Shown here: one piece after another, positions 1 to 64,000 of the stretch
Position numbering within the stretch: position 1 is the stretch's first letter
Layout of the letters: the number at the start of each line of letters is the position of its first letter
Assembly (NCBI RefSeq): GCF_015864575.1
Contig: NZ_JADYWW010000002.1
Span: forward strand, 496,001-560,000
Direction: 5' to 3'
Source of the DNA: Salinibacterium sp. SWN248
Lineage (GTDB): Bacteria > Actinomycetota > Actinomycetes > Actinomycetales > Microbacteriaceae
Length of the DNA stretch: 64,000 bases
Position numbers and translations under genes: made by a program
The notes under the pieces: model-generated
The model's database searches: none
What the model saw: the letters and a program-made list of their open reading frames with translations, nothing else
What the model was told of the DNA's origin: nothing

Positions 1-1755
1 GCAATCGTTGGTGCCGAAGTGTAGGTGAAGTCGCCCGCAGCAGCATTGATGATCGGATGCACGACGACAACAGCCGCGTCACCCGCCGCATGGGCTGGAC
101 TCGTGACCGTGATTTTGGTGTCACTGACGACAGTGAACGACGTTCCGGCATCCCCGTCGAACGTCACGCCCGTCGCCCCGGTGAAACCAGAGCCTGTGAT
201 GGTGACTTCAGTGCCGCCAGCCAAAGGACCCGAGGTAGGAGTGAGGTCGCTGACGCTGGGGTTAGCGAGGTAGGTGAAGTCTCCCGCCGCGGCGTTTCCA
301 CCCGCGTGCTCCACTACGACAGCAACCGCGCCGGCTGCGTGTGCCGGGCTCGTCACCGTAATCTCGGTATCGCTCACGAACGTGAACGACGTTCCAGCAT
401 CCCCGTCAAAGGTCACACCGGTTGCTCCGGTGAATCCGGAACCAGTGATCGTCACGGCTGTGCCGCCTGCGATTGGTCCCAGGTCAGGGCTCATTGCAGA
501 GACCGTCGGTGCGGCAACGTAGGTGAAGTCGCCTGCGTTGGCGTCGCCGGCAGGGTGCTCGACCACGACCGCGGCAGCACCCACCGTGCCCGCGGGTGTC
601 GTCACAGTGATCTCGGTATCGCTGACGACGGTGAACGACGTTCCGTCATCGCCATCGAACGTCACGCCGGTTGCTCCGGTAAAGCCAGTGCCCGTGATCG
701 TGACTTCCGTGCCACCAGCGAGCGGGCCCTCATCGGGAGCGATCGAGGACACTGTCGGTGCGGCTTGATAGCTGAAAGTGCCCGGCGACGAATCGGATGG
801 CGTGTTCTGCACGATCACGTCAACAACGCCAATAACGTGTGCCGGGGTGGACACAGTGATTTCGGTGTCGCTCACGACCGTGAACGACGTTCCGGCATCC
901 CCATCGAAGGTGACGCCTGTCGCTCCGGTGAAACCGGTGCCCGCGATCGTCACGACAGTGCCGCCCGCGACCGGACCGATGTTCGGTGACAGCGACGAGA
1001 TAATGGGAGCAGCGGTGTACGTGAAGTCACCCGCGGCAGCGTCTCCAATCGGATGCTGCACGACCACCTCAATGGTTTCCTCGACATGCGCGGGGCTCGA
1101 GACGGTGATCTCGGTGTCGCTCACTACAGTGAACGACGTTCCGGCATCCCCATCGAAGGTGACCCCCGTGGAGCCGGTGAAACCGGTACCCGTGATCGTC
1201 ACTTCAGTGCCGCCCGCGAGCGGACCTTCGGTCGGTGTCATACCGGAAACCGTTGGCGCTCCGCGGTACGTGAACGTGGCGGGAGCTGAATTACCGGTTG
1301 CGCGTTCAATAATCAGGTCGACAGCGCCCAGGGCGTGTGCCGGGCTCGTCACCGTGATCTGAATGTCGCTATCGACGGTGAACGACGTGCCATCGATGCC
1401 ATCAAAAGTGACGCCCGTGGCACCCGTAAATTCAGAACCGGTGATGGTCACCACAGTGCCGCCAGCGATCGGGCCGAAGTTCGGTGTGAGGGAGGAGATG
1501 AGAGGTACCGGCGTGTAAGTGAACTCGGCAGCATCCGAAGCACCCGCAGGATGTTGGATGATCACATCGACGTCGCCCGCGGCGTGCGCGGGGCTCGTCA
1601 CGGTGATTTCGGTGTCGCTCACGACCGTGAACGTTGTTCCGGCATCCCCATCAAAGGTGACTCCCGTGGAGCCTGTGAAACCGGTACCCGTGATGGTCAC
1701 CGCGGTGCCGCCCGTTGCGGGGCCGCTGGAGGGATCGACGTCGGAAATGACGGGG
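1..1755 (-). repeat. Tandem ~250-bp repeats encoding IPT/TIG domains
   Basis: About seven head-to-tail copies of a 246-249 bp unit lie inside the minus-strand gene; the copy at the window edge is incomplete. The plus strand shows the recurring string gtgaacgacgttccggcatc at roughly 130, 390, 640, 880 and 1130, with few differences between some copies. Such similarity at DNA level favours copy-number change by recombination. Confidence 0.85.
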
Positions 1756-3287
1756 ATCACACCCGCATGGTTCGGGCCGACGGCGGAGCGTGCGACATCC
1801 AACTCAAGAAGGCTGGCCACCGGACCTTGGGCGAGCAGCCCCACGCGCAGTGCCGTTTCGACAAATTGCTGTTCGGGTGCTGTGCCGATGAGCTCTTGGT
1901 TGTTGATAGTGATCGCGAGCACGGACTCTAGAGCTGTGAAGACCGGCGAAAGCGCATCGATCACGGGCGTAACGACGCCCGACTGTAAACCGGCAATAAA
2001 GATCTGCAGTGCCGACGTGCTGGGGTCGAGAAGATCGGATACGAGAGGTGCAAGCGCCGCACTGACGATCGCGTCCGTTAGCGCAGTGACAGGAATAATG
2101 CCGAGGGCCGTAATGCCGATCGTTGCCGACGAACTTGCGAGTTCAGCGAGGGTGCCAGACACAGTCACTTGGGCGAGAGGAGCTGCGCCCAACCCCAAAT
2201 TCACCTCGATGTCGACTTCTGCGGCCTCGAGTGCCGCTGTGACGGCGTCTTCGACGTTGTCGGCGAATTGCCCGACCAAAGTTGTTATGGATGCGGTAAT
2301 CGCGGTGAGCTCTGCGGAGGTCAATACCGATGTGTTTGCCGGCTGCCCAGAAAGCGAACCACCCTTCAGCTCGGCAAGATCGACAGTGATCTCTCCCGTG
2401 CCGAAGTCGATCGTTACAGCGTCGGAGGTCATCGGAGTGTAGAGCGGCGCGATCGCGCCGGGAAGATCCAGCGTGACACTCGCCGACGTTCCCGTCGTCG
2501 AAACGAGACCAAGTCCGCCGAGCGCGCTCAAAGCGACAGTAGATATTGTGCCCACAAGAGAACCGCCGGAGCCCGCAATTGTATCCACGGCCCCGGAAAG
2601 AGTTCCTGCCAGCCCGTCAACTGTCGAGCTCACTCCGGCAACGGTGTCGCTCGTAAGTTTGAGTTCAGCGCCAACGATTTCGTAGGTGCCTGTGGCAGCG
2701 GCAGGGGCAGCCGCTTCTGCGCGCGAACTCGTTGCTCCCAGTTCAAGCGACAGCGCCGTGAGTTCACTCGCCAGCCCTGAGTCAAGAACGTCAGCAAGAT
2801 CAAGAGCGAGCGGCGAGGGACGATCGCTCACATCGAAGAGCGCTACGCCGACATCGCCATCAACATCGACGAGTCCCGTGGCAGCAATCGAGCTGCCGTC
2901 GTCGGCTGCTTGCGAGAACGCGCTCAACACACCCGCATCGGCGAGCGCGATCGGCACACCGATTCCACCCACGGTGGCAGTGACCGCCGCGAGCACGCCG
3001 ACTCCGGAGGTGTCCGTCTGTAGAGCTTGGGTTCCGTCGTTGCTCGCGGCTGATGCGCCGAGAAGAGCCAATTCGCCGGCGAGCAGTCCCGAGAGCACGC
3101 TCCCCGAAAGGTAGGCAGACTCCGCGGTGGAGGCATCGCCCGCGACCGCGTGCGCCGGAGCGCCAGTAGAGAAGACAGAGAGCGTGACAAGCCCCGCAGC
3201 GGCGAACGTAGCTACGCTCGCGCGAATGGTGCGCGCCTGACCGCTCGTACGCTTGTTTGTACTAAAAATTGGTTCCCTGAAAACCAC
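1..3287 (-). CDS. Choice-of-anchor G-like secreted protein with IPT/TIG repeats (3' end outside window)
   Basis: Reading the minus strand from a GTG at 3287 gives one open frame that never stops inside the window. A GGGGGG Shine-Dalgarno-like run lies just upstream of the GTG. The N-terminus is a Sec signal peptide (basic start, hydrophobic stretch, then STGAPAHA-VAG). The next ~480 residues resemble the choice-of-anchor G protein at 38 kb: small, Gly/Ala/Ser/Thr/Asp/Leu-rich, with repeated LxxLxxxLxx segments. About seven IPT/TIG immunoglobulin-like units of ~83 residues follow, each with GGTxVTITGTGFTG and GVTFDGDAGTSFTV cores. IPT repeats usually make extended stalks on surface proteins, so this is probably a long adhesin or wall-associated protein. 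Its C-terminal anchor cannot be seen. Family assignment is by recognition and by likeness to the 38 kb gene. Confidence 0.82.
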   Translation of the reverse strand, partial: MVFREPIFSTNKRTSGQARTIRASVATFAAAGLVTLSVFSTGAPAHAVAGDASTAESAYLSGSVLSGLLAGELALLGASAASNDGTQALQTDTSGVGVLAAVTATVGGIGVPIALADAGVLSAFSQAADDGSSIAATGLVDVDGDVGVALFDVSDRPSPLALDLADVLDSGLASELTALSLELGATSSRAEAAAPAAATGTYEIVGAELKLTSDTVAGVSSTVDGLAGTLSGAVDTIAGSGGSLVGTISTVALSALGGLGLVSTTGTSASVTLDLPGAIAPLYTPMTSDAVTIDFGTGEITVDLAELKGGSLSGQPANTSVLTSAELTAITASITTLVGQFADNVEDAVTAALEAAEVDIEVNLGLGAAPLAQVTVSGTLAELASSSATIGITALGIIPVTALTDAIVSAALAPLVSDLLDPSTSALQIFIAGLQSGVVTPVIDALSPVFTALESVLAITINNQELIGTAPEQQFVETALRVGLLAQGPVASLLELDVARSAVGPNHAGVIPVISDVDPSSGPATGGTAVTITGTGFTGSTGVTFDGDAGTTFTVVSDTEITVTSPAHAAGDVDVIIQHPAGASDAAEFTYTPVPLISSLTPNFGPIAGGTVVTITGSEFTGATGVTFDGIDGTSFTVDSDIQITVTSPAHALGAVDLIIERATGNSAPATFTYRGAPTVSGMTPTEGPLAGGTEVTITGTGFTGSTGVTFDGDAGTSFTVVSDTEITVSSPAHVEETIEVVVQHPIGDAAAGDFTYTAAPIISSLSPNIGPVAGGTVVTIAGTGFTGATGVTFDGDAGTSFTVVSDTEITVSTPAHVIGVVDVIVQNTPSDSSPGTFSYQAAPTVSSIAPDEGPLAGGTEVTITGTGFTGATGVTFDGDDGTSFTVVSDTEITVTTPAGTVGAAAVVVEHPAGDANAGDFTYVAAPTVSAMSPDLGPIAGGTAVTITGSGFTGATGVTFDGDAGTSFTFVSDTEITVTSPAHAAGAVAVVVEHAGGNAAAGDFTYLANPSVSDLTPTSGPLAGGTEVTITGSGFTGATGVTFDGDAGTSFTVVSDTKITVTSPAHAAGDAAVVVVHPIINAAAGDFTYTSAPTI

Positions 3288-3408
3288 AATGCCCCCCAGA
3301 TCGCGAGACCGGTGCACCGCGTGCACACAGTCTCAACTCGAATAGTGGTGAGCTACTCGCAGGGTGGTTGGCCCAACGTTGAGACCGCCCGAATTCGGTC
3401 TCGAAACC

Positions 3409-3438
3409 ATAATAAAAGCTCACAGCTGGGCAATACAA
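3409..3438 (-). promoter_or_regulatory. Probable promoter of the IPT-repeat surface protein
   Basis: On the minus strand a TTGTAT -35 (3433-3438) is followed after 18 bp by a TATTAT -10 (3409-3414). The mRNA would begin near 3402, giving a ~115-nt leader to the GTG at 3287. A 7-bp hairpin (gagaccg 3381-3387 with cggtctc 3396-3402) lies at the start of that leader. Confidence 0.5.
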
Positions 3439-3466
3439 GAGTCCACAATGGGGGACAAGAAAATTG

Positions 3467-3503
3467 GTCTATCGGGTTACAGCTTCAACCGATTCCCGTG
3501 CTA
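3467..3503. repeat. Direct repeat, displaced copy of the ackA 3' end
   Basis: This 37-bp stretch matches 5645-5681 with one mismatch. Read on the minus strand it encodes ELRLARESVEAVTR-stop, against ELQIARESVEAVAR-stop at the end of ackA. The copy lies just beyond the stop codon of the acyltransferase, so the acyltransferase gene is bracketed by two ackA tails. It is not a functional gene. Confidence 0.8.
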
Positions 3504-3531
3504 GACGCAGTTCCACATCGGCAATGGTCAG

Positions 3532-5580
3532 CTACCCGACGAGCTCCACAAGCATCTTTCGAAGCTCTGGGACCTGGGTCATCGTCCAAGATCGCGTCAA
3601 GTGGTTGTAGTCCCGGTAAACCGGTATGTCACCATCCATGACCTTGCAGTATTCGTCACACAGAACGTCGTTAGTGGTGAAGAATGCATCAATTTCATGC
3701 CCAGCCATAGCTTCTCTCGCGACCTCTTGCAGCACGGCGGTCGCGTCTAATGCCTCATCCCGAGGTGAAGCGCAGCTCTCCGCAGTGGCTCCGGGCTCGA
3801 CCAGACACGTACTGGGGTCGTAATCAACGCGAGGGTTGTCCTGAATGATGCCGACGCGAGGACTCCACTGTTTGAACAGCGTCAAGGTCTCGTCGTAGGA
3901 CGATCGCCACAGGTCGAGTTGCGCAGGGAGATCCAGTTCCCCGCCATCTGGCTCAACGATCCTGCCGTCATAAGCCTCCGCTTGAGAAATCAAGACCGCA
4001 TCCGGCTCAATTTCTTGGATGATGGCTCGGGTCTCCTCGACAAACGACGGGCATCCTTCCGTGAACGTCCCCCGTGTGCTCACAGTGTCAGCTCCAATTG
4101 CCGCGCACGCGGTAAGCCAGCGAACCACCAGACGAATGTCTTCTTGCTTTGCCGCCTCCGCCAGAGCATCCTTCCACTGACCGGCATGTGAGTCACCGAC
4201 CAGAACTACCGTGACGGGGCTATCAACCGCACCCATTTCGCACAGCGCGATGTCAAGAACCATCGTGGTCTCACGATCGCACTCGGGAGCTGGCCTATCG
4301 AGGCGCACATCTTGAAATACCGCGTACCGCTCCCCTGCATTGTTTCCCTGCACGATGGCACCGCCGACCGCTAACAGCCCGACAAGGGTGGCAGCACCGG
4401 CAGCGATAAACGTGCGCCGCAGCGATTGCGTTAGCGCGGGATTAAATCGAATCGGGTTCTCCACGAGGTAATACGTGAGGACTGCAGCACCCAAAGACGC
4501 GAGCGCAGCTGTGCCAAGGACCCATGAAGTTTGCGTCTCAAACGCCACTCCCGCCAAGACAATGAAGGGCCAGTGCCAGAGGTACCAGGAGTAGGACAAC
4601 TTACCGACCCACTGCATCGGCGCTATCGCCAAGAGGCGAGCAGGCCAGACTTGAGTCTCGCCCTCGCGCGTGCGACCGCCAAGAATGATCAGGATGGTTG
4701 CCAGGACAGGCAGCAGCGCGGCGAAACCGGGGAATGGTGCCGCTTCCGTCAGCAGGAAGACAGTGCCAAGAAGCACGACTCCACCGACCACGATCATCGT
4801 CGCGCGAAGCGCCGGTGCTCCCAAGAATTTGGTCGACAGCATTGCGACTAAACCTGCCGCTGCGAATTCCCACGCTCGGGTGGGAAGCAGATAGAACGCT
4901 GCCGCCGGGGCGGTCTGGGTCCAGTAGAGCGAGAGAGCGAACGACAGCACGATCGTTACCGAGAACGCAACGAGGAGGATGCGCTGAATCGACACCCCAC
5001 GACGGCGCGCAAAGGCGGCCGCGGCAATGATGAGGAGCGGCCACAGCACGTAGAACTGTTCTTCAACACCGAGCGACCACATGTGGAGGTACGGGCTCGG
5101 ATCGCCGAGATCGACCGCAAAATAGTCAGTCGCTTGCTGCGCGAAAACAAAGTTGGAGATGTAGAGCAGGGCCGATCCGGCATCCCGCCCCAGTGTCGAC
5201 CACTGCAGCGGAGAAAGTATCCACAGAGCAAGCGGTAGCGTCACGAGAATCATCAGCACCGATGCGGGCAGGAGCCGTCGCACTCGTTTCGCCCAGAACT
5301 GCGCAACGTTCACGCGGCTCGTTGCGGTGACCTCGCGCACGAGGTTCGTGGTGATCAAGAACCCCGAAATGACGAAGAAGACATCGACGCCGATGAAGCC
5401 GCCGCTGAATCCGGGGAAACCAGCATGGAAAGCGACAACGGGGCCGATGGCAAGGACCCTGAGCCCGTTAATGTCTCCGCGAAACCAATGAGCTGGCCGC
5501 GCAGCGGAACTGCTGCTCCGAACTTGTGACACGTCTCCCCTGCCTTGCCCGGCCTGCCCGAACCGTCGGCAGACTATCAC
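3532..5580 (-). CDS. Acyltransferase-3 family O-acyltransferase with C-terminal SGNH domain (OafB-like)
   Basis: A two-part membrane enzyme of ~680 residues. The N-terminal ~400 residues have about ten membrane spans and the acyltransferase-3 signature (FRGDINGLRVLAI, VVAFHAG, FIGVDVFFVISGFLI). The C-terminal ~250 residues form a soluble SGNH esterase-like domain with VVLVGDSHAGQW as block I and a late DYNHLT block. Such proteins O-acylate wall or surface polysaccharides, with the SGNH domain outside the membrane. The 5580 GTG has a poor ribosome site. An internal GTG near 5529, preceded by AGGGGAG, is an alternative start. The gene stands alone between pta-ackA and the surface protein and is bracketed by duplicated ackA ends, which suggests that it was inserted. 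Confidence 0.88.
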   Translation of the reverse strand: MIVCRRFGQAGQGRGDVSQVRSSSSAARPAHWFRGDINGLRVLAIGPVVAFHAGFPGFSGGFIGVDVFFVISGFLITTNLVREVTATSRVNVAQFWAKRVRRLLPASVLMILVTLPLALWILSPLQWSTLGRDAGSALLYISNFVFAQQATDYFAVDLGDPSPYLHMWSLGVEEQFYVLWPLLIIAAAAFARRRGVSIQRILLVAFSVTIVLSFALSLYWTQTAPAAAFYLLPTRAWEFAAAGLVAMLSTKFLGAPALRATMIVVGGVVLLGTVFLLTEAAPFPGFAALLPVLATILIILGGRTREGETQVWPARLLAIAPMQWVGKLSYSWYLWHWPFIVLAGVAFETQTSWVLGTAALASLGAAVLTYYLVENPIRFNPALTQSLRRTFIAAGAATLVGLLAVGGAIVQGNNAGERYAVFQDVRLDRPAPECDRETTMVLDIALCEMGAVDSPVTVVLVGDSHAGQWKDALAEAAKQEDIRLVVRWLTACAAIGADTVSTRGTFTEGCPSFVEETRAIIQEIEPDAVLISQAEAYDGRIVEPDGGELDLPAQLDLWRSSYDETLTLFKQWSPRVGIIQDNPRVDYDPSTCLVEPGATAESCASPRDEALDATAVLQEVAREAMAGHEIDAFFTTNDVLCDEYCKVMDGDIPVYRDYNHLTRSWTMTQVPELRKMLVELVG

Positions 5581-5644
5581 TCCGCTGGGCGAAGAGTTGT
5601 CTAATCCTCGCAGCGCCGCCGCGGAAGTACCCGCACGGCTCGTC

Positions 5645-5681
5645 GTCTATCGGGCTACAGCTTCAACCGATTCCCGTGCTA
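5645..5681. repeat. Direct repeat at the 3' end of ackA
   Basis: Resident copy of the 37-bp repeat also found at 3467-3503. It covers the last codons and stop of ackA. The distance between copies is 2178 bp and holds only the acyltransferase gene. Confidence 0.8.
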
Positions 5682-6768
5682 TCTGCAGTTCTTCGTTCGT
5701 TGGAATGACGAGAACCTTCACGCTCGAATCGGATGCCGAGATGACGCGCTCGCCACGATTGGCTGCGGCGTTAGCCGCGACATCCATCTCGATCCCAAAC
5801 GATTCGAGACCCTCGACCGTCGCGAGGCGCGTGTTGGCGTTGTTCTCGCCGACGCCCGCGGTGAACACGACGGCGTCCGCTCCGCCAAGGGCCACGAGGT
5901 ACGCCCCCAAGTAGTGACGCAACCGGTGGTAGTAAACACCGAGCGCTGCCTGCGCCTGCTCATCGCCAGCATCCGCCTTCGATTGCACATCGCGCATGTC
6001 TCCGGTGCCGGTCATGCCGAGCAATCCACTCTCACGGTTGAGCAAGTGGTCTAAGCCGGGGAGGTCCATTCCGGCCCGGCCGAGATGAAAAAGTGCCCCA
6101 GGATCGATGTTGCCCGAGCGGGTGCCCATCACGAGCCCCTCGAGCGGAGTCATGCCCATTGAGGTGTCGACGCTGCGACCACCATCGATCGCGCACACGG
6201 ATGCTCCATTGCCCAGGTGAAACACGATCAGTTTGAGATCGGCGAGATCTTTGCCCAGCACCGCAGCGGTCCGCTCCGAAACGTATCGATACGAGGTGCC
6301 ATGAAAACCGTAGCGACGGATGCCGTGCACTCGAGCCAGTTCCGTGTCAATCGCGTAGGTGTACGCGTGGGGTGGCAGCGTGCCATGGAATGCGGTGTCG
6401 AAAATCGCCACATGAGGCACGGTCGAGAACGTCGCTCGCGCTGCGCGAATGCCCTTCAGATTGGCGGGGTTGTGCAACGGCGCCAGCACTGAAATCTCTT
6501 CAAGGCGGTCCTCGACCTCATCGGTGATCACGGTCGCCTGCGTGAACTCGGCTCCCCCGTGAACAACGCGGTGGCCAACGACGGCCGGATGCTCGTCCCC
6601 GAGCTCCGCAAGGATCTGCCGCATCCCGTCGTCGTGGTCCGCTGCGCCTCCGCCGGGTTCCCCGATGCGTTCCACGATGCCGCCGCTATAGACGGAACCG
6701 GACTCGGCATCGAGCAGTTCCCACTTGATCGACGATGAACCGGAGTTCACCACGAAGACGGTTGTCAT
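5647..6768 (-). CDS. ackA: Acetate kinase
   Basis: Makes acetate and ATP from acetyl phosphate (reversible) in the cytoplasm. The ASKHA-fold blocks are all present: N-terminal VFVVNSGSSSIKWEL, GHRVVHGG, FDTAFHGTLP, IVFHLGNGASVCAI, GTRSGNIDPG and FTAGVGENN near the C-terminus. At 373 aa it is slightly shorter than the ~400 aa usual for the family, with no missing block. The ATG starts 2 bp after the pta stop, so the two are surely co-transcribed. Its last codons are duplicated beyond the downstream acyltransferase gene. Confidence 0.97.
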   Translation of the reverse strand: MTTVFVVNSGSSSIKWELLDAESGSVYSGGIVERIGEPGGGAADHDDGMRQILAELGDEHPAVVGHRVVHGGAEFTQATVITDEVEDRLEEISVLAPLHNPANLKGIRAARATFSTVPHVAIFDTAFHGTLPPHAYTYAIDTELARVHGIRRYGFHGTSYRYVSERTAAVLGKDLADLKLIVFHLGNGASVCAIDGGRSVDTSMGMTPLEGLVMGTRSGNIDPGALFHLGRAGMDLPGLDHLLNRESGLLGMTGTGDMRDVQSKADAGDEQAQAALGVYYHRLRHYLGAYLVALGGADAVVFTAGVGENNANTRLATVEGLESFGIEMDVAANAAANRGERVISASDSSVKVLVIPTNEELQIARESVEAVAR

Positions 6769-6770
6769 TC

Positions 6771-8909
6771 TTACTCCTTGGCAGCGGCATCATCGGCGAT
6801 GCCCTGTAGCGCGGCAGCCTCGGCGGCGACCGATTGAGCCTGAATTGCAGTGATCGCGACGGTGTTCACAATGTCTTGCACGAGCGCCCCACGCGAGAGA
6901 TCGTTGATCGGTTTGCGGAGGCCTTGAAGGACAGGCCCGATGGCCACTGCTCCGGCGCTGCGCTGCACGGCTTTGTAGGTGTTGTTGCCCGTATTCAGAT
7001 CGGGGAATATGAACACGGTCGCGCGGCCGGCAACTTCTGAGTCGGGCATTTTAGATTTGCCGACGGCGGCATCCACGGCAGCGTCGTATTGAATAGGGCC
7101 GTCGACGGCAAGATCCGGGCGTCGTTCGACCACGAGCGCGGTAGCGGCCCGAACCTTGTCGACGTCAGCACCGCTGCCTGAGGAGCCGGTGGAGTACGAC
7201 AGCATGGCAATGCGCTGCTCGATGCCGAATTGGGCGGCAGTCGCGGCAGAAGAGATAGCGATGTCAGCGAGTTGAGCGGAATCCGGGTCGGGGTTCACAG
7301 CGCAGTCACCATAGACAAGGACGCGGTCTTCAAGACACATCAAGAACACACTCGACACGATCGACACATCGGGCTTGGTTTTGATGATTTCAAAACTCGG
7401 GCGGATGGTGTGAGCCGTGGTGTGCGCGGCGCCCGAGACCATGCCGTCGGCCAGCCCCAAGTGCACCATCATGGTGCCGAAATACGAGACGTCGGTCACG
7501 GTGTCGCGCGCGACCTCCATCGTCATTCCCTTGTGGGCGCGCAGCTTCACATACTCCGTCGCGAATCGGGTGCGCAGTTCTTCATCAAAGGGGCTCAGGA
7601 TGCTCGCGGCCGAGATATCGAGACCGAGTTCAGCGGCGCGGCCACGCACTTCACCCTCGTCACCCAGGATCGTGAGCGTGGCAACGCCACGGCGCAACAG
7701 CGTGCTCGACGCGCGCAAAATGCGGTCATCACTGCCCTCCGGCAACACAATGTGCTGCGGGATGCTGCGAGCGCGATCGAGCAGACCGTACTCGAACATG
7801 AGCGGCGTGACGACGGTGGGCGGATGCAGGTCGAGTCGACGCAGCAGCTCTGCGGCATCCACGTGCTGTTCAAACAGGGCAAGCGCCGTGTCGAACTTGC
7901 GGGGAGACTCGGCAGCCAAGCGACCGCGCGTCTTGGTAATAATGCGCGCGGTGTCATAGGTGCCGAACGACGTGCGAATCACCGGCAACGACACATCGAG
8001 ACCATCCATGAGGCGCTCGATCTGGGGCAGCAGATCAAAGCCACCATTGAGGATGATGCCCGCAAGCGAAGGGAACGTCTCCGACGCGTGCGCCATCAGC
8101 GTCGCCAGCAACACATCCGACCGGTCGCCAGCAACCACCACGACCGAGCCCTCGATAAGACGCAGCAGCACGTTCTCCATCGTCATACCGGCCACGACCA
8201 CGCCGAGCGCTTCACGCTGCAACAGATCATCGTCGCCGCGCAGCAACTCACCATCAACGGCAGTGAGCAGAGAGGCAAGGCTGGGTGCGATAAGGAAGGG
8301 GTCTTCGGGGATAGCCCACACCGGAGTATCGTCGCCGACCGCCGCGCTGACTCCGGCGATGATGTCGGTCATGAAGTCGGGGTCAGATCTGTTGACGATC
8401 ACGCCGACCAACCGCGCGTGGGCGGCATCCAATTCTTGATGCGCTATCGAATACACCTGAGCCATGTCGGCGGGGCTGCGGCTCTCGCCGTCCTCAGACT
8501 GACCACCCAGTACTAGGAGCACCGGAGCACCGAGGTTTGCGGCGACGCGTGCGTTGTAGGACAGCTCTGTCGGGCTGCCGACATCCGTGTAGTCAGAGCC
8601 CACAATCACGACAACGTCGCACTGCGCCTCGACGGCCTTGAACCGCTCGATGATGCGGCTGAGCGCCAGCTCGGGGTCAGCGTGCACGTCGTCATAGCCC
8701 ACGCCGACAGCCTCGTCGTAGCTGAGATTGACTGCTTCGTGACCGAGCAACATCTCTAAGACGTAGTCTCGCTCATCGCTGGTGCGAGCGACGGGCCGAA
8801 ACACACCAAGTCGTTTCGCTTCGCGACTAAGCGTGTCGAGCAGACCGAGGGCGATGGTGGACTTGCCAGCGTGGCCCTCGATGGAGGTGATGTAGATATT
8901 CCGCGTCAC
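6771..8909 (-). CDS. pta: Phosphate acetyltransferase (long form)
   Basis: Converts acetyl-CoA and phosphate into acetyl phosphate, the substrate of the adjacent acetate kinase. At 712 aa it is the long class: an N-terminal P-loop domain like dethiobiotin synthetase (IYITSIEGHAGKSTIALGLL), a middle DRTGG domain (around GVVVAGMTMENVL and the VVVAGDRSDV that follows), and a C-terminal catalytic PTA_PTB domain from about residue 375 (SIPQHIVLPEGSDDRIL, GMVSGAAHTTAHTIRP, VYGDCAVNPDP, SYSTGSSGSG). It is first in the pta-ackA operon. The N-terminal domains usually carry allosteric control. Confidence 0.97.
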   Translation of the reverse strand: MTRNIYITSIEGHAGKSTIALGLLDTLSREAKRLGVFRPVARTSDERDYVLEMLLGHEAVNLSYDEAVGVGYDDVHADPELALSRIIERFKAVEAQCDVVVIVGSDYTDVGSPTELSYNARVAANLGAPVLLVLGGQSEDGESRSPADMAQVYSIAHQELDAAHARLVGVIVNRSDPDFMTDIIAGVSAAVGDDTPVWAIPEDPFLIAPSLASLLTAVDGELLRGDDDLLQREALGVVVAGMTMENVLLRLIEGSVVVVAGDRSDVLLATLMAHASETFPSLAGIILNGGFDLLPQIERLMDGLDVSLPVIRTSFGTYDTARIITKTRGRLAAESPRKFDTALALFEQHVDAAELLRRLDLHPPTVVTPLMFEYGLLDRARSIPQHIVLPEGSDDRILRASSTLLRRGVATLTILGDEGEVRGRAAELGLDISAASILSPFDEELRTRFATEYVKLRAHKGMTMEVARDTVTDVSYFGTMMVHLGLADGMVSGAAHTTAHTIRPSFEIIKTKPDVSIVSSVFLMCLEDRVLVYGDCAVNPDPDSAQLADIAISSAATAAQFGIEQRIAMLSYSTGSSGSGADVDKVRAATALVVERRPDLAVDGPIQYDAAVDAAVGKSKMPDSEVAGRATVFIFPDLNTGNNTYKAVQRSAGAVAIGPVLQGLRKPINDLSRGALVQDIVNTVAITAIQAQSVAAEAAALQGIADDAAAKE

Positions 8910-8967
8910 CTCTCCAGCCTACGCCGGAAGATACGCCCCAGAAGGAGATGCCGGGCGCTTAACAGAA

Positions 8968-9058
8968 AAGACCCCTCGCGCACCCGCCAGAGCCCGGTTA
9001 CCCTTGCTACGTTTCCGTCCTGGGGGAATTGGCCTGGATGGCGCCACGCGAGGAGCCG
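8968..9058 (-). ncRNA. ffs: Signal recognition particle RNA (small SRP / 4.5S RNA)
   Basis: Read on the minus strand this stretch contains the SRP core: CCCAGGACGGAAACGTAGCA, a GGAA tetraloop with its flanking symmetric and asymmetric loops, then AGGGTAACCGGGCTCTGGCG and GGGTGCGCGAGGGGTC. This agrees with my recollection of the Streptomyces-type SRP RNA. The 5' part (GGCTCCTCGCG) pairs with the 3' part (CGCGAGGGGTC). A T-rich run (TTTTCTG) follows, and a TAGACT -10 element (9064-9069) sits one helical turn before the predicted 5' end. The RNA pairs with Ffh to target membrane proteins. Exact ends are estimates. Confidence 0.85.
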
Positions 9059-9203
9059 CCCCCAGTCTACCCAAAATTATTGCCCCTCGCGCGCCGGCGG
9101 CACTCCCCGAATTCACGGCGTTCGGAACGTCGATTACCACTGGGCCGCCCACCCCGTTATGATCACTTGAGGCTGTTTGCGCTAACGCGCGTTCAACCTC
9201 TCA

Positions 9204-9288
9204 GGAGAATTCGCCTAGTGGCCTATGGCGCACGCTTGGAAAGCGTGTTGGGTGCAAGCCCTCGGGGGTTCGAATCCCCCATTCTCCG
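9204..9288 (+). tRNA. tRNA-Ser (anticodon GGA)
   Basis: An 85-nt class II tRNA. The acceptor stem is GGAGAAT/ATTCTCC, the anticodon loop TTGGAAA gives GGA, a long variable arm follows, and the T arm is GGGGGTTCGAATCCCCC. CCA is not encoded. It lies back to back with the SRP RNA gene. Confidence 0.97.
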
Positions 9289-9336
9289 CACTTACCCCAT
9301 TGTGATCGCCCACGCGAAAAACCGAAGGGAACGCCG

Positions 9337-9993
9337 TTGTCGACTAGGCCAGTGAGCCTCAAACCTCGCCGTGACGATCCTCGTCGGCGGCTAGGTCAAC
9401 CCCGTTCGCTCTTGTGGCGCGGGTTTCAGGCTTGGCTGATTTTCACGGTAATCGTGTTCGGCGCGCTGTATACCCTCACGATTCCGGATGGGCCGTGGCT
9501 TGCGGTTGTGATCACTCACGCGGTCGCTATCGCCGCCGCCATAGCCGCGTGTGTTTCCTACTTTCGCAGCGCCATCTGGATCGGTGCAAACTCCCCGCTC
9601 GTCACCGAGCGCGGTTTTTTCTTCGGGCGACTGACGCACTTTGACAAGTCAGATGCCACCTTGATCGTGCGGTCAACCGTCTTCACGAGCGATGGCTTGG
9701 AGTCGCGGGCTGAACTCTCCGTGATGGGTCACAACGGCCGTCGCCTGTTGCGCATGCGTGGACAGTATTGGGCTCCCGAGGATTTCGAATTCGTCGCCTC
9801 TCACTTCAACGTGCCAGTCGAAACAATTCCCGGCACCGTTTCCCACGGCGAAATTCGGCGCGATTACCCCGAAACCCTGTATACCTACGAGCGGTACCCC
9901 CTCCTCGTGGTCGCTATTGCGATTGGCACCACGGCCGCGGTTGCCGGTGTCTTTGCCGCAGCGCTCACGGTCATCAACGCCCTCGCGCGCTAG
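9337..9993 (+). CDS. Membrane protein of unknown function
   Basis: A 218-aa protein starting at TTG 9337, preceded by a GAAGGGA ribosome site; GTG 9352 is an alternative. Two hydrophobic spans lie near residues 30-75, then a ~100-residue soluble region with several predicted beta strands (WIGANSPLVTERGFFF to ETIPGTVSHGEI), and one last span near the C-terminus (LLVVAIAIGTTAAVAGVFAA). The arrangement recalls small actinobacterial PH-like membrane proteins, but I see no decisive motif. It follows tRNA-Ser and converges on the sugar ABC operon. Confidence 0.75.
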   Translation: MSTRPVSLKPRRDDPRRRLGQPRSLLWRGFQAWLIFTVIVFGALYTLTIPDGPWLAVVITHAVAIAAAIAACVSYFRSAIWIGANSPLVTERGFFFGRLTHFDKSDATLIVRSTVFTSDGLESRAELSVMGHNGRRLLRMRGQYWAPEDFEFVASHFNVPVETIPGTVSHGEIRRDYPETLYTYERYPLLVVAIAIGTTAAVAGVFAAALTVINALAR

Positions 9994-10021
9994 CGACGGC
10001 CGCAGCTCCCCTTAACGCGCA

Positions 10022-10070
10022 AATGCCGCGGTGCCGGCGCCCTCTGGATGGGCAACAGCACCGCGGCATT
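10022..10070. terminator. Bidirectional stem-loop between convergent genes
   Basis: aatgccgcggtg (10022-10033) pairs perfectly with caccgcggcatt (10059-10070), with a further GCCC/GGGC pairing inside the loop. It lies between the plus-strand membrane protein and the end of the minus-strand sugar operon and would serve both. No long T run. Confidence 0.7.
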
Positions 10071-10089
10071 CGCGGCGAGGAGATCTGAG

Positions 10090-11025
10090 CTAGCTCTTGA
10101 CCGAGCCGCTCATCAGACCACCGATGAAGTACTTGCCAAGCACGATGTACACGACCAGCGTGGGCAGCGATGCAAGCAGCGCACCCGCCATCGCGGCACC
10201 GTAGTTCGCCAGTTGAGCGCCCTGCGCCAGGTTGTTGAGCGCGAGTGACACGGGCCCTTCATTCTGGTTCGACAGGAACAGCGCGAACAGGAAGTCGTTC
10301 CACGCTGAGGTGAACTGCCAGATGATCGTGACAACAAAGCCGGGAAGCGACAGTGGCAAGACGATGCTGCGGAACGTGCGCAGCATCCCCGAACCGTCCA
10401 TGCGGGCAGCCTCCATGAGCTCATGAGGGATGCCGGCGTAGTAGTTGCGGAAGATCAACGTACAGATCGGCAGACCGTAAATCACGTGCACCACGAGCAG
10501 GGTGGAGACATCGCTCGGCAAGCCGAGGCTGGTCTTCATCTGCACGAGCGGCGTCATGATCGCCTGGTACGGAATGAACATTCCGAACAGGATGAACGTG
10601 AAGACGACGTCGGCGTACGGGAAGCGCCAGCGGGCAAGCACGAAGCCGTTCATTGCTCCGAGGAACGACGCGATCAGTGCGGCAGGGATCGCCAGCAAGA
10701 ACGTGCGACCGATGGATGCCGACAACGCGTTCCAGGCGAGAGCCCAGTTGTCGAAGCCGGTGGGTCCACCCTCGAAAGCAGGCTCCCACGGCCAACGAAC
10801 CGGAAGCCCCCACGAGGTGGCGGGGTTGACGTCCTGTGGCGGCTTGAGGCTCGTGACGATCAATACGTACACGGGCATCAACACAATGACCAGGAAGAAC
10901 ACCAGCAGTACATACTTCGCGGTGCGGCTCAGACCAGCCCGCGCACGAATCGCCGAACTCTGCGGCATGTGCGACTCAGTGGTGGGTTCGCTTGGCTTCT
11001 TGTCGAGTCCAGTTGCGACACTCAT
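10090..11025 (-). CDS. Carbohydrate ABC transporter permease (MalG/AraQ type)
   Basis: A 311-aa inner-membrane permease of the binding-protein-dependent sugar importer family, with six spans after a ~35-residue N-terminal tail. The ATPase-docking EAA loop reads EAARMDGSGMLRTFRSIVLP. Its ATG overlaps the stop of the partner permease (ATGA), so the two are translationally coupled. It is last in the binding protein-permease-permease operon. No ATP-binding subunit is encoded here; a shared MsmK-type ATPase elsewhere is the usual solution in actinobacteria. The sugar cannot be told from sequence. Confidence 0.93.
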   Translation of the reverse strand: MSVATGLDKKPSEPTTESHMPQSSAIRARAGLSRTAKYVLLVFFLVIVLMPVYVLIVTSLKPPQDVNPATSWGLPVRWPWEPAFEGGPTGFDNWALAWNALSASIGRTFLLAIPAALIASFLGAMNGFVLARWRFPYADVVFTFILFGMFIPYQAIMTPLVQMKTSLGLPSDVSTLLVVHVIYGLPICTLIFRNYYAGIPHELMEAARMDGSGMLRTFRSIVLPLSLPGFVVTIIWQFTSAWNDFLFALFLSNQNEGPVSLALNNLAQGAQLANYGAAMAGALLASLPTLVVYIVLGKYFIGGLMSGSVKS

Positions 11026-11912
11026 CCTTGCCTCTTCTCTGCGCGAGCGGTGTAGATCAAGTAGGGGACGATTACGACGGCAACGAAGAGCAACAGGATC
11101 GTCGCGATCGTGGCCGACTTGGCGTAGTCGTTAGAGGTCAAAGCAACCCACAGGTAGGTTGCGGGAACCTCGGTCTGGTAGATCGACTTCGTGATCGCCA
11201 TGATGAGGTCGAAGACCTTCAGCGACATGTGGCCCACGATGATGAGAGCCGACAGCGCGACGGGGCTGAGCTGGGGGAAGATCACGTAGCGGTAGAGCTT
11301 CCACTCGGTCGCGCCATCCATGCGCGCTGCTTCGCGCAGCTCTTCAGGGATGCCACGGAAGCCCGAAAGAAAGAGCGCCATGACGTAGCCGGCGAGCTGC
11401 CAGATGGCGGGCAACGCAATGGCCGCCATGCCCCAGGTCGGATCGTTCCACCACGAGTTCTGGAGAAAGTCGAGCCCGAGGTTCTCGAAGACCCGGTTGA
11501 GTCCGGATGCACGGTCACCCTCAGCGCTGTTGAGCAACCAGCGCCAGACGACACCGGATGCCACGAACGAGATCGCCATGGGGAACAGGAACACCGAGCG
11601 GAAAACGCCCTCTGCGGTGACGCCCTTGTCGAGCATCCACGCCCACAAGAATCCGAAGATCATGGTGCCACCGATGAAGAAGAGGGTGAAGATACCAAGG
11701 TTCTGAAGCGAGTGGATGAAGCGCTCTTCGCCAAACAGAGCGATGTAGTTATCGAGCCCAACGAACTCGGTAGCGGGAACAAGACTGTTCCGGTTGCTGA
11801 GCGACACCGAGATGTTGGCGCCGATCAAGCCATAAACAAATATCCCGAGAACGATAATCGTCGGGGATATTAAGAGGAGCGGTGGGCCCCAGTTTTTGTA
11901 TCCTTTTTTCAC
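11022..11912 (-). CDS. Sugar ABC transporter permease (MalF/UgpA type)
   Basis: A 296-aa permease with six predicted spans and the EAA docking loop (EAARMDGATEWKLYRYVIFP). It pairs with the 10-11 kb permease to form the membrane channel. It is separated from the binding-protein gene by a 74-bp gap that holds a strong stem-loop, a common arrangement that lets the binding protein be made in excess over the permeases. Confidence 0.93.
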   Translation of the reverse strand: MKKGYKNWGPPLLLISPTIIVLGIFVYGLIGANISVSLSNRNSLVPATEFVGLDNYIALFGEERFIHSLQNLGIFTLFFIGGTMIFGFLWAWMLDKGVTAEGVFRSVFLFPMAISFVASGVVWRWLLNSAEGDRASGLNRVFENLGLDFLQNSWWNDPTWGMAAIALPAIWQLAGYVMALFLSGFRGIPEELREAARMDGATEWKLYRYVIFPQLSPVALSALIIVGHMSLKVFDLIMAITKSIYQTEVPATYLWVALTSNDYAKSATIATILLLFVAVVIVPYLIYTARAEKRQG

Positions 11913-11936
11913 GCGCGAGCTCCTCGGTTTGCACGG

Positions 11937-11970
11937 TAGTGGGTGAGGGCGTCTCCACCCTCACCCACTA
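11937..11970 (-). promoter_or_regulatory. Intercistronic stem-loop between binding protein and permeases
   Basis: tagtgggtgaggg (11937-11949) pairs perfectly with ccctcacccacta (11958-11970) around an 8-nt loop. It lies after the binding-protein stop and before the permease start. Without a T run it more probably stabilises the upstream message or partly blocks transcription than ends it. Confidence 0.75.
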
Positions 11971-11986
11971 TTTCTCGTGGTGCTAG

Positions 11987-13258
11987 TTAGCCCTGAGCCT
12001 TGTCAGAAGCAGCAACTAGTCCGGAAAGCAGCGATGCTGCGTCGCGGTCGGCGCCGAACTTACCGATGGCCGAAGAGATGTCTCCTGACCAAGCGATGCT
12101 TGCGGCTGCTCCGTGTGCGAGCGAGCTAACAACGGTGTCTTCACCGAACGACTTGATAGCCGTCTGCTGGTACGCGGGGTAGTCAGCAGCAACCGTGTCG
12201 GTGCGTGCCGGGATCGAACCCTTAGCGAGGTTGAATGCCTTCTGGCCTTCAGCCGAGCTGATGGTCGTCAGCCAGTCAATGGCAGCTGCTTCGTGAGGAG
12301 CACCTACCGAGAGAGTGAACGAGTCAGCGAGGAAGTCGAAGACTCCATCGGTGCCGGGGGTTGCCCAGGTGGTGTACTCGTTGTCGTAGGTCCAACCAGC
12401 CTGCTGGAATGCAGACTCGGCCCAGTCACCCATGACGTTGTAAGCAGCGTTGCCATCGAGAACGATCTGCGTTGCAGCATCCCAGTCGAGGCCAGCGAAG
12501 TCGCTGTTGGTGTATTCGAGCAGGTCGCCGTAGTGACCGATCGCGGTCTCTACTCCAGCGTCGTCCCAGGCGGTGTCGCCGGTCCAGAGTCCCGAGTAGC
12601 CCTCGGCGCCAAGGTCAGCGATGAGAACGTTTTCGAAGAGCTGCATCTGAGTCCACTCGGTGCCGAGCGCGAGAGGAGTCTCGACTCCAGCGTCCTTGAG
12701 CTTCTTCAGGTCTACAAGCCACGCGTCGATGTCAGCAGGAGCAGCCTTGGGGTCGATCCCGGCATCCTCGAGCACCTGGGTGTTGGCCCAGACTACGTTG
12801 GCACGGTGGATGTTGCTGGGTACCGAGTAGATGGCACCGTCAACGGTGATGCGCTCGATCAGGCTCTCGGGGAAGACATCCGTGAGGCCGTTCTCTTGGT
12901 AGAACGAGCTGAGGTCTTGAAGCTGACCAGCGTTGATGTAGTCCGTGAGCTCTGCTCCGGCATGGGCCTGGAACGTGTCCGGCGGGTCGTTCGACTCGAG
13001 GCGTGATGCAAGAGCTGCCTTGGCGTTGGAGCCGGCGCCACCAGCTACAGACGCATTGATGAACTCAATGTCAGGGTTCTGCTCTGCGAATACCGTGACG
13101 AGAGCGTCAAGGCCGACCTTTTCGGATCCTGAGGCCCACCAGGTGAATACCTCAACCTGGTCAGCGTTGTCGGGGTCTGAGCTAGGGGTGCTCGAGCAGC
13201 CCGCAAGAACGAGGCCTAAGGCCACCGCCCCGGCGATAATGGAAAGTGGCTTACGCAT
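11987..13258 (-). CDS. Extracellular sugar-binding lipoprotein of ABC importer
   Basis: A family 1 solute-binding protein of 423 aa. It has a lipoprotein signal with lipobox LVLAGC (lipid-modified Cys21), followed by the usual Ser/Asp-rich tether and then VEVFTWWASGSEKVGLDALVTVF, typical of sugar-binding proteins. ATG 13258 is preferred to ATG 13273, because the latter would include the ribosome site GGAGGA in the coding region. First gene of the importer operon. The upstream region carries an inverted repeat likely to be the control site. Confidence 0.93.
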   Translation of the reverse strand: MRKPLSIIAGAVALGLVLAGCSSTPSSDPDNADQVEVFTWWASGSEKVGLDALVTVFAEQNPDIEFINASVAGGAGSNAKAALASRLESNDPPDTFQAHAGAELTDYINAGQLQDLSSFYQENGLTDVFPESLIERITVDGAIYSVPSNIHRANVVWANTQVLEDAGIDPKAAPADIDAWLVDLKKLKDAGVETPLALGTEWTQMQLFENVLIADLGAEGYSGLWTGDTAWDDAGVETAIGHYGDLLEYTNSDFAGLDWDAATQIVLDGNAAYNVMGDWAESAFQQAGWTYDNEYTTWATPGTDGVFDFLADSFTLSVGAPHEAAAIDWLTTISSAEGQKAFNLAKGSIPARTDTVAADYPAYQQTAIKSFGEDTVVSSLAHGAAASIAWSGDISSAIGKFGADRDAASLLSGLVAASDKAQG

Positions 13259-13312
13259 TCTGTGTTCCTCCATTGGAATATGAGTGCTGTTCCGTTCAAG
13301 AAGTGAATCGGA

Positions 13313-13357
13313 CGTTCACCAGTAAACTGTCTAACCGTTGGGTTTGACAAGTGAACG
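13313..13357 (-). promoter_or_regulatory. Candidate promoter/operator of the sugar importer operon
   Basis: Half-sites cgttcac (13313-13319) and gtgaacg (13351-13357) are perfect inverse complements with 31 bp between them. On the minus strand the interval holds TTGTCA, then after 18 bp TTTACT, a weak promoter. A related ttcaagaagtgaa element lies at about 13294. The rest of 13259-13532 shows no gene. Which regulator binds is unknown. Confidence 0.45.
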
Positions 13358-13532
13358 CAGCAAGTTTTTGCACATTCGTATGGTCACAATTTGGCAACAG
13401 CGAGCTTGTTTTGGTTCACTGCCACCGCCGACTGGAGCGAACCTTGCGCTCTACTTCCGCTAGAACACTGGGTTTTAGGCGCGTTTGCGTGCCCGAATAC
13501 CCGCTGCGGAGAGCTCCGGATACGGGTCGGAA

Positions 13533-15428
13533 CTACCGACGCTTGAGGGTCGAAAAAATTCCGCGAAGCACCTCGCGCACGACCGTCTGTCCAGTTCGTG
13601 AACTCAAGGCGTCGCCCAAAACGTTGGGCTGCTTGCGCGTTGTCGTGCGTGTAGTGGTGCGCGACGTGGTCTTTTTGTTCATGTCTTTGAGCGCTCGTTC
13701 GTAGTCGGCTTGCACCTTCGCCTGCTCCTTAGCGTGCGCCTTCGCGAGCTTCTCAGCGTCTTTAGCGGCAACCGCAGCAGCGTCTGCCGCCGCCTCCGCC
13801 GCCTCCGCTTTGGCATCTGCCTCAGCCGCCGCATTCATCTTGCCGGCCAAAATCTCCCGAGCAGATTCCCGATCGACCGCGGTGCCGTAGGTCTCCATCA
13901 GCGGGGATGCGGCGACCGCAGCTTCCATCGTGGCGGCGTCAGTGGGCGACATCGAACCTTGCGGTGCGCGCAATCGCGTCCACGCCACGGGAGTCGGAGC
14001 GCCCTTCTCGTTCATGACAGTGATGATGGCCTCGCCAGTCGCGAGTGACGTCAGCACCTCCCCCAGGTCGTAGCCCGATGTGGGGTAGGTCGAGACGGTC
14101 GCCTTGAGTGCCTTCGCCGAATCCGGCGTGTGCGCGCGCAGCTGATGCTGGAAGCGCGAACCGATCTGGGCAAGCACATCGCTCGGAACATCCTTGGGGG
14201 TCTGGGTGACGAACACCACACCGACGCCCTTGGAACGGATGAGCCGCACCGTCTGAGTGATTGACTCAATAAAGTCTTTCGAGGCATCGTTGAACAGCAA
14301 GTGGGCTTCGTCAAAGAAGAACACGAGCTTGGGCTTGTCGATATCTCCGACCTCGGGAAGGTCATTGAAGAGGTCAGCAAGAAGCCACATCAAGAATGTC
14401 GAGAAGAGCGCTGGTTTGTTGCTCACGCCCGGCAGCTCAAGCAAGCTCACAATGCCCTTGCCTTCCGCGTTGGTGCGCAGGAAGAGTGACGTATCTATCT
14501 CCGGTTCGCCAAAGAACTCGTCGGCGCCCTCGTTCGCAAAACCGATGAGCTCACGCAGGATGACGCCAGCAGTCGCCGACGACAAGCCGCCCAGGTTCTT
14601 CAACTCGGCCTTGCCATCATCGCTCAGCAGGTATTGCACGACAGCGCGCAAATCGCTGAGATCAACCAGCGGCAGTCCTGTCTGATCGGCGTAGTGGAAA
14701 ATCAGGCCAAGACTCGACTCCTGCGTGTCATTGAGACCGAGCACTTTCGAGAGCAGCAACGGCCCGAAGCTTGAGACGGTCGCACGAATCGGCACGCCGA
14801 TGCCCTTGCCGCCGAGCGTGAAATATTCGGTCGGGGATGCCGCGGGCTGCCAGTCTTGCCCGATCGACTCGGTGCGCTCCAGTAACTTCTCGCTCGAACT
14901 GCCTGCCGTAGCAATGCCCGAGAGGTCACCTTTGATGTCGGCGGCGAAGACGGGAACACCGGCAGCCGAAAGCTGCTCGGCCAGCACCTGCAACGTTTTC
15001 GTCTTACCGGTTCCGGTGGCACCCGCCACCAAACCGTGGCGGTTGAGCATCGCGATCGGAATGCGCACCGGAACGTCAGCGAGCGCATCTCCATTGACGA
15101 GAGCGCCCATCTCGAGCACCTCACCGTCAAAGGCGTAGCCCTTTCGGATGTCGGCTACCTGAGCCGCGCTGAGAGGGCCATCACCGGAGTCGGTCGCCTG
15201 GGTGGCTTTCGCTGGGGCCGACTTCGCCGCTGCCGGCCTGTCGGCTGCCGGTTCTGAGGGCGCGGCCTCCGGTGCGGTCTCGGCGGTCGTTGCCTCCGAC
15301 ACTGCGGCCGCGGCCTGCTCGGCGGCAAGCGCGGCCTCAGCCGATGCCAGCTCGGCGGCCGCGAGCGCGGCCTGCGCCTGGGCTAAGGCTTTCTTGGCGG
15401 CTTCTACTTGGGCTGCGGCATCCGTCAT
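13533..15428 (-). CDS. HerA-like helicase/ATPase (DUF853)
   Basis: A 631-aa protein. An Ala-rich coiled-coil N-terminus (to about residue 85) is followed by an ATPase of the HerA/FtsK superfamily: Walker A GATGTGKTKTL, Walker B PKLVFFFDEAHLLF, and GVVFVTQTPKDVPSDVLAQIGSRFQHQL as the following conserved block. The C-terminal third is another Ala/Glu/Lys coiled coil ending in a very basic Thr/Arg/Lys tail (around KKTTSRTTTRTTTRKQ). The family is widespread in bacteria, but its role is unsettled; DNA translocation or hexamer-based remodelling is assumed. Monocistronic and cytoplasmic by sequence. Confidence 0.9.
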   Translation of the reverse strand: MTDAAAQVEAAKKALAQAQAALAAAELASAEAALAAEQAAAAVSEATTAETAPEAAPSEPAADRPAAAKSAPAKATQATDSGDGPLSAAQVADIRKGYAFDGEVLEMGALVNGDALADVPVRIPIAMLNRHGLVAGATGTGKTKTLQVLAEQLSAAGVPVFAADIKGDLSGIATAGSSSEKLLERTESIGQDWQPAASPTEYFTLGGKGIGVPIRATVSSFGPLLLSKVLGLNDTQESSLGLIFHYADQTGLPLVDLSDLRAVVQYLLSDDGKAELKNLGGLSSATAGVILRELIGFANEGADEFFGEPEIDTSLFLRTNAEGKGIVSLLELPGVSNKPALFSTFLMWLLADLFNDLPEVGDIDKPKLVFFFDEAHLLFNDASKDFIESITQTVRLIRSKGVGVVFVTQTPKDVPSDVLAQIGSRFQHQLRAHTPDSAKALKATVSTYPTSGYDLGEVLTSLATGEAIITVMNEKGAPTPVAWTRLRAPQGSMSPTDAATMEAAVAASPLMETYGTAVDRESAREILAGKMNAAAEADAKAEAAEAAADAAAVAAKDAEKLAKAHAKEQAKVQADYERALKDMNKKTTSRTTTRTTTRKQPNVLGDALSSRTGQTVVREVLRGIFSTLKRR

Positions 15429-15432
15429 TCTT

Positions 15433-16161
15433 CTAGCCTACGGAGTGAGGTCGCCCAGCGCTCTTATTGATGCCAGATTGTGGGTCTTCGGTCGCTAAGC
15501 GATGAGCGAATGGCGCCCACACAATGATCGCGACACCAACACCGAGGAGTGCACCTCCGATGGTGTCGCTCAGCCAGTGCGCCCCCAGATACGTGCGACT
15601 CAAGATCATGAGAATTGTGTAGGCGATACCGGCCACCAGCACCCACCGACGCTGCAACAGGATGATGAGCACGACCGTGACGGTAGCGGCGTTGGCCACA
15701 TGCCCCGACGGGAATGAACCGATATCGGCTGTGACCAAGATCTCCTCGGGACGCGCGCGACCAAAGAGTGACTTGAGTAACTGAACAACGCCAGCGCTCA
15801 GTGCTGACGCCAGCACAAAGTAGAGCGCTGCCGAACGACGTTTCGCAATAAAGAACGCAAGCGCGGCCCCCAGCGGGACTACAAATACCCCGAACCAGCC
15901 ACCACCCACAAAATCCATGACCAGAGCTGGCGCGGTGAAAATATCGGCACGGACGCTCAGCAGGTCGTCGAGTACGAGCTGGTCGAGACTCAGCACGCCG
16001 TCTCGCGTCGCGATAAGAACACCGAGCAGCACGGCCAGCACCACGGCGGTCACTCCACTGATAAGCGGCCATCGCTGGGTAACCTGACGAGCTTCCGCGG
16101 GCGAAATTTCAGTATTCACCCATTTACGGTACCGGGTGAATCTTGGCGAGTGCCGAGACAA
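15433..16161 (-). CDS. PAP2-superfamily membrane phosphatase
   Basis: A 242-aa membrane protein with about six spans and the three phosphatase motifs: KSLFGRARP (KxxxxxxRP), FPSGHVANA (PSGH) and SRTYLGAHWLSD (SRxxxxxHxxxD). Members remove phosphate from lipid phosphates such as phosphatidic acid or undecaprenyl pyrophosphate; the substrate is not decided by sequence. It ends 5 bp from the HerA-like gene start. GTG near 16122 (VNTEIS) is a possible shorter start. Confidence 0.9.
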   Translation of the reverse strand: MSRHSPRFTRYRKWVNTEISPAEARQVTQRWPLISGVTAVVLAVLLGVLIATRDGVLSLDQLVLDDLLSVRADIFTAPALVMDFVGGGWFGVFVVPLGAALAFFIAKRRSAALYFVLASALSAGVVQLLKSLFGRARPEEILVTADIGSFPSGHVANAATVTVVLIILLQRRWVLVAGIAYTILMILSRTYLGAHWLSDTIGGALLGVGVAIIVWAPFAHRLATEDPQSGINKSAGRPHSVG

Positions 16162-16207
16162 TCCGCGGCTGTCAGCGCTTCGTGAGCCTCAGCACTTCTC
16201 GCGATGC

Positions 16208-17437
16208 CTAGCGCGATAGCGCGGGCACGGTTCGCGGACGGATGACAGTCCACATGACGATGATCGACACGATTGCGGTGCTCCCCATCACAATGCCCAT
16301 CGGGATTGCGTTGGTGATTCCGAAGGCGCCGACGATAGGCGAGGTGAGTCCGGCAAGCCCAAAGTTCACGGCGCCCAACACTGACGCCGCCGTCGCCGCT
16401 TCTCCCCCGTGGTTGGCGAGCGCCAACACTTGAGTACAGGGGAACGAGAAGCCACAGGACATCACGAAGAAGAACAGGGGAATCAGCACCGTGATGAGGT
16501 CGCCGTTCACAATGTCGAGGAACACGATCGTGGATGCCGAGAGCAGCAGCATGACTCCGGAGCCGGCAAGAATCCACTGCGGCCCGATGAATCGCATCAG
16601 GAACGCTGCGGACTGGACTCCGATCACGACGCCCACCGAGTTCACGGCGAAGACAAGACCGAACGCTTGAGGATCAAGGCCGTAGACGTTCTGCAAGAGG
16701 AACGGAGATGAGGCGAGGTAGGCGAAGAGCCCAGAGAATGTCATTCCCGCGATGATCGCCGTGCCCACGAACACCCGGTCAGTGAAGAGGGCCTTGTAGC
16801 GCTGCCCTGCCGTGGCATGGCCGAGATCTCGGCGCCGGGCTGGCGGCAGGGTTTCGATAATAAGGAACCACGCAGCTATCAATACCAAACCGGCGTAGAT
16901 CGCCAGGAAGACGAACATTCCACGCCACGGGGTGATCAGCAGAAGCTGAGACCCGATGAGCGGAGCCAAGATGGGCGCAAGCCCCTGCACGAGGGCAAGG
17001 CGTGACAGCATCCGCACAAGAGGGAGCCCGCCGAAGAGGTCGCGCACGATCGCCATCGTGACGACAGCACCGGCCGCCGCTCCCATTCCTTGGATGAGGC
17101 GAAAGACGAAGAGAAGTTCGATGTTGGCTGCGAGGGCAACTCCGATACTCGCCATGAGATGCACGCTCGTGGCAACGAGTAGCGGAAGGCGTCGACCGAT
17201 GCGGTCGCTCAGCGGACCGACGATGAGCTGGCCAAGTGCGAAACCCAGAGTCGTCGCGGTCAGCGTGAGCTGCACAATGGCGGCCGTGGTGTCGAGATCC
17301 GCTTCAATGAGCGGGAACGCGGGCAAGTACAGATCAACGGTAAACGGCCCGAGCGCAGTGAGCGCGCCAAGCACGAGGACATACACAAGCCGTTGACGTG
17401 CAGAGAGTGAGTCACCGGGATGAACGACGGTAGTCAA
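16208..17437 (-). CDS. MFS multidrug efflux transporter, Bcr/CflA family
   Basis: About 409 aa with 12 predicted spans, the Bcr/CflA opening LGALTALGPFTVDLYLPAFP, and the MFS A-motif GPLSDRIGRRLPLL. Proton-driven export of drugs such as bicyclomycin is the family role. I chose TTG 17437, because an AGGA ribosome site precedes it; the open frame extends upstream to a TTG at 17479 that has no such site. Confidence 0.9.
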   Translation of the reverse strand: MTTVVHPGDSLSARQRLVYVLVLGALTALGPFTVDLYLPAFPLIEADLDTTAAIVQLTLTATTLGFALGQLIVGPLSDRIGRRLPLLVATSVHLMASIGVALAANIELLFVFRLIQGMGAAAGAVVTMAIVRDLFGGLPLVRMLSRLALVQGLAPILAPLIGSQLLLITPWRGMFVFLAIYAGLVLIAAWFLIIETLPPARRRDLGHATAGQRYKALFTDRVFVGTAIIAGMTFSGLFAYLASSPFLLQNVYGLDPQAFGLVFAVNSVGVVIGVQSAAFLMRFIGPQWILAGSGVMLLLSASTIVFLDIVNGDLITVLIPLFFFVMSCGFSFPCTQVLALANHGGEAATAASVLGAVNFGLAGLTSPIVGAFGITNAIPMGIVMGSTAIVSIIVMWTVIRPRTVPALSR

Positions 17438-17582
17438 GCGATTCCTAGCTAAGAGAGTGCCCGGTTGTGGGCGCGGCAAAAGTAGTGTGCCCGCAACCCC
17501 GAGGGCTACCCCAGCCTACGCCCAGCGCCCGGAACGTTGGCGCTCGACGCAACAGCGCTCTCCGGCGGGATGCACGTGGCCC

Positions 17583-19436
17583 CTAGTCGGCGCGGTTCTG
17601 CTCCGCATACAACCGTGAGTACTCGCCGCCGCGCATGATCAACTCGGCGTGGGTTCCGCGCTCCACAATCGCTCCGGCGACGACAACGAATATCACGTCC
17701 GCCGAACGCACCGTCGACAACCGGTGGGCTACGGCAATGGTCGTTCGACCCCGCGAAGCGGTATCGAGGGCTGCTTGCACAATGCGCTCAGAGATGGAGT
17801 CCAACGCGCTCGTCGCTTCATCGAGGATCAGCACACTGGGGTCTTTGAGCAGCACGCGCGCAATAGCAATGCGCTGTTTCTCTCCGCCCGACAGGCGGTA
17901 ACCGCGCTCCCCCACCGTCGTGGCGTAGCCATCGGGAAACGACATGATCGTCTCGTGGATGTTCGCAGCACGCGCTGCGGCTTCGATCTGCTCGGTCGTC
18001 GCATCCGGTCGCGCATAGGAGAGGTTCTCGGCGATGGTCGCGTGAAAGAGGTAGGTTTCCTGGGTCACAATGCCGATGTTGCGGATAAGCGAATCTTGGG
18101 TGAGATCCTTCACATCGTCGCCGGCGAAGAGCACGCGCCCGTTGCTCGCTTCATGGAGCCGAGGAATCAGATAGGACACGGTGGTTTTGCCGGCACCGGA
18201 GGGACCGACAAAGGCCGCGTACTGTCCGGGCTCAATCGAGAAGCTGACTGAGTCGAGCGTTGGCCGAGTGGATGCCTCGGCGTCGGGATAGCGGAAAGTC
18301 AGGTTATCGAAAGCGACCGCTCCGAGCTCGGCCCTATTAACCTCGTGGGCATCGGCCTTGTCGGTGATCGCTGGCGTGAGGTCGAGGTACTCGAAAATTC
18401 GAGCGAAGAGAGCCGAAGATGTTTGAAGGTCGAGCGCCACCCTCATAAGTCCAAGGAGAGGGAACATGAGACGTGCCTGCACTGTCGTGAAGGCCACGAT
18501 TGTTCCGGCAGTGACGTCAACGCCACCAGTAATAAGGTACGCGGCAACCATATAGACGATCGCAGGAATGACCGACAAGAAGATATTGACGGTGGCGAAG
18601 AACCACTGGCCACTCATCTGCTGGCGCACCTGCAGGTCGACCTGTTGTTCGTTCTCGTCGGAATACCGCAGCGTTTCGATGTCCTGTTGGTTGAAGCTCT
18701 TGGAGAGAAGGATGCCCGAAACGCTCAAGGACTCTTGCGTGATTGCGGTCATGTTGCTCAGCGACTCTTGAGTCTTGGTGGCAATGCGCGCGCGGATCTG
18801 CCCAACGCGACGTTGAGCGATCACAATGCCCGGAAGCACAATGACGGCAACCACGGTGAGCTGCCAGCTGAGCACGAGCATGCTGATGAACGCCGCGATC
18901 ACCGTGACGGTGTTGCCGATCACGCTCGACACGGTGTTGTTGAGCACGCCAGCAACGCCACCAACGTCGTTTTGAAGCCGGGATTGGATGACGCCCGTCT
19001 TAGTGCGGGTGAAGAATGCGAGCTCCATGCGCTGCAGCTGATCGAAGAGACGCACCCGGAGTGCACCCATGACCTTATTGCCCACTGTTGCGGTGAGGTA
19101 GGTCTGCCAGACGCCTAGCGCGGCAGACGCTATCCAGAGGGCGATCATGATGATGACGAGTTGCGCCAGCACGGGAATATCGGGTGTGCCTGACGCCGGG
19201 AAGAGGCCTTCGTCGAAGGCTTGCTTGGTGAGCAGCGGTGGCAGCACGCTTATGCCGGCGCCGATCAGCACAAGAGTGATGGTGAGCGTTAGCGCTGACT
19301 TGTGCGGCTCAAAGAGGTGAGCGATGCGCTGGAGGAGATGGGGGACCTTGGGGGCTGCAGCATTTTCTGCTTTTTGGGCGGAGTAGTCTCCGCCGCTAAC
19401 TCGGCCACCGCGTCGCGGACCACCTACTGTGCTCAT
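17583..19436 (-). CDS. ABC exporter, fused membrane and ATPase domains
   Basis: A 617-aa half-transporter that would act as a dimer. Six spans (residues ~45-350) lead into an ATPase domain with Walker A VGPSGAGKTT, Q-loop TQETYLF, signature LSGGEKQRIAIAR, Walker B VLILDEATSALD and switch His in AHRLSTV. It belongs to the type IV (MsbA/LmrA-like) exporters, which move lipids or hydrophobic drugs outward. Single gene; no partner subunit adjacent. Confidence 0.93.
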   Translation of the reverse strand: MSTVGGPRRGGRVSGGDYSAQKAENAAAPKVPHLLQRIAHLFEPHKSALTLTITLVLIGAGISVLPPLLTKQAFDEGLFPASGTPDIPVLAQLVIIMIALWIASAALGVWQTYLTATVGNKVMGALRVRLFDQLQRMELAFFTRTKTGVIQSRLQNDVGGVAGVLNNTVSSVIGNTVTVIAAFISMLVLSWQLTVVAVIVLPGIVIAQRRVGQIRARIATKTQESLSNMTAITQESLSVSGILLSKSFNQQDIETLRYSDENEQQVDLQVRQQMSGQWFFATVNIFLSVIPAIVYMVAAYLITGGVDVTAGTIVAFTTVQARLMFPLLGLMRVALDLQTSSALFARIFEYLDLTPAITDKADAHEVNRAELGAVAFDNLTFRYPDAEASTRPTLDSVSFSIEPGQYAAFVGPSGAGKTTVSYLIPRLHEASNGRVLFAGDDVKDLTQDSLIRNIGIVTQETYLFHATIAENLSYARPDATTEQIEAAARAANIHETIMSFPDGYATTVGERGYRLSGGEKQRIAIARVLLKDPSVLILDEATSALDSISERIVQAALDTASRGRTTIAVAHRLSTVRSADVIFVVVAGAIVERGTHAELIMRGGEYSRLYAEQNRAD

Positions 19437-19519
19437 AATTCGAGCCTAGTTCGCAGTTCTGCCCTTAACGGCCAATCGCACAGCGCCCGAGTGCGCTGTG
19501 CGAGAAACCTCACACGGGA

Positions 19520-19551
19520 GTTCGGCGGGCAACTAGGGTTGCCCGCCGAAC
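19520..19551 (-). terminator. Stem-loop after the LAYTG surface protein
   Basis: gttcggcgggcaac (19520-19533) pairs perfectly with gttgcccgccgaac (19538-19551) around a 4-nt loop, 8 bp past the stop codon of the minus-strand gene. The 14-bp stem is very stable; no T run follows. Confidence 0.75.
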
Positions 19552-19559
19552 AGTCAGGA

Positions 19560-21659
19560 TCAGTTTCCGCGAACTACCGAACGTCGTCGCGCAACGCTGA
19601 ACCCTACGAGCACCAATCCGAGCTGCAGGAACCCGAGTCCAGCCAGTGTCGGAACGATTGTGCTCGAGCCTGTGTATGCCAGGGTAGGCAACTCAACTGA
19701 GGAAGGCACCGTGGTCGGCGGCTCCTCGGGAGGAAGCGGCAAAGTGGGCAGATCGCACACTTCGAGTGTCACTTCGCTCTGACTGATCAGTTCCATATCG
19801 GAACTAGCCACAGTCACTGTGTAGGTGGCGCCATTGGGAACGTTCTCGATGGTGACCGTTCGAGTCGTCATGTCTGCTTCGAAGGTGACAGGAACGACAC
19901 CCTCTACCGCTTCACCGGTCGACTTCGTAACAACCGTAACGGTGTAGGTCTCTCCGACGAAGAGGTTGTCTGCCGTTACTTCGATGCTGGAATCTCCACC
20001 AACGGTGCACTCCACTTGCGAGCCGAGCACGGCTGGCATTTGCGGGCAGGCGTCCAGGTACATGTCTGCTGCAGCAGTCACTGTCGGGCTCGACTTCGTG
20101 TCTGTTACGACTACCCGGTACGTGTTCTCGGGCTCGAGGCCGTCAAACGTGAACTTCTGCGCGTTGCCGGTGCTGGAATCAAGCGACTTGGCATCTACAG
20201 CAACGTTGTCGAGCATGAGCGTGACGGTGTAGTCACGGCCGACTGCGTAGTTCGAGACCGTTGCAGTGATTGCTGCGGCTCCGCCAGGAACGGTGCACTG
20301 CTCTGCTGCCAATTCGACCGTGGTCTCGTTGGTGGCGCAGGGAAGGAGCGTAGCGGTAACGCTGTTCGTGTATTCCGGCTGGGCGGCATCCGTCACCGTG
20401 GCGGTGTACTTGCCTTCGGCAAGACCGGTCAGTGCTGCGTCATAGCGGTCGGTCGTTGCAACGTAGTTGTTCTCGGAGAGAACCGGCTGCTGAGAACCGT
20501 CGGTGATGACGATGGTGTAGGTGCGGCCAGGAACCAAACCATCAACGGCGAACGTGATCTCGCCCGCTGCATCAGAGGAGATAACGTCACACTGCGTAGC
20601 CATCAAAGTGAGCCCGCCGATTTCACCGGGGCACGGAAGGAACGTGTGCGTGCTGCTCTTCAGCGGCGTTGCATTTGCCTCACGAGTGTCAACGATCGTG
20701 GCGTAGTAGGTAGCGGACGGTGTTGCAGGCGAGTTGTAAACCCCGCTGGTTGCGTCTGCCGTGAAGGTGTTGCTGTCAACGACGGCGTCAGACGCTGCGT
20801 TGATGATGTCGATGCGGTATTCACGGCCGATAACGAGATCGCTCACGTTGATCTTCAGCGATGCGCCTTCACCAGGCACGGTGCATTCGTTCGCAAGGAT
20901 TGCAATACCGGCAGTTTCAGGGCAGGGCACTGAGTGAACGGTCTTGCACGCCACGAGCGAGCGGTTCGTCGTGTCGGTGATCGTCACGGTGTAGGTCGGG
21001 CCGGCAGCCGTTCCCTCCCACGTGTAGCTTCCCGTGGTCTGTGTCGGCGTGTACTTAACCGTCTGGCTGTGACCGGAAGTGTCGGACAGCGTCACTTCGT
21101 AGGTGCGGTTAGCAACGAGATCTTTGAATTCTGCGGTGATGTCGGTCGAGCCACCAGGAACCTCGCAACGAGGAGCGGTCAGGCTGACGATGCTCTGCGC
21201 GACGCACGGTTCGGAGGTCTTGGTCCAGGTGCGGTTCCAGCTCGAGTTTGTGGGGTTGTTCCACGCGGTCACCGATGCGGTGAAGGTGTGGGCTTCGGTG
21301 GAGTTGGGGAACGCGAAGAAGTGCGATCCGTTCTTGCTGAACTCAATAACCTGCTGCTTGCCTCCCTCAAGTTGGAACTTGATGAGGTTCTGCTGGCCTT
21401 CGCCTGAGCCGCTAGCTTCGTAGTAGCGACCAGTAACGGTTACACCTTCACACGTAACGTCGATGCTCGGCGTGTGCGCTTCGGCTGCGGAGGAGACAGA
21501 AACGACTGCCAGTCCAGAACCGACCACAAGTGCGAGAGCGACCATGGCGGAGATGCCACGCAGGTCTCGCAACGACCAACGCTTACGTTGCTGGCCAGTG
21601 GCCTTATCGAATCGGGGGCTTCGATTTGCGGCGCGCCAGCGCGCCAAAAAGTTATTCAC
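19560..21659 (-). CDS. Secreted repeat protein with LAYTG sortase-E-type wall anchor
   Basis: A 699-aa exported protein. A basic N-region and hydrophobic core (MVALALVVGSGLAVVSVSSA) form the signal peptide. The mature part has a first domain with a Cys pair (TCEGVTVTGRYYEASG), then about six Ig-like units of ~80-95 residues. Each opens with a C-x-VPGG/E segment and contains GRxYTVTVTD-like strands and a closing Cys, suggesting disulfide-linked modules. The end LPTLAYTG, a hydrophobic span and RRRSVVRG is a sorting signal; LAxTG is the class recognised by actinobacterial sortase E. It is divergent from the LuxR-type regulator. Sequence cannot tell ligand or adhesion target. Confidence 0.88.
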   Translation of the reverse strand: MNNFLARWRAANRSPRFDKATGQQRKRWSLRDLRGISAMVALALVVGSGLAVVSVSSAAEAHTPSIDVTCEGVTVTGRYYEASGSGEGQQNLIKFQLEGGKQQVIEFSKNGSHFFAFPNSTEAHTFTASVTAWNNPTNSSWNRTWTKTSEPCVAQSIVSLTAPRCEVPGGSTDITAEFKDLVANRTYEVTLSDTSGHSQTVKYTPTQTTGSYTWEGTAAGPTYTVTITDTTNRSLVACKTVHSVPCPETAGIAILANECTVPGEGASLKINVSDLVIGREYRIDIINAASDAVVDSNTFTADATSGVYNSPATPSATYYATIVDTREANATPLKSSTHTFLPCPGEIGGLTLMATQCDVISSDAAGEITFAVDGLVPGRTYTIVITDGSQQPVLSENNYVATTDRYDAALTGLAEGKYTATVTDAAQPEYTNSVTATLLPCATNETTVELAAEQCTVPGGAAAITATVSNYAVGRDYTVTLMLDNVAVDAKSLDSSTGNAQKFTFDGLEPENTYRVVVTDTKSSPTVTAAADMYLDACPQMPAVLGSQVECTVGGDSSIEVTADNLFVGETYTVTVVTKSTGEAVEGVVPVTFEADMTTRTVTIENVPNGATYTVTVASSDMELISQSEVTLEVCDLPTLPLPPEEPPTTVPSSVELPTLAYTGSSTIVPTLAGLGFLQLGLVLVGFSVARRRSVVRGN

Positions 21660-21901
21660 TTCGGGTTTCGCTCTCGGGTAACGAGGGACCTGGAACTATT
21701 CGAACCAATACGCTGGGGGGCGCGTTAGCCCGGCGGGGGATTCCGGGTAGCTCTATCGGGATTTGTCACACGTTCGGGGGTCAAGAATGCGACGTGCCTA
21801 TTATGGGGGGTCGTGAGGAAATAATGCAAGCGCGGCGCGCGGAGGGAGTAGTCTGTAAATCCTCGCGTCACCCACCCGACCAGGCGAGATCTTCGAACTC
21901 A

Positions 21902-21919
21902 TCGAGACAGCTGTCTCGA
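21902..21919. promoter_or_regulatory. 18-bp perfect palindrome before the LuxR-type regulator
   Basis: tcgagacag/ctgtctcga is a perfect dyad whose end lies 16 bp before the start codon and touches the ribosome site (aaggggggaa). It may be an operator for autoregulation. The divergent interval 21660-21935 also holds five runs of five or more G on the plus strand. Confidence 0.55.
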
Positions 21920-21935
21920 AGGGGGGAATACAGCA

Positions 21936-23534
21936 ATGGCGACAGCCGACGTTAGCGCGCTCGAACGCGCTTTCGATGCTGCCCGCTCCGCAGGAGACTT
22001 CACGCTTGCACTCGACGAACTGAGCGAAGCGTGGCCCCGAGTGGTAAGTACGGCGGGTGCTTCACTGCGCACAATGCTCGACTCCACCCCAGACGATTTG
22101 TGGCACAGTGACCCGTGGTTGATTACCTGCTACGCGTCAAGTTTCCGCTCAGCAGACACTGCGAGCCGCACTACAGCGCTCCCGTACTACGAAGCCGCTT
22201 TCGCGCTCCTCACCCCCGAGACCCCCGCGTTCGTGCGTGCGACCCTATACGTGCGATATGCGGCAGCTCTTCGCTCGCTTGGCCGCCTCAATGACGCTCT
22301 CGCCGCGATCACAAGCGCGAGTGCCATCGCGGATAGTCGCGATGTCATCCCGCTCGCCCGGCGCGTTCCGCTCACCGCAGAGATTGCGCTTCAGCGCGGA
22401 GCAATCGCTCTCCACGGTGGCGATTTCGATCGGGCAAAAGCAGATTTCCGCTTAGCCGGCTCGCTCGCGGAAACGAATCTGAGTGTTGCCAATCAGCTGG
22501 AAGTTTTCGGATGTCTCGCTCTCATCCAACTCCTCATGGGCGACTTTGAGCATGCCCTCAGTTACGTCGCCAGAGCCGAATCCACGGGGGCTAGCCCCGC
22601 GCTGCGCGACAGCAGATTCAATGCCCCGGCGCTGATCACCGAGCTGTTGATCGGCGCCATGCAACGCGGCACAGACTCCGTCGGACCGCTCGTAGACAGG
22701 CTGCAGAAAGCGATTCGAGAGAGCGACTGGGAACCCTTAGGGCTCTACGCACAAGCCTTCACTGAACTCTTCGTCGGAAACGCCCACGAAGGTCTAGAAA
22801 AGCTTCGGCTAGCGCTCTTCTCGCTCGATGAATGGCAGCCCGTCGGCTTCGTTGATTCTGAGATTCGAGGACTGCGCGCCGCCGCTTTTCTGCAACTCGG
22901 CGACAGCGGAGCAGCCTGGGATGTACTCGCCAGCCTCTCCCCCACCCAGCACCACACCGTCTGCCCTAGCCGGCTTGTAGCTCACTTGCGCTTCGTCACC
23001 GGCGACGCCAGAGGTGCTCTGGATGCGCTGCGCGAATGTGAGACTTTGGGCGACAATCACTCAAGTCGCACGCTTGCCGATGTCTTTCTCGTGAAGGCAG
23101 CCGCGCATCTTTCCCTCGGGGGCGAAGAACAATCGGATGTTGCCTTCGACCGCGCCCTACGCCTGGCTGCGCGCAACCGCATGCACAGCCCATTCCGCCT
23201 TATACCCAGCGAAGTGGTTCAAGAAATGCTCACTCGCGCATCGACGCGAAGCCAGCCGCTTGAAGTTGGAGCGCTCATCAAACGACTCGACGGCCTTACG
23301 GTCGTCCTCGTACGGCGTGACTCACTAGCCCTGAGCGACCGAGAACGCTCAATCGCCCGCGAACTCGTACGCGGGCGCAACTCAGCAGAGATCGCGGAAA
23401 CGCTCTTCATTTCGGTGAATACAGTGAAATCTCACCTCAAGAGCATTTACCGAAAACTGGGAGTGACATCGCGAGTCGAGGCAATCCACAAGTCCCGCGA
23501 GTTAGGCCTTCAGGTGGATATCACCCGCGACTAA
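21936..23534 (+). CDS. LuxR-family transcriptional regulator with helical-repeat N-terminus
   Basis: A 532-aa protein. Residues ~465-530 are a LuxR/NarL DNA-binding domain (LSDRERSIARELVRGRNSAEIAETLF then ISVNTVKSHLKSIYRKLGV). The N-terminal ~440 residues are all helical, TPR-like repeats (for example AALRSLGRLNDALAAITSAS), resembling the sensory part of MalT/LAL regulators. Unlike those, it has no Walker A or B, so the STAND ATPase is missing. ATG 21936 follows a GGGGGG ribosome site. It lies back to back with the LAYTG surface protein, its most likely target. The signal is unknown. Confidence 0.88.
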   Translation: MATADVSALERAFDAARSAGDFTLALDELSEAWPRVVSTAGASLRTMLDSTPDDLWHSDPWLITCYASSFRSADTASRTTALPYYEAAFALLTPETPAFVRATLYVRYAAALRSLGRLNDALAAITSASAIADSRDVIPLARRVPLTAEIALQRGAIALHGGDFDRAKADFRLAGSLAETNLSVANQLEVFGCLALIQLLMGDFEHALSYVARAESTGASPALRDSRFNAPALITELLIGAMQRGTDSVGPLVDRLQKAIRESDWEPLGLYAQAFTELFVGNAHEGLEKLRLALFSLDEWQPVGFVDSEIRGLRAAAFLQLGDSGAAWDVLASLSPTQHHTVCPSRLVAHLRFVTGDARGALDALRECETLGDNHSSRTLADVFLVKAAAHLSLGGEEQSDVAFDRALRLAARNRMHSPFRLIPSEVVQEMLTRASTRSQPLEVGALIKRLDGLTVVLVRRDSLALSDRERSIARELVRGRNSAEIAETLFISVNTVKSHLKSIYRKLGVTSRVEAIHKSRELGLQVDITRD

Positions 23535-23694
23535 CCCTCTATTCACCCTCGCCGCTGTTGCTGCGTAACTTTCACCTCGATAGGTTAGTGACACCACTTC
23601 CGCTAGCCCCGTATTCTTTACGCGCCTAGCGGTCTCGTGCCGAAACATCCGCCTCCGGAACCTGATCCCTGGTGTCAACGGATTCGGCACGTTG

Positions 23695-23727
23695 GTGGGG
23701 CGCCCGGCTGGTTACCAGGCGCCCCAC
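23695..23727 (+). terminator. Stem-loop downstream of the LuxR-type regulator
   Basis: gtggggcgcc (23695-23704) pairs perfectly with ggcgccccac (23718-23727), 13-nt loop. It lies 160 bp after the regulator stop and is followed by a pyrimidine-rich stretch. Confidence 0.6.
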
Positions 23728-23926
23728 CCCCTCTCTCACACCGGTTCTCCCCCGAGACACTTTCCCCGGCAGTGTTCTTGTTAGCCCTGCGCCCGCTCGC
23801 GCAACAAGCCTTGGGGCGTGCTCTCGTCACACACGCGCCCCGCTATCCGCACGCATCCACACATGAGGCCGCAGAGCGCCCTCTCCGCCCCTCCCGGGCG
23901 AACCGCGACCCGAGTGTTGATTAACG

Positions 23927-23962
23927 CAGAAAGGCGCCACCCCGAAGGGTGACGCCTTTCTG
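23927..23962 (-). terminator. Terminator of rplJ-rplL
   Basis: cagaaaggcg (23927-23936) pairs with cgcctttctg (23953-23962), with an inner ACCC/GGGT pairing. It lies ~45 bp after the rplL stop. Confidence 0.8.
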
Positions 23963-24007
23963 GCAAGTAAGTCTCCAAAGAGACTCGAACCTAGTTAAAG
24001 GATTCGA

Positions 24008-24385
24008 CTACTTAAGGGTTACGGTTGCGCCGGCTTCTTCAAGAGCAGCCTTTGCCTTCTCAGCGGTCTCCTTGTTTGCACCCTCGAGTACAGCCTTGGG
24101 AGCGCCGTCAACGACTGCCTTCGCCTCTCCGAGACCGAGGCTCGTGAGTGCGCGCACCTCCTTGATAACCTGGATCTTCTTCTCGCCAGCAGCTTCGAGG
24201 ATGACGTCGAAGGAATCCTTCTCTTCAACCTCTTCAGCAGCAGCAGCAGGTGCAGCAGCAGCAGCAACCGGAGCAGCAGCAGTAACTTCGAAGACCTCTT
24301 CGAACTTCTTAACGAAGTCGCTGAGCTCGATGAGGGTCAGTTCCTTGAAGGCCTCGATGAGGTCGTCGCTTGACATTTTCGCCAT
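24008..24385 (-). CDS. rplL: 50S ribosomal protein L7/L12
   Basis: A 125-aa stalk protein. It has an N-terminal dimerisation helix region ([21 protein letters not shown]), an Ala-rich hinge (residues ~35-52), and the C-terminal factor-binding domain with [20 protein letters not shown] and [12 protein letters not shown]. It recruits translation GTPases to the ribosome. Second gene of rplJL; the 39-bp gap to rplJ has a normal ribosome site. Confidence 0.98.
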
Positions 24386-24424
24386 GATTTTCTCCTATAT
24401 TTCTTAAGCTAATTAACCCGCGCG

Positions 24425-24940
24425 TTACTGCGCGGAATCCTGCTTCTCGCGCAGCGCGTCGACCGTGCGAACGGCCTGAGCGAGCGGTGCGTTGAACAGA
24501 TACGCGGCGCCGAACAGTGAAGCCTTGGCTGCTCCAGCAAACTTCGCAAGGAGCACCTCCCGACTTTCCAGTGCGGCCAGCTTGTTGACCTCTTCAGCGG
24601 TGAGCGCGTTACCGTCAAAGTAACCACCCTTCACCACGAGAAGAGGGTTTGCCTTGGCAAAGTCACGCATAGCCTTCGCAACGGCGACAGGGTCTCCGTG
24701 TACGAATGCGATTGCAGACGGACCAACGAGCTCTTCGTCGAACGACGAAATGCCTGCTGCGTTAGCTGCAATCTTTGTCAGCGTGTTCTTCACCACGGCG
24801 TATGTTGCGTGCTCACTGATTGACTTGCGCAGCGTCTTGAGCTGGGCAACAGTGAGTCCGCGATACTCGGTTAGCAGAACGGCGGTCGAGTTGCGGAAAA
24901 GATCCGTAAGCTCGGCGACCGATGCTTCCTTGTTCGCCAT
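24425..24940 (-). CDS. rplJ: 50S ribosomal protein L10
   Basis: 171 aa with the L10 pattern ([48 protein letters not shown]). It forms the stalk base holding L7/L12 dimers on 23S rRNA and, in the known autoregulatory loop, L10-L12 binds its own mRNA leader. The attenuator-like leader just upstream fits that control. Confidence 0.98.
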
Positions 24941-25003
24941 GGTGCTCCCTACTGGTTGATGTGTGTCTGCCTCAGAGCCGCACGGAAGTGTAAAGAGTGG
25001 CTG

Positions 25004-25053
25004 GAGAAAAGAAAAAGCTCCGATCCTACTGCGCTAACACAGAGGCACGGAGC
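25004..25053 (-). promoter_or_regulatory. L10 leader-type attenuator before rplJ
   Basis: On the minus strand AGCTCCG (25047-25053) can pair with CGGAGCT (25015-25021), followed at once by TTTTTCTTTTCT: an intrinsic terminator inside the 5' leader, ~65 bp before rplJ. This fits the L10 leader RNA, where free L10-L12 chooses between readthrough and termination. The rest of 24941-25222 holds the leader and probably the promoter; no gene seen. Confidence 0.65.
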
Positions 25054-25222
25054 TGAGTTGCGGCCAGAACTGGCCGAAAAACTACTTCACACACCTGCGC
25101 TGGCCTTCGTTTTCACGAACTTCGATCACACACACTTTCGCGCATGCAAACGACCGGCGGTCTTTGGCTTCGATAAGAGTACGTGATGGGGAGCATCTGC
25201 GCAAACCAGCAGAAGCCCTCAG

Positions 25223-26716
25223 CTAAAGAACAACGCCCGCCGGCAGCTCAATGCGGAATACCGTATTGCCAGGCTCACTCGTAACTGAGCTCGAACCGCC
25301 ATGCGCCTCGATTACCGCAGCAACAATAGCGAGGCCCAGCCCAGTGCTCCCCGCAGCGCGCGAGCGTGAACTGTCTCCACGTACGAAGCGTTCGAAGACC
25401 GTCGCCTGCAACTCATCAGCAATGCCAGGACCGGTGTCTCGGATTTCGATGACGGCGCGATCTGCCTCCAACGTCAAACACGCGGTAACCGTGGTGCCCG
25501 CGGGAGTATGCACTCGCGCATTGGCGAGCAGGTTGGCGACGACCTGATGCAATCGGGCGTGGTCGCCGCTGACCACTATCGAGTCATCCGGAAGTTCAAG
25601 CTCCCACACATGGTCGGGGCCAGCCACATGGGCATCCCCGACTGCGTCAATCAGGAGTCGAGAGAGATCGACAGAGGCATGCTCGACTGGCGCAGCTTCA
25701 TCGAGGCGGGCCAACAGGAGCAAACTTTCAACGAGACCGGTCATGCGCACGGACTCTGACTCGATGCGTCCGATCGCGTGAGCAACGTCATCCGGAATCT
25801 CATGGCCACCCCGGCGGGTGAGCTCGGCGTAGCCGCGGATCGAGGCTAGAGGCGTGCGCAACTCGTGGCTCGCATCCGCCACAAAGGAACGCACTTTCTT
25901 CTCACTGGCTTCACGAGAGGAGAGAGCGGATGCCACATGCTCCAGCAGCCGGTTGAGAGCGGATCCCACTTGCCCCACTTCGGTGCGCGGGTCGGCGTCA
26001 TCGGCCGAGACTCGTTCTGCGAGCGCGACAGCACCGCGATCAAGTTGGAGCTCAGACACCCGTGTTGCGGTGCTCGCGACTCGCTCAAGCGGGCGAAGGG
26101 CGAAGCGCACGGCGATCGCGCCAGCAAAAGCGGCAATCAGAATCGCGAGGAGGCCGATTCCGATAACAAGCATCGTGAGTTGAAGTACCGTCGCACGCAC
26201 ATCAGATAACGGCAGGGCGACAATGAGGGATTCCCCGGTTGCCGCATTGTGCGACGCGATAGCCCGATAGTCGCCGAGGTCGCCGCCCAAAGAAACAGTC
26301 GTGGGTTCGTCAATTTCTGCAAGTGACGCCAGAGCCTCGAGTTGCTCCTCTGTGAGCGGCGTCGAGGCTCCTCTGTTGCCAAGAACACCCGCCGTGGTCT
26401 GACCACTGGAGCTTACGAGTCCCGCAATAGTTCCCTCGCTTTGCCCCGGGAGCGCAAGGTAATCTCTTGCTGGTGGCGGCTTAGCCGGATCGTTCGATTC
26501 ACGAATATCGAGGGCACCCTGAGAACGATTCGTCGCTGACTCGAGCTGATCATCGAGCCGATTCACGAGGAAGCCCTGAAGGGCCAACACACTCACAACA
26601 CCGATAAGAATCGCGGCAAGCGCAATGAGTGCAGCGCTGCCAAGCACCAAACGCTTGCGGAGACTCAGCGGTGGACGCCGTGTGCCCGGAGCCCGGACCT
26701 CTCGAGGTCTGGTCAT
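25223..26716 (-). CDS. Sensor histidine kinase (OmpR-partner class)
   Basis: 497 aa. Span 1 (~residues 24-48), an extracytoplasmic sensor region, span 2 (~178-205), HAMP, then the kinase core: H-box SFVADASHELRTPLASIRGY with phospho-accepting His284, N-box VVANLLANARVHTPAG, G-box DTGPGIADE and STGLGLAIV. Its start overlaps the response regulator stop by 4 bp, so it is second in the operon. The divergent FtsX/LolD-like ABC transporter is its probable target, as is common for such pairs. Confidence 0.95.
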   Translation of the reverse strand: MTRPREVRAPGTRRPPLSLRKRLVLGSAALIALAAILIGVVSVLALQGFLVNRLDDQLESATNRSQGALDIRESNDPAKPPPARDYLALPGQSEGTIAGLVSSSGQTTAGVLGNRGASTPLTEEQLEALASLAEIDEPTTVSLGGDLGDYRAIASHNAATGESLIVALPLSDVRATVLQLTMLVIGIGLLAILIAAFAGAIAVRFALRPLERVASTATRVSELQLDRGAVALAERVSADDADPRTEVGQVGSALNRLLEHVASALSSREASEKKVRSFVADASHELRTPLASIRGYAELTRRGGHEIPDDVAHAIGRIESESVRMTGLVESLLLLARLDEAAPVEHASVDLSRLLIDAVGDAHVAGPDHVWELELPDDSIVVSGDHARLHQVVANLLANARVHTPAGTTVTACLTLEADRAVIEIRDTGPGIADELQATVFERFVRGDSSRSRAAGSTGLGLAIVAAVIEAHGGSSSVTSEPGNTVFRIELPAGVVL

Positions 26717-27465
26717 TCCGGAGCTCGCAGCATGTAACCAACCCCGCGCACGGTTTGGATCATGGGCGGGCCAAGAACATCGACCTTCTTGCGAAGGTAA
26801 GAAATATAGATTTCGACCACGCTAGCTTTGCCCCCAAAGTCGTAACTCCACACCCGGTCGAGGATCTGGGCTCGGCTCAGAACTCGACGTGGGTTACGCA
26901 TAAGGTACCGCAACAGTTCAAACTCGGTGGCCGTGAGTTCGATCGCGGTGCCGGCGCGGCTTACTTCATAGGTGCTTTCATCGAGACTCAAGTCGCCGAC
27001 TTCGATGATGGGGTTAGCCTCCCCCGAGATCGTGAGCGCTGAACGACGGAGCAGTGCCCGCAATCGCGCAACAAGCTCTTCGAGGCTGAACGGCTTCGTG
27101 ACGTAGTCGTCGCCGCCCACCGTGAGACCGGCAATGCGGTCGTCAACGGAGTCTTTGGCGGTGAGAAAAAGAATCGGGGTTTGGATGCCATCCGCCCGCA
27201 AGCGAGAAAGCACCGAGAGGCCATCGAGGCCAGGAAGCATGATGTCGAGAACGACGACGTCTGGCTTGAACTCGCGGATGGTCGACAGCGCTTGTGGACC
27301 ATCGGACGCGAGCCGAACATCCCACCCCTCATAGCGCAGCGCCATCGAGAGTAAATCGGTGAGCGAGTCTTCATCGTCGACCACAACCGCACGAATAGCG
27401 GTTCCATCGGCGCGGCTGAGGCGCGGTTGAGCCTGGACGGCGGGGAGGTGGTGTGACTGGGTCAT
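26713..27465 (-). CDS. Response regulator, OmpR/PhoB family
   Basis: 250 aa. Receiver domain with acidic pair Asp30/Asp31, phospho-acceptor Asp74 in VVLDIMLPGLDG and Lys in LTAKDS, then a winged-helix domain (ELTATEFELLRYLMRNPRRVLSRAQILD read in two parts, ending VRGVGYMLR). The ~20-residue N-terminal extension before the receiver may mean a later start. Operon with the histidine kinase; 177 bp separate it from the divergent ABC permease. Confidence 0.95.
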   Translation of the reverse strand: MTQSHHLPAVQAQPRLSRADGTAIRAVVVDDEDSLTDLLSMALRYEGWDVRLASDGPQALSTIREFKPDVVVLDIMLPGLDGLSVLSRLRADGIQTPILFLTAKDSVDDRIAGLTVGGDDYVTKPFSLEELVARLRALLRRSALTISGEANPIIEVGDLSLDESTYEVSRAGTAIELTATEFELLRYLMRNPRRVLSRAQILDRVWSYDFGGKASVVEIYISYLRKKVDVLGPPMIQTVRGVGYMLRAPE

Positions 27466-27642
27466 GTCGTCTAGTTATTCGGAGTTTCCTATGAAATTTC
27501 TGTGCGCCATCGATGCAACTGCCACACGTCCACGGGCTTACGACCTTCAAAGCCCACTCTCAGCCTTGCCATAGAGCCCTGATAGACGACGTTTCTAGGT
27601 TTGTGTCAACTACCGCACCGTCCGCATCACCCGAGGAGACCC
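27466..27642. promoter_or_regulatory. Divergent control region between two-component system and ABC transporter
   Basis: 177 bp between the response regulator start and the permease start. It must hold both promoters. I see no obvious perfect dyad or direct repeat in it. Confidence 0.4.
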
Positions 27643-29151
27643 ATGTTCGGAACGTACCTGTATCGAGAGCTCAGCAATCGACGCAAACAAACAGCCATTA
27701 TCGCGGCCGGAATGGCTCTTGCCATTGCCCTTGTCATGATCGTCAATGGAGTAGCCGCCGGCGTCAAGGATGCCCAAGCTACCGTGCTGGCCTCGGTCTA
27801 CGGCGTCGGCACCGACATCACCATCACGCAAGACCCCGCACAACCAGTCGAAGGCGAAGAAGGCCAGACGCAACAACAGCAGCCCCGCTTCGAATTCGGC
27901 GCTGATGACGGCGAAACGACAGACGGCACCACCGCCATCAGCCAATCCCGCCTCACCAGCGGCATCGCCAGCACCACCTTCGATGCGGATGCCCTCACCA
28001 CAGCACAGGGCCTCGACACCGTAGCCGCAGCCACCGCCACTCTGGCCCTCACCAACGTGAGCTTCAGCGGCGAAGTAGCAGCGCCCGATGCCGCAACCGA
28101 ACAAGGCACAGGACAGGAAGGTGCAGTGCCAGGAGAAGGTGCAGCACAGGGCGGCCGCGGCGGCCCAGACGGAGCAGGCGGAAGCGCCTTCGACGTTGAT
28201 ACCTTCACCGTCACCGGAATTGACGTTGCTGGCGAAAGCGTCGGCCCACTCACCTCCGTAGAACTTGTCGACGGCCGCGCCTTCGAGACGAGCGACAGCG
28301 ACTCCAACGTCGTCATCCTCGACACGAGCTACGCCACCACGAGCTCACTCGCCGTCGACGACACCCTCGAGATTGGTGGCGAAGAGTTCACCATCATCGG
28401 AACCGTCACCTCTACCTCGTCTGACGCGACTACGGCATCCAACACCTACATTCCGCTCGATACCGCCCAGCGTGTAGCTGACCTTGAAGGTCAGGTCTCC
28501 ACTGTCTACGTGCAGGCGGCAAGCTCCACAGACATCGCGAGTGTTCAGTCAGCACTGCAAACTGCGCTTCCGGATGCCTCAGTGAAGACCCAAGAAGACC
28601 TCGCCTCGAGCGTTTCTGGTTCGCTTTCCACCGCCTCCGACCTCGTCGGAAAGCTCGGAACGTGGCTGTCGATCATCGTGCTCGCCGCTGCCTTCCTGAT
28701 CTCCGTACTGCTCACCACGTCGGGCGTCGCCCGTCGCACTCGTGAGTTCGGAACTCTGAAAGCAATCGGCTGGAACAATGGCGCCGTGGTGCGTCAAGTT
28801 GCCGGCGAATCACTCGTGCAGGGCGCCATCGGTGGAGTGATCGGAGTCGTCGTCGGTTTGCTCGGCATCCTCTCCATCAACCTCATCGCTCCGGTGCTCA
28901 GCGCGAGCGCAGTCGCCACAACAGCGGTCGCAGGCCAGGGTGCCGGTCAGGGCGGAGGCGGAAACCGCTTCGGTGATGCCGCAACCACCGCAGCCGCAAC
29001 GACCGATATCGCTCTCCAGATTCCCGTGACCTTCGGAATCATCGGCATCGCTGTTGTTCTCGCCATCGCGGGAGGCCTCATCGCCGGAGCATTCGGTGGA
29101 TGGCGTGCAGCGCGACTGCGCCCGGCCGAAGCTCTCCGCAGCGTCGCCTGA
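27643..29151 (+). CDS. ABC transporter permease, FtsX/MacB type
   Basis: 502 aa from ATG 27643, preceded by GAGGAG. An N-terminal span (QTAIIAAGMALAIALVMIVNG), then a ~300-residue extracytoplasmic domain, then three C-terminal spans with the FtsX motif (TSGVARRTREFGTLKAIGW). Two low-complexity insertions stand out: a Gly/Ala/Glu-rich stretch near residues 150-190 and GAGQGGGGNRFGD in the loop before the last span. MacB-type transporters work as mechanotransmitters, moving peptides, lipoproteins or antimicrobials away from the membrane. Confidence 0.92.
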   Translation: MFGTYLYRELSNRRKQTAIIAAGMALAIALVMIVNGVAAGVKDAQATVLASVYGVGTDITITQDPAQPVEGEEGQTQQQQPRFEFGADDGETTDGTTAISQSRLTSGIASTTFDADALTTAQGLDTVAAATATLALTNVSFSGEVAAPDAATEQGTGQEGAVPGEGAAQGGRGGPDGAGGSAFDVDTFTVTGIDVAGESVGPLTSVELVDGRAFETSDSDSNVVILDTSYATTSSLAVDDTLEIGGEEFTIIGTVTSTSSDATTASNTYIPLDTAQRVADLEGQVSTVYVQAASSTDIASVQSALQTALPDASVKTQEDLASSVSGSLSTASDLVGKLGTWLSIIVLAAAFLISVLLTTSGVARRTREFGTLKAIGWNNGAVVRQVAGESLVQGAIGGVIGVVVGLLGILSINLIAPVLSASAVATTAVAGQGAGQGGGGNRFGDAATTAAATTDIALQIPVTFGIIGIAVVLAIAGGLIAGAFGGWRAARLRPAEALRSVA

Positions 29152-29186
29152 TCCCCCGCACCCTGTAGATCTCAAGGAGACTTTCT

Positions 29187-29858
29187 ATGTATGAACTCAA
29201 CGAACTTACAAAAACCTACGAAACCAAGCGGGGCACGGTAACGGCCCTTAACAAGGTGAGTTTGACCATCCCGACCGGACAGATGGTGGCCATCCAGGGC
29301 CCCACCGGTGGTGGCAAATCAACGCTGCTGCAAATGTTGGGCGCGCTCGAACGCCCCACCAGTGGCACCGTCACGCTCGGCGATGACGAACTATCGAAGA
29401 TGCCGGATTCGCGGCTCGCAGAAATTCGCGCCCGCACCATCGGGTTCGTCTTTCAGGGCTTCAACCTCATCCCCACCCTCACCGCTCAAGAAAACGTGGA
29501 GACCGCACTAGCGCCTCTCGGGCTCTCAAGCCAGGATCGCAAGAGTCGAGCCACGGCGGCTCTGGAAAAAGTTGGACTTGGCGAGCGTCTCACCCACCAC
29601 CCTTCCGAGCTCTCGGGTGGTCAACAACAACGTGTTGCGATCGCGCGCGCCCTCGTCAAAGAGCCGACCGTGCTGTTGGCCGATGAGCCGACAGGGAACC
29701 TCGACGAGCAGACCCGTGACGAAATCATGGAATTGCTCGAGGGGCTGTGGCGGGATCAGGGCCTCACTCTCATCATCGTCACCCACGACTCAGCCGTCGC
29801 GAAGCGTGCCGAGCGCCGACTGACGCTGAAGCACGGTGCGGTGACCGAGAAGAAGTAG
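29187..29858 (+). CDS. ABC transporter ATP-binding protein, LolD/MacB type
   Basis: 223 aa with Walker [11 protein letters not shown]-loop VFQGFNLIP, signature [13 protein letters not shown], Walker [13 protein letters not shown] and switch THDSA. Begins 35 bp after the permease stop with an aaggaga ribosome site; the two form one transporter. In the Walker A motif, Thr/Gly replace the commoner Ser-Gly-Ser, which is tolerated. Confidence 0.95.
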
Positions 29859-29894
29859 CAGGGTCGTATCCCTCGGACGGGCGGCGCGCGGTCG

Positions 29895-31226
29895 CTAGCG
29901 CGTCGCCCCAGGGATCAGCCAGCGATCGCCTCGCGCACGGATGCCCAGAGTGACAGCGCGGGCACCGATATAGCCGAGACCAAACGCGAACCACAGGGCC
30001 ACGATTGCGGACACGGCTGTGAAGTGTGCCGTGTCGACCCACCACAGCAGGGGCACGTAGACCGCCAGATTGATGAGGCCAGTGAGCGCCAGATAGCGCG
30101 CATCCCCCGCGCCAATTAATACGCCATCGAGGACAAACACAAAGCCCGCGATCGGAATGCCGAGGGCAAGCACCGGCAGAAGCGCCGCCAAGCCGCTGTG
30201 CACCTCTGGGTCTGAACTAAACGCAAAACCGATCCACGGTGACGACACAAGAACCATGACTCCGAGAACGACACCGCTGCCGATTCCCAGCTCGATAAGG
30301 CGCCGCGTTATGGCACGCGCGCGCGGGAGGTCGCTCGCCCCCAGTTCTTTACCGATCATCGCTTGCCCGGCGATCGCGAGCGCATCAAGCACAAAGGCGA
30401 GCGTGGCGAAGATGGTGAGTGCGATCTGAACCGTCGCAAGCTCGGGCACTCCGAAGCTCGTGGCGACGGCTATCGTGGCGAGCATCGCTGCCCGTAACGA
30501 GGCAGTGCGCAATAGAAGCCAAGCTCCTGCATGGCCAGCCAACAGCATGCCTGTCGCGTGCGGTCGCAGCCGGGCACCCTCGCGACGGGCAAGAGTGACG
30601 AGCATCACTAGGTAGGCGGCAGCCATACCCCAACTTGCGACGACGGTGCCGATTGCTGACCCTGCAACGCCCCAGCCGAAACCGTAAATGAAGAGTGTGT
30701 TGAGCAGCGCATTCGAGACAAACCCGGCAACGGCAACCACGAGCGGGGTGCGCGTATCCTGCAATCCCCGCAGCAATCCGGATGCCGCGAAGGTGATGAG
30801 CATCGCGGGCAAGCCCAGGATCGAAATTGACAGGTATTCGGTGGCGTAGCCGACGACACTGGCATCCGGGTTGAAGAGGCTAATCAGCCAGGGAGTGGTG
30901 GGGATGCCGACCGCCACGAGCACGACGCCGAGTGCGATGGCCAGCCACACGCCATCAACGCCGGCGGCGACAGCACGCGCCCGATTGCCGACCCCCAGCC
31001 AGCGAGCGACTGCGGGAGTGGTGGAATACGCCAAAAAAATGAGGAGCCCGACGGCCGTCTGCAGCACAGCACTCGCGACGCTCAAGCCGCCAAGTTGGGC
31101 ACTGCCGAGGTGCCCCACGAGGGCGGTGTCGGTGAGCAGAAAGATCGGTTCCGCCACAAGCGCGCCCAGCGCCGGCACGGCAAGGCGGCGGATGTCACGA
31201 TCAAGTGGAGAGTGCAGCAATCCCAC
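29895..31226 (-). CDS. MATE family efflux transporter (DinF-like)
   Basis: 443 aa, 12 predicted spans in two pseudo-repeats, with AVPALGALVAEPIFLLTDTALVGHLG at the N-terminus as in DinF. Cation- or proton-coupled export of drugs or metabolites. Starts at GTG 31226, 6 bp after the stop of the upstream membrane protein, with no clear ribosome site, so it probably depends on translational coupling. Confidence 0.93.
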   Translation of the reverse strand: MGLLHSPLDRDIRRLAVPALGALVAEPIFLLTDTALVGHLGSAQLGGLSVASAVLQTAVGLLIFLAYSTTPAVARWLGVGNRARAVAAGVDGVWLAIALGVVLVAVGIPTTPWLISLFNPDASVVGYATEYLSISILGLPAMLITFAASGLLRGLQDTRTPLVVAVAGFVSNALLNTLFIYGFGWGVAGSAIGTVVASWGMAAAYLVMLVTLARREGARLRPHATGMLLAGHAGAWLLLRTASLRAAMLATIAVATSFGVPELATVQIALTIFATLAFVLDALAIAGQAMIGKELGASDLPRARAITRRLIELGIGSGVVLGVMVLVSSPWIGFAFSSDPEVHSGLAALLPVLALGIPIAGFVFVLDGVLIGAGDARYLALTGLINLAVYVPLLWWVDTAHFTAVSAIVALWFAFGLGYIGARAVTLGIRARGDRWLIPGATR

Positions 31227-31232
31227 GGTTGT

Positions 31233-32771
31233 CTAGTCTGCTGCGCTATCGGTCGCGTCTGCACCCGCGGACGGTGAAGTGTTCTTCGGTACAGGCTTTT
31301 TCGGCGCGGGCTTCTTTGGCGCAGGCTTCTTTGGCGCAGGCTTCTTTGTGGCTGGTTCGCTCGCGGCCGGCTTTTTCGCGGCCGAATCGCTCGTGGTCGG
31401 CTTGCTTGCGGCTGGCTGGGGCGCACGCTTTTTCGCTGCTGGTTTCGCTACAGCGGGCTTCGACGCTGCCGTGGTCGCTGTAGCTGTCGCTGTCGCGGAC
31501 TGTGAAGTGGGTTTCGCCAGAGTCTTCGCCGTCGTCTTCGCCGCCGCTTTTCTAGGCGCTGATGTCGATGCCGTTTTTGGCTTCGCTTTCACGGGAGTCT
31601 TCGGCGCTGCCGGGGCGGAAGTTTTCTTCACCGCAGTTGTCGTGGCCTTAGCAGCGGATGCCTTCGCCGGAGTCTTTCGTGGCGTGACCGTCGCAGCGGG
31701 CGTCTTCGGAGCTGCCGCTTTCTTCGAGGGCGCCTTTTTCGCTGGTGTGTTCTTCGCGGGGGCCTTCTTCGCGGGGGCTCGCTTCGCGGCAGGTTTCTTC
31801 ACTGCGGCGGTTGCCGCCTGTACTCCAGCAACCTCCTCCGCAATCTCGCTCTCAACCGCGATCTCATCGTCAACAGAAGTTGGCGGCGCTGTGCCCGCGG
31901 GCACAGCGGTCTCTAACGCAACATCCGATTCCGTGGCGTCGCTGTCGCCAGCCGAGGCGGCTTCGTCGATAGCTTCGCTAATGTCGGCTGCCGGTCCGTC
32001 TCTTGCCGCGCGACGTTCGCGGCGTTCGCGCACCTGGCCAACGACCGTCGGAATCAGCAGGACCAACAACACCACGACGATTGTCGTCACGATCAGCACC
32101 ACAGACTGCACTGAGCCTTGGTCAGGCTGTGGCGTCTCGTCGACGACCTCAACGAGGCGCGTGGACACGATGGGCTGGTATGCCTCGAGCGTCATTTCTC
32201 CCGCTACTTCGCTAGAGCCACGAACAAGGGGCGTGATCACACCGTCAAGGAGGCTGAACCAGGCACCGGTCTCGGGTTCCTGCACAAGGGTTGCATCGTC
32301 GTCGACATCGTCAAGTGCAAGCGCAACGCCGGGGCGGCGAATGAAGTCAATCATTTCGGGGTCAACGGTCGCGGGATCAATGCCGATCATTGCGACGCCG
32401 ACGGGCTCTTCTCCGATTGTCACCGGGACCATCCAACGGTTTACGTACTGCACCGGAGTCTCTGTCGATTGGCCCGAGTGATAATCGTTCGACCACAAGA
32501 AGACGCGATCAATGGCTCCGAGCTCGATTCCATTGGTGAAATCTAGTCCGCTGCCGCGTTGATTCTGCCCGAAAAACTCTTCGAGTTCCAAGAGCAACCC
32601 GTCATCAGCGTTGGCGAACAGCGTGACATCCGGCGGCGTCGAACCCACGGATGCCGAAGCTCCCACAACTGGAACCAGCGTCACGATTGCCACCATTGCA
32701 GCCGCTGCTACTCCGACCCAGCGACGACGGAAGCTCGGGGTTGACGCTGTGTCGGGGTGCATGGCTGGCAT
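31233..32771 (-). CDS. Membrane protein with extracytoplasmic domain and long Ala/Lys/Pro (histone H1-like) tail
   Basis: Start taken at ATG 32771 (ATG 32762 also fits), giving 512 aa. Residues ~18-43 form a signal peptide or first span. Residues ~44-215 are an extracytoplasmic domain I do not recognise (DVTLFANADDGLLLELEEFF, VFLWSNDYHSG, VPVTIGEEPVGVAMIGIDP). Residues ~223-245 are a strong span, followed by RERRERRAAR. An acidic linker (~260-315) leads to ~190 residues of PAKKA/APKKPAPKKP repeats like those of histone H1-like proteins. With a cleaved signal peptide the tail would be cytoplasmic and could bind DNA or RNA. Upstream of and coupled to the MATE gene. Function unknown. Confidence 0.82.
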   Translation of the reverse strand: MPAMHPDTASTPSFRRRWVGVAAAAMVAIVTLVPVVGASASVGSTPPDVTLFANADDGLLLELEEFFGQNQRGSGLDFTNGIELGAIDRVFLWSNDYHSGQSTETPVQYVNRWMVPVTIGEEPVGVAMIGIDPATVDPEMIDFIRRPGVALALDDVDDDATLVQEPETGAWFSLLDGVITPLVRGSSEVAGEMTLEAYQPIVSTRLVEVVDETPQPDQGSVQSVVLIVTTIVVVLLVLLIPTVVGQVRERRERRAARDGPAADISEAIDEAASAGDSDATESDVALETAVPAGTAPPTSVDDEIAVESEIAEEVAGVQAATAAVKKPAAKRAPAKKAPAKNTPAKKAPSKKAAAPKTPAATVTPRKTPAKASAAKATTTAVKKTSAPAAPKTPVKAKPKTASTSAPRKAAAKTTAKTLAKPTSQSATATATATTAASKPAVAKPAAKKRAPQPAASKPTTSDSAAKKPAASEPATKKPAPKKPAPKKPAPKKPVPKNTSPSAGADATDSAAD

Positions 32772-32909
32772 GGGCCTAGTCTGCCAGTTCGTACCGGCAT
32801 TGAATGCGCGGACGCGTGCCTCGTGGCCACTTAGCAGCGACGAATCCCTCCTTTCTCTGTCGTGCGCGCACGCTATGCCACCGGCACGGGAGACAATAGG
32901 GGTGTGACT

Positions 32910-33512
32910 ATGCAACCGGAACTCGATCTTTGGGAGCCGGTTGCGCCCAATCATCGCGACCGCATTGTTGCCCATTCTGAGGATCGAGTCGCATGGCTTC
33001 GTGCCCGCAGTCGTGGCGTGACAGCAACGGATGCCGCCCGCCTAGCCACTGAACAATCCTTGCGTGCGGTTGTGGAGAGCAAGCTTCTCGGCTCCGGTTT
33101 CAGCGGCAACGCATTCACTGATCATGGCCGCGCTCGGGAACCAGAAATCGCACGCTGGGTGCTGGGTGCGCACGGCATCCAGTCAAGTTCGGCGCTCTAT
33201 CACGCCCACGATCAGCCCCTGCATTTAGCAACCCCCGACGGCGTCTCGGTGCTTGATGGTTCGCTCGTTCTTTCGGAGATCAAGACGACGGCGAAAGCGT
33301 GGCGCACCATCCCGCGCTCGTACCTGCGTCAGGTCTGGTGGCAACAGTATGTGCTGGGCGCTGACCGCACGCTCGTAGTGTGGGAGCAACACACTGACTT
33401 TGTTCCCGTGCATTCTGAGCCGAAGTGCCAGTGGGTTGAGCGCGACGAAGATCAGATCCACACCCTGGTGGGCTTGGCCGATCGACTGCTCGATCTCATG
33501 CGAGCACCCTAG
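32910..33512 (+). CDS. YqaJ-family (phage recombination exonuclease-like) nuclease
   Basis: 200 aa from ATG 32910, preceded by AGGGG; an upstream in-frame GTG at 32904 is possible. It resembles the YqaJ/lambda-exonuclease fold: RSRGVTATDAARLA near the start, GRAREPEIARWVL, then a candidate PD-(D/E)xK core TPDGVSVLDGSLVLSEIKTT (the D and the ExK). Phage versions pair with a single-strand annealing protein; none is adjacent here and no other phage gene is near. It may be a domesticated chromosomal nuclease. Confidence 0.82.
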   Translation: MQPELDLWEPVAPNHRDRIVAHSEDRVAWLRARSRGVTATDAARLATEQSLRAVVESKLLGSGFSGNAFTDHGRAREPEIARWVLGAHGIQSSSALYHAHDQPLHLATPDGVSVLDGSLVLSEIKTTAKAWRTIPRSYLRQVWWQQYVLGADRTLVVWEQHTDFVPVHSEPKCQWVERDEDQIHTLVGLADRLLDLMRAP

Positions 33513-33534
33513 CCCTCTGTACTCAGCGAGCTCG

Positions 33535-34203
33535 TTACTCGCGTGCATTCCGTGACAGCGCGCGAGCAGCAATCACTGTGCCGAGGATGATGAGCCACGC
33601 AATCGCAATCGTCGTGGCAACAAATTCAAGCCTGCTGCCGAGCACAACCTGAAAGCGGAAGAGCGAAAAGAGCCCACCCGTTCCCGCAATTACTGCGACC
33701 GCAACGGCGGTGATGAGTGACATTCTGGCGAGCACACGGTGTTCCCGCGCGAACGAGGTTTGGATCATCGCCCAACATGCTGCTGCGAATGCAATGACCG
33801 CCGCCATGGTGTGCGTGAAGTCTTGCCAGGTGAAACTCGGGCCGTAGGGCAAAGGGCAGCCAGAAGTGCAGGTCACTTGCGATGCAATTAGGAAGAAGCC
33901 GCACCCCACCCAGAGAGATAACGCTGGCGAACCGACAGAGAGCAATGGCGGCCAGGCGCGCACCCGTCGGGCGCTCCACGCAACTGCTGAGCCACCGCCC
34001 ACAATGAGCAAGAGCGCGATCTCAAAGGCGGCCGCTGTAGGTTCGCCTTCCGCCCCCAACTCGCTGACATACAGCTCTCGGGGCACCATGAGCCGAGACG
34101 CCCAAATGACGACAAGCGCGATGCCGACAGCGACACTGCCGACGACGGCAGCGACTCCCTCAATGGCAGCGGTTGACACGCGCTGCGGCGCAATAGTAGT
34201 CAT
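33535..34203 (-). CDS. DUF998 family membrane protein
   Basis: 222 aa with about six spans. The layout is that of DUF998: an initial span, the exposed RELYVSELGAEGEPTAAAF stretch, CTSGCPLPYGPSFTWQDFTHT in an outside loop, then three more spans. Function unknown. Ends near the convergent YqaJ gene and begins 3 bp after the GNAT stop, so the two form an operon. Confidence 0.82.
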   Translation of the reverse strand: MTTIAPQRVSTAAIEGVAAVVGSVAVGIALVVIWASRLMVPRELYVSELGAEGEPTAAAFEIALLLIVGGGSAVAWSARRVRAWPPLLSVGSPALSLWVGCGFFLIASQVTCTSGCPLPYGPSFTWQDFTHTMAAVIAFAAACWAMIQTSFAREHRVLARMSLITAVAVAVIAGTGGLFSLFRFQVVLGSRLEFVATTIAIAWLIILGTVIAARALSRNARE

Positions 34204-34206
34204 TGG

Positions 34207-34758
34207 CTACTGGGCGGACAGCGGTTCGTTGAGCGAAAGCTGACGCACGAAGTCGTCTTCCCAGCGCTCTCCGACCAGAAACTTTTTGGTGCCGGCGAGC
34301 TCGAAGCCCATCTTTTCGTAGAAACGATTGGCGCGAGCATTCTCCTGATTCACGCCCAGCCACATCCCGGCAAAGCCTTGATCGCGAGCCCACGCGATTC
34401 CCGTACCGATCAACGCGGGCGCGACGCCAGCGCCGTGAAAGAGGCCGAGAACGTAGCATTTACTGAGTTCTACTGTGGGGTGAAGGGTAAGCACCTGGGC
34501 GACATCCGGATCACTGGGCTCGGCGGCAGAAAACAGCGCGTAGCCGGCGGGCTGGCCATCTACCTCGGCGAGAAGAACCTCGCGGGCAGGGTCAGTGAGG
34601 TAGTGACGGAACGCCGATACCGAAAGGTGTTCTGCGATGTAGGACGCGATCGCGTCGAGCGTTGTTGTGGCAGGGCACGCCAACGGAAAAGTCTGGCGAG
34701 CGATCTCGTGGAGCAACTCGGCGTCACTCTCGATAGCGCGGCGAACAGTGGTGGTCAC
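34207..34758 (-). CDS. GNAT family N-acetyltransferase
   Basis: 183 aa from GTG 34758, chosen because a GGGAG ribosome site precedes it; upstream extensions of the frame run into the rplA terminator region. Acetyl-CoA fold features: VLLAEVDGQPAGYALFSAAEP, ELSKCYVLGLFHGAGVAPALIGTG (loop motif A, variant) and LGVNQENARANRFYEKMGF. The substrate is unknown. First gene of a pair with the DUF998 protein. Confidence 0.88.
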   Translation of the reverse strand: MTTTVRRAIESDAELLHEIARQTFPLACPATTTLDAIASYIAEHLSVSAFRHYLTDPAREVLLAEVDGQPAGYALFSAAEPSDPDVAQVLTLHPTVELSKCYVLGLFHGAGVAPALIGTGIAWARDQGFAGMWLGVNQENARANRFYEKMGFELAGTKKFLVGERWEDDFVRQLSLNEPLSAQ

Positions 34759-34825
34759 AACAAGGCTCCCTACGGCAGATACTGACCAGCATATTCCCCA
34801 AGCACAATGCCTAGGGAATGCAAAA

Positions 34826-34855
34826 AACGGGGGCCGGCGCAAGCCGACCCCCGTT
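34826..34855 (-). terminator. Intrinsic terminator of the rplK-rplA operon
   Basis: aacgggggccggc (34826-34838) pairs with gccgacccccgtt (34843-34855) around a 4-nt loop. On the minus strand the stem is followed by TTTTTT. Lies 14 bp after the rplA stop. Confidence 0.9.
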
Positions 34856-34868
34856 CATTTAAGCAGTA

Positions 34869-35558
34869 TTAGATCGAGTTGATGTCGACCGGGATGCCAG
34901 GACCGAAGGTGGTCGAAACCGTTGCCTTCGTGATGTAGCGACCCTTGGAAGAGCTGGGCTTTGCGCGCAGAACCTCGTCGAGCGCTGCCTTGATGTTCTC
35001 GTCAAGCTGCTCAGCCGTGAAGCCAGCCTTGCCCACGATGAAGTGAACGTTGGAGTGCTTGTCAACGCGGAATTCGATCTTTCCGCCCTTGATCTCCGAG
35101 ACAGCCTTTGCGGTGTCAGGGGTAACCGTTCCGGTCTTCGGGTTTGGCATGAGGCCACGCGGACCAAGAACCTTACCCAAACGACCAACCTGGCCCATGA
35201 GCTCGGGGGTCGAAACTGCTGCATCGAAGCTGGTGTAGCCAGCGGCTACCTTCTCGATGAGCTCCGAGCCACCAACCTCGTCAGCGCCAGCAGCGATTGC
35301 TGCTTCTGCTGCAGGACCGGTTGCGAAAACAATAACGCGAGCAGTCTTACCCGTGCCGTGAGGCAGGATAACGGTGCCACGAACCATCTGGTCAGCCTTG
35401 CGAGGGTCTACACCCAAGCGAAGAGCAACCTCAACGGTGGAGTCGAACTTCTTCGAGCTCATTTCGCGAGCAACAGAGACAGCCTCGGTGGGCGTGTAGA
35501 ACTTGCCCTCTTCGAGCTTCTCAGCGGCGGACTTGTATGCCTTGGAATTCTTGGACAT
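34869..35558 (-). CDS. rplA: 50S ribosomal protein L1
   Basis: 229 aa with the L1 pattern ([62 protein letters not shown]). Binds 23S rRNA at the mobile L1 stalk and, as known in other bacteria, can repress its own operon. Start and rplK stop overlap by one base. Confidence 0.98.
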
Positions 35559-35989
35559 TATGCCTCCACCGTGATTCCCATCGAGCGAGCGGTGCCCGCG
35601 ATGATCTTCATTGCGCCGTCGATGTCGTTGGCGTTGAGGTCAGCCATCTTCTGCTCGGCGATCGTACGTACCTGGTCTTTGGTGAGCTGCGCAACCTTGA
35701 CGGTGTGCGGCGTGCCCGAACCCTTTGCAACTCCAGCAGCCTTCTTGATGAGCTCTGCTGCCGGCGGGGTCTTGAGGATGAACGTAAACGAACGGTCCTC
35801 GTACACAGTGATCTCTACCGGGATAACGTTTCCACGCTGAGCCTCGGTAGCGGCGTTGTACGCCTTGCAGAACTCCATGATGTTAACGCCGTGCTGTCCC
35901 AGCGCAGGCCCGATGGGCGGTGCGGGGTTAGCGGCGCCGGCTTGGATCTGAAGCTTAATCAGACCTGTAACCTTCTTTTTCGGTGCCAT
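35558..35989 (-). CDS. rplK: 50S ribosomal protein L11
   Basis: 143 aa: [20 protein letters not shown] and [19 protein letters not shown] at the N-terminus, [20 protein letters not shown] in the rRNA-binding part. Part of the GTPase-associated centre and the site of thiostrepton action. Preceded by an 86-bp gap after nusG with a CCGCGCCC/GGGTGCGG hairpin. Confidence 0.98.
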
Positions 35990-36075
35990 TGTGTTTCCTT
36001 TTCAGTACGAACTGACCCGTGTGGCCAGCTCTCCCGCACCCGAAGGGCGCGGTGGTTTTTTAGGGGCGTAAGCCC

Positions 36076-37056
36076 TTAAAGCTTGGTGACCTGATCGAAG
36101 CTGAGCTCGACCGGGGTCTCGCGCTCGAAGAGGGAAACCAGAACGATGAGCTTTCCGCTCTCCGCCTTGATCTCGCTGATCGAACCGGGAAGGCCCGCGA
36201 ACGAACCCTCCTTGATGGTGATGGTCTCGCCGATTTCGAAGTCGATCTCTGCGGGGATAGCGCGTGCAGCGGTCTTGCTCTTCTGCGATGCGCCCTTAGC
36301 AACAGGAGCTTCAACGATCTCAACAAGGCTCTTTAGCATGTTGAATGCTTCTTCGAAACGCAGCGGTACGGGGTTGTGGGCGTTGCCCACGAAGCCAGTA
36401 ACACCGGGAGTGTGACGAACAACCGACCAGCTGTCTTCGTTGAGGTCCATGCGAACCAGAACGTAGCCGGGGATGCGAACACGGTTAACGAGCTTGCGCT
36501 GACCGTTCTTGATCTCGACAACATCTTCCATCGGAACCTCGACCTGGAAGACGTAATCTTCCATCGCCATGGAAACCTTGCGGTTCTCGATATTGTGCTT
36601 GACGCGCTTTTCGAAACCAGCGTAGGAGTGGATGACGTACCACTTGCCTGGCTGCAGGCGCAGATCCATGCGGAATTCGGCGTACGGGTCGACCTCAACC
36701 TCTTCGCCCTCGACTGCCTCAGCAGCGTCGGTGCCTTCCGCTTCAGCGTCATCCGCTGCTTCGTCATCGGTTGCAGCAACAGAAGCGTCAGCCTCTGCAG
36801 CGTTATCGATGTCGAGCGCGTCGTTTACTTCAGCATCTGCTGCAGGGTCGACTGCGGCATCCAGAGCCTCAAGGAGACCAGCAAGATCGGCGTCGACATC
36901 AGCCGAGTCGCCTTCAACGTGCATTGCCTGGTGCTCGGCGGAGTCTTCTGAACGCTCTGCCGCAGCCAAGGTGTTACCCGTCTGCGCCTCATCCTCCTCG
37001 GAGGACTGCTCTGCTGCCGTAGCGAGCTCGGAGTCTTCGCGGTGGTTCTCGGACAC
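36076..37056 (-). CDS. nusG: Transcription termination/antitermination protein NusG with acidic N-terminal extension
   Basis: 326 aa against ~180 in E. coli. The NGN domain begins near residue 130 ([45 protein letters not shown]) and the KOW domain ends the protein ([31 protein letters not shown]). The first ~125 residues are almost wholly Glu/Asp/Ala and should be disordered; acidic extensions are usual in actinobacterial NusG. Binds RNA polymerase and Rho or ribosomal S10. Co-transcribed with secE upstream and rplKA downstream. Confidence 0.97.
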
Positions 37057-37113
37057 TAAATCTCTTTTCGTTGCTCTGCAGTTCGGCCGTAACCGCTGCG
37101 GTTTATGAAGGGC

Positions 37114-37395
37114 TTAGACGACCAGGTTCGGGTCGCCGAACAAGAAGTTCACCAACGCGCTAAACCCAAAGTCGAGGGCCGAAACGATACCCATCATGAT
37201 GATGACGAACACAAGAACAACGAGAGTAAAGCTGACCAGCTCGCGCCGAGTCGGAGTTACTACCTTCTTGAGTTCGTTAATAACTTGGCGGATGAAGAGT
37301 GTCATGCGGCCGAAGGGTCCACGACGCTGCGCGCTCTCCTTCTTCGCCTTGGCGACGACGTCCTCGCTGGGCTCGTCTACGTCTTTCTTGGCCAC
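37114..37395 (-). CDS. secE: Preprotein translocase subunit SecE
   Basis: 93 aa from GTG 37395, which has GGAAGG upstream; the open frame continues upstream but would run into tRNA-Trp. N-terminal basic tail, then the SecE signature FIRQVINELKKVVTPTRRELVSFTLV and a single C-terminal span. Holds SecY together in the translocon. The order tRNA-Trp, secE, nusG, rplK, rplA is the classical bacterial order. Confidence 0.96.
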   Translation of the reverse strand: MAKKDVDEPSEDVVAKAKKESAQRRGPFGRMTLFIRQVINELKKVVTPTRRELVSFTLVVLVFVIIMMGIVSALDFGFSALVNFLFGDPNLVV

Positions 37396-37458
37396 TCTTA
37401 CTACCTTCCGATACTTCGGCTTACTCGACCCGCTCCGTTTCTCACAGAGAGGGACTTG

Positions 37459-37531
37459 CAGGGCGGACAGGACTCGAACCTGCAACCTGCGGTTTTGGAG
37501 ACCGCTGCTCTACCAATTGAGCCACCACCCT
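37459..37531 (-). tRNA. tRNA-Trp (anticodon CCA)
   Basis: A 73-nt tRNA. Acceptor AGGGTGG/CCGCCCT, D arm GCTCAATTGGTAGAGC, anticodon arm with loop CTCCAAA giving CCA, T arm GCAGGTTCGAGTCCTGT. No encoded CCA end. Directly upstream of secE, as in many bacteria. Confidence 0.97.
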
Positions 37532-37617
37532 TTGCAAGAGATCGAAATCTCTTACCCACACTTTCGCACAAACACTACGACACATCCACATTGAGAAGTG
37601 AGGAGCAGGCGCGCGAA

Positions 37618-37646
37618 AGTATGGCAGTTATCAACAACCTGAACAA
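37618..37646 (-). promoter_or_regulatory. Probable promoter of tRNA-Trp-secE-nusG
   Basis: On the minus strand a TTGTTC -35 (37641-37646) is followed after 17 bp by a CATACT -10 (37618-37623). Transcription would start near 37611, ~80 nt before the tRNA. Confidence 0.5.
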
Positions 37647-37772
37647 GTGTACGTCATCCTGGGCCGTCCCGCAGTGCCCACTCCCCCTGTAGAGAGATCA
37701 ATACAGAGAACCAGCAGAAATGGGCGGCAATTCGCCCACTTCTTCACCCGCCATTTGGGTCTCTCAGAAAAA

Positions 37773-37794
37773 GTTTTCAAGAAAGTTTGAAAAC
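37773..37794. promoter_or_regulatory. 22-bp dyad upstream of choice-of-anchor G gene
   Basis: gttttcaa (37773-37780) and ttgaaaac (37787-37794) are perfect inverse complements with a 6-bp spacer. Its AT-rich arms stand out in this GC-rich sequence. A candidate regulator site for the surface-protein gene; no regulator can be named. Confidence 0.5.
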
Positions 37795-38060
37795 CCGCGT
37801 CATAACCGAGGGGGGTCTCAGTCTCTCTATGCAAGCAGGGCAAACCAACCCTTCTTATTCGGGCAACACCAGCAACACCAGCACCACCATTCGGGCACCA
37901 CCACGCGAGACCTCACCATCTCGCCGCATAACTCAAAAACAAGCACCACCACATGGGCAAGCGAAGCTGAGATCAGGCAGTAGTTCGTGGCACAACCCTC
38001 AGGTTGGCCTCATCGTCGTATCAGCTTCCTTATCCGAACAGGATCAGGAAGGTACCAGTC

Positions 38061-40157
38061 GTGTTTACACAACACATCCCGCGCACTGGGAAGCCAGTCG
38101 GGAACACCAAGCACACCCCAGCAGTCCGTTTCGGAGCGGCTCTGGGAACCGTAGCCCTCGTATCGGGCTTCACTCTTATTGCACCCGTTGCAGCAAGCGC
38201 AGAGGAGACCACCGGCGCCTCCTATGCTTACGCAGAATTCCTTTCCGGCGATGTGCTCGGAACGGACCTCGGCAATGTTGCGGGTCTCGGCCAGGTAGTC
38301 GCCACCAACAACGGCAATCAGGCACGACAGGTTCACCGCGATCCCCTCACTGTTGACGCTCTCGGCGCAACCGTGCTCAACCAGCCAGGCGGCCTGCAGC
38401 TGCCCCTTCTTGATGTAGTGGATGCCGGAGTCGTCAACCAGTACGCCGAAGCCGACAAGAACGGCGAATCATTCGCTTCCACCGGAGCCATTCAGGATGA
38501 CGGCGGAATCGGCATCGGAAACGTTGCTTCCGGCCCCGCCGGCGACCTCACGCTCGACCTCGACAGCCTCCTCAACAATGAGTTCACTTCGGTGCTCACC
38601 GACCTGAAGCTCGACTTGGACGCCGTAGCCGCTCGCGCCGATGGAAACATGACATCGGCATCCGGGGACTACACCCTCGCCGACGCAACGCTCAGCTTCT
38701 CCAGCCCCGCCATCAGCAAGCTGACCAGCAAAGTCACCTCTGCGCTGAGCGGCGTTGACAGCAAACTGATCAGCTTGGGCGGCGATAACGGCGCTCTCGG
38801 TAACTCCATCGACGGCATCCTCGACCCTGTTCTTGGAGTGGTCGGCTCCTCGGCCGACGTCAAGGTCGTTGTTGATGCAGACCTCGACAAAGCCGTGAGT
38901 TCACTGCTCAAGGGCAGCTACGGCAACGGCGGCGTCAGCTTCAACCTCGAAACTGGCGCAGTCATGGTTGACCTCGAGACTCTCCTCGGCAGCGACCTCA
39001 ACGATCTTCCGCCGAACACGGAGCTGTTGACGGATGCTGTCGTCAACAAGATCCTCAACGGCATCAGCGAAACCGTAGCCACTCTCGCCGACGACATCGT
39101 TGATCGCGTCGAGCTGGCTCTGCGCGACGCCAACGTTGAGGTGTCGGCGAAGCTGAACCTCCTGACCGCACAGGACCCCGTGCAGAACACGGTGTGCCGC
39201 GACATCCGCGTACCGATCATCGGTGACATTCTCAACGGAGACTCGACGGGCGGCGGGCTCGTCGGCGGACTCCTCGGTGGGCTCACTGGCGGCCTCACAG
39301 ACGGTGTCACGCAGGGCATCATCGGCTACACAACGGACACCGTGTGCGACCTCGTCGACACTGTTCTTCCCGACCTCCGCAGCACCGTGGACGTCAGCAT
39401 CATCGGAAACGTTGACGATCTCATCAACGGCACCGCAGCCTCTGCGAAGGCGAACATCTCGCTGCTCGGTGGAACGGTCAAGACCGGCCTCAACGTTAAG
39501 ACGCTGATCGGCAGCCTCGGCCAGAGCCTCAACACGTCGCTCTTCTCCAACGGCGGAGTAGTGACCTCGCTCGTCAACAGCCTCAACACCGGCCTCGTGA
39601 ATCCCGCTGTCACCGGCCTCCTCGGTAACAACTCAGTAGCGACAGTGCTCCACGATCTGGTCTCCATCAAGGTCAACGTGCAAGAGCAGTGGACATCGAC
39701 CGGTGCAGTCTCGGGTGACATGTTCAGCGAAACCGCAGTGCGCGTGTCCGTCGGATCAGGGCTCACCACAGCGGGGCTCTCCAGCGCCGGCGGCCTCCTG
39801 AACGGTGCACTCGGCCAGGCAACAGCGGCCCCAAGCTTCGCTTCGACTGGAGTTGCAACACTCAATGTGGCTCGCGCCGTTGTTGGACCCAACGTTCAGA
39901 CCGTCGTTGATCCTGGATGCACCGAAAACTGTGGAACCGGCGGAGACCCCGATGGCGACCCTGACCCCTGTGTCGGTATCTGCGTCGTTGGTGATTCGGA
40001 CTTCCTCGACCTTCCGACCTATGCCCTCGGTGGGCAGCTCGCATACACCGGTGCCGGTGTTGCGACGCTCCTCGCCCTCATCGTCGCGTTGTTGGCAGCG
40101 GGTGCCTACTTCGCGCGTCAGGGTTACCTACGTACACACCCCAAGTCCGAGCTCTAG
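38061..40157 (+). CDS. Choice-of-anchor G family surface protein with LAYTG sorting signal
   Basis: 698 aa from GTG 38061, preceded by a GGAAGG-type site; the frame opens further upstream at 38004. Signal peptide (AALGTVALVSGFTLIAPVAASA-EE), then ~590 residues of low-complexity Gly/Asp/Leu/Ser/Thr sequence with repeated LxxLLxxxLxx units and one Gly-rich LVGGLLGGLTGGLTDG stretch. A Cys/Asp/Gly/Pro spacer (CTENCGTGGDPDGDPDPC) follows, then the sorting signal QLAYTG, a span, and a charged tail. The LAxTG form suggests sortase E. It shares its architecture with the gene at the left edge, which carries IPT repeats. Role unknown; wall-attached by prediction. Confidence 0.88.
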   Translation: MFTQHIPRTGKPVGNTKHTPAVRFGAALGTVALVSGFTLIAPVAASAEETTGASYAYAEFLSGDVLGTDLGNVAGLGQVVATNNGNQARQVHRDPLTVDALGATVLNQPGGLQLPLLDVVDAGVVNQYAEADKNGESFASTGAIQDDGGIGIGNVASGPAGDLTLDLDSLLNNEFTSVLTDLKLDLDAVAARADGNMTSASGDYTLADATLSFSSPAISKLTSKVTSALSGVDSKLISLGGDNGALGNSIDGILDPVLGVVGSSADVKVVVDADLDKAVSSLLKGSYGNGGVSFNLETGAVMVDLETLLGSDLNDLPPNTELLTDAVVNKILNGISETVATLADDIVDRVELALRDANVEVSAKLNLLTAQDPVQNTVCRDIRVPIIGDILNGDSTGGGLVGGLLGGLTGGLTDGVTQGIIGYTTDTVCDLVDTVLPDLRSTVDVSIIGNVDDLINGTAASAKANISLLGGTVKTGLNVKTLIGSLGQSLNTSLFSNGGVVTSLVNSLNTGLVNPAVTGLLGNNSVATVLHDLVSIKVNVQEQWTSTGAVSGDMFSETAVRVSVGSGLTTAGLSSAGGLLNGALGQATAAPSFASTGVATLNVARAVVGPNVQTVVDPGCTENCGTGGDPDGDPDPCVGICVVGDSDFLDLPTYALGGQLAYTGAGVATLLALIVALLAAGAYFARQGYLRTHPKSEL

Positions 40158-40176
40158 GACTGCGTAAGTAACCTCT

Positions 40177-40222
40177 AGCGGCCGGAGCTTATCGTCCCCC
40201 CAGGATCACAGCTCCGGCCGCT
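40177..40222 (+). terminator. Stem-loop after choice-of-anchor G gene
   Basis: agcggccggagct (40177-40189) pairs perfectly with agctccggccgct (40210-40222); 20-nt loop. First of two tandem hairpins. Confidence 0.75.
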
Positions 40223-40227
40223 TCCCT

Positions 40228-40259
40228 CTGCCCCTACCGCGTTCTCGCGGTAGGGGCAG
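40228..40259 (+). terminator. Second stem-loop after choice-of-anchor G gene
   Basis: ctgcccctaccgc (40228-40240) pairs perfectly with gcggtaggggcag (40247-40259) around a 6-nt loop, followed by tcttct. Only 5 bp after the first hairpin, together insulating the next gene. Confidence 0.8.
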
Positions 40260-40323
40260 TCTTCTGCGCCAGCGCTGCTCTCGCTGGGTAGGCAATCTCT
40301 GGGCATCCGCCCTTCTGAAGCCA

Positions 40324-40336
40324 TACACTTGAAGGG
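40324..40336 (+). promoter_or_regulatory. -10 element for a leaderless aminotransferase mRNA
   Basis: TACACT (40324-40329) ends 6 bp before the GTG at 40336. The predicted transcription start therefore coincides with the start codon, and the message would have no leader, which is common in actinobacteria. Confidence 0.55.
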
Positions 40337-41532
40337 TGACCTCACCTCGCCTCTCCGCCAGAATTTCCGCCATCGCCGAGTCAGCCACCCTCAAGGTGGA
40401 TGCCAAGGCCAAGTCGCTTCTTGCGGCAGGGCGGCCCATCATCAGTTATGCGGCTGGCGAGCCAGACTTCGCCACTCCCGCGAACATTGTGGCTGCGGCA
40501 TCCAGGGCAGTGCTCGACCCCAAGAACCACCGCTACACGCCAGCAGCCGGCCTGCCCGAACTGCGTGAGGCCATCGCCGCCAAGACGTTGCGCGACAGCG
40601 GCCTTGAGATCGGCATCAATCAGGTTGTAGTCACCAACGGCGGCAAGCAAGCCGTCTACCAAGCTTTTGCGACGCTCGTCGATCAGGGCGACGAAGTCAT
40701 CGTTCCGACCCCGTACTGGACCACCTACCCCGAAGCGATCAAGCTCGCCGGTGGCACCATGGTCGAAGTTTTTGCTGGCGCAGACCAGGGTTACCTCGTG
40801 ACCGTGGAACAGCTCGAAGCCGCTCGCACCGAAAACACCAAGGTGCTGCTCTTCGTTTCGCCATCGAACCCCACCGGTGCCGTCTACACCCCCGAGCAGA
40901 CCAAAGCCATTGGCGAATGGGCGCTCGAGCACGGCATCTGGGTGATCAGCGATGACATCTACCAAAACCTCGTCTACGACGGAGTGCGTGCCGTCTCCAT
41001 CGTCGAGGTTGTTCCGGCACTCGCGGACACCACCATCCTCGTCAACGGTGTTGCCAAGAGCTACTCGATGACCGGCTGGCGCCTCGGCTGGATGGTCGGC
41101 CCCGTCGACGCCATGAAGGGCGCTGCGAACCTGCAGTCACACCTCACGAGCAACGTCTCCAACATCTCGCAGCGCGCTGCCATCGAAGCCCTGACCGGCC
41201 CACAGGATGCCGTGGAAGAGATGCGTGTGGCCTTCGACCGCCGCCGCAAGCTCATGGTCTCCGAACTCAACAAGATCGACGGCATCAACTGCCCAACACC
41301 CCAGGGCGCGTTCTACGTGTACCCGGATGTGTCCGGCTTACTGAACCGCGAATGGGACGGAGTCACTCCGACCACAAGCCTCGAACTTGCCGACCTGATT
41401 CTCGAGAAGGCCGAAGTTGCGGTCATCCCGGGAGAAGCGTTTGGGCCAAGCGGTTACCTCCGCCTCTCCTACGCCCTCGGCGACGACGCCCTCCTCGAAG
41501 GCGTGCAGCGCTTACAGAAGCTTTTTAGCTAA
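40336..41532 (+). CDS. aspC: PLP-dependent class I aminotransferase (aspartate aminotransferase-like)
   Basis: 398 aa, fold type I. The PLP Schiff-base lysine is Lys241 in [16 protein letters not shown]; other family blocks are [44 protein letters not shown] and [13 protein letters not shown]. These fit subgroup I-beta/gamma aspartate aminotransferases that transfer amino groups between aspartate and 2-oxoglutarate; some act on prephenate. Substrate not proven. Starts at GTG 40336, probably leaderless. Confidence 0.9.
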
Positions 41533-41536
41533 CCGA

Positions 41537-41553
41537 ACCGCCCTCGGGGCGGT
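41537..41553 (+). promoter_or_regulatory. Small hairpin before the HEAT-repeat gene
   Basis: accgccc/gggcggt with a 3-nt loop, lying between the aminotransferase stop and the ggaggaa ribosome site at 41554. May modulate readthrough or translation of the next gene. Confidence 0.45.
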
Positions 41554-41562
41554 GGAGGAACT

Positions 41563-42231
41563 ATGGATGCGACACCGCCGCTCGATGCGGCAGGCCGGTT
41601 GAACGTAGCCCTCACCGCCGCGCTTCCCTCCCAACGGCTTCAGGCTGCCCTCTCCGCCGGAACGCACCCGAGAGACGAGTTCGTGCGCGTGCTGCTAGAG
41701 CGGTGCGCGATCGAACCCGACCTCAACGTTCGCGAGACGCTCACGTGGGCGCTCATGCGGCATCCGTCGTCGATTACCGTGCCGCTGCTGATTGCCGAAA
41801 CACGATCCGCGACAGCGCAGGCGCGCAGCCAAGCGCTGCACACTCTCTCGAAGATCGGTGACCCCGCCGGGTGGGAAGCGATCACCCCTGAGTTGCTGAA
41901 CGACTCGGCTGAGGCGGTGGCCCGCACCGCGTGGCGCGTTGCAACGGTACTGGTGCCCCACGGTAGCGAAACGAAACTTGCGAGAGCGCTCGTGGCGCAC
42001 CTCGGTCGGGGTGAGCGCGAAGCCCACATGAGTCTCAGCCGATCCCTCGTGGCACTCGGGGAGCACGCCGCCGCGCTGCTGAACGACATCGCCGAGAACG
42101 GCGCAGGCGATGAGCGGCTTCACGCCATGACCACGCTGCTGCTGTGCGAATCTCCCGACGACGGCTACGAAGCGGCGCTATTCGACGCGGAGTTGCGGGT
42201 GCTGTTGGCGGATGCCGGCGCGGGCGAATAG
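41563..42231 (+). CDS. HEAT-repeat domain protein
   Basis: 222 aa, all helical, with repeats of HEAT/PBS-lyase type (LNVRETLTWALMRHP, ARSQALHTLSKIGDPAGWEAI, AEAVARTAWRVATVLVP, GEREAHMSLSRSLVALGEHA). Such repeats bind other proteins; no enzyme motif is seen. ATG follows GGAGG by 4 bp. Likely co-transcribed with the aminotransferase. Confidence 0.85.
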   Translation: MDATPPLDAAGRLNVALTAALPSQRLQAALSAGTHPRDEFVRVLLERCAIEPDLNVRETLTWALMRHPSSITVPLLIAETRSATAQARSQALHTLSKIGDPAGWEAITPELLNDSAEAVARTAWRVATVLVPHGSETKLARALVAHLGRGEREAHMSLSRSLVALGEHAAALLNDIAENGAGDERLHAMTTLLLCESPDDGYEAALFDAELRVLLADAGAGE

Positions 42232-42248
42232 CCTGCCGTGCGCCGTTA

Positions 42249-42713
42249 CTAGCGTCCGGGAAGCTCGATCGTCACGGTGGTTCCGCCGTACCCGTTGGCC
42301 TGGTCCCGACCCTCGATCGTGACCTCGGCGATGCCCTCAGGGATTTCCACTCCCGGCTGGGTGCGGGTGAACGGTTGCTCGGCGGCGTGATCGTGGGTGA
42401 GCGTGTGCTCACCGAGCACCGTGCCATCGGGGGCGAGCACGCGCCATCCGTCGGCATACTGCTCAGGAGTGTCGTACGGCGAGCTGATCGTGACCGCGAA
42501 GTCGAAAAGATTGGTGCCCGTTGGCGAGACGCTCACGTCTTCCACATCAGGGAAGAACGTGGCGGCGTCGGCGCTTGAGCTGGCTGGCGGTGTTGTGCTG
42601 AGTTCAGACGTGTTGCTCGAGGTGCTCGCAGCGGAGCATCCCGTCACGGCGAAGGTGACGGCGAGCGGGAGCGCCGCCAGAGCGGAGGTTCGGGAGCGGG
42701 CCGGCGTGATCAT
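42249..42713 (-). CDS. Small secreted lipoprotein of unknown function
   Basis: 154 aa from ATG 42713 (the open frame extends upstream). Lipobox AVTGC with Cys26, a Ser/Thr-rich tether (SAASTSSNTSELSTTPPASSS), then a ~110-residue beta-rich domain (NLFDFAVTISSPYDTPEQYADGW, VLGEHTLTHDHAAEQPF, GIAEVTIEGRDQANGYGG). Would sit on the outer face of the membrane. No named family recognised. Confidence 0.82.
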   Translation of the reverse strand: MITPARSRTSALAALPLAVTFAVTGCSAASTSSNTSELSTTPPASSSADAATFFPDVEDVSVSPTGTNLFDFAVTISSPYDTPEQYADGWRVLAPDGTVLGEHTLTHDHAAEQPFTRTQPGVEIPEGIAEVTIEGRDQANGYGGTTVTIELPGR

Positions 42714-42753
42714 GGTTCGACGGTAGCGGGACAGGCTGAATGTCACCGCCACG

Positions 42754-42805
42754 CTGCGCACCAACACCGCGCATCAACACTGCGCACCAACACCGCGTAT
42801 CAACC
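42754..42805. repeat. Two 26-bp tandem repeats
   Basis: Units 42754-42779 and 42780-42805 differ at only two positions (ctgcgcaccaacaccgcg common core). They lie between the lipoprotein and ABC operon starts; the second overlaps the 20-bp palindrome. Confidence 0.75.
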
Positions 42806-42817
42806 GATCGGTTGATA
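42798..42817. promoter_or_regulatory. 20-bp perfect palindrome upstream of the ABC-2/two-component operon
   Basis: tatcaaccga/tcggttgata is a perfect dyad 55 bp before the ABC ATPase start and ~85 bp before the divergent lipoprotein start. Size and symmetry fit a TetR-type operator. Its centre ACCGATCGGT is identical to the centre of the dyad between the tetR gene and its divergent dehydrogenase at 61185-61194. Confidence 0.6.
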
Positions 42818-42872
42818 GACCTCTAACCGTCTGCACCTGTCGCAGCTGGGCCAGACAAGCGACGATAGAAGC

Positions 42873-43748
42873 ATGAACACCACCGCTCCCGTCGTGCAGG
42901 TCGAAAATCTGCGCAAAACCTACGGTTCGTTTGCCGCTGTTGACTCCGTCAGTTTTGAGATTCAGCGCGGCGAGACCTTCGCCCTGCTTGGTCCAAACGG
43001 TGCAGGCAAGTCGACCACGATCGAGATTCTCGAAGGCTACCGGGATCGAACCGGTGGCTCGGTGAGCGTGCTCGGCGTCGACCCCGGCAAGGGTGGCCTC
43101 GACTGGAAGGCGCGCCTCGGCATCGTGCTGCAGTCAAGCGGCGAGAGCGGCAACGTCTCGGTGCGCGAACAGCTCACCCACTTTGCTGGTTACTACCCCC
43201 ACCCGCGCGACGTCGAAGAAGTTATCGCTTCAGTCGGTCTTGAAGAGAAGGCTGGCAAGCTGATCCGCAAGCTTTCGGGCGGACAACGTCGACGAGTGGA
43301 TGTCGCGCTCGGCATCATCGGAAGCCCCGAGCTGCTCTTTCTCGACGAACCAACCACAGGCTTTGACCCCGAGGCTCGTCAGCAGTTTTGGCAGCTGATT
43401 CGCTCGCTCAAGGCGGACGGCACGAGCATCCTCCTCACCACTCACTACCTCGACGAAGCGGCCCAGCTGGGCGACCGTGCCGGAGTAATCGCGGGTGGAA
43501 AAATGATCGACATCGGCGCTATCGACGAGATCGGCGGGCAAGAAGCGCGCACCCCCGTCGTGCGTTGGCGCGATGCCAACGGCAAGCATGAAGAGCGCAC
43601 GCACACCCCTGGCGCTGTCGTGGCATCCCTCATGGCGTCTGGCGCAGAACCGGCCGGGCTCGAGATTGTTCGCCCCAGTCTGGAAGACATCTATCTGCAG
43701 CTGGTCTCCGACCACGCGCACGCACGCGAAGTGGAGAACGCACGATGA
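42873..43748 (+). CDS. ABC transporter ATP-binding protein (drug/lipid export type)
   Basis: 291 aa with Walker A LLGPNGAGKST, signature KLSGGQRRRVDVALG, Walker B LLFLDEPTTGFD and switch TTHYLDEA. The DrrA/CcmA-like class pairs with ABC-2 permeases. Its stop overlaps the permease start by 4 bp (ATGA). First of four genes: ATPase, permease, histidine kinase, response regulator. Confidence 0.95.
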   Translation: MNTTAPVVQVENLRKTYGSFAAVDSVSFEIQRGETFALLGPNGAGKSTTIEILEGYRDRTGGSVSVLGVDPGKGGLDWKARLGIVLQSSGESGNVSVREQLTHFAGYYPHPRDVEEVIASVGLEEKAGKLIRKLSGGQRRRVDVALGIIGSPELLFLDEPTTGFDPEARQQFWQLIRSLKADGTSILLTTHYLDEAAQLGDRAGVIAGGKMIDIGAIDEIGGQEARTPVVRWRDANGKHEERTHTPGAVVASLMASGAEPAGLEIVRPSLEDIYLQLVSDHAHAREVENAR

Positions 43749-44608
43749 GCACGACAACAACACCGACGGCCCCTGCTGCCAGCGCGCCGAGCTTCGGTCT
43801 CGGAATCGGCCGCAGCCTCAGGCTCGGGTTCAGCCGCATCAAGCTCGAAGTGCGTAGCTACTTTCGCCAGGGCGACTCGGTCTTCTTCACCTTCCTCTTT
43901 CCTGTCGTCATGCTCACGATCTTCGCGGTTGCCTTCAGCGAGCAGAACTTCGGGACCGAAGAAGAACCACTCACGGCAGCCGCCTTTTACCTGCCAGGGA
44001 TGATCGCCGCGGGTCTGCTGCTGAGCGGCCTACAGAACATGGCGATCGACATTGCTATGGAACGCAGCGACGGAACGCTCAAACGTCTGGCCGGAACACC
44101 CCTGCCGGTGATGAGCTATTTCATTGGCAAGATCGGGCAAGTCTTTACGACCGGTGTGCTGCAGGCCACTCTCGTGATTCTGGTCGCGAGCCTCGCCTTC
44201 GACGTCGAACTGCCGAGCGAACCCAGCAAATGGCTGACGTTCGCGTGGGTCTTTGTGCTCGGTGTTACAACATCCGCCGTGCTCGGTATTGCACTGAGCG
44301 GCCTCCCCCGCAGCGGCAAGAGTGCCACTGCCGTCGTCATCCCCGTCGCGCTCGTGTTGCAGTTCATCTCCGGCGTGTACCTCGGCTTCTCGATGTTGCC
44401 TGAGTGGCTGCAAAACTTCGCCAGCATCTTCCCGCTCAAGTGGATGGCACAGGGGATGCGCGAAGTGTTCCTGCCGGCAAGCTTCGAAGTGATGGAGCAA
44501 TCTGAAAGCTGGAACCTGCCAGGAGTCGCCATCGCCACCGGCCTCTGGTTGGTCATCGGTCTCATCGTGACGCGCATCACGTTCCGCTGGATCCGCAAGG
44601 ATAGCTAA
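43745..44608 (+). CDS. ABC-2 type permease
   Basis: 287 aa with six predicted spans after a ~30-residue tail: FTFLFPVVMLTIFAVAFSEQ, MIAAGLLLSGLQNMAIDIAM, the ABC-2 motif ERSDGTLKRLAGTPLP, and FPLKWMAQGMREVFLP. Forms the membrane part of the exporter with the preceding ATPase. Followed with no gap by the histidine kinase. Confidence 0.94.
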   Translation: MSTTTTPTAPAASAPSFGLGIGRSLRLGFSRIKLEVRSYFRQGDSVFFTFLFPVVMLTIFAVAFSEQNFGTEEEPLTAAAFYLPGMIAAGLLLSGLQNMAIDIAMERSDGTLKRLAGTPLPVMSYFIGKIGQVFTTGVLQATLVILVASLAFDVELPSEPSKWLTFAWVFVLGVTTSAVLGIALSGLPRSGKSATAVVIPVALVLQFISGVYLGFSMLPEWLQNFASIFPLKWMAQGMREVFLPASFEVMEQSESWNLPGVAIATGLWLVIGLIVTRITFRWIRKDS

Positions 44609-45763
44609 ATGGGTTTCGCGCGTTGGATGAGCATTGCTGTGACCGTCACCACGGCGGTCATGGCAGTGCTCATCGCCGGCTCCGGTGGCTATGGCCCCGG
44701 TAGCCGACTCGGTGCTGCGGTGGCCCTCGCCGCCTTCGCTCTCGCCTGGTTCACGCTCGGCATCCGCGCGAGGGACAACAGCATCATCGCCGTCATCTAC
44801 GTCGGTGTGCTCGTGGTCACCGTGGGTGCTGCCGTCGCCTTCATGCCGGTCATGGCCACACTGCAATCGCTGGCCTATCCCCTCGTCTGGGTGCTCGCCG
44901 AGCGCACGCGAAACGCCATCATCGGCAACGTCGCCCTCGCCCTCTCTGTCGGCGTCGGCTTTCTGATCAACATGGGCCTCAGCGCGGATGCCCTGCTCTA
45001 CAGCAGCACGATCGTCGCCCTCTCGCTCATCTTCAGCCTCGCCCTCGGCCTCTGGATCACCCAGATATCTACCCTCAGCGACCAACGCCACGACCTCGTA
45101 CTCGAGCTGCACTCCACCCGCGACGAACTCGCCGCCATCAGTCGGGATGCCGGAGTCTCCAGCGAACGAGAGCGGCTCGCCCGCGAAATCCACGACACCA
45201 TCGCGCAAGACCTCACCGGACTAGTACTCGTTGCCCAAAGAGCTAAGCGCGAACTCGACAACAACCACCCTGCCGCTGCAGCCGAACAACTCGAGCTCAT
45301 TGAAGACAGTGCCCGCGCAGCACTTGCGGAAGCGCGTGCACTTGTCACGGCATCCGCTCCGGTTGGCCTGACGGGTGACGGCATCACAAGCGCCCTGAAC
45401 CGATTGGCCGAGCGTTACAGCCGCGAAACCCAACTGACTGTAACCGTGGATGCCGAACAGCTGCCCGCGATGGCCCGCGAAACCGAGGTGGTTATGTTGC
45501 GCTGCGCTCAGGAGGCTCTCGCTAATGTGCGCAAGCATGCTGAGGCCACTCGCGCGACGATCACAGTCTCTGCTGATGATATGGGGCTGACGATTTCCGT
45601 CGCCGACGACGGCGTAGGCTTCGACCCCACCACCGCTCACCCCGGTTTCGGCCTCGAGGGGATGAGCGAACGTTTGGCTCTCGTCAACGGCCGTCTCGAC
45701 GTTGATAGTTCGGCCGCCGGCACCACCGTGCGTGCCACCATTCCGAAGGAAGTTATTGCATGA
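44609..45763 (+). CDS. Sensor histidine kinase, NarL-partner (HisKA_3) class
   Basis: 384 aa. Five or six spans with short loops (residues ~8-150) and no large outside domain, so it probably senses within or through the membrane or via the transporter. Then HisKA_3 with the phospho-accepting His195 in REIHDTIAQDLTGLVLVAQR, N-box ANVRKHAEATRATITV and G-box DDGVGFD. ATG follows the permease stop directly and its stop overlaps the regulator start, so all four genes are one operon. Confidence 0.94.
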   Translation: MGFARWMSIAVTVTTAVMAVLIAGSGGYGPGSRLGAAVALAAFALAWFTLGIRARDNSIIAVIYVGVLVVTVGAAVAFMPVMATLQSLAYPLVWVLAERTRNAIIGNVALALSVGVGFLINMGLSADALLYSSTIVALSLIFSLALGLWITQISTLSDQRHDLVLELHSTRDELAAISRDAGVSSERERLAREIHDTIAQDLTGLVLVAQRAKRELDNNHPAAAAEQLELIEDSARAALAEARALVTASAPVGLTGDGITSALNRLAERYSRETQLTVTVDAEQLPAMARETEVVMLRCAQEALANVRKHAEATRATITVSADDMGLTISVADDGVGFDPTTAHPGFGLEGMSERLALVNGRLDVDSSAAGTTVRATIPKEVIA

Positions 45764-46389
45764 TCCGTGTCGTTGTTGCCGACGATCATCCGATCGTCCG
45801 CAGTGGAATCGTCGGCCTGCTGGGGTCGGCGGATGACATCGAAGTCGTCGGAGAAGCCAGCGACGGCACCGAGGCGGTTGCCTTGGCCACGCAGCTCTCC
45901 CCCGACGTTGTGCTCATGGATTTGCGCATGCCCGGCCTCGGAGGCGCAGAAGCGACCGCGCAACTCGTGGCCGCACGCCCCGACGTCCGCGTGCTCATCC
46001 TCACGACCTACGAGTCTGACGAGAACATTCTGACCGCGATTGAGGCGGGAGCGAGCGGCTATCTGTTGAAGGCGGCACCGCAAGAGGAGATTCTGGCCGG
46101 GCTGCGTTCGGTCGCGCGCGGCGAAGTCGCTCTGGCTCCATCGATTGCGGCGCTGCTCGTGAACCGCATGCGTGAGCCGGCGAAGGTGACACTGAGCGAC
46201 CGTGAGACTCAAGTGCTGGCACTTGTGTCGGAGGGCAACAGCAACCGAAAAATTGCCGCAGCTCTGTTCGTGAGCGAGGCGACCGTGAAGACACACCTCA
46301 TCCATGTCTTCGAGAAGCTCGACGTGAAGGACCGTACGCGGGCCGTCACGAAGGCAATGGAGTTGGGGCTGCTGCCTCGCTCGCATTAG
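45760..46389 (+). CDS. Response regulator, NarL/FixJ family
   Basis: 209 aa. Receiver with Asp8/Asp9, phospho-acceptor Asp54 in VVLMDLRMPGLGG and LTTYESDENI, and a C-terminal LuxR-type helix-turn-helix (LSDRETQVLALVSEGNSNRK, SEATVKTHLIHVFEKL). The bundled transporter suggests autoregulation of this operon in answer to a membrane-active compound (LiaRS/BceRS-like logic, inference). Confidence 0.95.
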   Translation: MIRVVVADDHPIVRSGIVGLLGSADDIEVVGEASDGTEAVALATQLSPDVVLMDLRMPGLGGAEATAQLVAARPDVRVLILTTYESDENILTAIEAGASGYLLKAAPQEEILAGLRSVARGEVALAPSIAALLVNRMREPAKVTLSDRETQVLALVSEGNSNRKIAAALFVSEATVKTHLIHVFEKLDVKDRTRAVTKAMELGLLPRSH

Positions 46390-46448
46390 CGCGCCTGAGT
46401 GAGGCGAGCCTGGCGCGTGAGCGCAGGTTGTGAGGTGAGTTGGGCGAG

Positions 46449-47582
46449 CTAGGCGAGTTCGACGCCGACGCCAACAGGTTCTGGCTGCAGGTAGATGCCG
46501 TAGCGGCTGAGTACGCACGCGCCAATGTACCGGGCGAGTTCTGCAACTTCGGCAGCGTCCGCGCCAGTGCGATTGACGATCGCCAAGCTGTGTTTCGTCG
46601 ACACGGCGGCTCGTGAGCCTGGCAGACGAAAGCCCTTGTTCACGCCCGAATGTTCGATGAGCCAGGCGGCGCTGAGCTTGACCAGGCGCGGCTTGGGCGC
46701 GGGTGGCGGGGCAGGTTCTTCCCCGAGCGGAACAGCAACGTCGGTGACGGGTTCGTCCTCGATAACCCAGCGTGGGGCATCCGCGGGAAGCCCTCTTGCG
46801 ATGTGCTCTGGCACGATCGGGTTGGTGAAGAACGAGCCACAACTGGCGGAGTCTGGTTCGTTGGGGTCGAGCACCATTGCTTTGGAGGCGCGCAGGGCGA
46901 GCACGGTGTCGCGCACTTGTTGTACGGGCACTCGGTCGCCGATGTTGACACCGAGCGCGGTCGCGAGCTGTTGGTACTGCACGGTGCTCTCGGGCGATGC
47001 CGCGAGGGTGACGTACACGGCGAGGACAACGCCGGCGCGCCCCTCTTTGATCACCGAGTTGCGGTAACCCAGTTCGAGTTCGGCGGTCGTGAGGTGAACG
47101 AACTCACCGTTGTCGTAGTCGAGAAAGTCGATGCCATCGAGCACGCTGGCGACTTCTTGACCATAAGCGCCGATGTTCTGAATGGGGGCTGCGCCTACTG
47201 AACCGGGAATGCCGCTGAGCGCTTCGAGCCCAGCCCAGCCCCGTGAAACGAGCTTCGCCACGAGGCCGTCCCAGGACTCGCCGGCTTGCACGCGAAGGCT
47301 CAGCGAGGTCTCGGTTTGAGAGACGAGTTGGATGCCGCGTGTTGCGATATGGATGACAGTGCCGTCGAATCCTTCATCGCTGATGACCATGTTGGAGCCG
47401 CCCCCAATGAGCAGCCATTCGTCGCCTCGTTGCCACACGTCTCGCACGTTCGCGATCAGTTCTTGCTCGGTGGCGGGGCGCAGCAGCGTGTGCGCTGGCC
47501 CTCCTACCTTGATGGTGGTGAGGTCGGCGAGCGCCACGTTGTATTGCGGCGGTGTGCTTTCGCTGGGGGCGGTGTCGGTCAT
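46449..47582 (-). CDS. murB: UDP-N-acetylenolpyruvoylglucosamine reductase
   Basis: 377 aa. Reduces UDP-GlcNAc-enolpyruvate to UDP-MurNAc with NADPH and FAD, the second step of peptidoglycan precursor synthesis. FAD-binding blocks WLLIGGGSNMVISDEGFDGT and LSGIPGSVGAAPIQNIGAYGQE; the catalytic serine block SCGSFFTNPIV; the C-terminal KLSAAWLIEHSGVNKGF. A Pro-rich insertion (GEEPAPPPAPKPR) is present near residue 295. Overlaps the HadB-like gene by 4 bp. Confidence 0.97.
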   Translation of the reverse strand: MTDTAPSESTPPQYNVALADLTTIKVGGPAHTLLRPATEQELIANVRDVWQRGDEWLLIGGGSNMVISDEGFDGTVIHIATRGIQLVSQTETSLSLRVQAGESWDGLVAKLVSRGWAGLEALSGIPGSVGAAPIQNIGAYGQEVASVLDGIDFLDYDNGEFVHLTTAELELGYRNSVIKEGRAGVVLAVYVTLAASPESTVQYQQLATALGVNIGDRVPVQQVRDTVLALRASKAMVLDPNEPDSASCGSFFTNPIVPEHIARGLPADAPRWVIEDEPVTDVAVPLGEEPAPPPAPKPRLVKLSAAWLIEHSGVNKGFRLPGSRAAVSTKHSLAIVNRTGADAAEVAELARYIGACVLSRYGIYLQPEPVGVGVELA

Positions 47583-47986
47583 TTGTTGAGTTTGACCCTC
47601 ACTTGCGACTTGCCGAGCACGGTTTGGTTAGCGGCGCTGACGGTGAGGTCGATGCGCGTCACGTCGTCTTCGATGGCGCCCACTTTGGCGGAGACGGTAA
47701 CGACGACGCCCCCATTGCCGTCGACGACGACGGGGCGAGTGAAGCGCACACCGTATTCGACGAGTTCGCCGCGGTCGCCCATCCAGTCAATGACGGGTTG
47801 CACAGCGAGGCCCATGGTGAGCATGCCGTGGGCGAGTACGCCGGGGAGGCCAACGGAGGCAGCAACGTCATCGCGGTAGTGGATGGGGTTGAAGTCTCCG
47901 GATGCTCCCGCGTAGCGCACGAGCGAGAAGCGGGTGAGGGTGATATTGCCGGTGATCAGTTCTTGGCCGACGACGAGGTCGCTCAT
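47579..47986 (-). CDS. MaoC-like dehydratase (HadB-type subunit)
   Basis: 135-aa hot-dog-fold protein with the hydratase motif YAGASGDFNPIHYRDDVA (catalytic Asp and His). By analogy with mycobacterial HadAB it would form a heterodimer with the next upstream gene and dehydrate 3-hydroxyacyl-ACP. In an organism without mycolic acids the substrate is open. Overlaps both neighbours by 4 bp. Confidence 0.9.
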   Translation of the reverse strand: MSDLVVGQELITGNITLTRFSLVRYAGASGDFNPIHYRDDVAASVGLPGVLAHGMLTMGLAVQPVIDWMGDRGELVEYGVRFTRPVVVDGNGGVVVTVSAKVGAIEDDVTRIDLTVSAANQTVLGKSQVRVKLNK

Positions 47987-48447
47987 TCTGTGCCTCTCAT
48001 GACGAGTACGGAGGTTGCGGTGACGACGTGCTCGCCTGTGGCGTCGCTGATGGCGGTTTCGGCGGTGATCATGTCGTTGCCGCCGAGCGACTTAATGCTC
48101 GTGACGGTGAGGATGGCGGTGAGTTCGTCGCCGGCGACGATGGGCCGCGTGTAGGTGAACTTTTGTTCGCCGTGCACGATGCGCGAGAAGTCGATGCCGG
48201 TGTCGGGGGCGGCCAGGAGAAGGGCAAGGCCTGCCTCTTGGATGACGACGGCGAAGGTGGGCGGTGCTACGACATCCACAAAGCCTGCTGCTTTCGCGGC
48301 TTCGGGGTCGTGGTTGAGCGGACTTTGAGCGAAGACGGCGCGCGCAAATTCGCGTACTTTTTCTCGCCCGACGAGGTAGGGGGTCGTAGGCGGGAAAACC
48401 CGGCCTTCTAGTTCTTTATTCACTGGCACGGTGTCCAGCTTAGGCAA
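47983..48447 (-). CDS. MaoC N-terminal/FAS1-like dehydratase (HadA-type subunit)
   Basis: 154-aa hot-dog-fold protein lacking the Asp-x-x-x-x-His motif of its partner (ELEGRVFPPTTPYLVGREKVREFARAV, PPTFAVVIQEAGLALLLA, HGEQKFTYTRPIVAGDELTA). This is the pattern of the structural subunit in HadAB dehydratases. First gene of hadA-like, hadB-like, murB. Confidence 0.9.
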   Translation of the reverse strand: MPKLDTVPVNKELEGRVFPPTTPYLVGREKVREFARAVFAQSPLNHDPEAAKAAGFVDVVAPPTFAVVIQEAGLALLLAAPDTGIDFSRIVHGEQKFTYTRPIVAGDELTAILTVTSIKSLGGNDMITAETAISDATGEHVVTATSVLVMRGTE

Positions 48448-48550
48448 TGTTGGCGATACGCGCGTGGGTGAGATTGGGGTTGTGTTTGTGGGCCGGCTTA
48501 TTGCGGCGGGATTGTGTTGCGGGCGGATTGGGTTGCGGCTGTTAAATGGG

Positions 48551-48587
48551 TGAAGCCCCGGTGACCGTGAGGTCTGCCGGGGCTTCA
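48551..48587 (-). terminator. Terminator after the micropeptide gene
   Basis: tgaagccccgg (48551-48561) pairs perfectly with ccggggcttca (48577-48587), 15-nt loop, 33 bp after the micropeptide stop on the minus strand. Separates it from the dehydratase operon. Confidence 0.75.
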
Positions 48588-48619
48588 GAAATTCTGTGAG
48601 GCGTTAGCTCAGTAAGTTT

Positions 48620-48703
48620 TTACTGGCAGCTGTCGCACTGCAGAAGATCCATTGGGTCGACGGGAATTGCATATCCGCCAACGGTGTCGTTTTCGTTATC
48701 CAT
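48620..48703 (-). CDS. 27-aa micropeptide ending in a Cys-x-x-Cys motif
   Basis: ATG 48703 is preceded by a full AAGGAGG site with 5-bp spacing. The 27-residue product has an acidic start (MDNENDTVGGY), then AIPVDPMDLLQ and the end CDSCQ with Cys23 and Cys26. It has no signal peptide or span. The gene has its own -10 (TATAGT 48758-48763), a 26-bp dyad over the -35 region, a small 5' hairpin (48736-48750) and a terminator, so it is very likely real and independently regulated. Possible roles: metal- or redox-responsive peptide (CxxC), a modified peptide precursor, or a regulator of a protein. No modifying enzyme is adjacent. I do not recognise a named family. Confidence 0.78.
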   Translation of the reverse strand: MDNENDTVGGYAIPVDPMDLLQCDSCQ

Positions 48704-48757
48704 TCGATCCTCCTTAAAAGTCTGCTAGAAGTTTGCCGACGGTTTGTCGGAGATTTC

Positions 48758-48792
48758 ACTATATATGGGTAATGACACCCATGTCATTACCC
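48758..48792 (-). promoter_or_regulatory. Promoter and 26-bp operator of the micropeptide gene
   Basis: gggtaatgaca (48767-48777) and tgtcattaccc (48782-48792) are perfect inverse complements around ccca. On the minus strand the dyad is followed at once by CATATATAGT, and the -35 hexamer (ATGACA or TGACAT, 17-18 bp from TATAGT) lies within it. A bound repressor would block the polymerase. Transcription would start near 48751. Confidence 0.7.
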
Positions 48793-48915
48793 CAGATGTA
48801 GTGTCTCGGCGTGTCGGCCAACTTTCTTTAAATCTACTCTCACCCGCTGACATTTGGCCGCAACTTCAGATTGCAGCCAAGCCGCGCTGACCGCTGTCCC
48901 GCCTAAAATTGCCTC

Positions 48916-49200
48916 ATGTTGTCGTGCGAAGATGCCCTACCTCAGCGCCCGCGCCGTGTTCTCGTGGCAGGAGTCTCTGGCGCGGGAAAGACGACTCTCG
49001 CTCTGCGGATTGCCGACACCCTCGCGATTCCGCACGGCCCGTGCGGGCCGAACACGTCGTGAAGTGGGCGATCTCAACCCGCAAGAAGTATCACACCGAG
49101 ATTCCCGCTCTCGTGCGGAAGCATCCGAAGCTCGTCATTGTGCGGCTGCGTTCCCAGCAGGAGGTCGAACGCTGGCTAGCAGGCACCCTCAGTATCAGCA
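48916..49200 (+). pseudogene. Decayed P-loop NTPase (topology-modulation/FlaR-like kinase) with internal deletion
   Basis: The first part (ATG 48916 to TGA 49062) reads PRRVLVAGVSGAGKTTLALR and IADTLAIPH, the usual N-terminus of FlaR-type small AAA kinases with an intact Walker A. It then breaks and stops at once. In another frame from ~49038 the C-terminal part of the same family appears (AEHVVKWAISTRKKYHTEIP, LVIVRLRSQQEVERWLAG). The ~80-90 residues normally between are gone, so a deletion fused the ends out of frame. The gene should be dead. The second frame runs without a stop into the next small gene. Confidence 0.75.
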
Positions 49201-49244
49201 TCGATGTAGTGCAGAATAGGTCAACCGATAGCGAAAGGAACCTC

Positions 49245-49463
49245 ATGGATTCACACACCGACCTTCCCCCCATCGAACGCTGGTGGCCCGAACTGAGCAT
49301 TCCGGCGAAGCATGCGATTCAGGAGGATCTTCACGGCGAGATCAGCGCGTCAGTGCTCGAAGAAATCGAGACGCTTTCGGGGAGCACTGTTCCGGCTGCG
49401 CCCCAGCACCTCAACGACGACGAGCGCGCTTTCATCGCCACCCAAACTGAGATCGTCGACTGA
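49245..49463 (+). CDS. Small hypothetical protein
   Basis: 72 aa from ATG 49245, preceded by GAAAGGA at good distance. Acidic, mostly helical (LPPIERWWPELSIPAKHAIQ, ISASVLEEIETLSGSTVP, LNDDERAFIATQTEIVD). No domain recognised. The upstream decayed P-loop frame is continuous with it, but its own ribosome site argues for an independent gene. Confidence 0.65.
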   Translation: MDSHTDLPPIERWWPELSIPAKHAIQEDLHGEISASVLEEIETLSGSTVPAAPQHLNDDERAFIATQTEIVD

Positions 49464-49643
49464 GCCAACGCTCCCCTGGCCGAGTTGATGGATGACTTCG
49501 AATTCTCCGTTGACGCTCTAGCAACGAGAAAACAGCACCTAGCCTTGCGATAAATGCGTAGTACCCGAGATGTGCGTCACAGGCGGCGACATCGGATGCG
49601 GGGAGGACCCGCGAGTGAGAGTGTGTGGACAACCAACACGCGG

Positions 49644-52166
49644 CTAGATGAACAGCGTCGTCGTGGATTCAGCTGCTTCTCCAAGGAACGTCGCGACACC
49701 GCCAAGTTCGACACCGTCGATGAGGTCTGATTCGGCGATGCCGAGCAGGTCCATCGTCATGGTGCAGCCGATGATGCGAGCGCCGCCCGCCATCGCCGAT
49801 TCCATGAGCTCAGGCAGCGAGTGCACACCGTTCTTCTTCATGGTCTTCTTGATCATCGCGGTGCCCGCCCCCATCATGTGCATCTGCGAGAGCGTGAGCT
49901 TGTCGGCTCCGGCGGGCATCATTCCGGCAAAGAGTTTGTCCATCGCCTTACGCTGACGCTTCGGTGGCTTCTGCTGACGCAGCGCGTTCAGGCCCCAGAA
50001 GGTGAAGAACATCGAAACCTCTTCGCCCATCGAGACCGCACCATTGGCGATGATGAACGCGGCGATCACCTTGTCGAGGTCGCCCGAGAACACCACAAAT
50101 GACACCTTGGGTTTCGCAGGGGCGGCAACTACTCCTCCACCGCCAGCGAGCAAGAGTGCCTCGGGACCAGCCTTGCGGATGGTGGCCACATAGCCTGGCC
50201 CCTCCGGTTCGATAGCCAAGAGTTCGTGACCGTTGCGACGCACCCACGCGGGGGCATCGCTCGCGAAGCCGGGGTCGGAGACGTGCACCACGATCTCGTC
50301 GCCCAGGTTGAGCCCCTTCATCTCGGTGGCAAGCTTCATGATGGGCCCCGGGCACGCGAGGCCCGTGCAGTCCAGGTTTACTGAGACGCCCGTGCCGTTC
50401 GCGACGTGGGCGGCAACGCGAGCCGAGTTGAGCGCTTCAGCGGCTTCGGCGTACGACGTTTCTGGTTCGATCGGTCCGTCGGTGTCGGGCTCGACCTCAT
50501 GCCACGCTCGGAACGTTTCGGATCCGCCCGACAGTGTGGCGACATCCGTAAATCCCAGCTGCACGAGGATGCGGTACGCCAGGTAACTGCGGAAACCGAC
50601 GGAACAGTAGAGGCGCAGGCCTACTGACCGGTCCCAGTCGACCGTGTCGGTGCGGAGGGTTGCGAGCGGCACATTCTCGGCGCCGGGGAGGTGGAAGATG
50701 GAGAACTCTTCTGCAGTGCGCACATCGATAATGCGTGCACCGTCGGTGGCGTGGGGGTAGTCCTGCGCGTACCAGAGGTTGAGGTCGCCAAGCAGTACGT
50801 TGCTGGCGACGAAGCCAGCCATGTTGACCGGGTCCTTAGCCGAACCAAACGGCGGGGCGTAAGCGAGCTCGAGTTCTTCAAGATCCCAGACGGTGAGGCC
50901 AGCACGAAGCGCGGTAGCGAAGACATCGAGGCGCTTGTCGACGCCATCGAAACCGGTGACTTGAGCGCCGAGCACCTTTCCTGTGTCGGGCGCAAACAGC
51001 AGCTTGATGTGCATCATCGCGGTGCCCGGGTAGTAACCAGCATGACCGGATGGATGCACGTGCACGGCCCGGTACGTCACTCCCGCTGCCCGCAACTGGC
51101 GTTCCGTCGCGCCGGTGCCACCCGCGACCATCTCGAAGATTTTCACTATCGAGGTGCCCTGAGTGGACTTGTACTCCGTGTCGCGGCCGCAGATATTCTC
51201 AGCTGCAACGCGCGCTTCGCGGTTAGCTGGCCCGGCAAGCGGAGCGAGCCACGACCCCGGCAACACCGCGTTCGGGGTTTCAACCGAGTCGCCCGCCGCC
51301 CAAATGTTCGGGTCAGACGTGCGCATATGGGTGTCGACGGCTAGGCCGCCATTCTCGCCCAGATCGAGACCGGCATCCCGGGCAAGGCCAACACTGGGGC
51401 GGACTCCGACCGACAGAATGACGAGGTCCGCTTCGATAGTGGTCGAGTTTGTGAGTTCCACCATGACCCCTCCGCCGGTGCGCGGCGCGAACGCGGCAGC
51501 CCCCGTCGAGAGGTGAAGAGCGATTCCTCGGCTGCGGAGGTGGTGTTCTACGGGAACCGACATCTCGTGGTCGAGAGGCGGAAGAATCTGGTCGCTCAGT
51601 TCCACGACATCCACGAGCGCACCACGGTGCTTCAGGTTTTCGGCCATCTCAAGGCCGATGTAGCCCGCACCGATCACGACGCAACGCACGGGACCGCGAG
51701 CGCCACTGGCCGCCTTCTCAAGGTCAGCATCGAGTTCGGCTTTGATGGCATCCATGTCGCCTATGCGACGGAGGACATGCACCTCGGGAAGGTCGATACC
51801 GGGCAGCGGTGGGCGGATGGCTTCCGCCCCCGTGCACAGGGCGAGGTTGTCGTAACTTTCGACATATTCACGCCCGGTGTCGACCTCGCGTACCGAAACG
51901 GTTTTGGCCTGGCGGTCAATCGCAGTGACCTCGTGAGCGATACGCACTTCGATGTTGAGAGACTCGCGCAGGCTCTCGGGCGTCTGCAGAAGCAGTCGGT
52001 CTCTCTCGGTGATGACTTCACCAATGTGGTACGGCAATCCGCAGTTTGCGAACGAGACGTGATGACCGCGCTCCAGCACGACAATCTCTGCACTTTCATC
52101 GAGCCTGCGAGCGCGAGCGGCGACCGATGCGCCTCCAGCGACTCCTCCAACAACGACCAACTTCAT
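49644..52166 (-). CDS. Four-module sulfur-trafficking flavoprotein: CoA-disulfide reductase, rhodanese, TusA, DsrE
   Basis: 840 aa from ATG 52166 (preceded by AGAAGG). Residues 1-~445: FAD/NAD(P)H disulfide reductase with GGVAGGASVAARARRLDE and the single redox Cys42 in SFANCGLPYHIG, as in CoA-disulfide reductases. ~455-555: rhodanese with active loop YCSVGFRS. ~590-665: TusA domain with CTGLACPGP. ~680-840: DsrE/F-like domain with TFWGLNALRQ and GCTMTMDLLG. The cysteines could hand sulfane sulfur along one chain, coupled to reduction of CoA persulfide or disulfide. Bacillus and other actinobacteria have similar fusions. Monocistronic. Confidence 0.93.
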   Translation of the reverse strand: MKLVVVGGVAGGASVAARARRLDESAEIVVLERGHHVSFANCGLPYHIGEVITERDRLLLQTPESLRESLNIEVRIAHEVTAIDRQAKTVSVREVDTGREYVESYDNLALCTGAEAIRPPLPGIDLPEVHVLRRIGDMDAIKAELDADLEKAASGARGPVRCVVIGAGYIGLEMAENLKHRGALVDVVELSDQILPPLDHEMSVPVEHHLRSRGIALHLSTGAAAFAPRTGGGVMVELTNSTTIEADLVILSVGVRPSVGLARDAGLDLGENGGLAVDTHMRTSDPNIWAAGDSVETPNAVLPGSWLAPLAGPANREARVAAENICGRDTEYKSTQGTSIVKIFEMVAGGTGATERQLRAAGVTYRAVHVHPSGHAGYYPGTAMMHIKLLFAPDTGKVLGAQVTGFDGVDKRLDVFATALRAGLTVWDLEELELAYAPPFGSAKDPVNMAGFVASNVLLGDLNLWYAQDYPHATDGARIIDVRTAEEFSIFHLPGAENVPLATLRTDTVDWDRSVGLRLYCSVGFRSYLAYRILVQLGFTDVATLSGGSETFRAWHEVEPDTDGPIEPETSYAEAAEALNSARVAAHVANGTGVSVNLDCTGLACPGPIMKLATEMKGLNLGDEIVVHVSDPGFASDAPAWVRRNGHELLAIEPEGPGYVATIRKAGPEALLLAGGGGVVAAPAKPKVSFVVFSGDLDKVIAAFIIANGAVSMGEEVSMFFTFWGLNALRQQKPPKRQRKAMDKLFAGMMPAGADKLTLSQMHMMGAGTAMIKKTMKKNGVHSLPELMESAMAGGARIIGCTMTMDLLGIAESDLIDGVELGGVATFLGEAAESTTTLFI

Positions 52167-52433
52167 GGGATGCCGTGCCTTCTGCGGCGACCTCTGGGCT
52201 GTGCCTTTCACAGTCCATCAATGCACCGCTATATAGCCAACGCTACTCCTCTCCCTCAGGCCGTGCGGGAGTACCGGGCGCTTGTCGCGAGGTGCGATCT
52301 ACCCACCCTCACTGAGCAATTTTCCACAGGCCAGTAGCGGCATCCGGAGGACCATTTGCTAGTCTGCGAACCTGCCGCAGCGGCAGCGCAACGACAGCCC
52401 AGCGGCCTCGTCGCGGCATCCGAGAGGGTTCGC

Positions 52434-53144
52434 ATGTATTCACCGATCGTCTTCGACTACTGGTTGCCGACCTACGAACGCGAGCCCGCATTCGACGAGT
52501 TGTATGTGGTGCGGATCGCCGAATCGCTTCCCACCAACACCGCAGTCACGCTGCTGGATGTCGCCGAAGGGCCCAGCATCGTCAGAATGATTCCCACTTT
52601 TGCGGAACGCCTCGACCTCGTTGAGGGGCAACGCGTTAGCGGCCAGCAATTGCGCTCAGATCTCGACGCCGCCGGAGTCGCTCTCAACGGTGCAGATCAG
52701 CTTTTCTATTTACCCCGGCATGCTCAGGATGTGCTCCGCGCTGAGGTGACTCCTGAGACAACGCGCCAGCTGACTGGAGCGGATGCGACAGCATTCGAAC
52801 AGTTCACTGCGGCCGTTCCGGAAAGAGAATTAGACGAGGCCTTCGTCGAACTCGACCATTGGCTCGTGTACGGAACCTTTGCCGACGACCGCCTCGTCGC
52901 CGCCTCCAGCATGTACCCGTGGCAAGGATCACAGCTTGCGGACCTCGGCATCGTCACCCTGCCCGATTACCGCGGTCGAGGGTTCGCCACCCAGACCGTT
53001 CGCGCCATCAGCGCCCACGCCCTCGGCGGAGGCTACGAACCGCAATACCGCTGTCAGCCCGACAACGTTGGGTCTGTGGCAGCGGCCCTCGCCGCAGGCT
53101 TCACCCGCTTTGGGCAGTGGGATGTCGTGCCGCTGAACGACTGA
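52434..53144 (+). CDS. GNAT family N-acetyltransferase
   Basis: 236 aa from ATG 52434, preceded by GAGAGGG; the frame is open further upstream. The N-terminal ~130 residues are a family-specific part and the C-terminal GNAT domain holds ADLGIVTLPDYRGRGFATQTV (acetyl-CoA-binding motif A, RGRGFA) and CQPDNVGSVAAALAAGFTRFG. Substrate unknown. Divergent from the sulfur flavoprotein. Confidence 0.88.
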   Translation: MYSPIVFDYWLPTYEREPAFDELYVVRIAESLPTNTAVTLLDVAEGPSIVRMIPTFAERLDLVEGQRVSGQQLRSDLDAAGVALNGADQLFYLPRHAQDVLRAEVTPETTRQLTGADATAFEQFTAAVPERELDEAFVELDHWLVYGTFADDRLVAASSMYPWQGSQLADLGIVTLPDYRGRGFATQTVRAISAHALGGGYEPQYRCQPDNVGSVAAALAAGFTRFGQWDVVPLND

Positions 53145-53160
53145 CGTGCAGCGCGCGCGG

Positions 53161-53742
53161 CTATTCTCCGCGCCAGGTAGCCGGCACGATTGTCCAGATG
53201 ACTTCGGCACCGAGTTCGGCATCCGCTTCCCAGTTGTGCGGTTCACGGCCCGGGAACGTGAGCGAGTCGCCTGCCGCAAGCGGAATTTCGCGGTCCACGA
53301 AATGTACGGTCACCGCACCAGAGATCACGTGGAGGACTTCGACTTCGCAACTGATCGTGTAGAACGCATCCCCACCGTTGGCGGCGGGTTGCATGTGGGT
53401 GCGGATGACTTGAACGCGCGATTCGTTACGCGGGGAGATGAGCCGCTCATCCACTCCTTGACCACCGAGATTGATGTGCGGGGCATCCGCCAAAGAAATT
53501 TTTACTGCTTCAGGTTCGGCGAAGAGTGACCCGATTTCGAGTGAGAGAACTTGGCACAACTGCACCAGCGTCGCGACGCTTGGGGAAGTCTCGTCGCGTT
53601 CGAGCCGACTGAGAAAACCCTTGGTCAGCCCAGCAGTTGTGGCGATTTGTTCGAGGGTGAACCCCTGTGCTTTGCGGGCGCTGCGGATGCGCGCCCCGAT
53701 GGCGAGCGCTTCGGCACTGGGTGAGGGCGACAGGGGTCTCAT
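53161..53742 (-). CDS. XRE-family regulator with cupin sensor domain
   Basis: 193 aa. An N-terminal helix-turn-helix ([40 protein letters not shown]) is followed by a linker and a C-terminal cupin barrel ([36 protein letters not shown]). This class (PuuR/SutR-like) commonly controls catabolism of polyamines or amino acids. Divergent from the agmatinase-like gene with 90 bp between, so it is the likely local regulator. Confidence 0.92.
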
Positions 53743-53767
53743 GGCTCTACTCCATCACTTACCGGGG

Positions 53768-53832
53768 TTGACGAGGCGCACCTCTGGGTTTACTGTGAGT
53801 TCACGTTTACTGCTGATTATCGAAAGTTTACT
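53768..53832 (+). promoter_or_regulatory. Promoter and GTTTACT repeats before the ureohydrolase operon
   Basis: TTGACG (53768-53773), 17 bp, TACTGT (53791-53796) form a good promoter. GTTTACT occurs three times (53788-53794, 53805-53811, 53826-53832), the last touching the ATG at 53833. The repeats overlap the -10 and leader and are candidates for XRE-cupin regulator binding. Confidence 0.55.
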
Positions 53833-54807
53833 ATGACGAAACCTATTGTTGGCCCGGTCGATGCAAGTATTGTCCCTCGCTTTGCCGGTATCGCCACATT
53901 CGCTCGTCTGCCGCGCATCGAAGATGTCGAGCACACCGACATCGCGATCGTCGGCATCCCTTTCGATAGCGGAGTGAGCTACCGCCCCGGTGCCCGCTTC
54001 GGTCCGGCCCACGTGCGAGAAGCATCGCGTCTGCTGCGCCCCTACAACCCCGCGCAAGACGTATCGCCGTTCGCGGCCCAGCAAGTGTCGGACGCCGGCG
54101 ACATTGCCGCAAACCCCTTCAGCATCGACGACGCCATCCTCGAAATCGAGGCCGCCGCCCTCGACCTCGCAACCCGCGCCGACCGCATCCTCACCATCGG
54201 CGGCGACCACACGATCGCACTCCCCCTCTTGCGCGCCGTCACCAAGAAGCACGGCCCCGTCGCTGTGCTCCACTTCGACGCTCACCTCGACACCTGGGAC
54301 ACCTACTTCGGTGCGCCGGTTACTCACGGCACCCCGTTTCGCCGGGCATCCGAAGAGGGTCTTATCGACCTCACCGCGAGCATGCACGTCGGCACCCGCG
54401 GCCCGCTCTACAGCGCCGAAGACCTCACCGACGACAGCCGCCTGGGCTTCGCAGTCGTCACAAGCGAAGACATCGAAGACGACGGAGTAGCCGTCGCGAT
54501 CGAGCGCATCCGCGACCGCATCGGCGACAAGCCGCTCTACATCTCTATCGACATTGACGTTCTCGACCCTGCGCACGCACCGGGCACCGGAACCCCCGAA
54601 GCCGGCGGACTCACGAGCCGTGAACTGCTGCGCATTCTTCGCGCCCTCGCTGACAAGAACATCGTTGGCGCCGACGTCGTCGAAGTCGCCCCGGCCTACG
54701 ACCACGCGCAGCTCACGGCCGTTGCCGCGAGCCACGTCGCCTACGAGCTGCTGAGCGCGATGGCTCCCCGCGATAACCAGACCCCGACCGCAACGCCCGA
54801 GAGCTAG
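53833..54807 (+). CDS. speB: Ureohydrolase, agmatinase/guanidino-acid hydrolase family
   Basis: 324 aa of the arginase superfamily with all manganese-binding blocks: [30 protein letters not shown], and [20 protein letters not shown] with EAGG following. Hydrolyses a guanidino group to release urea. Annotation tools will say agmatinase, but relatives act on guanidinobutyrate, guanidinopropionate and others; the NCS1 permease and cyclase partners do not point clearly to polyamines. First gene of a four-gene operon with a local XRE-cupin regulator. Confidence 0.88.
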
Positions 54808-54818
54808 AGGAGCGCACC

Positions 54819-55232
54819 ATGAGCACGACAACCCCGCATCAGGATGACGTGCTCAGCGCAGCATCCGCCATCGTTGACGCTTTTAGGGCCACCGACGGCG
54901 ACCAGTACTTTCGCGGCTTCGCGCCCGAAGCGACCTTCATCTTTCACACCGAGCCCGCTCGTCTAAACGACCGTGCCGAATACGAAGGCCTCTGGGCTGG
55001 CTGGGTTGAGGGCGGCTGGAAAGTACTCGACTGCGAATCGTCGGATGCCTCAGTGCAGTCGTTCCCCGGCGGCGCTGTGTTCAGCCACACCGTTTTCACT
55101 CGCGTCGACACCGGCGACGGCGAAGACTCCTACCGCGAGCGCGAAACCATCGTGTTCCGCCTCGACAATGATCAGCTACTGGCCGTGCACGAGCACCTTT
55201 CGCCCGTGTCCGCCGCCGCCGCCGCCGCATAA
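54819..55232 (+). CDS. SnoaL/NTF2-like small protein
   Basis: 137 aa with an NTF2-like cone fold pattern (VLSAASAIVDAFRATDGDQY, FIFHTEPARLNDRAEYEGLW, FRLDNDQLLAVHEHLSP). Starts 11 bp after the ureohydrolase stop with a GAGGAG site. Such proteins bind small ligands or act as isomerases; role here unknown. Ends in an Ala run. Confidence 0.85.
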   Translation: MSTTTPHQDDVLSAASAIVDAFRATDGDQYFRGFAPEATFIFHTEPARLNDRAEYEGLWAGWVEGGWKVLDCESSDASVQSFPGGAVFSHTVFTRVDTGDGEDSYRERETIVFRLDNDQLLAVHEHLSPVSAAAAAA

Positions 55233-55288
55233 CTATCTGACTACCCGAACACTCAACCCAACCGCACCCTACTGAGGAGACAGCAGCA

Positions 55289-56692
55289 ATGTCGCTCTAT
55301 TCCCGTCTAAGCAAACACACTCAAGATCAGTCCGATGGCGGCAAGCCCGTCAAGGGCACCTACTCACTGCTGCGCATTGGAATGATTTGGCTCGCAGCCA
55401 ACCTCGTTGTCACGACGCTGCTCACGGGAACGCTGTTCGTTCCCGGCGTGGACTTCGCTACCGCGTTTCTCATGATCATTCTCGGAACCCTCGGCGGAGC
55501 CATCGTGCTCACCGCCATCGGAGCCATTGGCACCCGCACGGGATTGCCGACCATGGCAATCACCCGCGGCGCCTTCGGAACGCGCGGCAGCCTGCTGCCC
55601 GTCGCCGCCAACGTGATCGTGCTTATGGGCTGGAGCTGGGTGCAGGCGATGCTCGCGGGCGTCACCGTGAATTTTATGGTGGAGAGCGCTACGGGATACT
55701 CCAACCCCATCCTGTTCTCCGTTCTCTGCCAGAGCATCGTCGTAATTCTCGCGATTTTGGGCCACGAAGGTATCTCCAAGATTGAGCCGTGGCTTGCCGT
55801 TCTCATTCTCGGCATCATCGCGTGGGTCTTCATCGCCGCGTTCACCGCATTTGACCTTGGCGACTTCCAGGCTGTTGCCCCCGATGAGAGCCTCGGCTTC
55901 ACGCCGATCATCGTGCTCGACATCGTGATCGCGACCGCCGTCTCGTGGACCGTGCTGTCAGCCGACTTCAACCGTTTCGCCCGCACCACCAAGGCTGGCG
56001 TGATCGGATCGGGCATCGGCTACACCGTCTCGACAGTGACCGCGATGACGCTCGGCCTCACCGCCTTCGTCTACGTGATCCTCAAGGGCGACGAAGCCGC
56101 TGCGTTCGACCCCACCACGATCGTCGCCGCCTTCGGTGCACCGCTCGCGATCATCATCTTCCTTTCGGTGATGGCCACGAACACAATGGTCGTCTACGGA
56201 ATGGTGACCTCGGTCGTCAACGCCAAGGTCGGTAGCCGGCTGAAGTTCCTGCCGACAGCACTCATCCTCGGTGGTATCTCGATCCTCGGCTCGACCTGGT
56301 TGCAGTTGCTCAACCAGTTCACCGACTTCCTTGTCGTCATCGGTGCCTTCTTCGTGCCGGTGTTCGCGATCATGATCGTCGACTACTACATCGTGAAGCG
56401 GGGCGCCTACACGAAGGACATCCTTGAGGCTCGAGGCGGTCGCTACTGGTACAAGGCCGGCGTCAATTGGTTCGCCGTCGCCATCTGGGTCATCGGCGCC
56501 ACCATGTCGTACGTGTGGGCCTACGTCTGGCCGCTGCCGATCGGTGCCACGATCCCCGCGTTCGTTCTCACCTTCGTGCTCTATCTTGCAGTCATGCTTC
56601 CTGAGCGGAAGCGTCACGAAGCCGTTCGCAGCCAGCACCTTGCTGACACTGCGGATGCCGACGTGGATGCCGCCGCTCGCCCCGTCGCCTAA
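55289..56692 (+). CDS. NCS1 family permease (cytosine/purine/allantoin type)
   Basis: 467 aa with 12 predicted spans. NCS1 features: TYSLLRIGMIWLAANLVVTT, GLPTMAITRGAFGTRGSLLP and WSWVQAMLAGVTVNFMVES. Imports nucleobases, hydantoins, allantoin or similar nitrogen compounds with Na+ or H+. Third gene of the operon and the likely uptake route for its substrate. The ribosome site is gaggag. Confidence 0.92.
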   Translation: MSLYSRLSKHTQDQSDGGKPVKGTYSLLRIGMIWLAANLVVTTLLTGTLFVPGVDFATAFLMIILGTLGGAIVLTAIGAIGTRTGLPTMAITRGAFGTRGSLLPVAANVIVLMGWSWVQAMLAGVTVNFMVESATGYSNPILFSVLCQSIVVILAILGHEGISKIEPWLAVLILGIIAWVFIAAFTAFDLGDFQAVAPDESLGFTPIIVLDIVIATAVSWTVLSADFNRFARTTKAGVIGSGIGYTVSTVTAMTLGLTAFVYVILKGDEAAAFDPTTIVAAFGAPLAIIIFLSVMATNTMVVYGMVTSVVNAKVGSRLKFLPTALILGGISILGSTWLQLLNQFTDFLVVIGAFFVPVFAIMIVDYYIVKRGAYTKDILEARGGRYWYKAGVNWFAVAIWVIGATMSYVWAYVWPLPIGATIPAFVLTFVLYLAVMLPERKRHEAVRSQHLADTADADVDAAARPVA

Positions 56693-56759
56693 CTCGCGCC
56701 GTCGACTAACTCGCCACGTCGACTAACTCGCACTAGCCTCACCAGGAATCAGGTACCCC

Positions 56760-57398
56760 ATGCGCGAACTGAGCCACCCCATCACCAGTGGAATGCAGGT
56801 TTACCCCGGTGACCCTGCGGTCTCAGTCGATAGCGCACTCAGCGTGGAGCAGGATGGCGTTGACGTCAGCCTGCTCCACCTGGGATCACACACCGGCACT
56901 CACCTCGACGCCCCGTCGCACACCGTCGCCGGCGGCCGCACGACAGCGGCAATCAGCCTTGACGAACTCGTCGGCGAAGCGCTTGTCGTGCACCTCGCTG
57001 GGCAGAAGCCCCACGCGCTCTATGACATCGACGAGATCACGGCAGCCCTCGGGGAGCTTCCCGCCGCTGTGCCTGCCATCGTCATCATCAATACCGGATG
57101 GGCTCAGCACTTTGGTTCAGACGAAGCGTTGAATCATCCCGCGATTGCTCCGGATGCCGCAGCTGAACTCTGGAGCCGTGGCATGCGCTTGCTCGCCGTC
57201 GACACCCTCAGCCCCGACCCCACGGGCGAAGGCTCCACTGATTTTCCGGTGCACGAGATTGTGCTGGGCGGCGACGGCCTCATCGTGGAAAACATCACCG
57301 GCCTTGAGGGACTGCCCGAGCGCGTGCGCGTCGGTTTCTTCCCGCTACCGATCGATGCCGACGGTGCACCCGTGCGCGCGGTCGTTCTCAACGACTAA
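56760..57398 (+). CDS. Cyclase family metal hydrolase (kynurenine formamidase-like)
   Basis: 212 aa with the metal-binding signature LHLGSHTGTHLDAPSHTV (HxGTHxDxPxH), PAIVIINTGWAQHFG and LLAVDTLSPDP. Relatives include kynurenine formamidase, isatin hydrolase and cyclic-amide hydrolases, so it probably opens an amide or lactam bond. Fourth gene of the cluster; ends 4 bp from the convergent dehydrogenase. Confidence 0.9.
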   Translation: MRELSHPITSGMQVYPGDPAVSVDSALSVEQDGVDVSLLHLGSHTGTHLDAPSHTVAGGRTTAAISLDELVGEALVVHLAGQKPHALYDIDEITAALGELPAAVPAIVIINTGWAQHFGSDEALNHPAIAPDAAAELWSRGMRLLAVDTLSPDPTGEGSTDFPVHEIVLGGDGLIVENITGLEGLPERVRVGFFPLPIDADGAPVRAVVLND

Positions 57399-57402
57399 CG
57401 AC

Positions 57403-58410
57403 TCAGTTGGAGATAGCGGCAAGAATCGTGTCGCAGAGCGCCATCGTGCGCACGTTATCCGCTGCCGACGGGCTGAGCTCTTCGGTGCCCTGCAGCACTC
57501 CGAGGAAGTGTTTCATCTCGCCGATGTAGCCACGAAGATAGAGATCTTTGAGGCTTCCGGATCCGGGAGAGTTCGAGACGTCGAACGTGACGGACCGCTC
57601 AGCGAGGGTTTCACCCGGCCCGGTGCCGGCACCAGCTACTTCGCCCGTGAGCACCTGGATGCGGCTCAGGTCGGAGACGCGCACAACCCCGTTGGCGCAC
57701 GTCACACTGAGCGCTTCGGCCTCGCGCGACCACGCTTTCGCTGAAACGAAGTTCAACGATCCGATGACTCCGCTTTCGTGGCGGACCTGCACGATAATCG
57801 CGAGTCCGTCGCCGACGCTGTTCTGCATCGCCGACACGTCAACCACCTCGCCGAATACGTCGCGCACGAGATCAATCAGATGGATGACCGCCTGGGTGAT
57901 GAACTCGACAGGCGTGAAGTCAGGCTTCCACGCGGCGAAGCCGAACTCGCAGGCGTAGGAGATGACCGGGCCCTGCTCGGTGTCTTCACCAATGAGGGTT
58001 TTCAGCTGGGTGTAGGCCGGGGCGAAACGCTTCATGAATCCGAGCATCACGGGCACACCGGCATCCGCTGCAATTTCGGAAATTTTTCGGGCTTCGGCCT
58101 CGGTTGACCCGAGCGGTTTCTCGACAAACACGGCGACGCCCGCGCGAACACAGTCGGCAACGACGTCAGCCTGCAGGTGTGGCGCAAGCGACACCACAAT
58201 GCCGTCGAGGTTCGAGGCTTCGATCAGCGCGAGGTGGTTCGGGAAGATGGGATGGATGCCGCGGGCTTCAGCCTCAGCGACGCGGGCAAGATTGCGCTCC
58301 GCAACACCAACCAGAGGAACGCCCGTCGCGGCAAAGGCGGGATAAAGGTTGAGCGAGGAGTGGAGGCCTGCGCCGACAAATCCGATTCGGGGCTGTGCAA
58401 CGGTCGGCAT
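57403..58410 (-). CDS. Gfo/Idh/MocA family oxidoreductase
   Basis: 335 aa. Rossmann fold at the start (RIGFVGAGLHSSLNLYPAFA), the family motif FVEKPLGSTEAEARKI near residue 95 (EKP), and a C-terminal substrate domain. Oxidises sugars or other polyols with NAD(P). GAGGAAC ribosome site before ATG 58410. Convergent with the cyclase; whether it belongs to the same pathway is uncertain. Confidence 0.92.
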   Translation of the reverse strand: MPTVAQPRIGFVGAGLHSSLNLYPAFAATGVPLVGVAERNLARVAEAEARGIHPIFPNHLALIEASNLDGIVVSLAPHLQADVVADCVRAGVAVFVEKPLGSTEAEARKISEIAADAGVPVMLGFMKRFAPAYTQLKTLIGEDTEQGPVISYACEFGFAAWKPDFTPVEFITQAVIHLIDLVRDVFGEVVDVSAMQNSVGDGLAIIVQVRHESGVIGSLNFVSAKAWSREAEALSVTCANGVVRVSDLSRIQVLTGEVAGAGTGPGETLAERSVTFDVSNSPGSGSLKDLYLRGYIGEMKHFLGVLQGTEELSPSAADNVRTMALCDTILAAISN

Positions 58411-58572
58411 AGTTCCTCACCTCTTCTGTGCACGAGTGGCACTGCCCCATTGTCTCCCACTCGCGCGGCGGCGCGGCCGCGATGGGAGCTGTGGTGTGCG
58501 GGTGTGCGCTGGGTGGTGCGCGCCTCCGGAATTGTCCGGCTCAATGTCAGGCGCGGCTGCTTCACTACCTCC

Positions 58573-59439
58573 ATGGATGCCGCATCGCTCAGTTCCGACG
58601 GGTACGACGCTGACTTCTTGGGTGTTCCCGTGCCGTTTCCTTCTCCGGCCTCAGGAGCCCCGATTCGTGAGTTGCCCTACACGCATTTCACGGTAAATCT
58701 GGATCCGCTGCGGGGGCTCGCCAGCGCGACCGGCGTGAATATCGATGGAGATCAGCTCGTTGATGTGGGTCGCGGCAATGACTGGCATCTGGATTCGCGC
58801 ATCCCGGAGCAGGAGCAGACCGGCGAAGCGGTGTACGCCCGCAACGATCTCGACCGCGGGCATCTTGTGCGGCGGCGTGACCCCGTGTGGGGTGACGGGG
58901 CGACTGCAAGCCAAGCGAATTACGACACGTTTGCGTTCACGAACGCTGCGCCTCAAGCTGCGGGATTCAATCAATCGAAAGAGTTGTGGCTCGGTCTCGA
59001 AGATCACGTATTGGAGTACGCGCGTACGAACCGAAACCGCATCAGCGTATTTACAGCGCCAGTGCTCGGCGACGACGATCCGGTGTACCGAGGTGTGGGC
59101 ATCCCGCAACTGTTTTGGAAGATCGCCGCGTGGGCGACGACGACCGATGGCGCCGTCGAACTTCGCGCCGCCGGGTTCGTGCTTGACCAACGCCCTCAGC
59201 TAGCTGATGTCGATCTCGATGAGGCACGCGCCCAAGCCGTCGCCACTGGCGCTCCCCCACCGTTGGGGCCATTCCGCACCTTCCAAGTGCCCATCGTTGA
59301 GATCGATGAGATCGCCGGGCTGACCATGGACGCGCTCAGCGCGGCGGATGTACTCGAGCCCGTGGCGGCAGCGAGCGCGGAGGGCGACCACGAAGCGCGG
59401 TGGGTCGAGTTGAGCTCGACCGAGAGCGTGCGGTTGTAG
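58573..59439 (+). CDS. DNA/RNA non-specific endonuclease (NUC family)
   Basis: 288 aa from ATG 58573; the open frame continues upstream over the dehydrogenase start and is probably not coding there. Catalytic block YARNDLDRGHLVRRRDPVWG (DRGH) and metal-binding Asn region FTNAAPQAAGFNQSKELWLG. Cleaves DNA and RNA with Mg2+. No signal peptide, unlike Serratia-type nucleases, so it acts inside or is exported by another route. No immunity gene recognised nearby. Confidence 0.9.
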   Translation: MDAASLSSDGYDADFLGVPVPFPSPASGAPIRELPYTHFTVNLDPLRGLASATGVNIDGDQLVDVGRGNDWHLDSRIPEQEQTGEAVYARNDLDRGHLVRRRDPVWGDGATASQANYDTFAFTNAAPQAAGFNQSKELWLGLEDHVLEYARTNRNRISVFTAPVLGDDDPVYRGVGIPQLFWKIAAWATTTDGAVELRAAGFVLDQRPQLADVDLDEARAQAVATGAPPPLGPFRTFQVPIVEIDEIAGLTMDALSAADVLEPVAAASAEGDHEARWVELSSTESVRL

Positions 59440-59503
59440 TGCATGCCGCGTTAGTCGCCAGCAGCGCTCAAGCACCCGTGAGCACGTCGGACCGAAGTCG
59501 TTC

Positions 59504-60529
59504 CTAGGAGTGAGAGCTGCCGCCCGCAACATCGGCAATGGCACCCGCGAGGTCGGGATGCTCGAACGTGAAGCCCGCCTCGGTGAGAGTGCTGGGCACC
59601 ACCCAGCGGCTCTTGAGGATGAGTTCGGGTTCGGTTCTGAGCACCCACATCGCGGGCTCGAGCATCCAACGCCAAGCGGGCAACCCGAACGGTGCACCGA
59701 CTGCGCGCCGCAGGATGCCCATGAGGGTGCGGTTATCGGAGGGATGGGGGCTCGCGAGGTTGACGGGGCCGGCGATGGTGTCGGTGTCGCGCAGAAAGCG
59801 GATCGCGCTGACGACATCGTCGAGATGAATCCAGCTGAACTTCTGGCGCCCGCCCGTCTTGTGGCCTGTGGCGCGACCGCTGCCGGTCGGCGTCGGGCCG
59901 ATGCCGCGGTACCGGTTGTGACCGAACCACCAGCCGTCGATTTGCGGGCCGCCGAGGCCGACGCGCGCAAGGCGCAGCAGCAGGTTGGTGGCCGGGCCAT
60001 CACCCAGCACGATCGCCATGCGGAGGGCAACGCGGCGCGTGTGCGGCAGGTCGCCTTCGAAGAATTCGTTCTCCCAGTTGCGGGCAACATCCACCGAGAA
60101 ACCCTTGCCAAGTTCACCGTTGTCGTCGCTGTTGGGGCGGTCGATTGAGTGGCGGTAGATCGTCGCTGTGGAGGCGTTCATCCAGGTCGCCGGCGGGGCG
60201 GATGCTGCAGCGATTGCCGTGCGCAAGGCCCGAGTCGTCTCCACTCGCGAGCGCAGAATCTCGTTGCGGTTCTTCACGGTGTAGCGGCAGTTCACGGATT
60301 TGCCGGCGAGGTTCACGACGATCGCTGAGCCGTCGATGAGCTGCGCGATCGCGGTGGGATCGTCCCACGTGACGGCGGCGCTGCGGCCGATGAACCGTAC
60401 GTCGTAGCCGTCGTCGCGGAAGGCGTTCGCAATCGCTGGCCCGACGAAGCCGCTGGCCCCGGCGATCACCGCGATCGGCTGCGCTGACTGCGCCGCTGTC
60501 GGTTCCGCTGCCGCTTGCTCCGCTGCCAT
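59504..60529 (-). CDS. TIGR01777 family epimerase-like SDR protein
   Basis: 341 aa, extended short-chain dehydrogenase fold. Nucleotide site IAVIAGASGFVGPAIANAF, then VNLAGKSVNCRYTVKNRNEI and WMNASTATIYRHS, which fit the TIGR01777/YfcH family, with a C-terminal DUF1731-like part. Function in this family is unknown. Converges with the endonuclease. Confidence 0.9.
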   Translation of the reverse strand: MAAEQAAAEPTAAQSAQPIAVIAGASGFVGPAIANAFRDDGYDVRFIGRSAAVTWDDPTAIAQLIDGSAIVVNLAGKSVNCRYTVKNRNEILRSRVETTRALRTAIAAASAPPATWMNASTATIYRHSIDRPNSDDNGELGKGFSVDVARNWENEFFEGDLPHTRRVALRMAIVLGDGPATNLLLRLARVGLGGPQIDGWWFGHNRYRGIGPTPTGSGRATGHKTGGRQKFSWIHLDDVVSAIRFLRDTDTIAGPVNLASPHPSDNRTLMGILRRAVGAPFGLPAWRWMLEPAMWVLRTEPELILKSRWVVPSTLTEAGFTFEHPDLAGAIADVAGGSSHS

Positions 60530-60595
60530 GACGCCCCCATCAGCCTGAAATTTTCTCAGTCCAGCCTATCGAGTTTGCGTGCCGCACTCCCGCAG

Positions 60596-61171
60596 CTAGG
60601 ACTGCGCTGGCACCGCAGCTCGCACGAGCCCGCGCGCCAATTCGATGCTCACCGCGAGGGTGTCGAGCGAGAGCTGTTGCGTGACGAGGGCGCCCTCGTG
60701 CAGCACCAAGAGTTGAGTAGCGAGCGTGTCGGGAGCCGAGCATCCGGCCGCCGTGGCGAGCTCAAGGAACAGGTCGATCAGCCACTGCTTCTGTTTCGTC
60801 GCGACGACGTGAGCGGGATGAGTCGGGTCGGGCAGTTCGGCGAGGGCGTTGATGAAGGCGCAGCCGCGCGGGTTGTTCTGGTTCCAGATGCGCTGGGCTT
60901 CGAGAGGGGCGAGCACTGCCTCGATCGGTGACTCGGCGGCGGCGATGGTTTCGCGAACCAGTAGCTGCCAACGCTGTTCACGCTCTTCGAGGTACGCGAC
61001 CACGAGCTGATCCTTGGACCCGAACTGGTTGTAAAGGGTGCGCTTGGTCACGCCCGAGTGCTCGGCGATGAGGTCGACGCCAACCGCCGTAATGCCGCGG
61101 CTGTAGAAGAGGTCGCCGGCGGCATCCAGAATGCGCTGTCCTGCAACTGACATCGGTTTCGTCTCCGACAT
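60596..61171 (-). CDS. TetR/AcrR family repressor
   Basis: 191 aa. N-terminal helix-turn-helix (GQRILDAAGDLFYSRGITAV, GVTKRTLYNQFGSKDQLV); C-terminal ligand domain similar to TetR_C proteins of the SCO-type. Divergent from the quinone oxidoreductase-like gene, with a perfect 10-bp dyad between them. Confidence 0.92.
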   Translation of the reverse strand: MSETKPMSVAGQRILDAAGDLFYSRGITAVGVDLIAEHSGVTKRTLYNQFGSKDQLVVAYLEEREQRWQLLVRETIAAAESPIEAVLAPLEAQRIWNQNNPRGCAFINALAELPDPTHPAHVVATKQKQWLIDLFLELATAAGCSAPDTLATQLLVLHEGALVTQQLSLDTLAVSIELARGLVRAAVPAQS

Positions 61172-61184
61172 TCGACGCTCCTTT

Positions 61185-61221
61185 ACCGATCGGTGTACTG
61201 TAGGTCTAGTTCACCGATCAG
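61185..61221. promoter_or_regulatory. TetR operator candidates in the divergent promoter
   Basis: ACCGATCGGT (61185-61194) is a perfect palindrome; a second half-matching copy, caccgatcag, lies at 61212-61221. They sit between the tetR and dehydrogenase starts, where a repressor would shut both. The same 10-bp core is in the dyad at 42798-42817. Confidence 0.6.
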
Positions 61222-61242
61222 CATACCCACGAGGAGACTCCC

Positions 61243-62283
61243 ATGGACGTTCCCGCCACCATGCGCGCCGTACAGCTCACCCAGCACGGAGGTCCCGAGG
61301 TTTTACGCGTGACCGAGGTGGCGACGCCTTCCCCCGGCGTTGGCGAAGTGCTCGTGAAGGTGAGCGCCGCAGCCCTCAACAACACCGATCTCTGGACCCG
61401 CGAAGGCGAGTACGGCCTGCCGGGCCCGCGCGCTGGCTGGCGTGGTCCGCTCGACTTTCCGCGCATCCAGGGAGCGGATGTTGCCGGCCACGTCGTCGCT
61501 CTTGGCTACGGCGTTGACGCGAACGTGCTCGGCTCTCGCGTGGTCATCGACCCCGCTATCTACGACGCGGACGAACCCGATGCGAACATCACAGGACTCA
61601 TGGGCAGCGAACGTGACGGCGGCTACGCCGAATACGTGATCGCACCGGCCGACCGCATCCACGATGTGACCGAGTCACCCCTCAACGACGACCAGCTCGC
61701 CGCCCTGCCTATCTCCTATGGAACGGCGCTCGGCATGATCGAGCGTGGCCGCCTGCAGTCGGGGGAAACGGTGTTGGTGTCGGGAGCATCCGGTGGCGTT
61801 GGCGTTGCGCTCGTGCAGTTGGCGCGCGCCCGCGGTGCTCGGGTGATCGCGATCAGCAGCGGTTCCAAGATTCAGGCGGTTCGGGATGCCGGCGCCGACG
61901 TCGTTGTCGACCGCGCGACCGACGTGGCCGAGCAGGTGCGCGCCGCCGCCCCTCACGGCATCGACGTCGTTCTCGATGTTGTCGCCGGAGACCTCGTCCA
62001 CGGCGGACTCCCCCTATTGCGCAAGGCCGGCCGCTGGGTCGTCGCCGGAGCCCTCGGCGGTCACACTATCGGCTTCGACGTGCGCGACCTCTACCTGCAC
62101 AACCGGCAACTCATCGGCTCCACGATGCACACCCCGGAGCACTTCGAGCTGCTTATGGAGATGGCGCGGCGGGGCGAAATCACACCTCTCGTCGCGGCGA
62201 TCTTCCCGCTCGAGGAGGCTGCCGAAGCCCAGGAAGAACTCGCTCGCCGGGCGCACGTCGGCAAGATTGTGTTGCGCCCATAG
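61243..62283 (+). CDS. Zinc-type alcohol dehydrogenase-like/quinone oxidoreductase (MDR family)
   Basis: 346 aa. GroES-like N-terminus (AVQLTQHGGPEVLRVTEVAT) and a nucleotide-binding part VLVSGASGGVGVALVQLARA. The Cys/His zinc ligands of true alcohol dehydrogenases are missing, as in quinone oxidoreductases of the QOR type. Probably NADPH-dependent reduction of quinones or enones, induced through the TetR repressor. Confidence 0.9.
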   Translation: MDVPATMRAVQLTQHGGPEVLRVTEVATPSPGVGEVLVKVSAAALNNTDLWTREGEYGLPGPRAGWRGPLDFPRIQGADVAGHVVALGYGVDANVLGSRVVIDPAIYDADEPDANITGLMGSERDGGYAEYVIAPADRIHDVTESPLNDDQLAALPISYGTALGMIERGRLQSGETVLVSGASGGVGVALVQLARARGARVIAISSGSKIQAVRDAGADVVVDRATDVAEQVRAAAPHGIDVVLDVVAGDLVHGGLPLLRKAGRWVVAGALGGHTIGFDVRDLYLHNRQLIGSTMHTPEHFELLMEMARRGEITPLVAAIFPLEEAAEAQEELARRAHVGKIVLRP

Positions 62284-62289
62284 CTGACT

Positions 62290-63540
62290 TTAGGGTTTGC
62301 GACCGCTGAGCATCGCGCTAACAACAAGCAGTAGCAGCGCACCCAGCGCTATCCCGCCCATCGCGGCGGGTACACCGCTCGCCTGAATGAGCACTCCTGC
62401 GAGCGCACTGCCGGCGGCACCGCCAATGTTGTGACTGGTGTTCACCCACGTCATGGCTGAGTTCTGCTGGTGCTCGCCACCCGAAGCGTGCGCGGCAACA
62501 TAGGTGACGATCATCACAGGAGAGAAGAACAGCCCGGCGACAACAAGCACCGCGCTGACCGCGACCGCACCCGTGACGATGGCAACGAGAGAGGTGCTCG
62601 CAAGAAGCACAACCGAGAGTACGACGAGCTGCCTAGCCGGCGAGCCAGGCAGCTTCAGCGCGCCATAGAGGAGTCCGCCGAGCGCACTACCTCCGGCGAA
62701 CAAGCCAAGCGCGATTCCCGCGGCTGCCGATCCGCCATAGGTTGCCAGCGCGACCGGCACCGCAACACTGAGTGATCCCGCGACGCTTCCCGCGATGAGT
62801 GCCGGCAAGAGAAGACCCACGAAGCGAGCATCCAGAATCAACGGTGTGAGCTGTGGAAGCTCACGGCCGCCTGCTTCCGGATGCGCATCGCGCGGCCTCA
62901 TCGCCCCGACTGCAGGAGTAGCAACAAAGATGAGGCCACCCGCGAGCACCAACACCGCGGGAATGATGAGCGCCACCCCGGGGGCGATGAACGCCAACGC
63001 GAGTCCGGCAATGGCCGGGCCTACGAGATAGAGCAGCTCTTCCACGACGGCGTCGAAACTCAAGCCTTTCTTGAGCAGCTCGGGGTTCGGGGTCAATGAT
63101 CCCCACGCCACCCGCATCGTCGGTCCAACCGGCGGGGCAACAACCCCCGCGACCGCCGCAAGAATCACGAGCTGCAGTCCCGGTCCGCCAATCAGTGACG
63201 TGGCGGCGAGCACACCGAGCGTGGCGCTGAAAAGCACCACCAAAATGGTGAGAACTCGACGAGCACCGAAGCGATCGATTAGTGATGCACGTACGGGCGC
63301 GAGCACGCTTGCCGTCGCTCCATACAGCGCAAGGGCAGTGCCGGCGAGCGCAACAGAACCTGTCGCCTCCACCACCGCATAAAACAGTGGAAGCAAAACC
63401 AAAGCGTACGCAGAACGACCGATCAGGGCGGTGCCAAAAGTGAGCGGCACCTGAGGCAGGGAAAGCGCGTCGCGGTAGCGAGTAGTCACAGGCTGGGGCA
63501 TCCGTTTAATCGCATAACGCCCTAAGGGGAGTCGTGTCAC
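62290..63540 (-). CDS. MFS transporter
   Basis: 416 aa with 12 predicted spans and the first-half loop motif IDRFGARRVLTIL. Similar to sugar- or drug-efflux MFS proteins; substrate unknown. GTG 63540 overlaps the stop of the small upstream gene (GTGA), so translation is coupled. ATG 63501 is an alternative start. Confidence 0.9.
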   Translation of the reverse strand: MTRLPLGRYAIKRMPQPVTTRYRDALSLPQVPLTFGTALIGRSAYALVLLPLFYAVVEATGSVALAGTALALYGATASVLAPVRASLIDRFGARRVLTILVVLFSATLGVLAATSLIGGPGLQLVILAAVAGVVAPPVGPTMRVAWGSLTPNPELLKKGLSFDAVVEELLYLVGPAIAGLALAFIAPGVALIIPAVLVLAGGLIFVATPAVGAMRPRDAHPEAGGRELPQLTPLILDARFVGLLLPALIAGSVAGSLSVAVPVALATYGGSAAAGIALGLFAGGSALGGLLYGALKLPGSPARQLVVLSVVLLASTSLVAIVTGAVAVSAVLVVAGLFFSPVMIVTYVAAHASGGEHQQNSAMTWVNTSHNIGGAAGSALAGVLIQASGVPAAMGGIALGALLLLVVSAMLSGRKP

Positions 63541-63824
63541 TCGTCAGTAAACTCTTCGACCGTCTTCTGCTCTAGGTCGTGGCGCACTACGCGGAGAAGC
63601 TGATCGGCCTCTTCGACCGAGTCGACCGAAGTGCGGAGGATCTCCGCGCCCGTATCGCGGCGCACCACCACGAGATCGGCACCTGGCCCTCTCGGACTGG
63701 TATCGCCCATCAGCAGACTTCCGACAAGCTCAGCCGCGAATCGGGCAGCATGACGCACCGGATGGTCGCGGCGCTTTTCGATGCGAACCTCGAGGTGTTC
63801 GGCCGCGCGATCCTGCTCCGACAT
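63537..63824 (-). CDS. Small hypothetical protein
   Basis: 95 aa from ATG 63824 with an AAGGAG site. Charged, soluble (EHLEVRIEKRRDHPVRHAAR, ADLVVVRRDTGAEILRTSV, VEEADQLLRVVRHDLEQKTV). Coupled by 4-bp overlap to the MFS gene. The stretch 63825-64000 upstream has no gene I can support. Confidence 0.72.
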   Translation of the reverse strand: MSEQDRAAEHLEVRIEKRRDHPVRHAARFAAELVGSLLMGDTSPRGPGADLVVVRRDTGAEILRTSVDSVEEADQLLRVVRHDLEQKTVEEFTDE

Positions 63825-64000
63825 GCTGCGCTCCTTGCTTCTTCAGCGAAACCCAGTAGCTGAGCCTAGTTCATTTCACGCACGGCGCAGCCCTGATGAT
63901 CGAGCGAGGCGAAGAACGCGGCTGCTCACTGCCATCGTGCCTCTATGTTTTAGGAAACGTAGCCGGTCGGCCTACCGTCAAGTAGATTCCGGGTAAATCG

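Follow-up and report, generated by a model that had tools for sequence, protein, structure and literature searches.

A candidate free-standing redox tail for class I ribonucleotide reductase, encoded by a micropeptide gene in Salinibacterium and relatives

Class I ribonucleotide reductases (RNRs) almost exclusively carry a double-cysteine tail on the catalytic chain, according to the accessible passages of PMC9669993. The known case closest to the locus described here is the split class II enzyme NrdJa/NrdJb of Pseudomonas aeruginosa (PMC4520616, PMC5704485, PMC9669993), of which the accessible passages describe NrdJb as a separate redox protein, required in vivo, through which disulfide exchange takes place (PMC4520616, PMC5704485). 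As set out in those passages, the two systems are alike in that the redox part comes from a separate gene and acts, or here would act, in trans on the catalytic chain, with a fused ancestor presumed. They differ in that NrdJa/NrdJb belongs to class II (cobalamin), whereas the partner here is a class I alpha with an adjacent beta gene, and in that NrdJb consists of folded domains with a zinc finger, whereas the peptide here has 27 residues and two cysteines; the same passages describe neither a stand-alone extra copy nor a phage-borne copy. The fused tail of class I alpha chains, as far as the accessible text describes it, likewise re-reduces the active site by means of a CxxC at the end of a flexible segment, but the peptide here lies outside the alpha chain. 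In yeast, the RNR tail can act between neighbouring subunits. The NrdA of Aeromonas phage Aeh1 is, as here, a class I chain made from two genes, but it was split by a homing-endonuclease insertion, and the accessible passages describe no detached redox tail (PMC3653736). In Facklamia ignava, where a glutaredoxin is fused to NrdB, the route by which a class I RNR receives electrons is rearranged as it would be here, but there a reductant domain is added to beta, again as given in the accessible passages (PMC6187632). Our literature search, with most subscription journals outside its scope, turned up no title or abstract opening on a class I RNR whose tail is a separate peptide. The F. ignava redoxin is a folded protein, and the redoxins NrdH and glutaredoxin have a thioredoxin fold and are far longer than 27 residues; a redoxin was rejected as an identity for the peptide, which has only 27.

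The gene lies in a 64,000-nucleotide stretch of Salinibacterium sp. SWN248 (the window), where a reading made from the letters alone (the sequence-only reading) had proposed a tightly controlled micropeptide gene. Its AAGGAGG site, 27-codon frame ending CDSCQ and TATAGT -10 element were located on the minus strand, and the perfect 11+11 dyad over the -35 region and the 5' hairpin were found as described (Table 1). The 'strong terminator' that it had also named is only partly supported, because the GC-rich hairpin behind the stop codon lacks a T tract and was not listed by the terminator scan. Absence of frame conservation had been set beforehand as what would refute the gene; over 30 homologues (23 distinct), the last 20 codons showed strong purifying selection (pN 0.027, pS 0.369, pN/pS = 0.074), with variable columns by codon position of 4/0/15. 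Residues P14, D16, P17, L21, C23 and C26 were invariant in all 21 aligned chosen sequences, placing the invariant cysteine pair at the extreme C-terminus. Homologues of the window gene (solo genes) have their own start and, judged by eye, a Shine-Dalgarno-like site. The peptide gave no match above cut-off to a Pfam or NCBIfam profile, with a sub-threshold match to a Pfam zinc finger (E 0.33, 11.1 of 27 bits), and Rfam and tRNA scans returned nothing at the locus. Together with a dyad core kept in all homologous upstream regions (below), the selection on the frame confirmed, at the level of sequence, a real, conserved and controlled gene for a redox-type peptide. By eye, two frames downstream of it (window 47579-48447, minus strand) resemble MaoC-type dehydratase subunits, and an 855-residue frame about 1 kb away (window 49644-52211, minus strand) looks like a disulfide reductase fused to rhodanese, TusA-like and DsrE-like parts.

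Table 1. Features at the micropeptide locus, in window coordinates
Feature	Position	Strand	Basis
Putative redox-tail peptide gene, 27 codons (stop included), MDNENDTVGGYAIPVDPMDLLQCDSCQ	48620..48703	-	ORF and homology
Conserved part of the peptide, residues 11-27, YAIPVDPMDLLQCDSCQ	48623..48673	-	alignment of 21 chosen sequences
Ribosome-binding site AAGGAGG	48709..48715	-	sequence
-10 element TATAGT	48758..48763	-	promoter scan
-35-like element ATGACA, within the upstream arm of the dyad	48782..48787	-	promoter scan
11+4+11 dyad GGGTAATGACA-CCCA-TGTCATTACCC, perfect arms, about midway between the NrdR-like boxes	48767..48792	.	sequence
NrdR-like box 2 TACCCATATATAGTGA, 11/16 to the presumed consensus, overlaps the -10 element	48756..48771	-	
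NrdR-like box 1 ACACTACATCTGGGGT, 12/16 to the presumed consensus, starts 33 bp from box 2	48789..48804	-	
Leader stem-loop CCGAC-N5-GTCGG	48736..48750	-	perfect stem in 16 of 30 homologous leaders
Terminator-like GC-rich hairpin behind the gene, lacking a T tract	48551..48587	-	sequence; unlisted by the terminator scan

Searched for RNR alpha (PF02867), the SWN248 genome gave exactly one match, a protein of 813 residues identified as a class I alpha by an NF005101 score of 1602 bits and by its ATP cone, all-alpha and barrel domains. The genome's second copy of the peptide sits between nrdA and nrdB, in the order nrdA - TAATG - peptide - TAATG - nrdB, with stop and start codons overlapping at both junctions. 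This NrdA ends ...RRGFGGFAKKAEA with no CxxC, its C-terminus being read as ...STPARRGFGGFAKKAEA, without a cysteine pair. The segments LANCFV, SNLCTEI and SVCNLASINL, which we take to be the active-site cysteine segments from their roles in E. coli, are kept in an alignment to PDB 5im3_A. With an active-site cysteine pair but no tail, a class I RNR must obtain its dithiol from elsewhere, and the peptide is the obvious candidate. We consider it highly probable that the window gene encodes a free-standing, trans-acting redox tail of class I NrdA that re-reduces NrdA.

Fused versions of the tail were found at the ends of other NrdA chains, including CPVDPMEALQCESCQ (G068), CPVDPMERLQCESCQ (G086) and CPVDPQERLQCEACQ (G081), with similar ends in 7 more translated loci. 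Across a sample of 296 genomes of the class, 22 matched a model of the tail. Outside the family of Salinibacterium there were 22 tail-model matches in 21 genomes, 19 of them inside frames of at least 850 aa, and the eight outside-family frames that were translated end in a fused tail, in the order KVNK, an RRGFG-like segment, a linker and CPVDPQERLQCESCQ or similar, one of the eight having no clear RRGFG. The pattern recovered 8 of 9 fused loci and missed L313. The fused tails of other actinobacterial families suggest that fusion is the ancestral state, the break lying after RRGFG and ahead of the tail. Two short-frame matches outside the family (G310 and G184) were considered as independent fissions and rejected, since contig ends truncate the frames of what are fused tails there; a third, in G181, was put down to chance.

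Judged on sequence, the peptide is a detached tail, an identification given by the nrdA-tail-nrdB order, the fused versions and the strict co-occurrence with tail-less NrdA described below. The CxxC motif and the sub-threshold zinc-finger match would also suit a zinc- or iron-binding peptide or the precursor of a modified natural product, a metal or redox sensor and a modified precursor having both been suggested by the sequence-only reading. We regard a metal-binding or precursor peptide as barely conceivable, given that no NCBIfam profile matches and that fused RNR tails and the nrdA-nrdB context explain the peptide; for the sensor as well, homology and that context point to a detached RNR tail.

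The co-occurrence was read in two samples. The first comprised 99 genomes, SWN248 included, of which 38, again including SWN248, had a free peptide at E<=1e-7 and 96 had a PF02867 alpha. There were 103 alpha matches in all, and C-termini were read for 89 of them (87 genomes); those left unread were 10 long frames (at least 956 aa, class-II-like by length only) and 4 fragments. A terminal CxxC was absent from alpha in 39 genomes. One of these (G060) has a long cysteine-rich end that is class-II-like by eye, and the other 38 are exactly those with a free peptide at that threshold. In 36 of the 38, a small CxxC frame lies at most 500 nt after alpha; in G035 the peptide follows alpha by coordinates and the alpha frame runs on. 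The 49 fused rows of this sample terminate in CVSC-x-L (43) or in CEACQ or CESCQ (6); two of the latter six (G068 and G086) matched the peptide search through their fused tails. No free peptide above chance was found in genomes with a fused CVSC-x-L alpha, the remaining matches having E values of 0.17 or worse.

Within the genus, the peptide was present in 26 of 27 genomes of the 99-genome search, each with at least a second match, and all 26 also carry a second gene of the window type. The alpha of another genome of the genus (G019) ends CVSCML and the genome has no peptide, as if enzyme and peptide had been lost or replaced together.

The second sample comprised 199 genomes of the family and was searched for the peptide at E<=1e-5 and for NF005101 alpha at E<=1e-100. 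The peptide was found in 94 genomes and the alpha in 91, and the peptide was present in all 91. Sixteen of the 91 were already in the first sample and 75 were new; the alpha end was read in 74 of the new genomes, G448 showing the N-terminal part only. All 74 alphas lacked CxxC, with the peptide at most 500 nt away in 69; in the remaining five, either the peptide matches lie elsewhere (G484, G403, G469, G520) or the contig ends just after alpha (G526). Over both samples, every genome read with a tail-less NrdA has the peptide (112/112; 38 from the first and 74 from the second). Three genomes of the family had a peptide match and no NF005101 NrdA: no RNR alpha was found in the assemblies of G459 (77% complete) and G515 (94%), and in G487, the alpha lies in a 728-aa frame (class-Ib-like by length only), the peptide match is weak (15 residues) and a pattern search recovered no peptide in the fetched regions.

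These counts bear on a different role for the peptide, that of an inhibitor or regulator that competes with a tail, as Sml1 does for yeast RNR; the sequence-only reading, too, had proposed an inhibitor that binds a protein. The peptide resembles a tail, could bind the same site and is present on mobile elements. However, in the 112 genomes there is no tail on NrdA to compete with, and an inhibitor would not need the two cysteines that are invariant in the 21 aligned sequences, so that we judge an inhibitory role very unlikely.

Most peptide genes follow nrdA directly, with exceptions that are informative about action in trans. The 0.9-Mb genome G041 has no peptide in the gap of about 100 nt that separates alpha from beta; its sole copy sits about 33 kb away, together with two NrdR-like boxes (14 and 12 of 16). 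Four further genomes (G403, G469, G484 and G520) have a tail-less nrdA without a peptide behind it and the peptide elsewhere. We also considered frameshifting or stop read-through in the operon, which would yield a fused NrdA-tail and leave the free peptides extra or vestigial. Operon junctions, parsed for 35 of 36 loci, have the peptide in one and the same frame relative to nrdA in 32 of the 35, and at L055 it is in frame behind a stop, as such a mechanism would have it. The shared frame is, however, what ordinary coupling through an ATG that overlaps or touches the stop (TAATG, TGATG) produces, and two junctions are in another frame. Together with the five genomes that have no peptide behind nrdA, and with solo genes that have their own initiation signals and are under strong purifying selection, this makes frameshifting or read-through highly improbable.

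For a detached tail, the mechanism that we propose is as follows. In part of the Microbacteriaceae, nrdA would have broken within the linker that joins the RRGFG segment to the VPVDPM...CxxC tail, leaving the tail as a separate peptide of roughly 22 to 50 residues, its gene usually just behind nrdA and often with overlapping stop and start codons. Docked on NrdA by way of the conserved VPVDPMDxLQ segment, the peptide would use its two cysteines to reduce the disulfide that each turnover leaves in the active site; once oxidised, it would leave or swing out, and thioredoxin or a similar redoxin would reduce it again. Extra peptide would come from the stand-alone copy when NrdR derepresses the RNR genes. 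The sequences themselves show homology, genome context, co-occurrence, purifying selection, box-like sites and the presence on viral contigs and plasmids; from these we infer that the peptide docks and transfers electrons, that NrdR controls the gene, what the second copy is for and that phages benefit, as discussed below. Against a detached tail we counted the entropic cost of binding a free peptide, which tethering would avoid. If the proposal is right, the one RNR alpha detected in SWN248, and with it an essential enzyme, seems to rely on a peptide of about 25 residues that often escapes annotation. Because the arm could be titrated or labelled separately from NrdA, such species would also lend themselves naturally to studying how a tail reaches the active site.

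Published NrdR sites consist of two 16-bp boxes with a linker of 15-16 bp, as described in the accessible passages (PMC12176259, PMC9110341). The solo gene resembles the NrdR regulon of those passages in having two box-like sites about three helical turns apart that overlap the promoter, and differs in that its boxes are degenerate and have a central dyad between them. Scanning used a presumed box consensus. By this measure, the spacing comes close to that of the published sites, the linker being 17 bp at the solo gene and 16 bp at nrdA, whose own promoter likewise has two degenerate NrdR-like boxes, 32 bp apart and without a dyad. At the solo gene, the spacing of the boxes and the near-central dyad make up a near-palindrome of about 49 bp. 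A NrdR-like pair was found upstream of nrdA in 26 of 29 loci (score >=22), the three others being loci of other families with fused tails, against 279 of 2000 background stretches of 1100 nt; at solo genes it was found in 28 of 30 (score >=21) versus 33 of 2000 background stretches of 200 nt, both backgrounds being drawn from the same loci. Among the best 80 loci of named genomes, 72 had the pair and 69 the dyad core. The genome of SWN248 has a NrdR gene, and NrdR would bind at these degenerate boxes.

The dyad core is kept in all 30 homologous upstream regions, 15 of them with perfect 9-bp arms. Allowing up to 3 mismatches, its 10+4+10 core occurs once in the window and not at all in shuffles, and its 9+4+9 core occurs once in the whole genome. 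The search for a regulon that the sequence-only reading had suggested was thus run genome-wide, and the single site means that the dyad alone defines none. Two NrdR-like boxes flank the dyad, for which that reading could name no operator; centred between them, the dyad may belong to an extended NrdR site or act as a second operator. The promoter scan found one site versus 0.6 expected in shuffles, so the promoter call rests on conservation and not on the scan. A perfect leader stem of at least 5 bp was found in 16 of 30 homologous leaders (shuffled mean 1.7, maximum 6), with 10 different stem sequences; the place of the stem-loop is kept and its sequence changes, and since perfect pairing was demanded, 16 of 30 may be an undercount.

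The solo form is distinct in sequence from the operon copy (GGYA, DLLQ), which, with a dyad found nowhere else in the genome, would be in keeping with a window copy that has diverged to a separate redox-sensing or signalling role and a central dyad that binds another regulator. We think such a divergence unlikely: the solo copies share the invariant residues of the operon copies, NrdR-like boxes flank the dyad, and in G041 the unlinked copy is the genome's only tail.

Reading the gene as a detached tail also explains a micro-ORF on hundreds of viral contigs and on plasmids of Microbacteriaceae. On viral contigs, 344 stretches encode the tail, of which we read the best 80. The stop-to-stop frames of these 80 range from about 27 to 227 codons, with a start near the motif. 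Their coding nature is indicated by pN 0.143 versus pS 0.866 (65 distinct sequences) and not by Shine-Dalgarno-like cores, which only 15 of the best 80 have and which do not favour strong initiation; none of the best 80 has a NrdR-like pair. A terminase-large-like gene lies directly upstream in 42 and a portal-like gene directly downstream in 31 of the best 80, and other viral copies follow endolysin- and holin-like genes, the family names of these neighbours resting on representatives. Searching flanks of up to 4 kb by tblastn with NrdA and NrdB of SWN248 (E<=1e-8; more distant RNR genes could escape) placed nrdA near the peptide in 0 and a nrdB-like gene in 2 of the best 80 of the 344 loci. 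These two (L233 and L254, viral contigs of about 117 and 121 kb), whose nrdB-like genes are 79-83% identical to that of SWN248, may be host or plasmid DNA.

Mobile elements that carry the peptide would feed the host RNR: with about 75 coding bases, mostly without an RNR gene nearby, they would raise the output of DNA precursors by the host enzyme. We lean slightly towards the broader view that RNR turnover runs on a diffusible, exchangeable micropeptide electron carrier, which phages and plasmids exploit to boost host dNTP output. The peptide would then rank, to our knowledge, among the smallest auxiliary metabolic genes known.

Tail-like frames were also found in the cultured phages phiPsal1, Pan2, CMP1 and CN1A, with weak E values (0.02, 0.08, 0.08 and 2) and support from the motif. 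Of these frames, the one in Pan2 is annotated and those in phiPsal1, CMP1 and CN1A are not. The expectation of the sequence-only reading that conventional gene finders would miss the gene was right in that they tend to do so. In Pseudanabaena phage Pan2, whose recorded host is cyanobacterial, the tail-like peptide (L148, 3993-4076) ends SCESCQ.

Plasmid matches came from 19 records of Clavibacter, Leifsonia and Gryllotalpicola (E 5e-5 to 0.09). In pCM2 and pCSL2, the peptide frame lies just before a gene for a single-stranded DNA-binding protein. On a plasmid of Leifsonia sp. ZF2019 (L145, 3983-4084), a free 33-residue tail peptide is annotated as 'ribonucleotide-diphosphate reductase subunit beta'. 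Three loci (L040, L041 and L042, from G025, G005 and G011) have two divergent peptide-like frames about 0.5 kb apart on an apparent mobile element, with ParA-like and SRAP-like frames by eye in L040; one member of this set ends CEACE, and one frame of L041 has no stop. Two further copies (L045 and L046), both on a 54-kb contig of G023 (C5) that is possibly a plasmid, have N-terminal extensions of about 30 residues.
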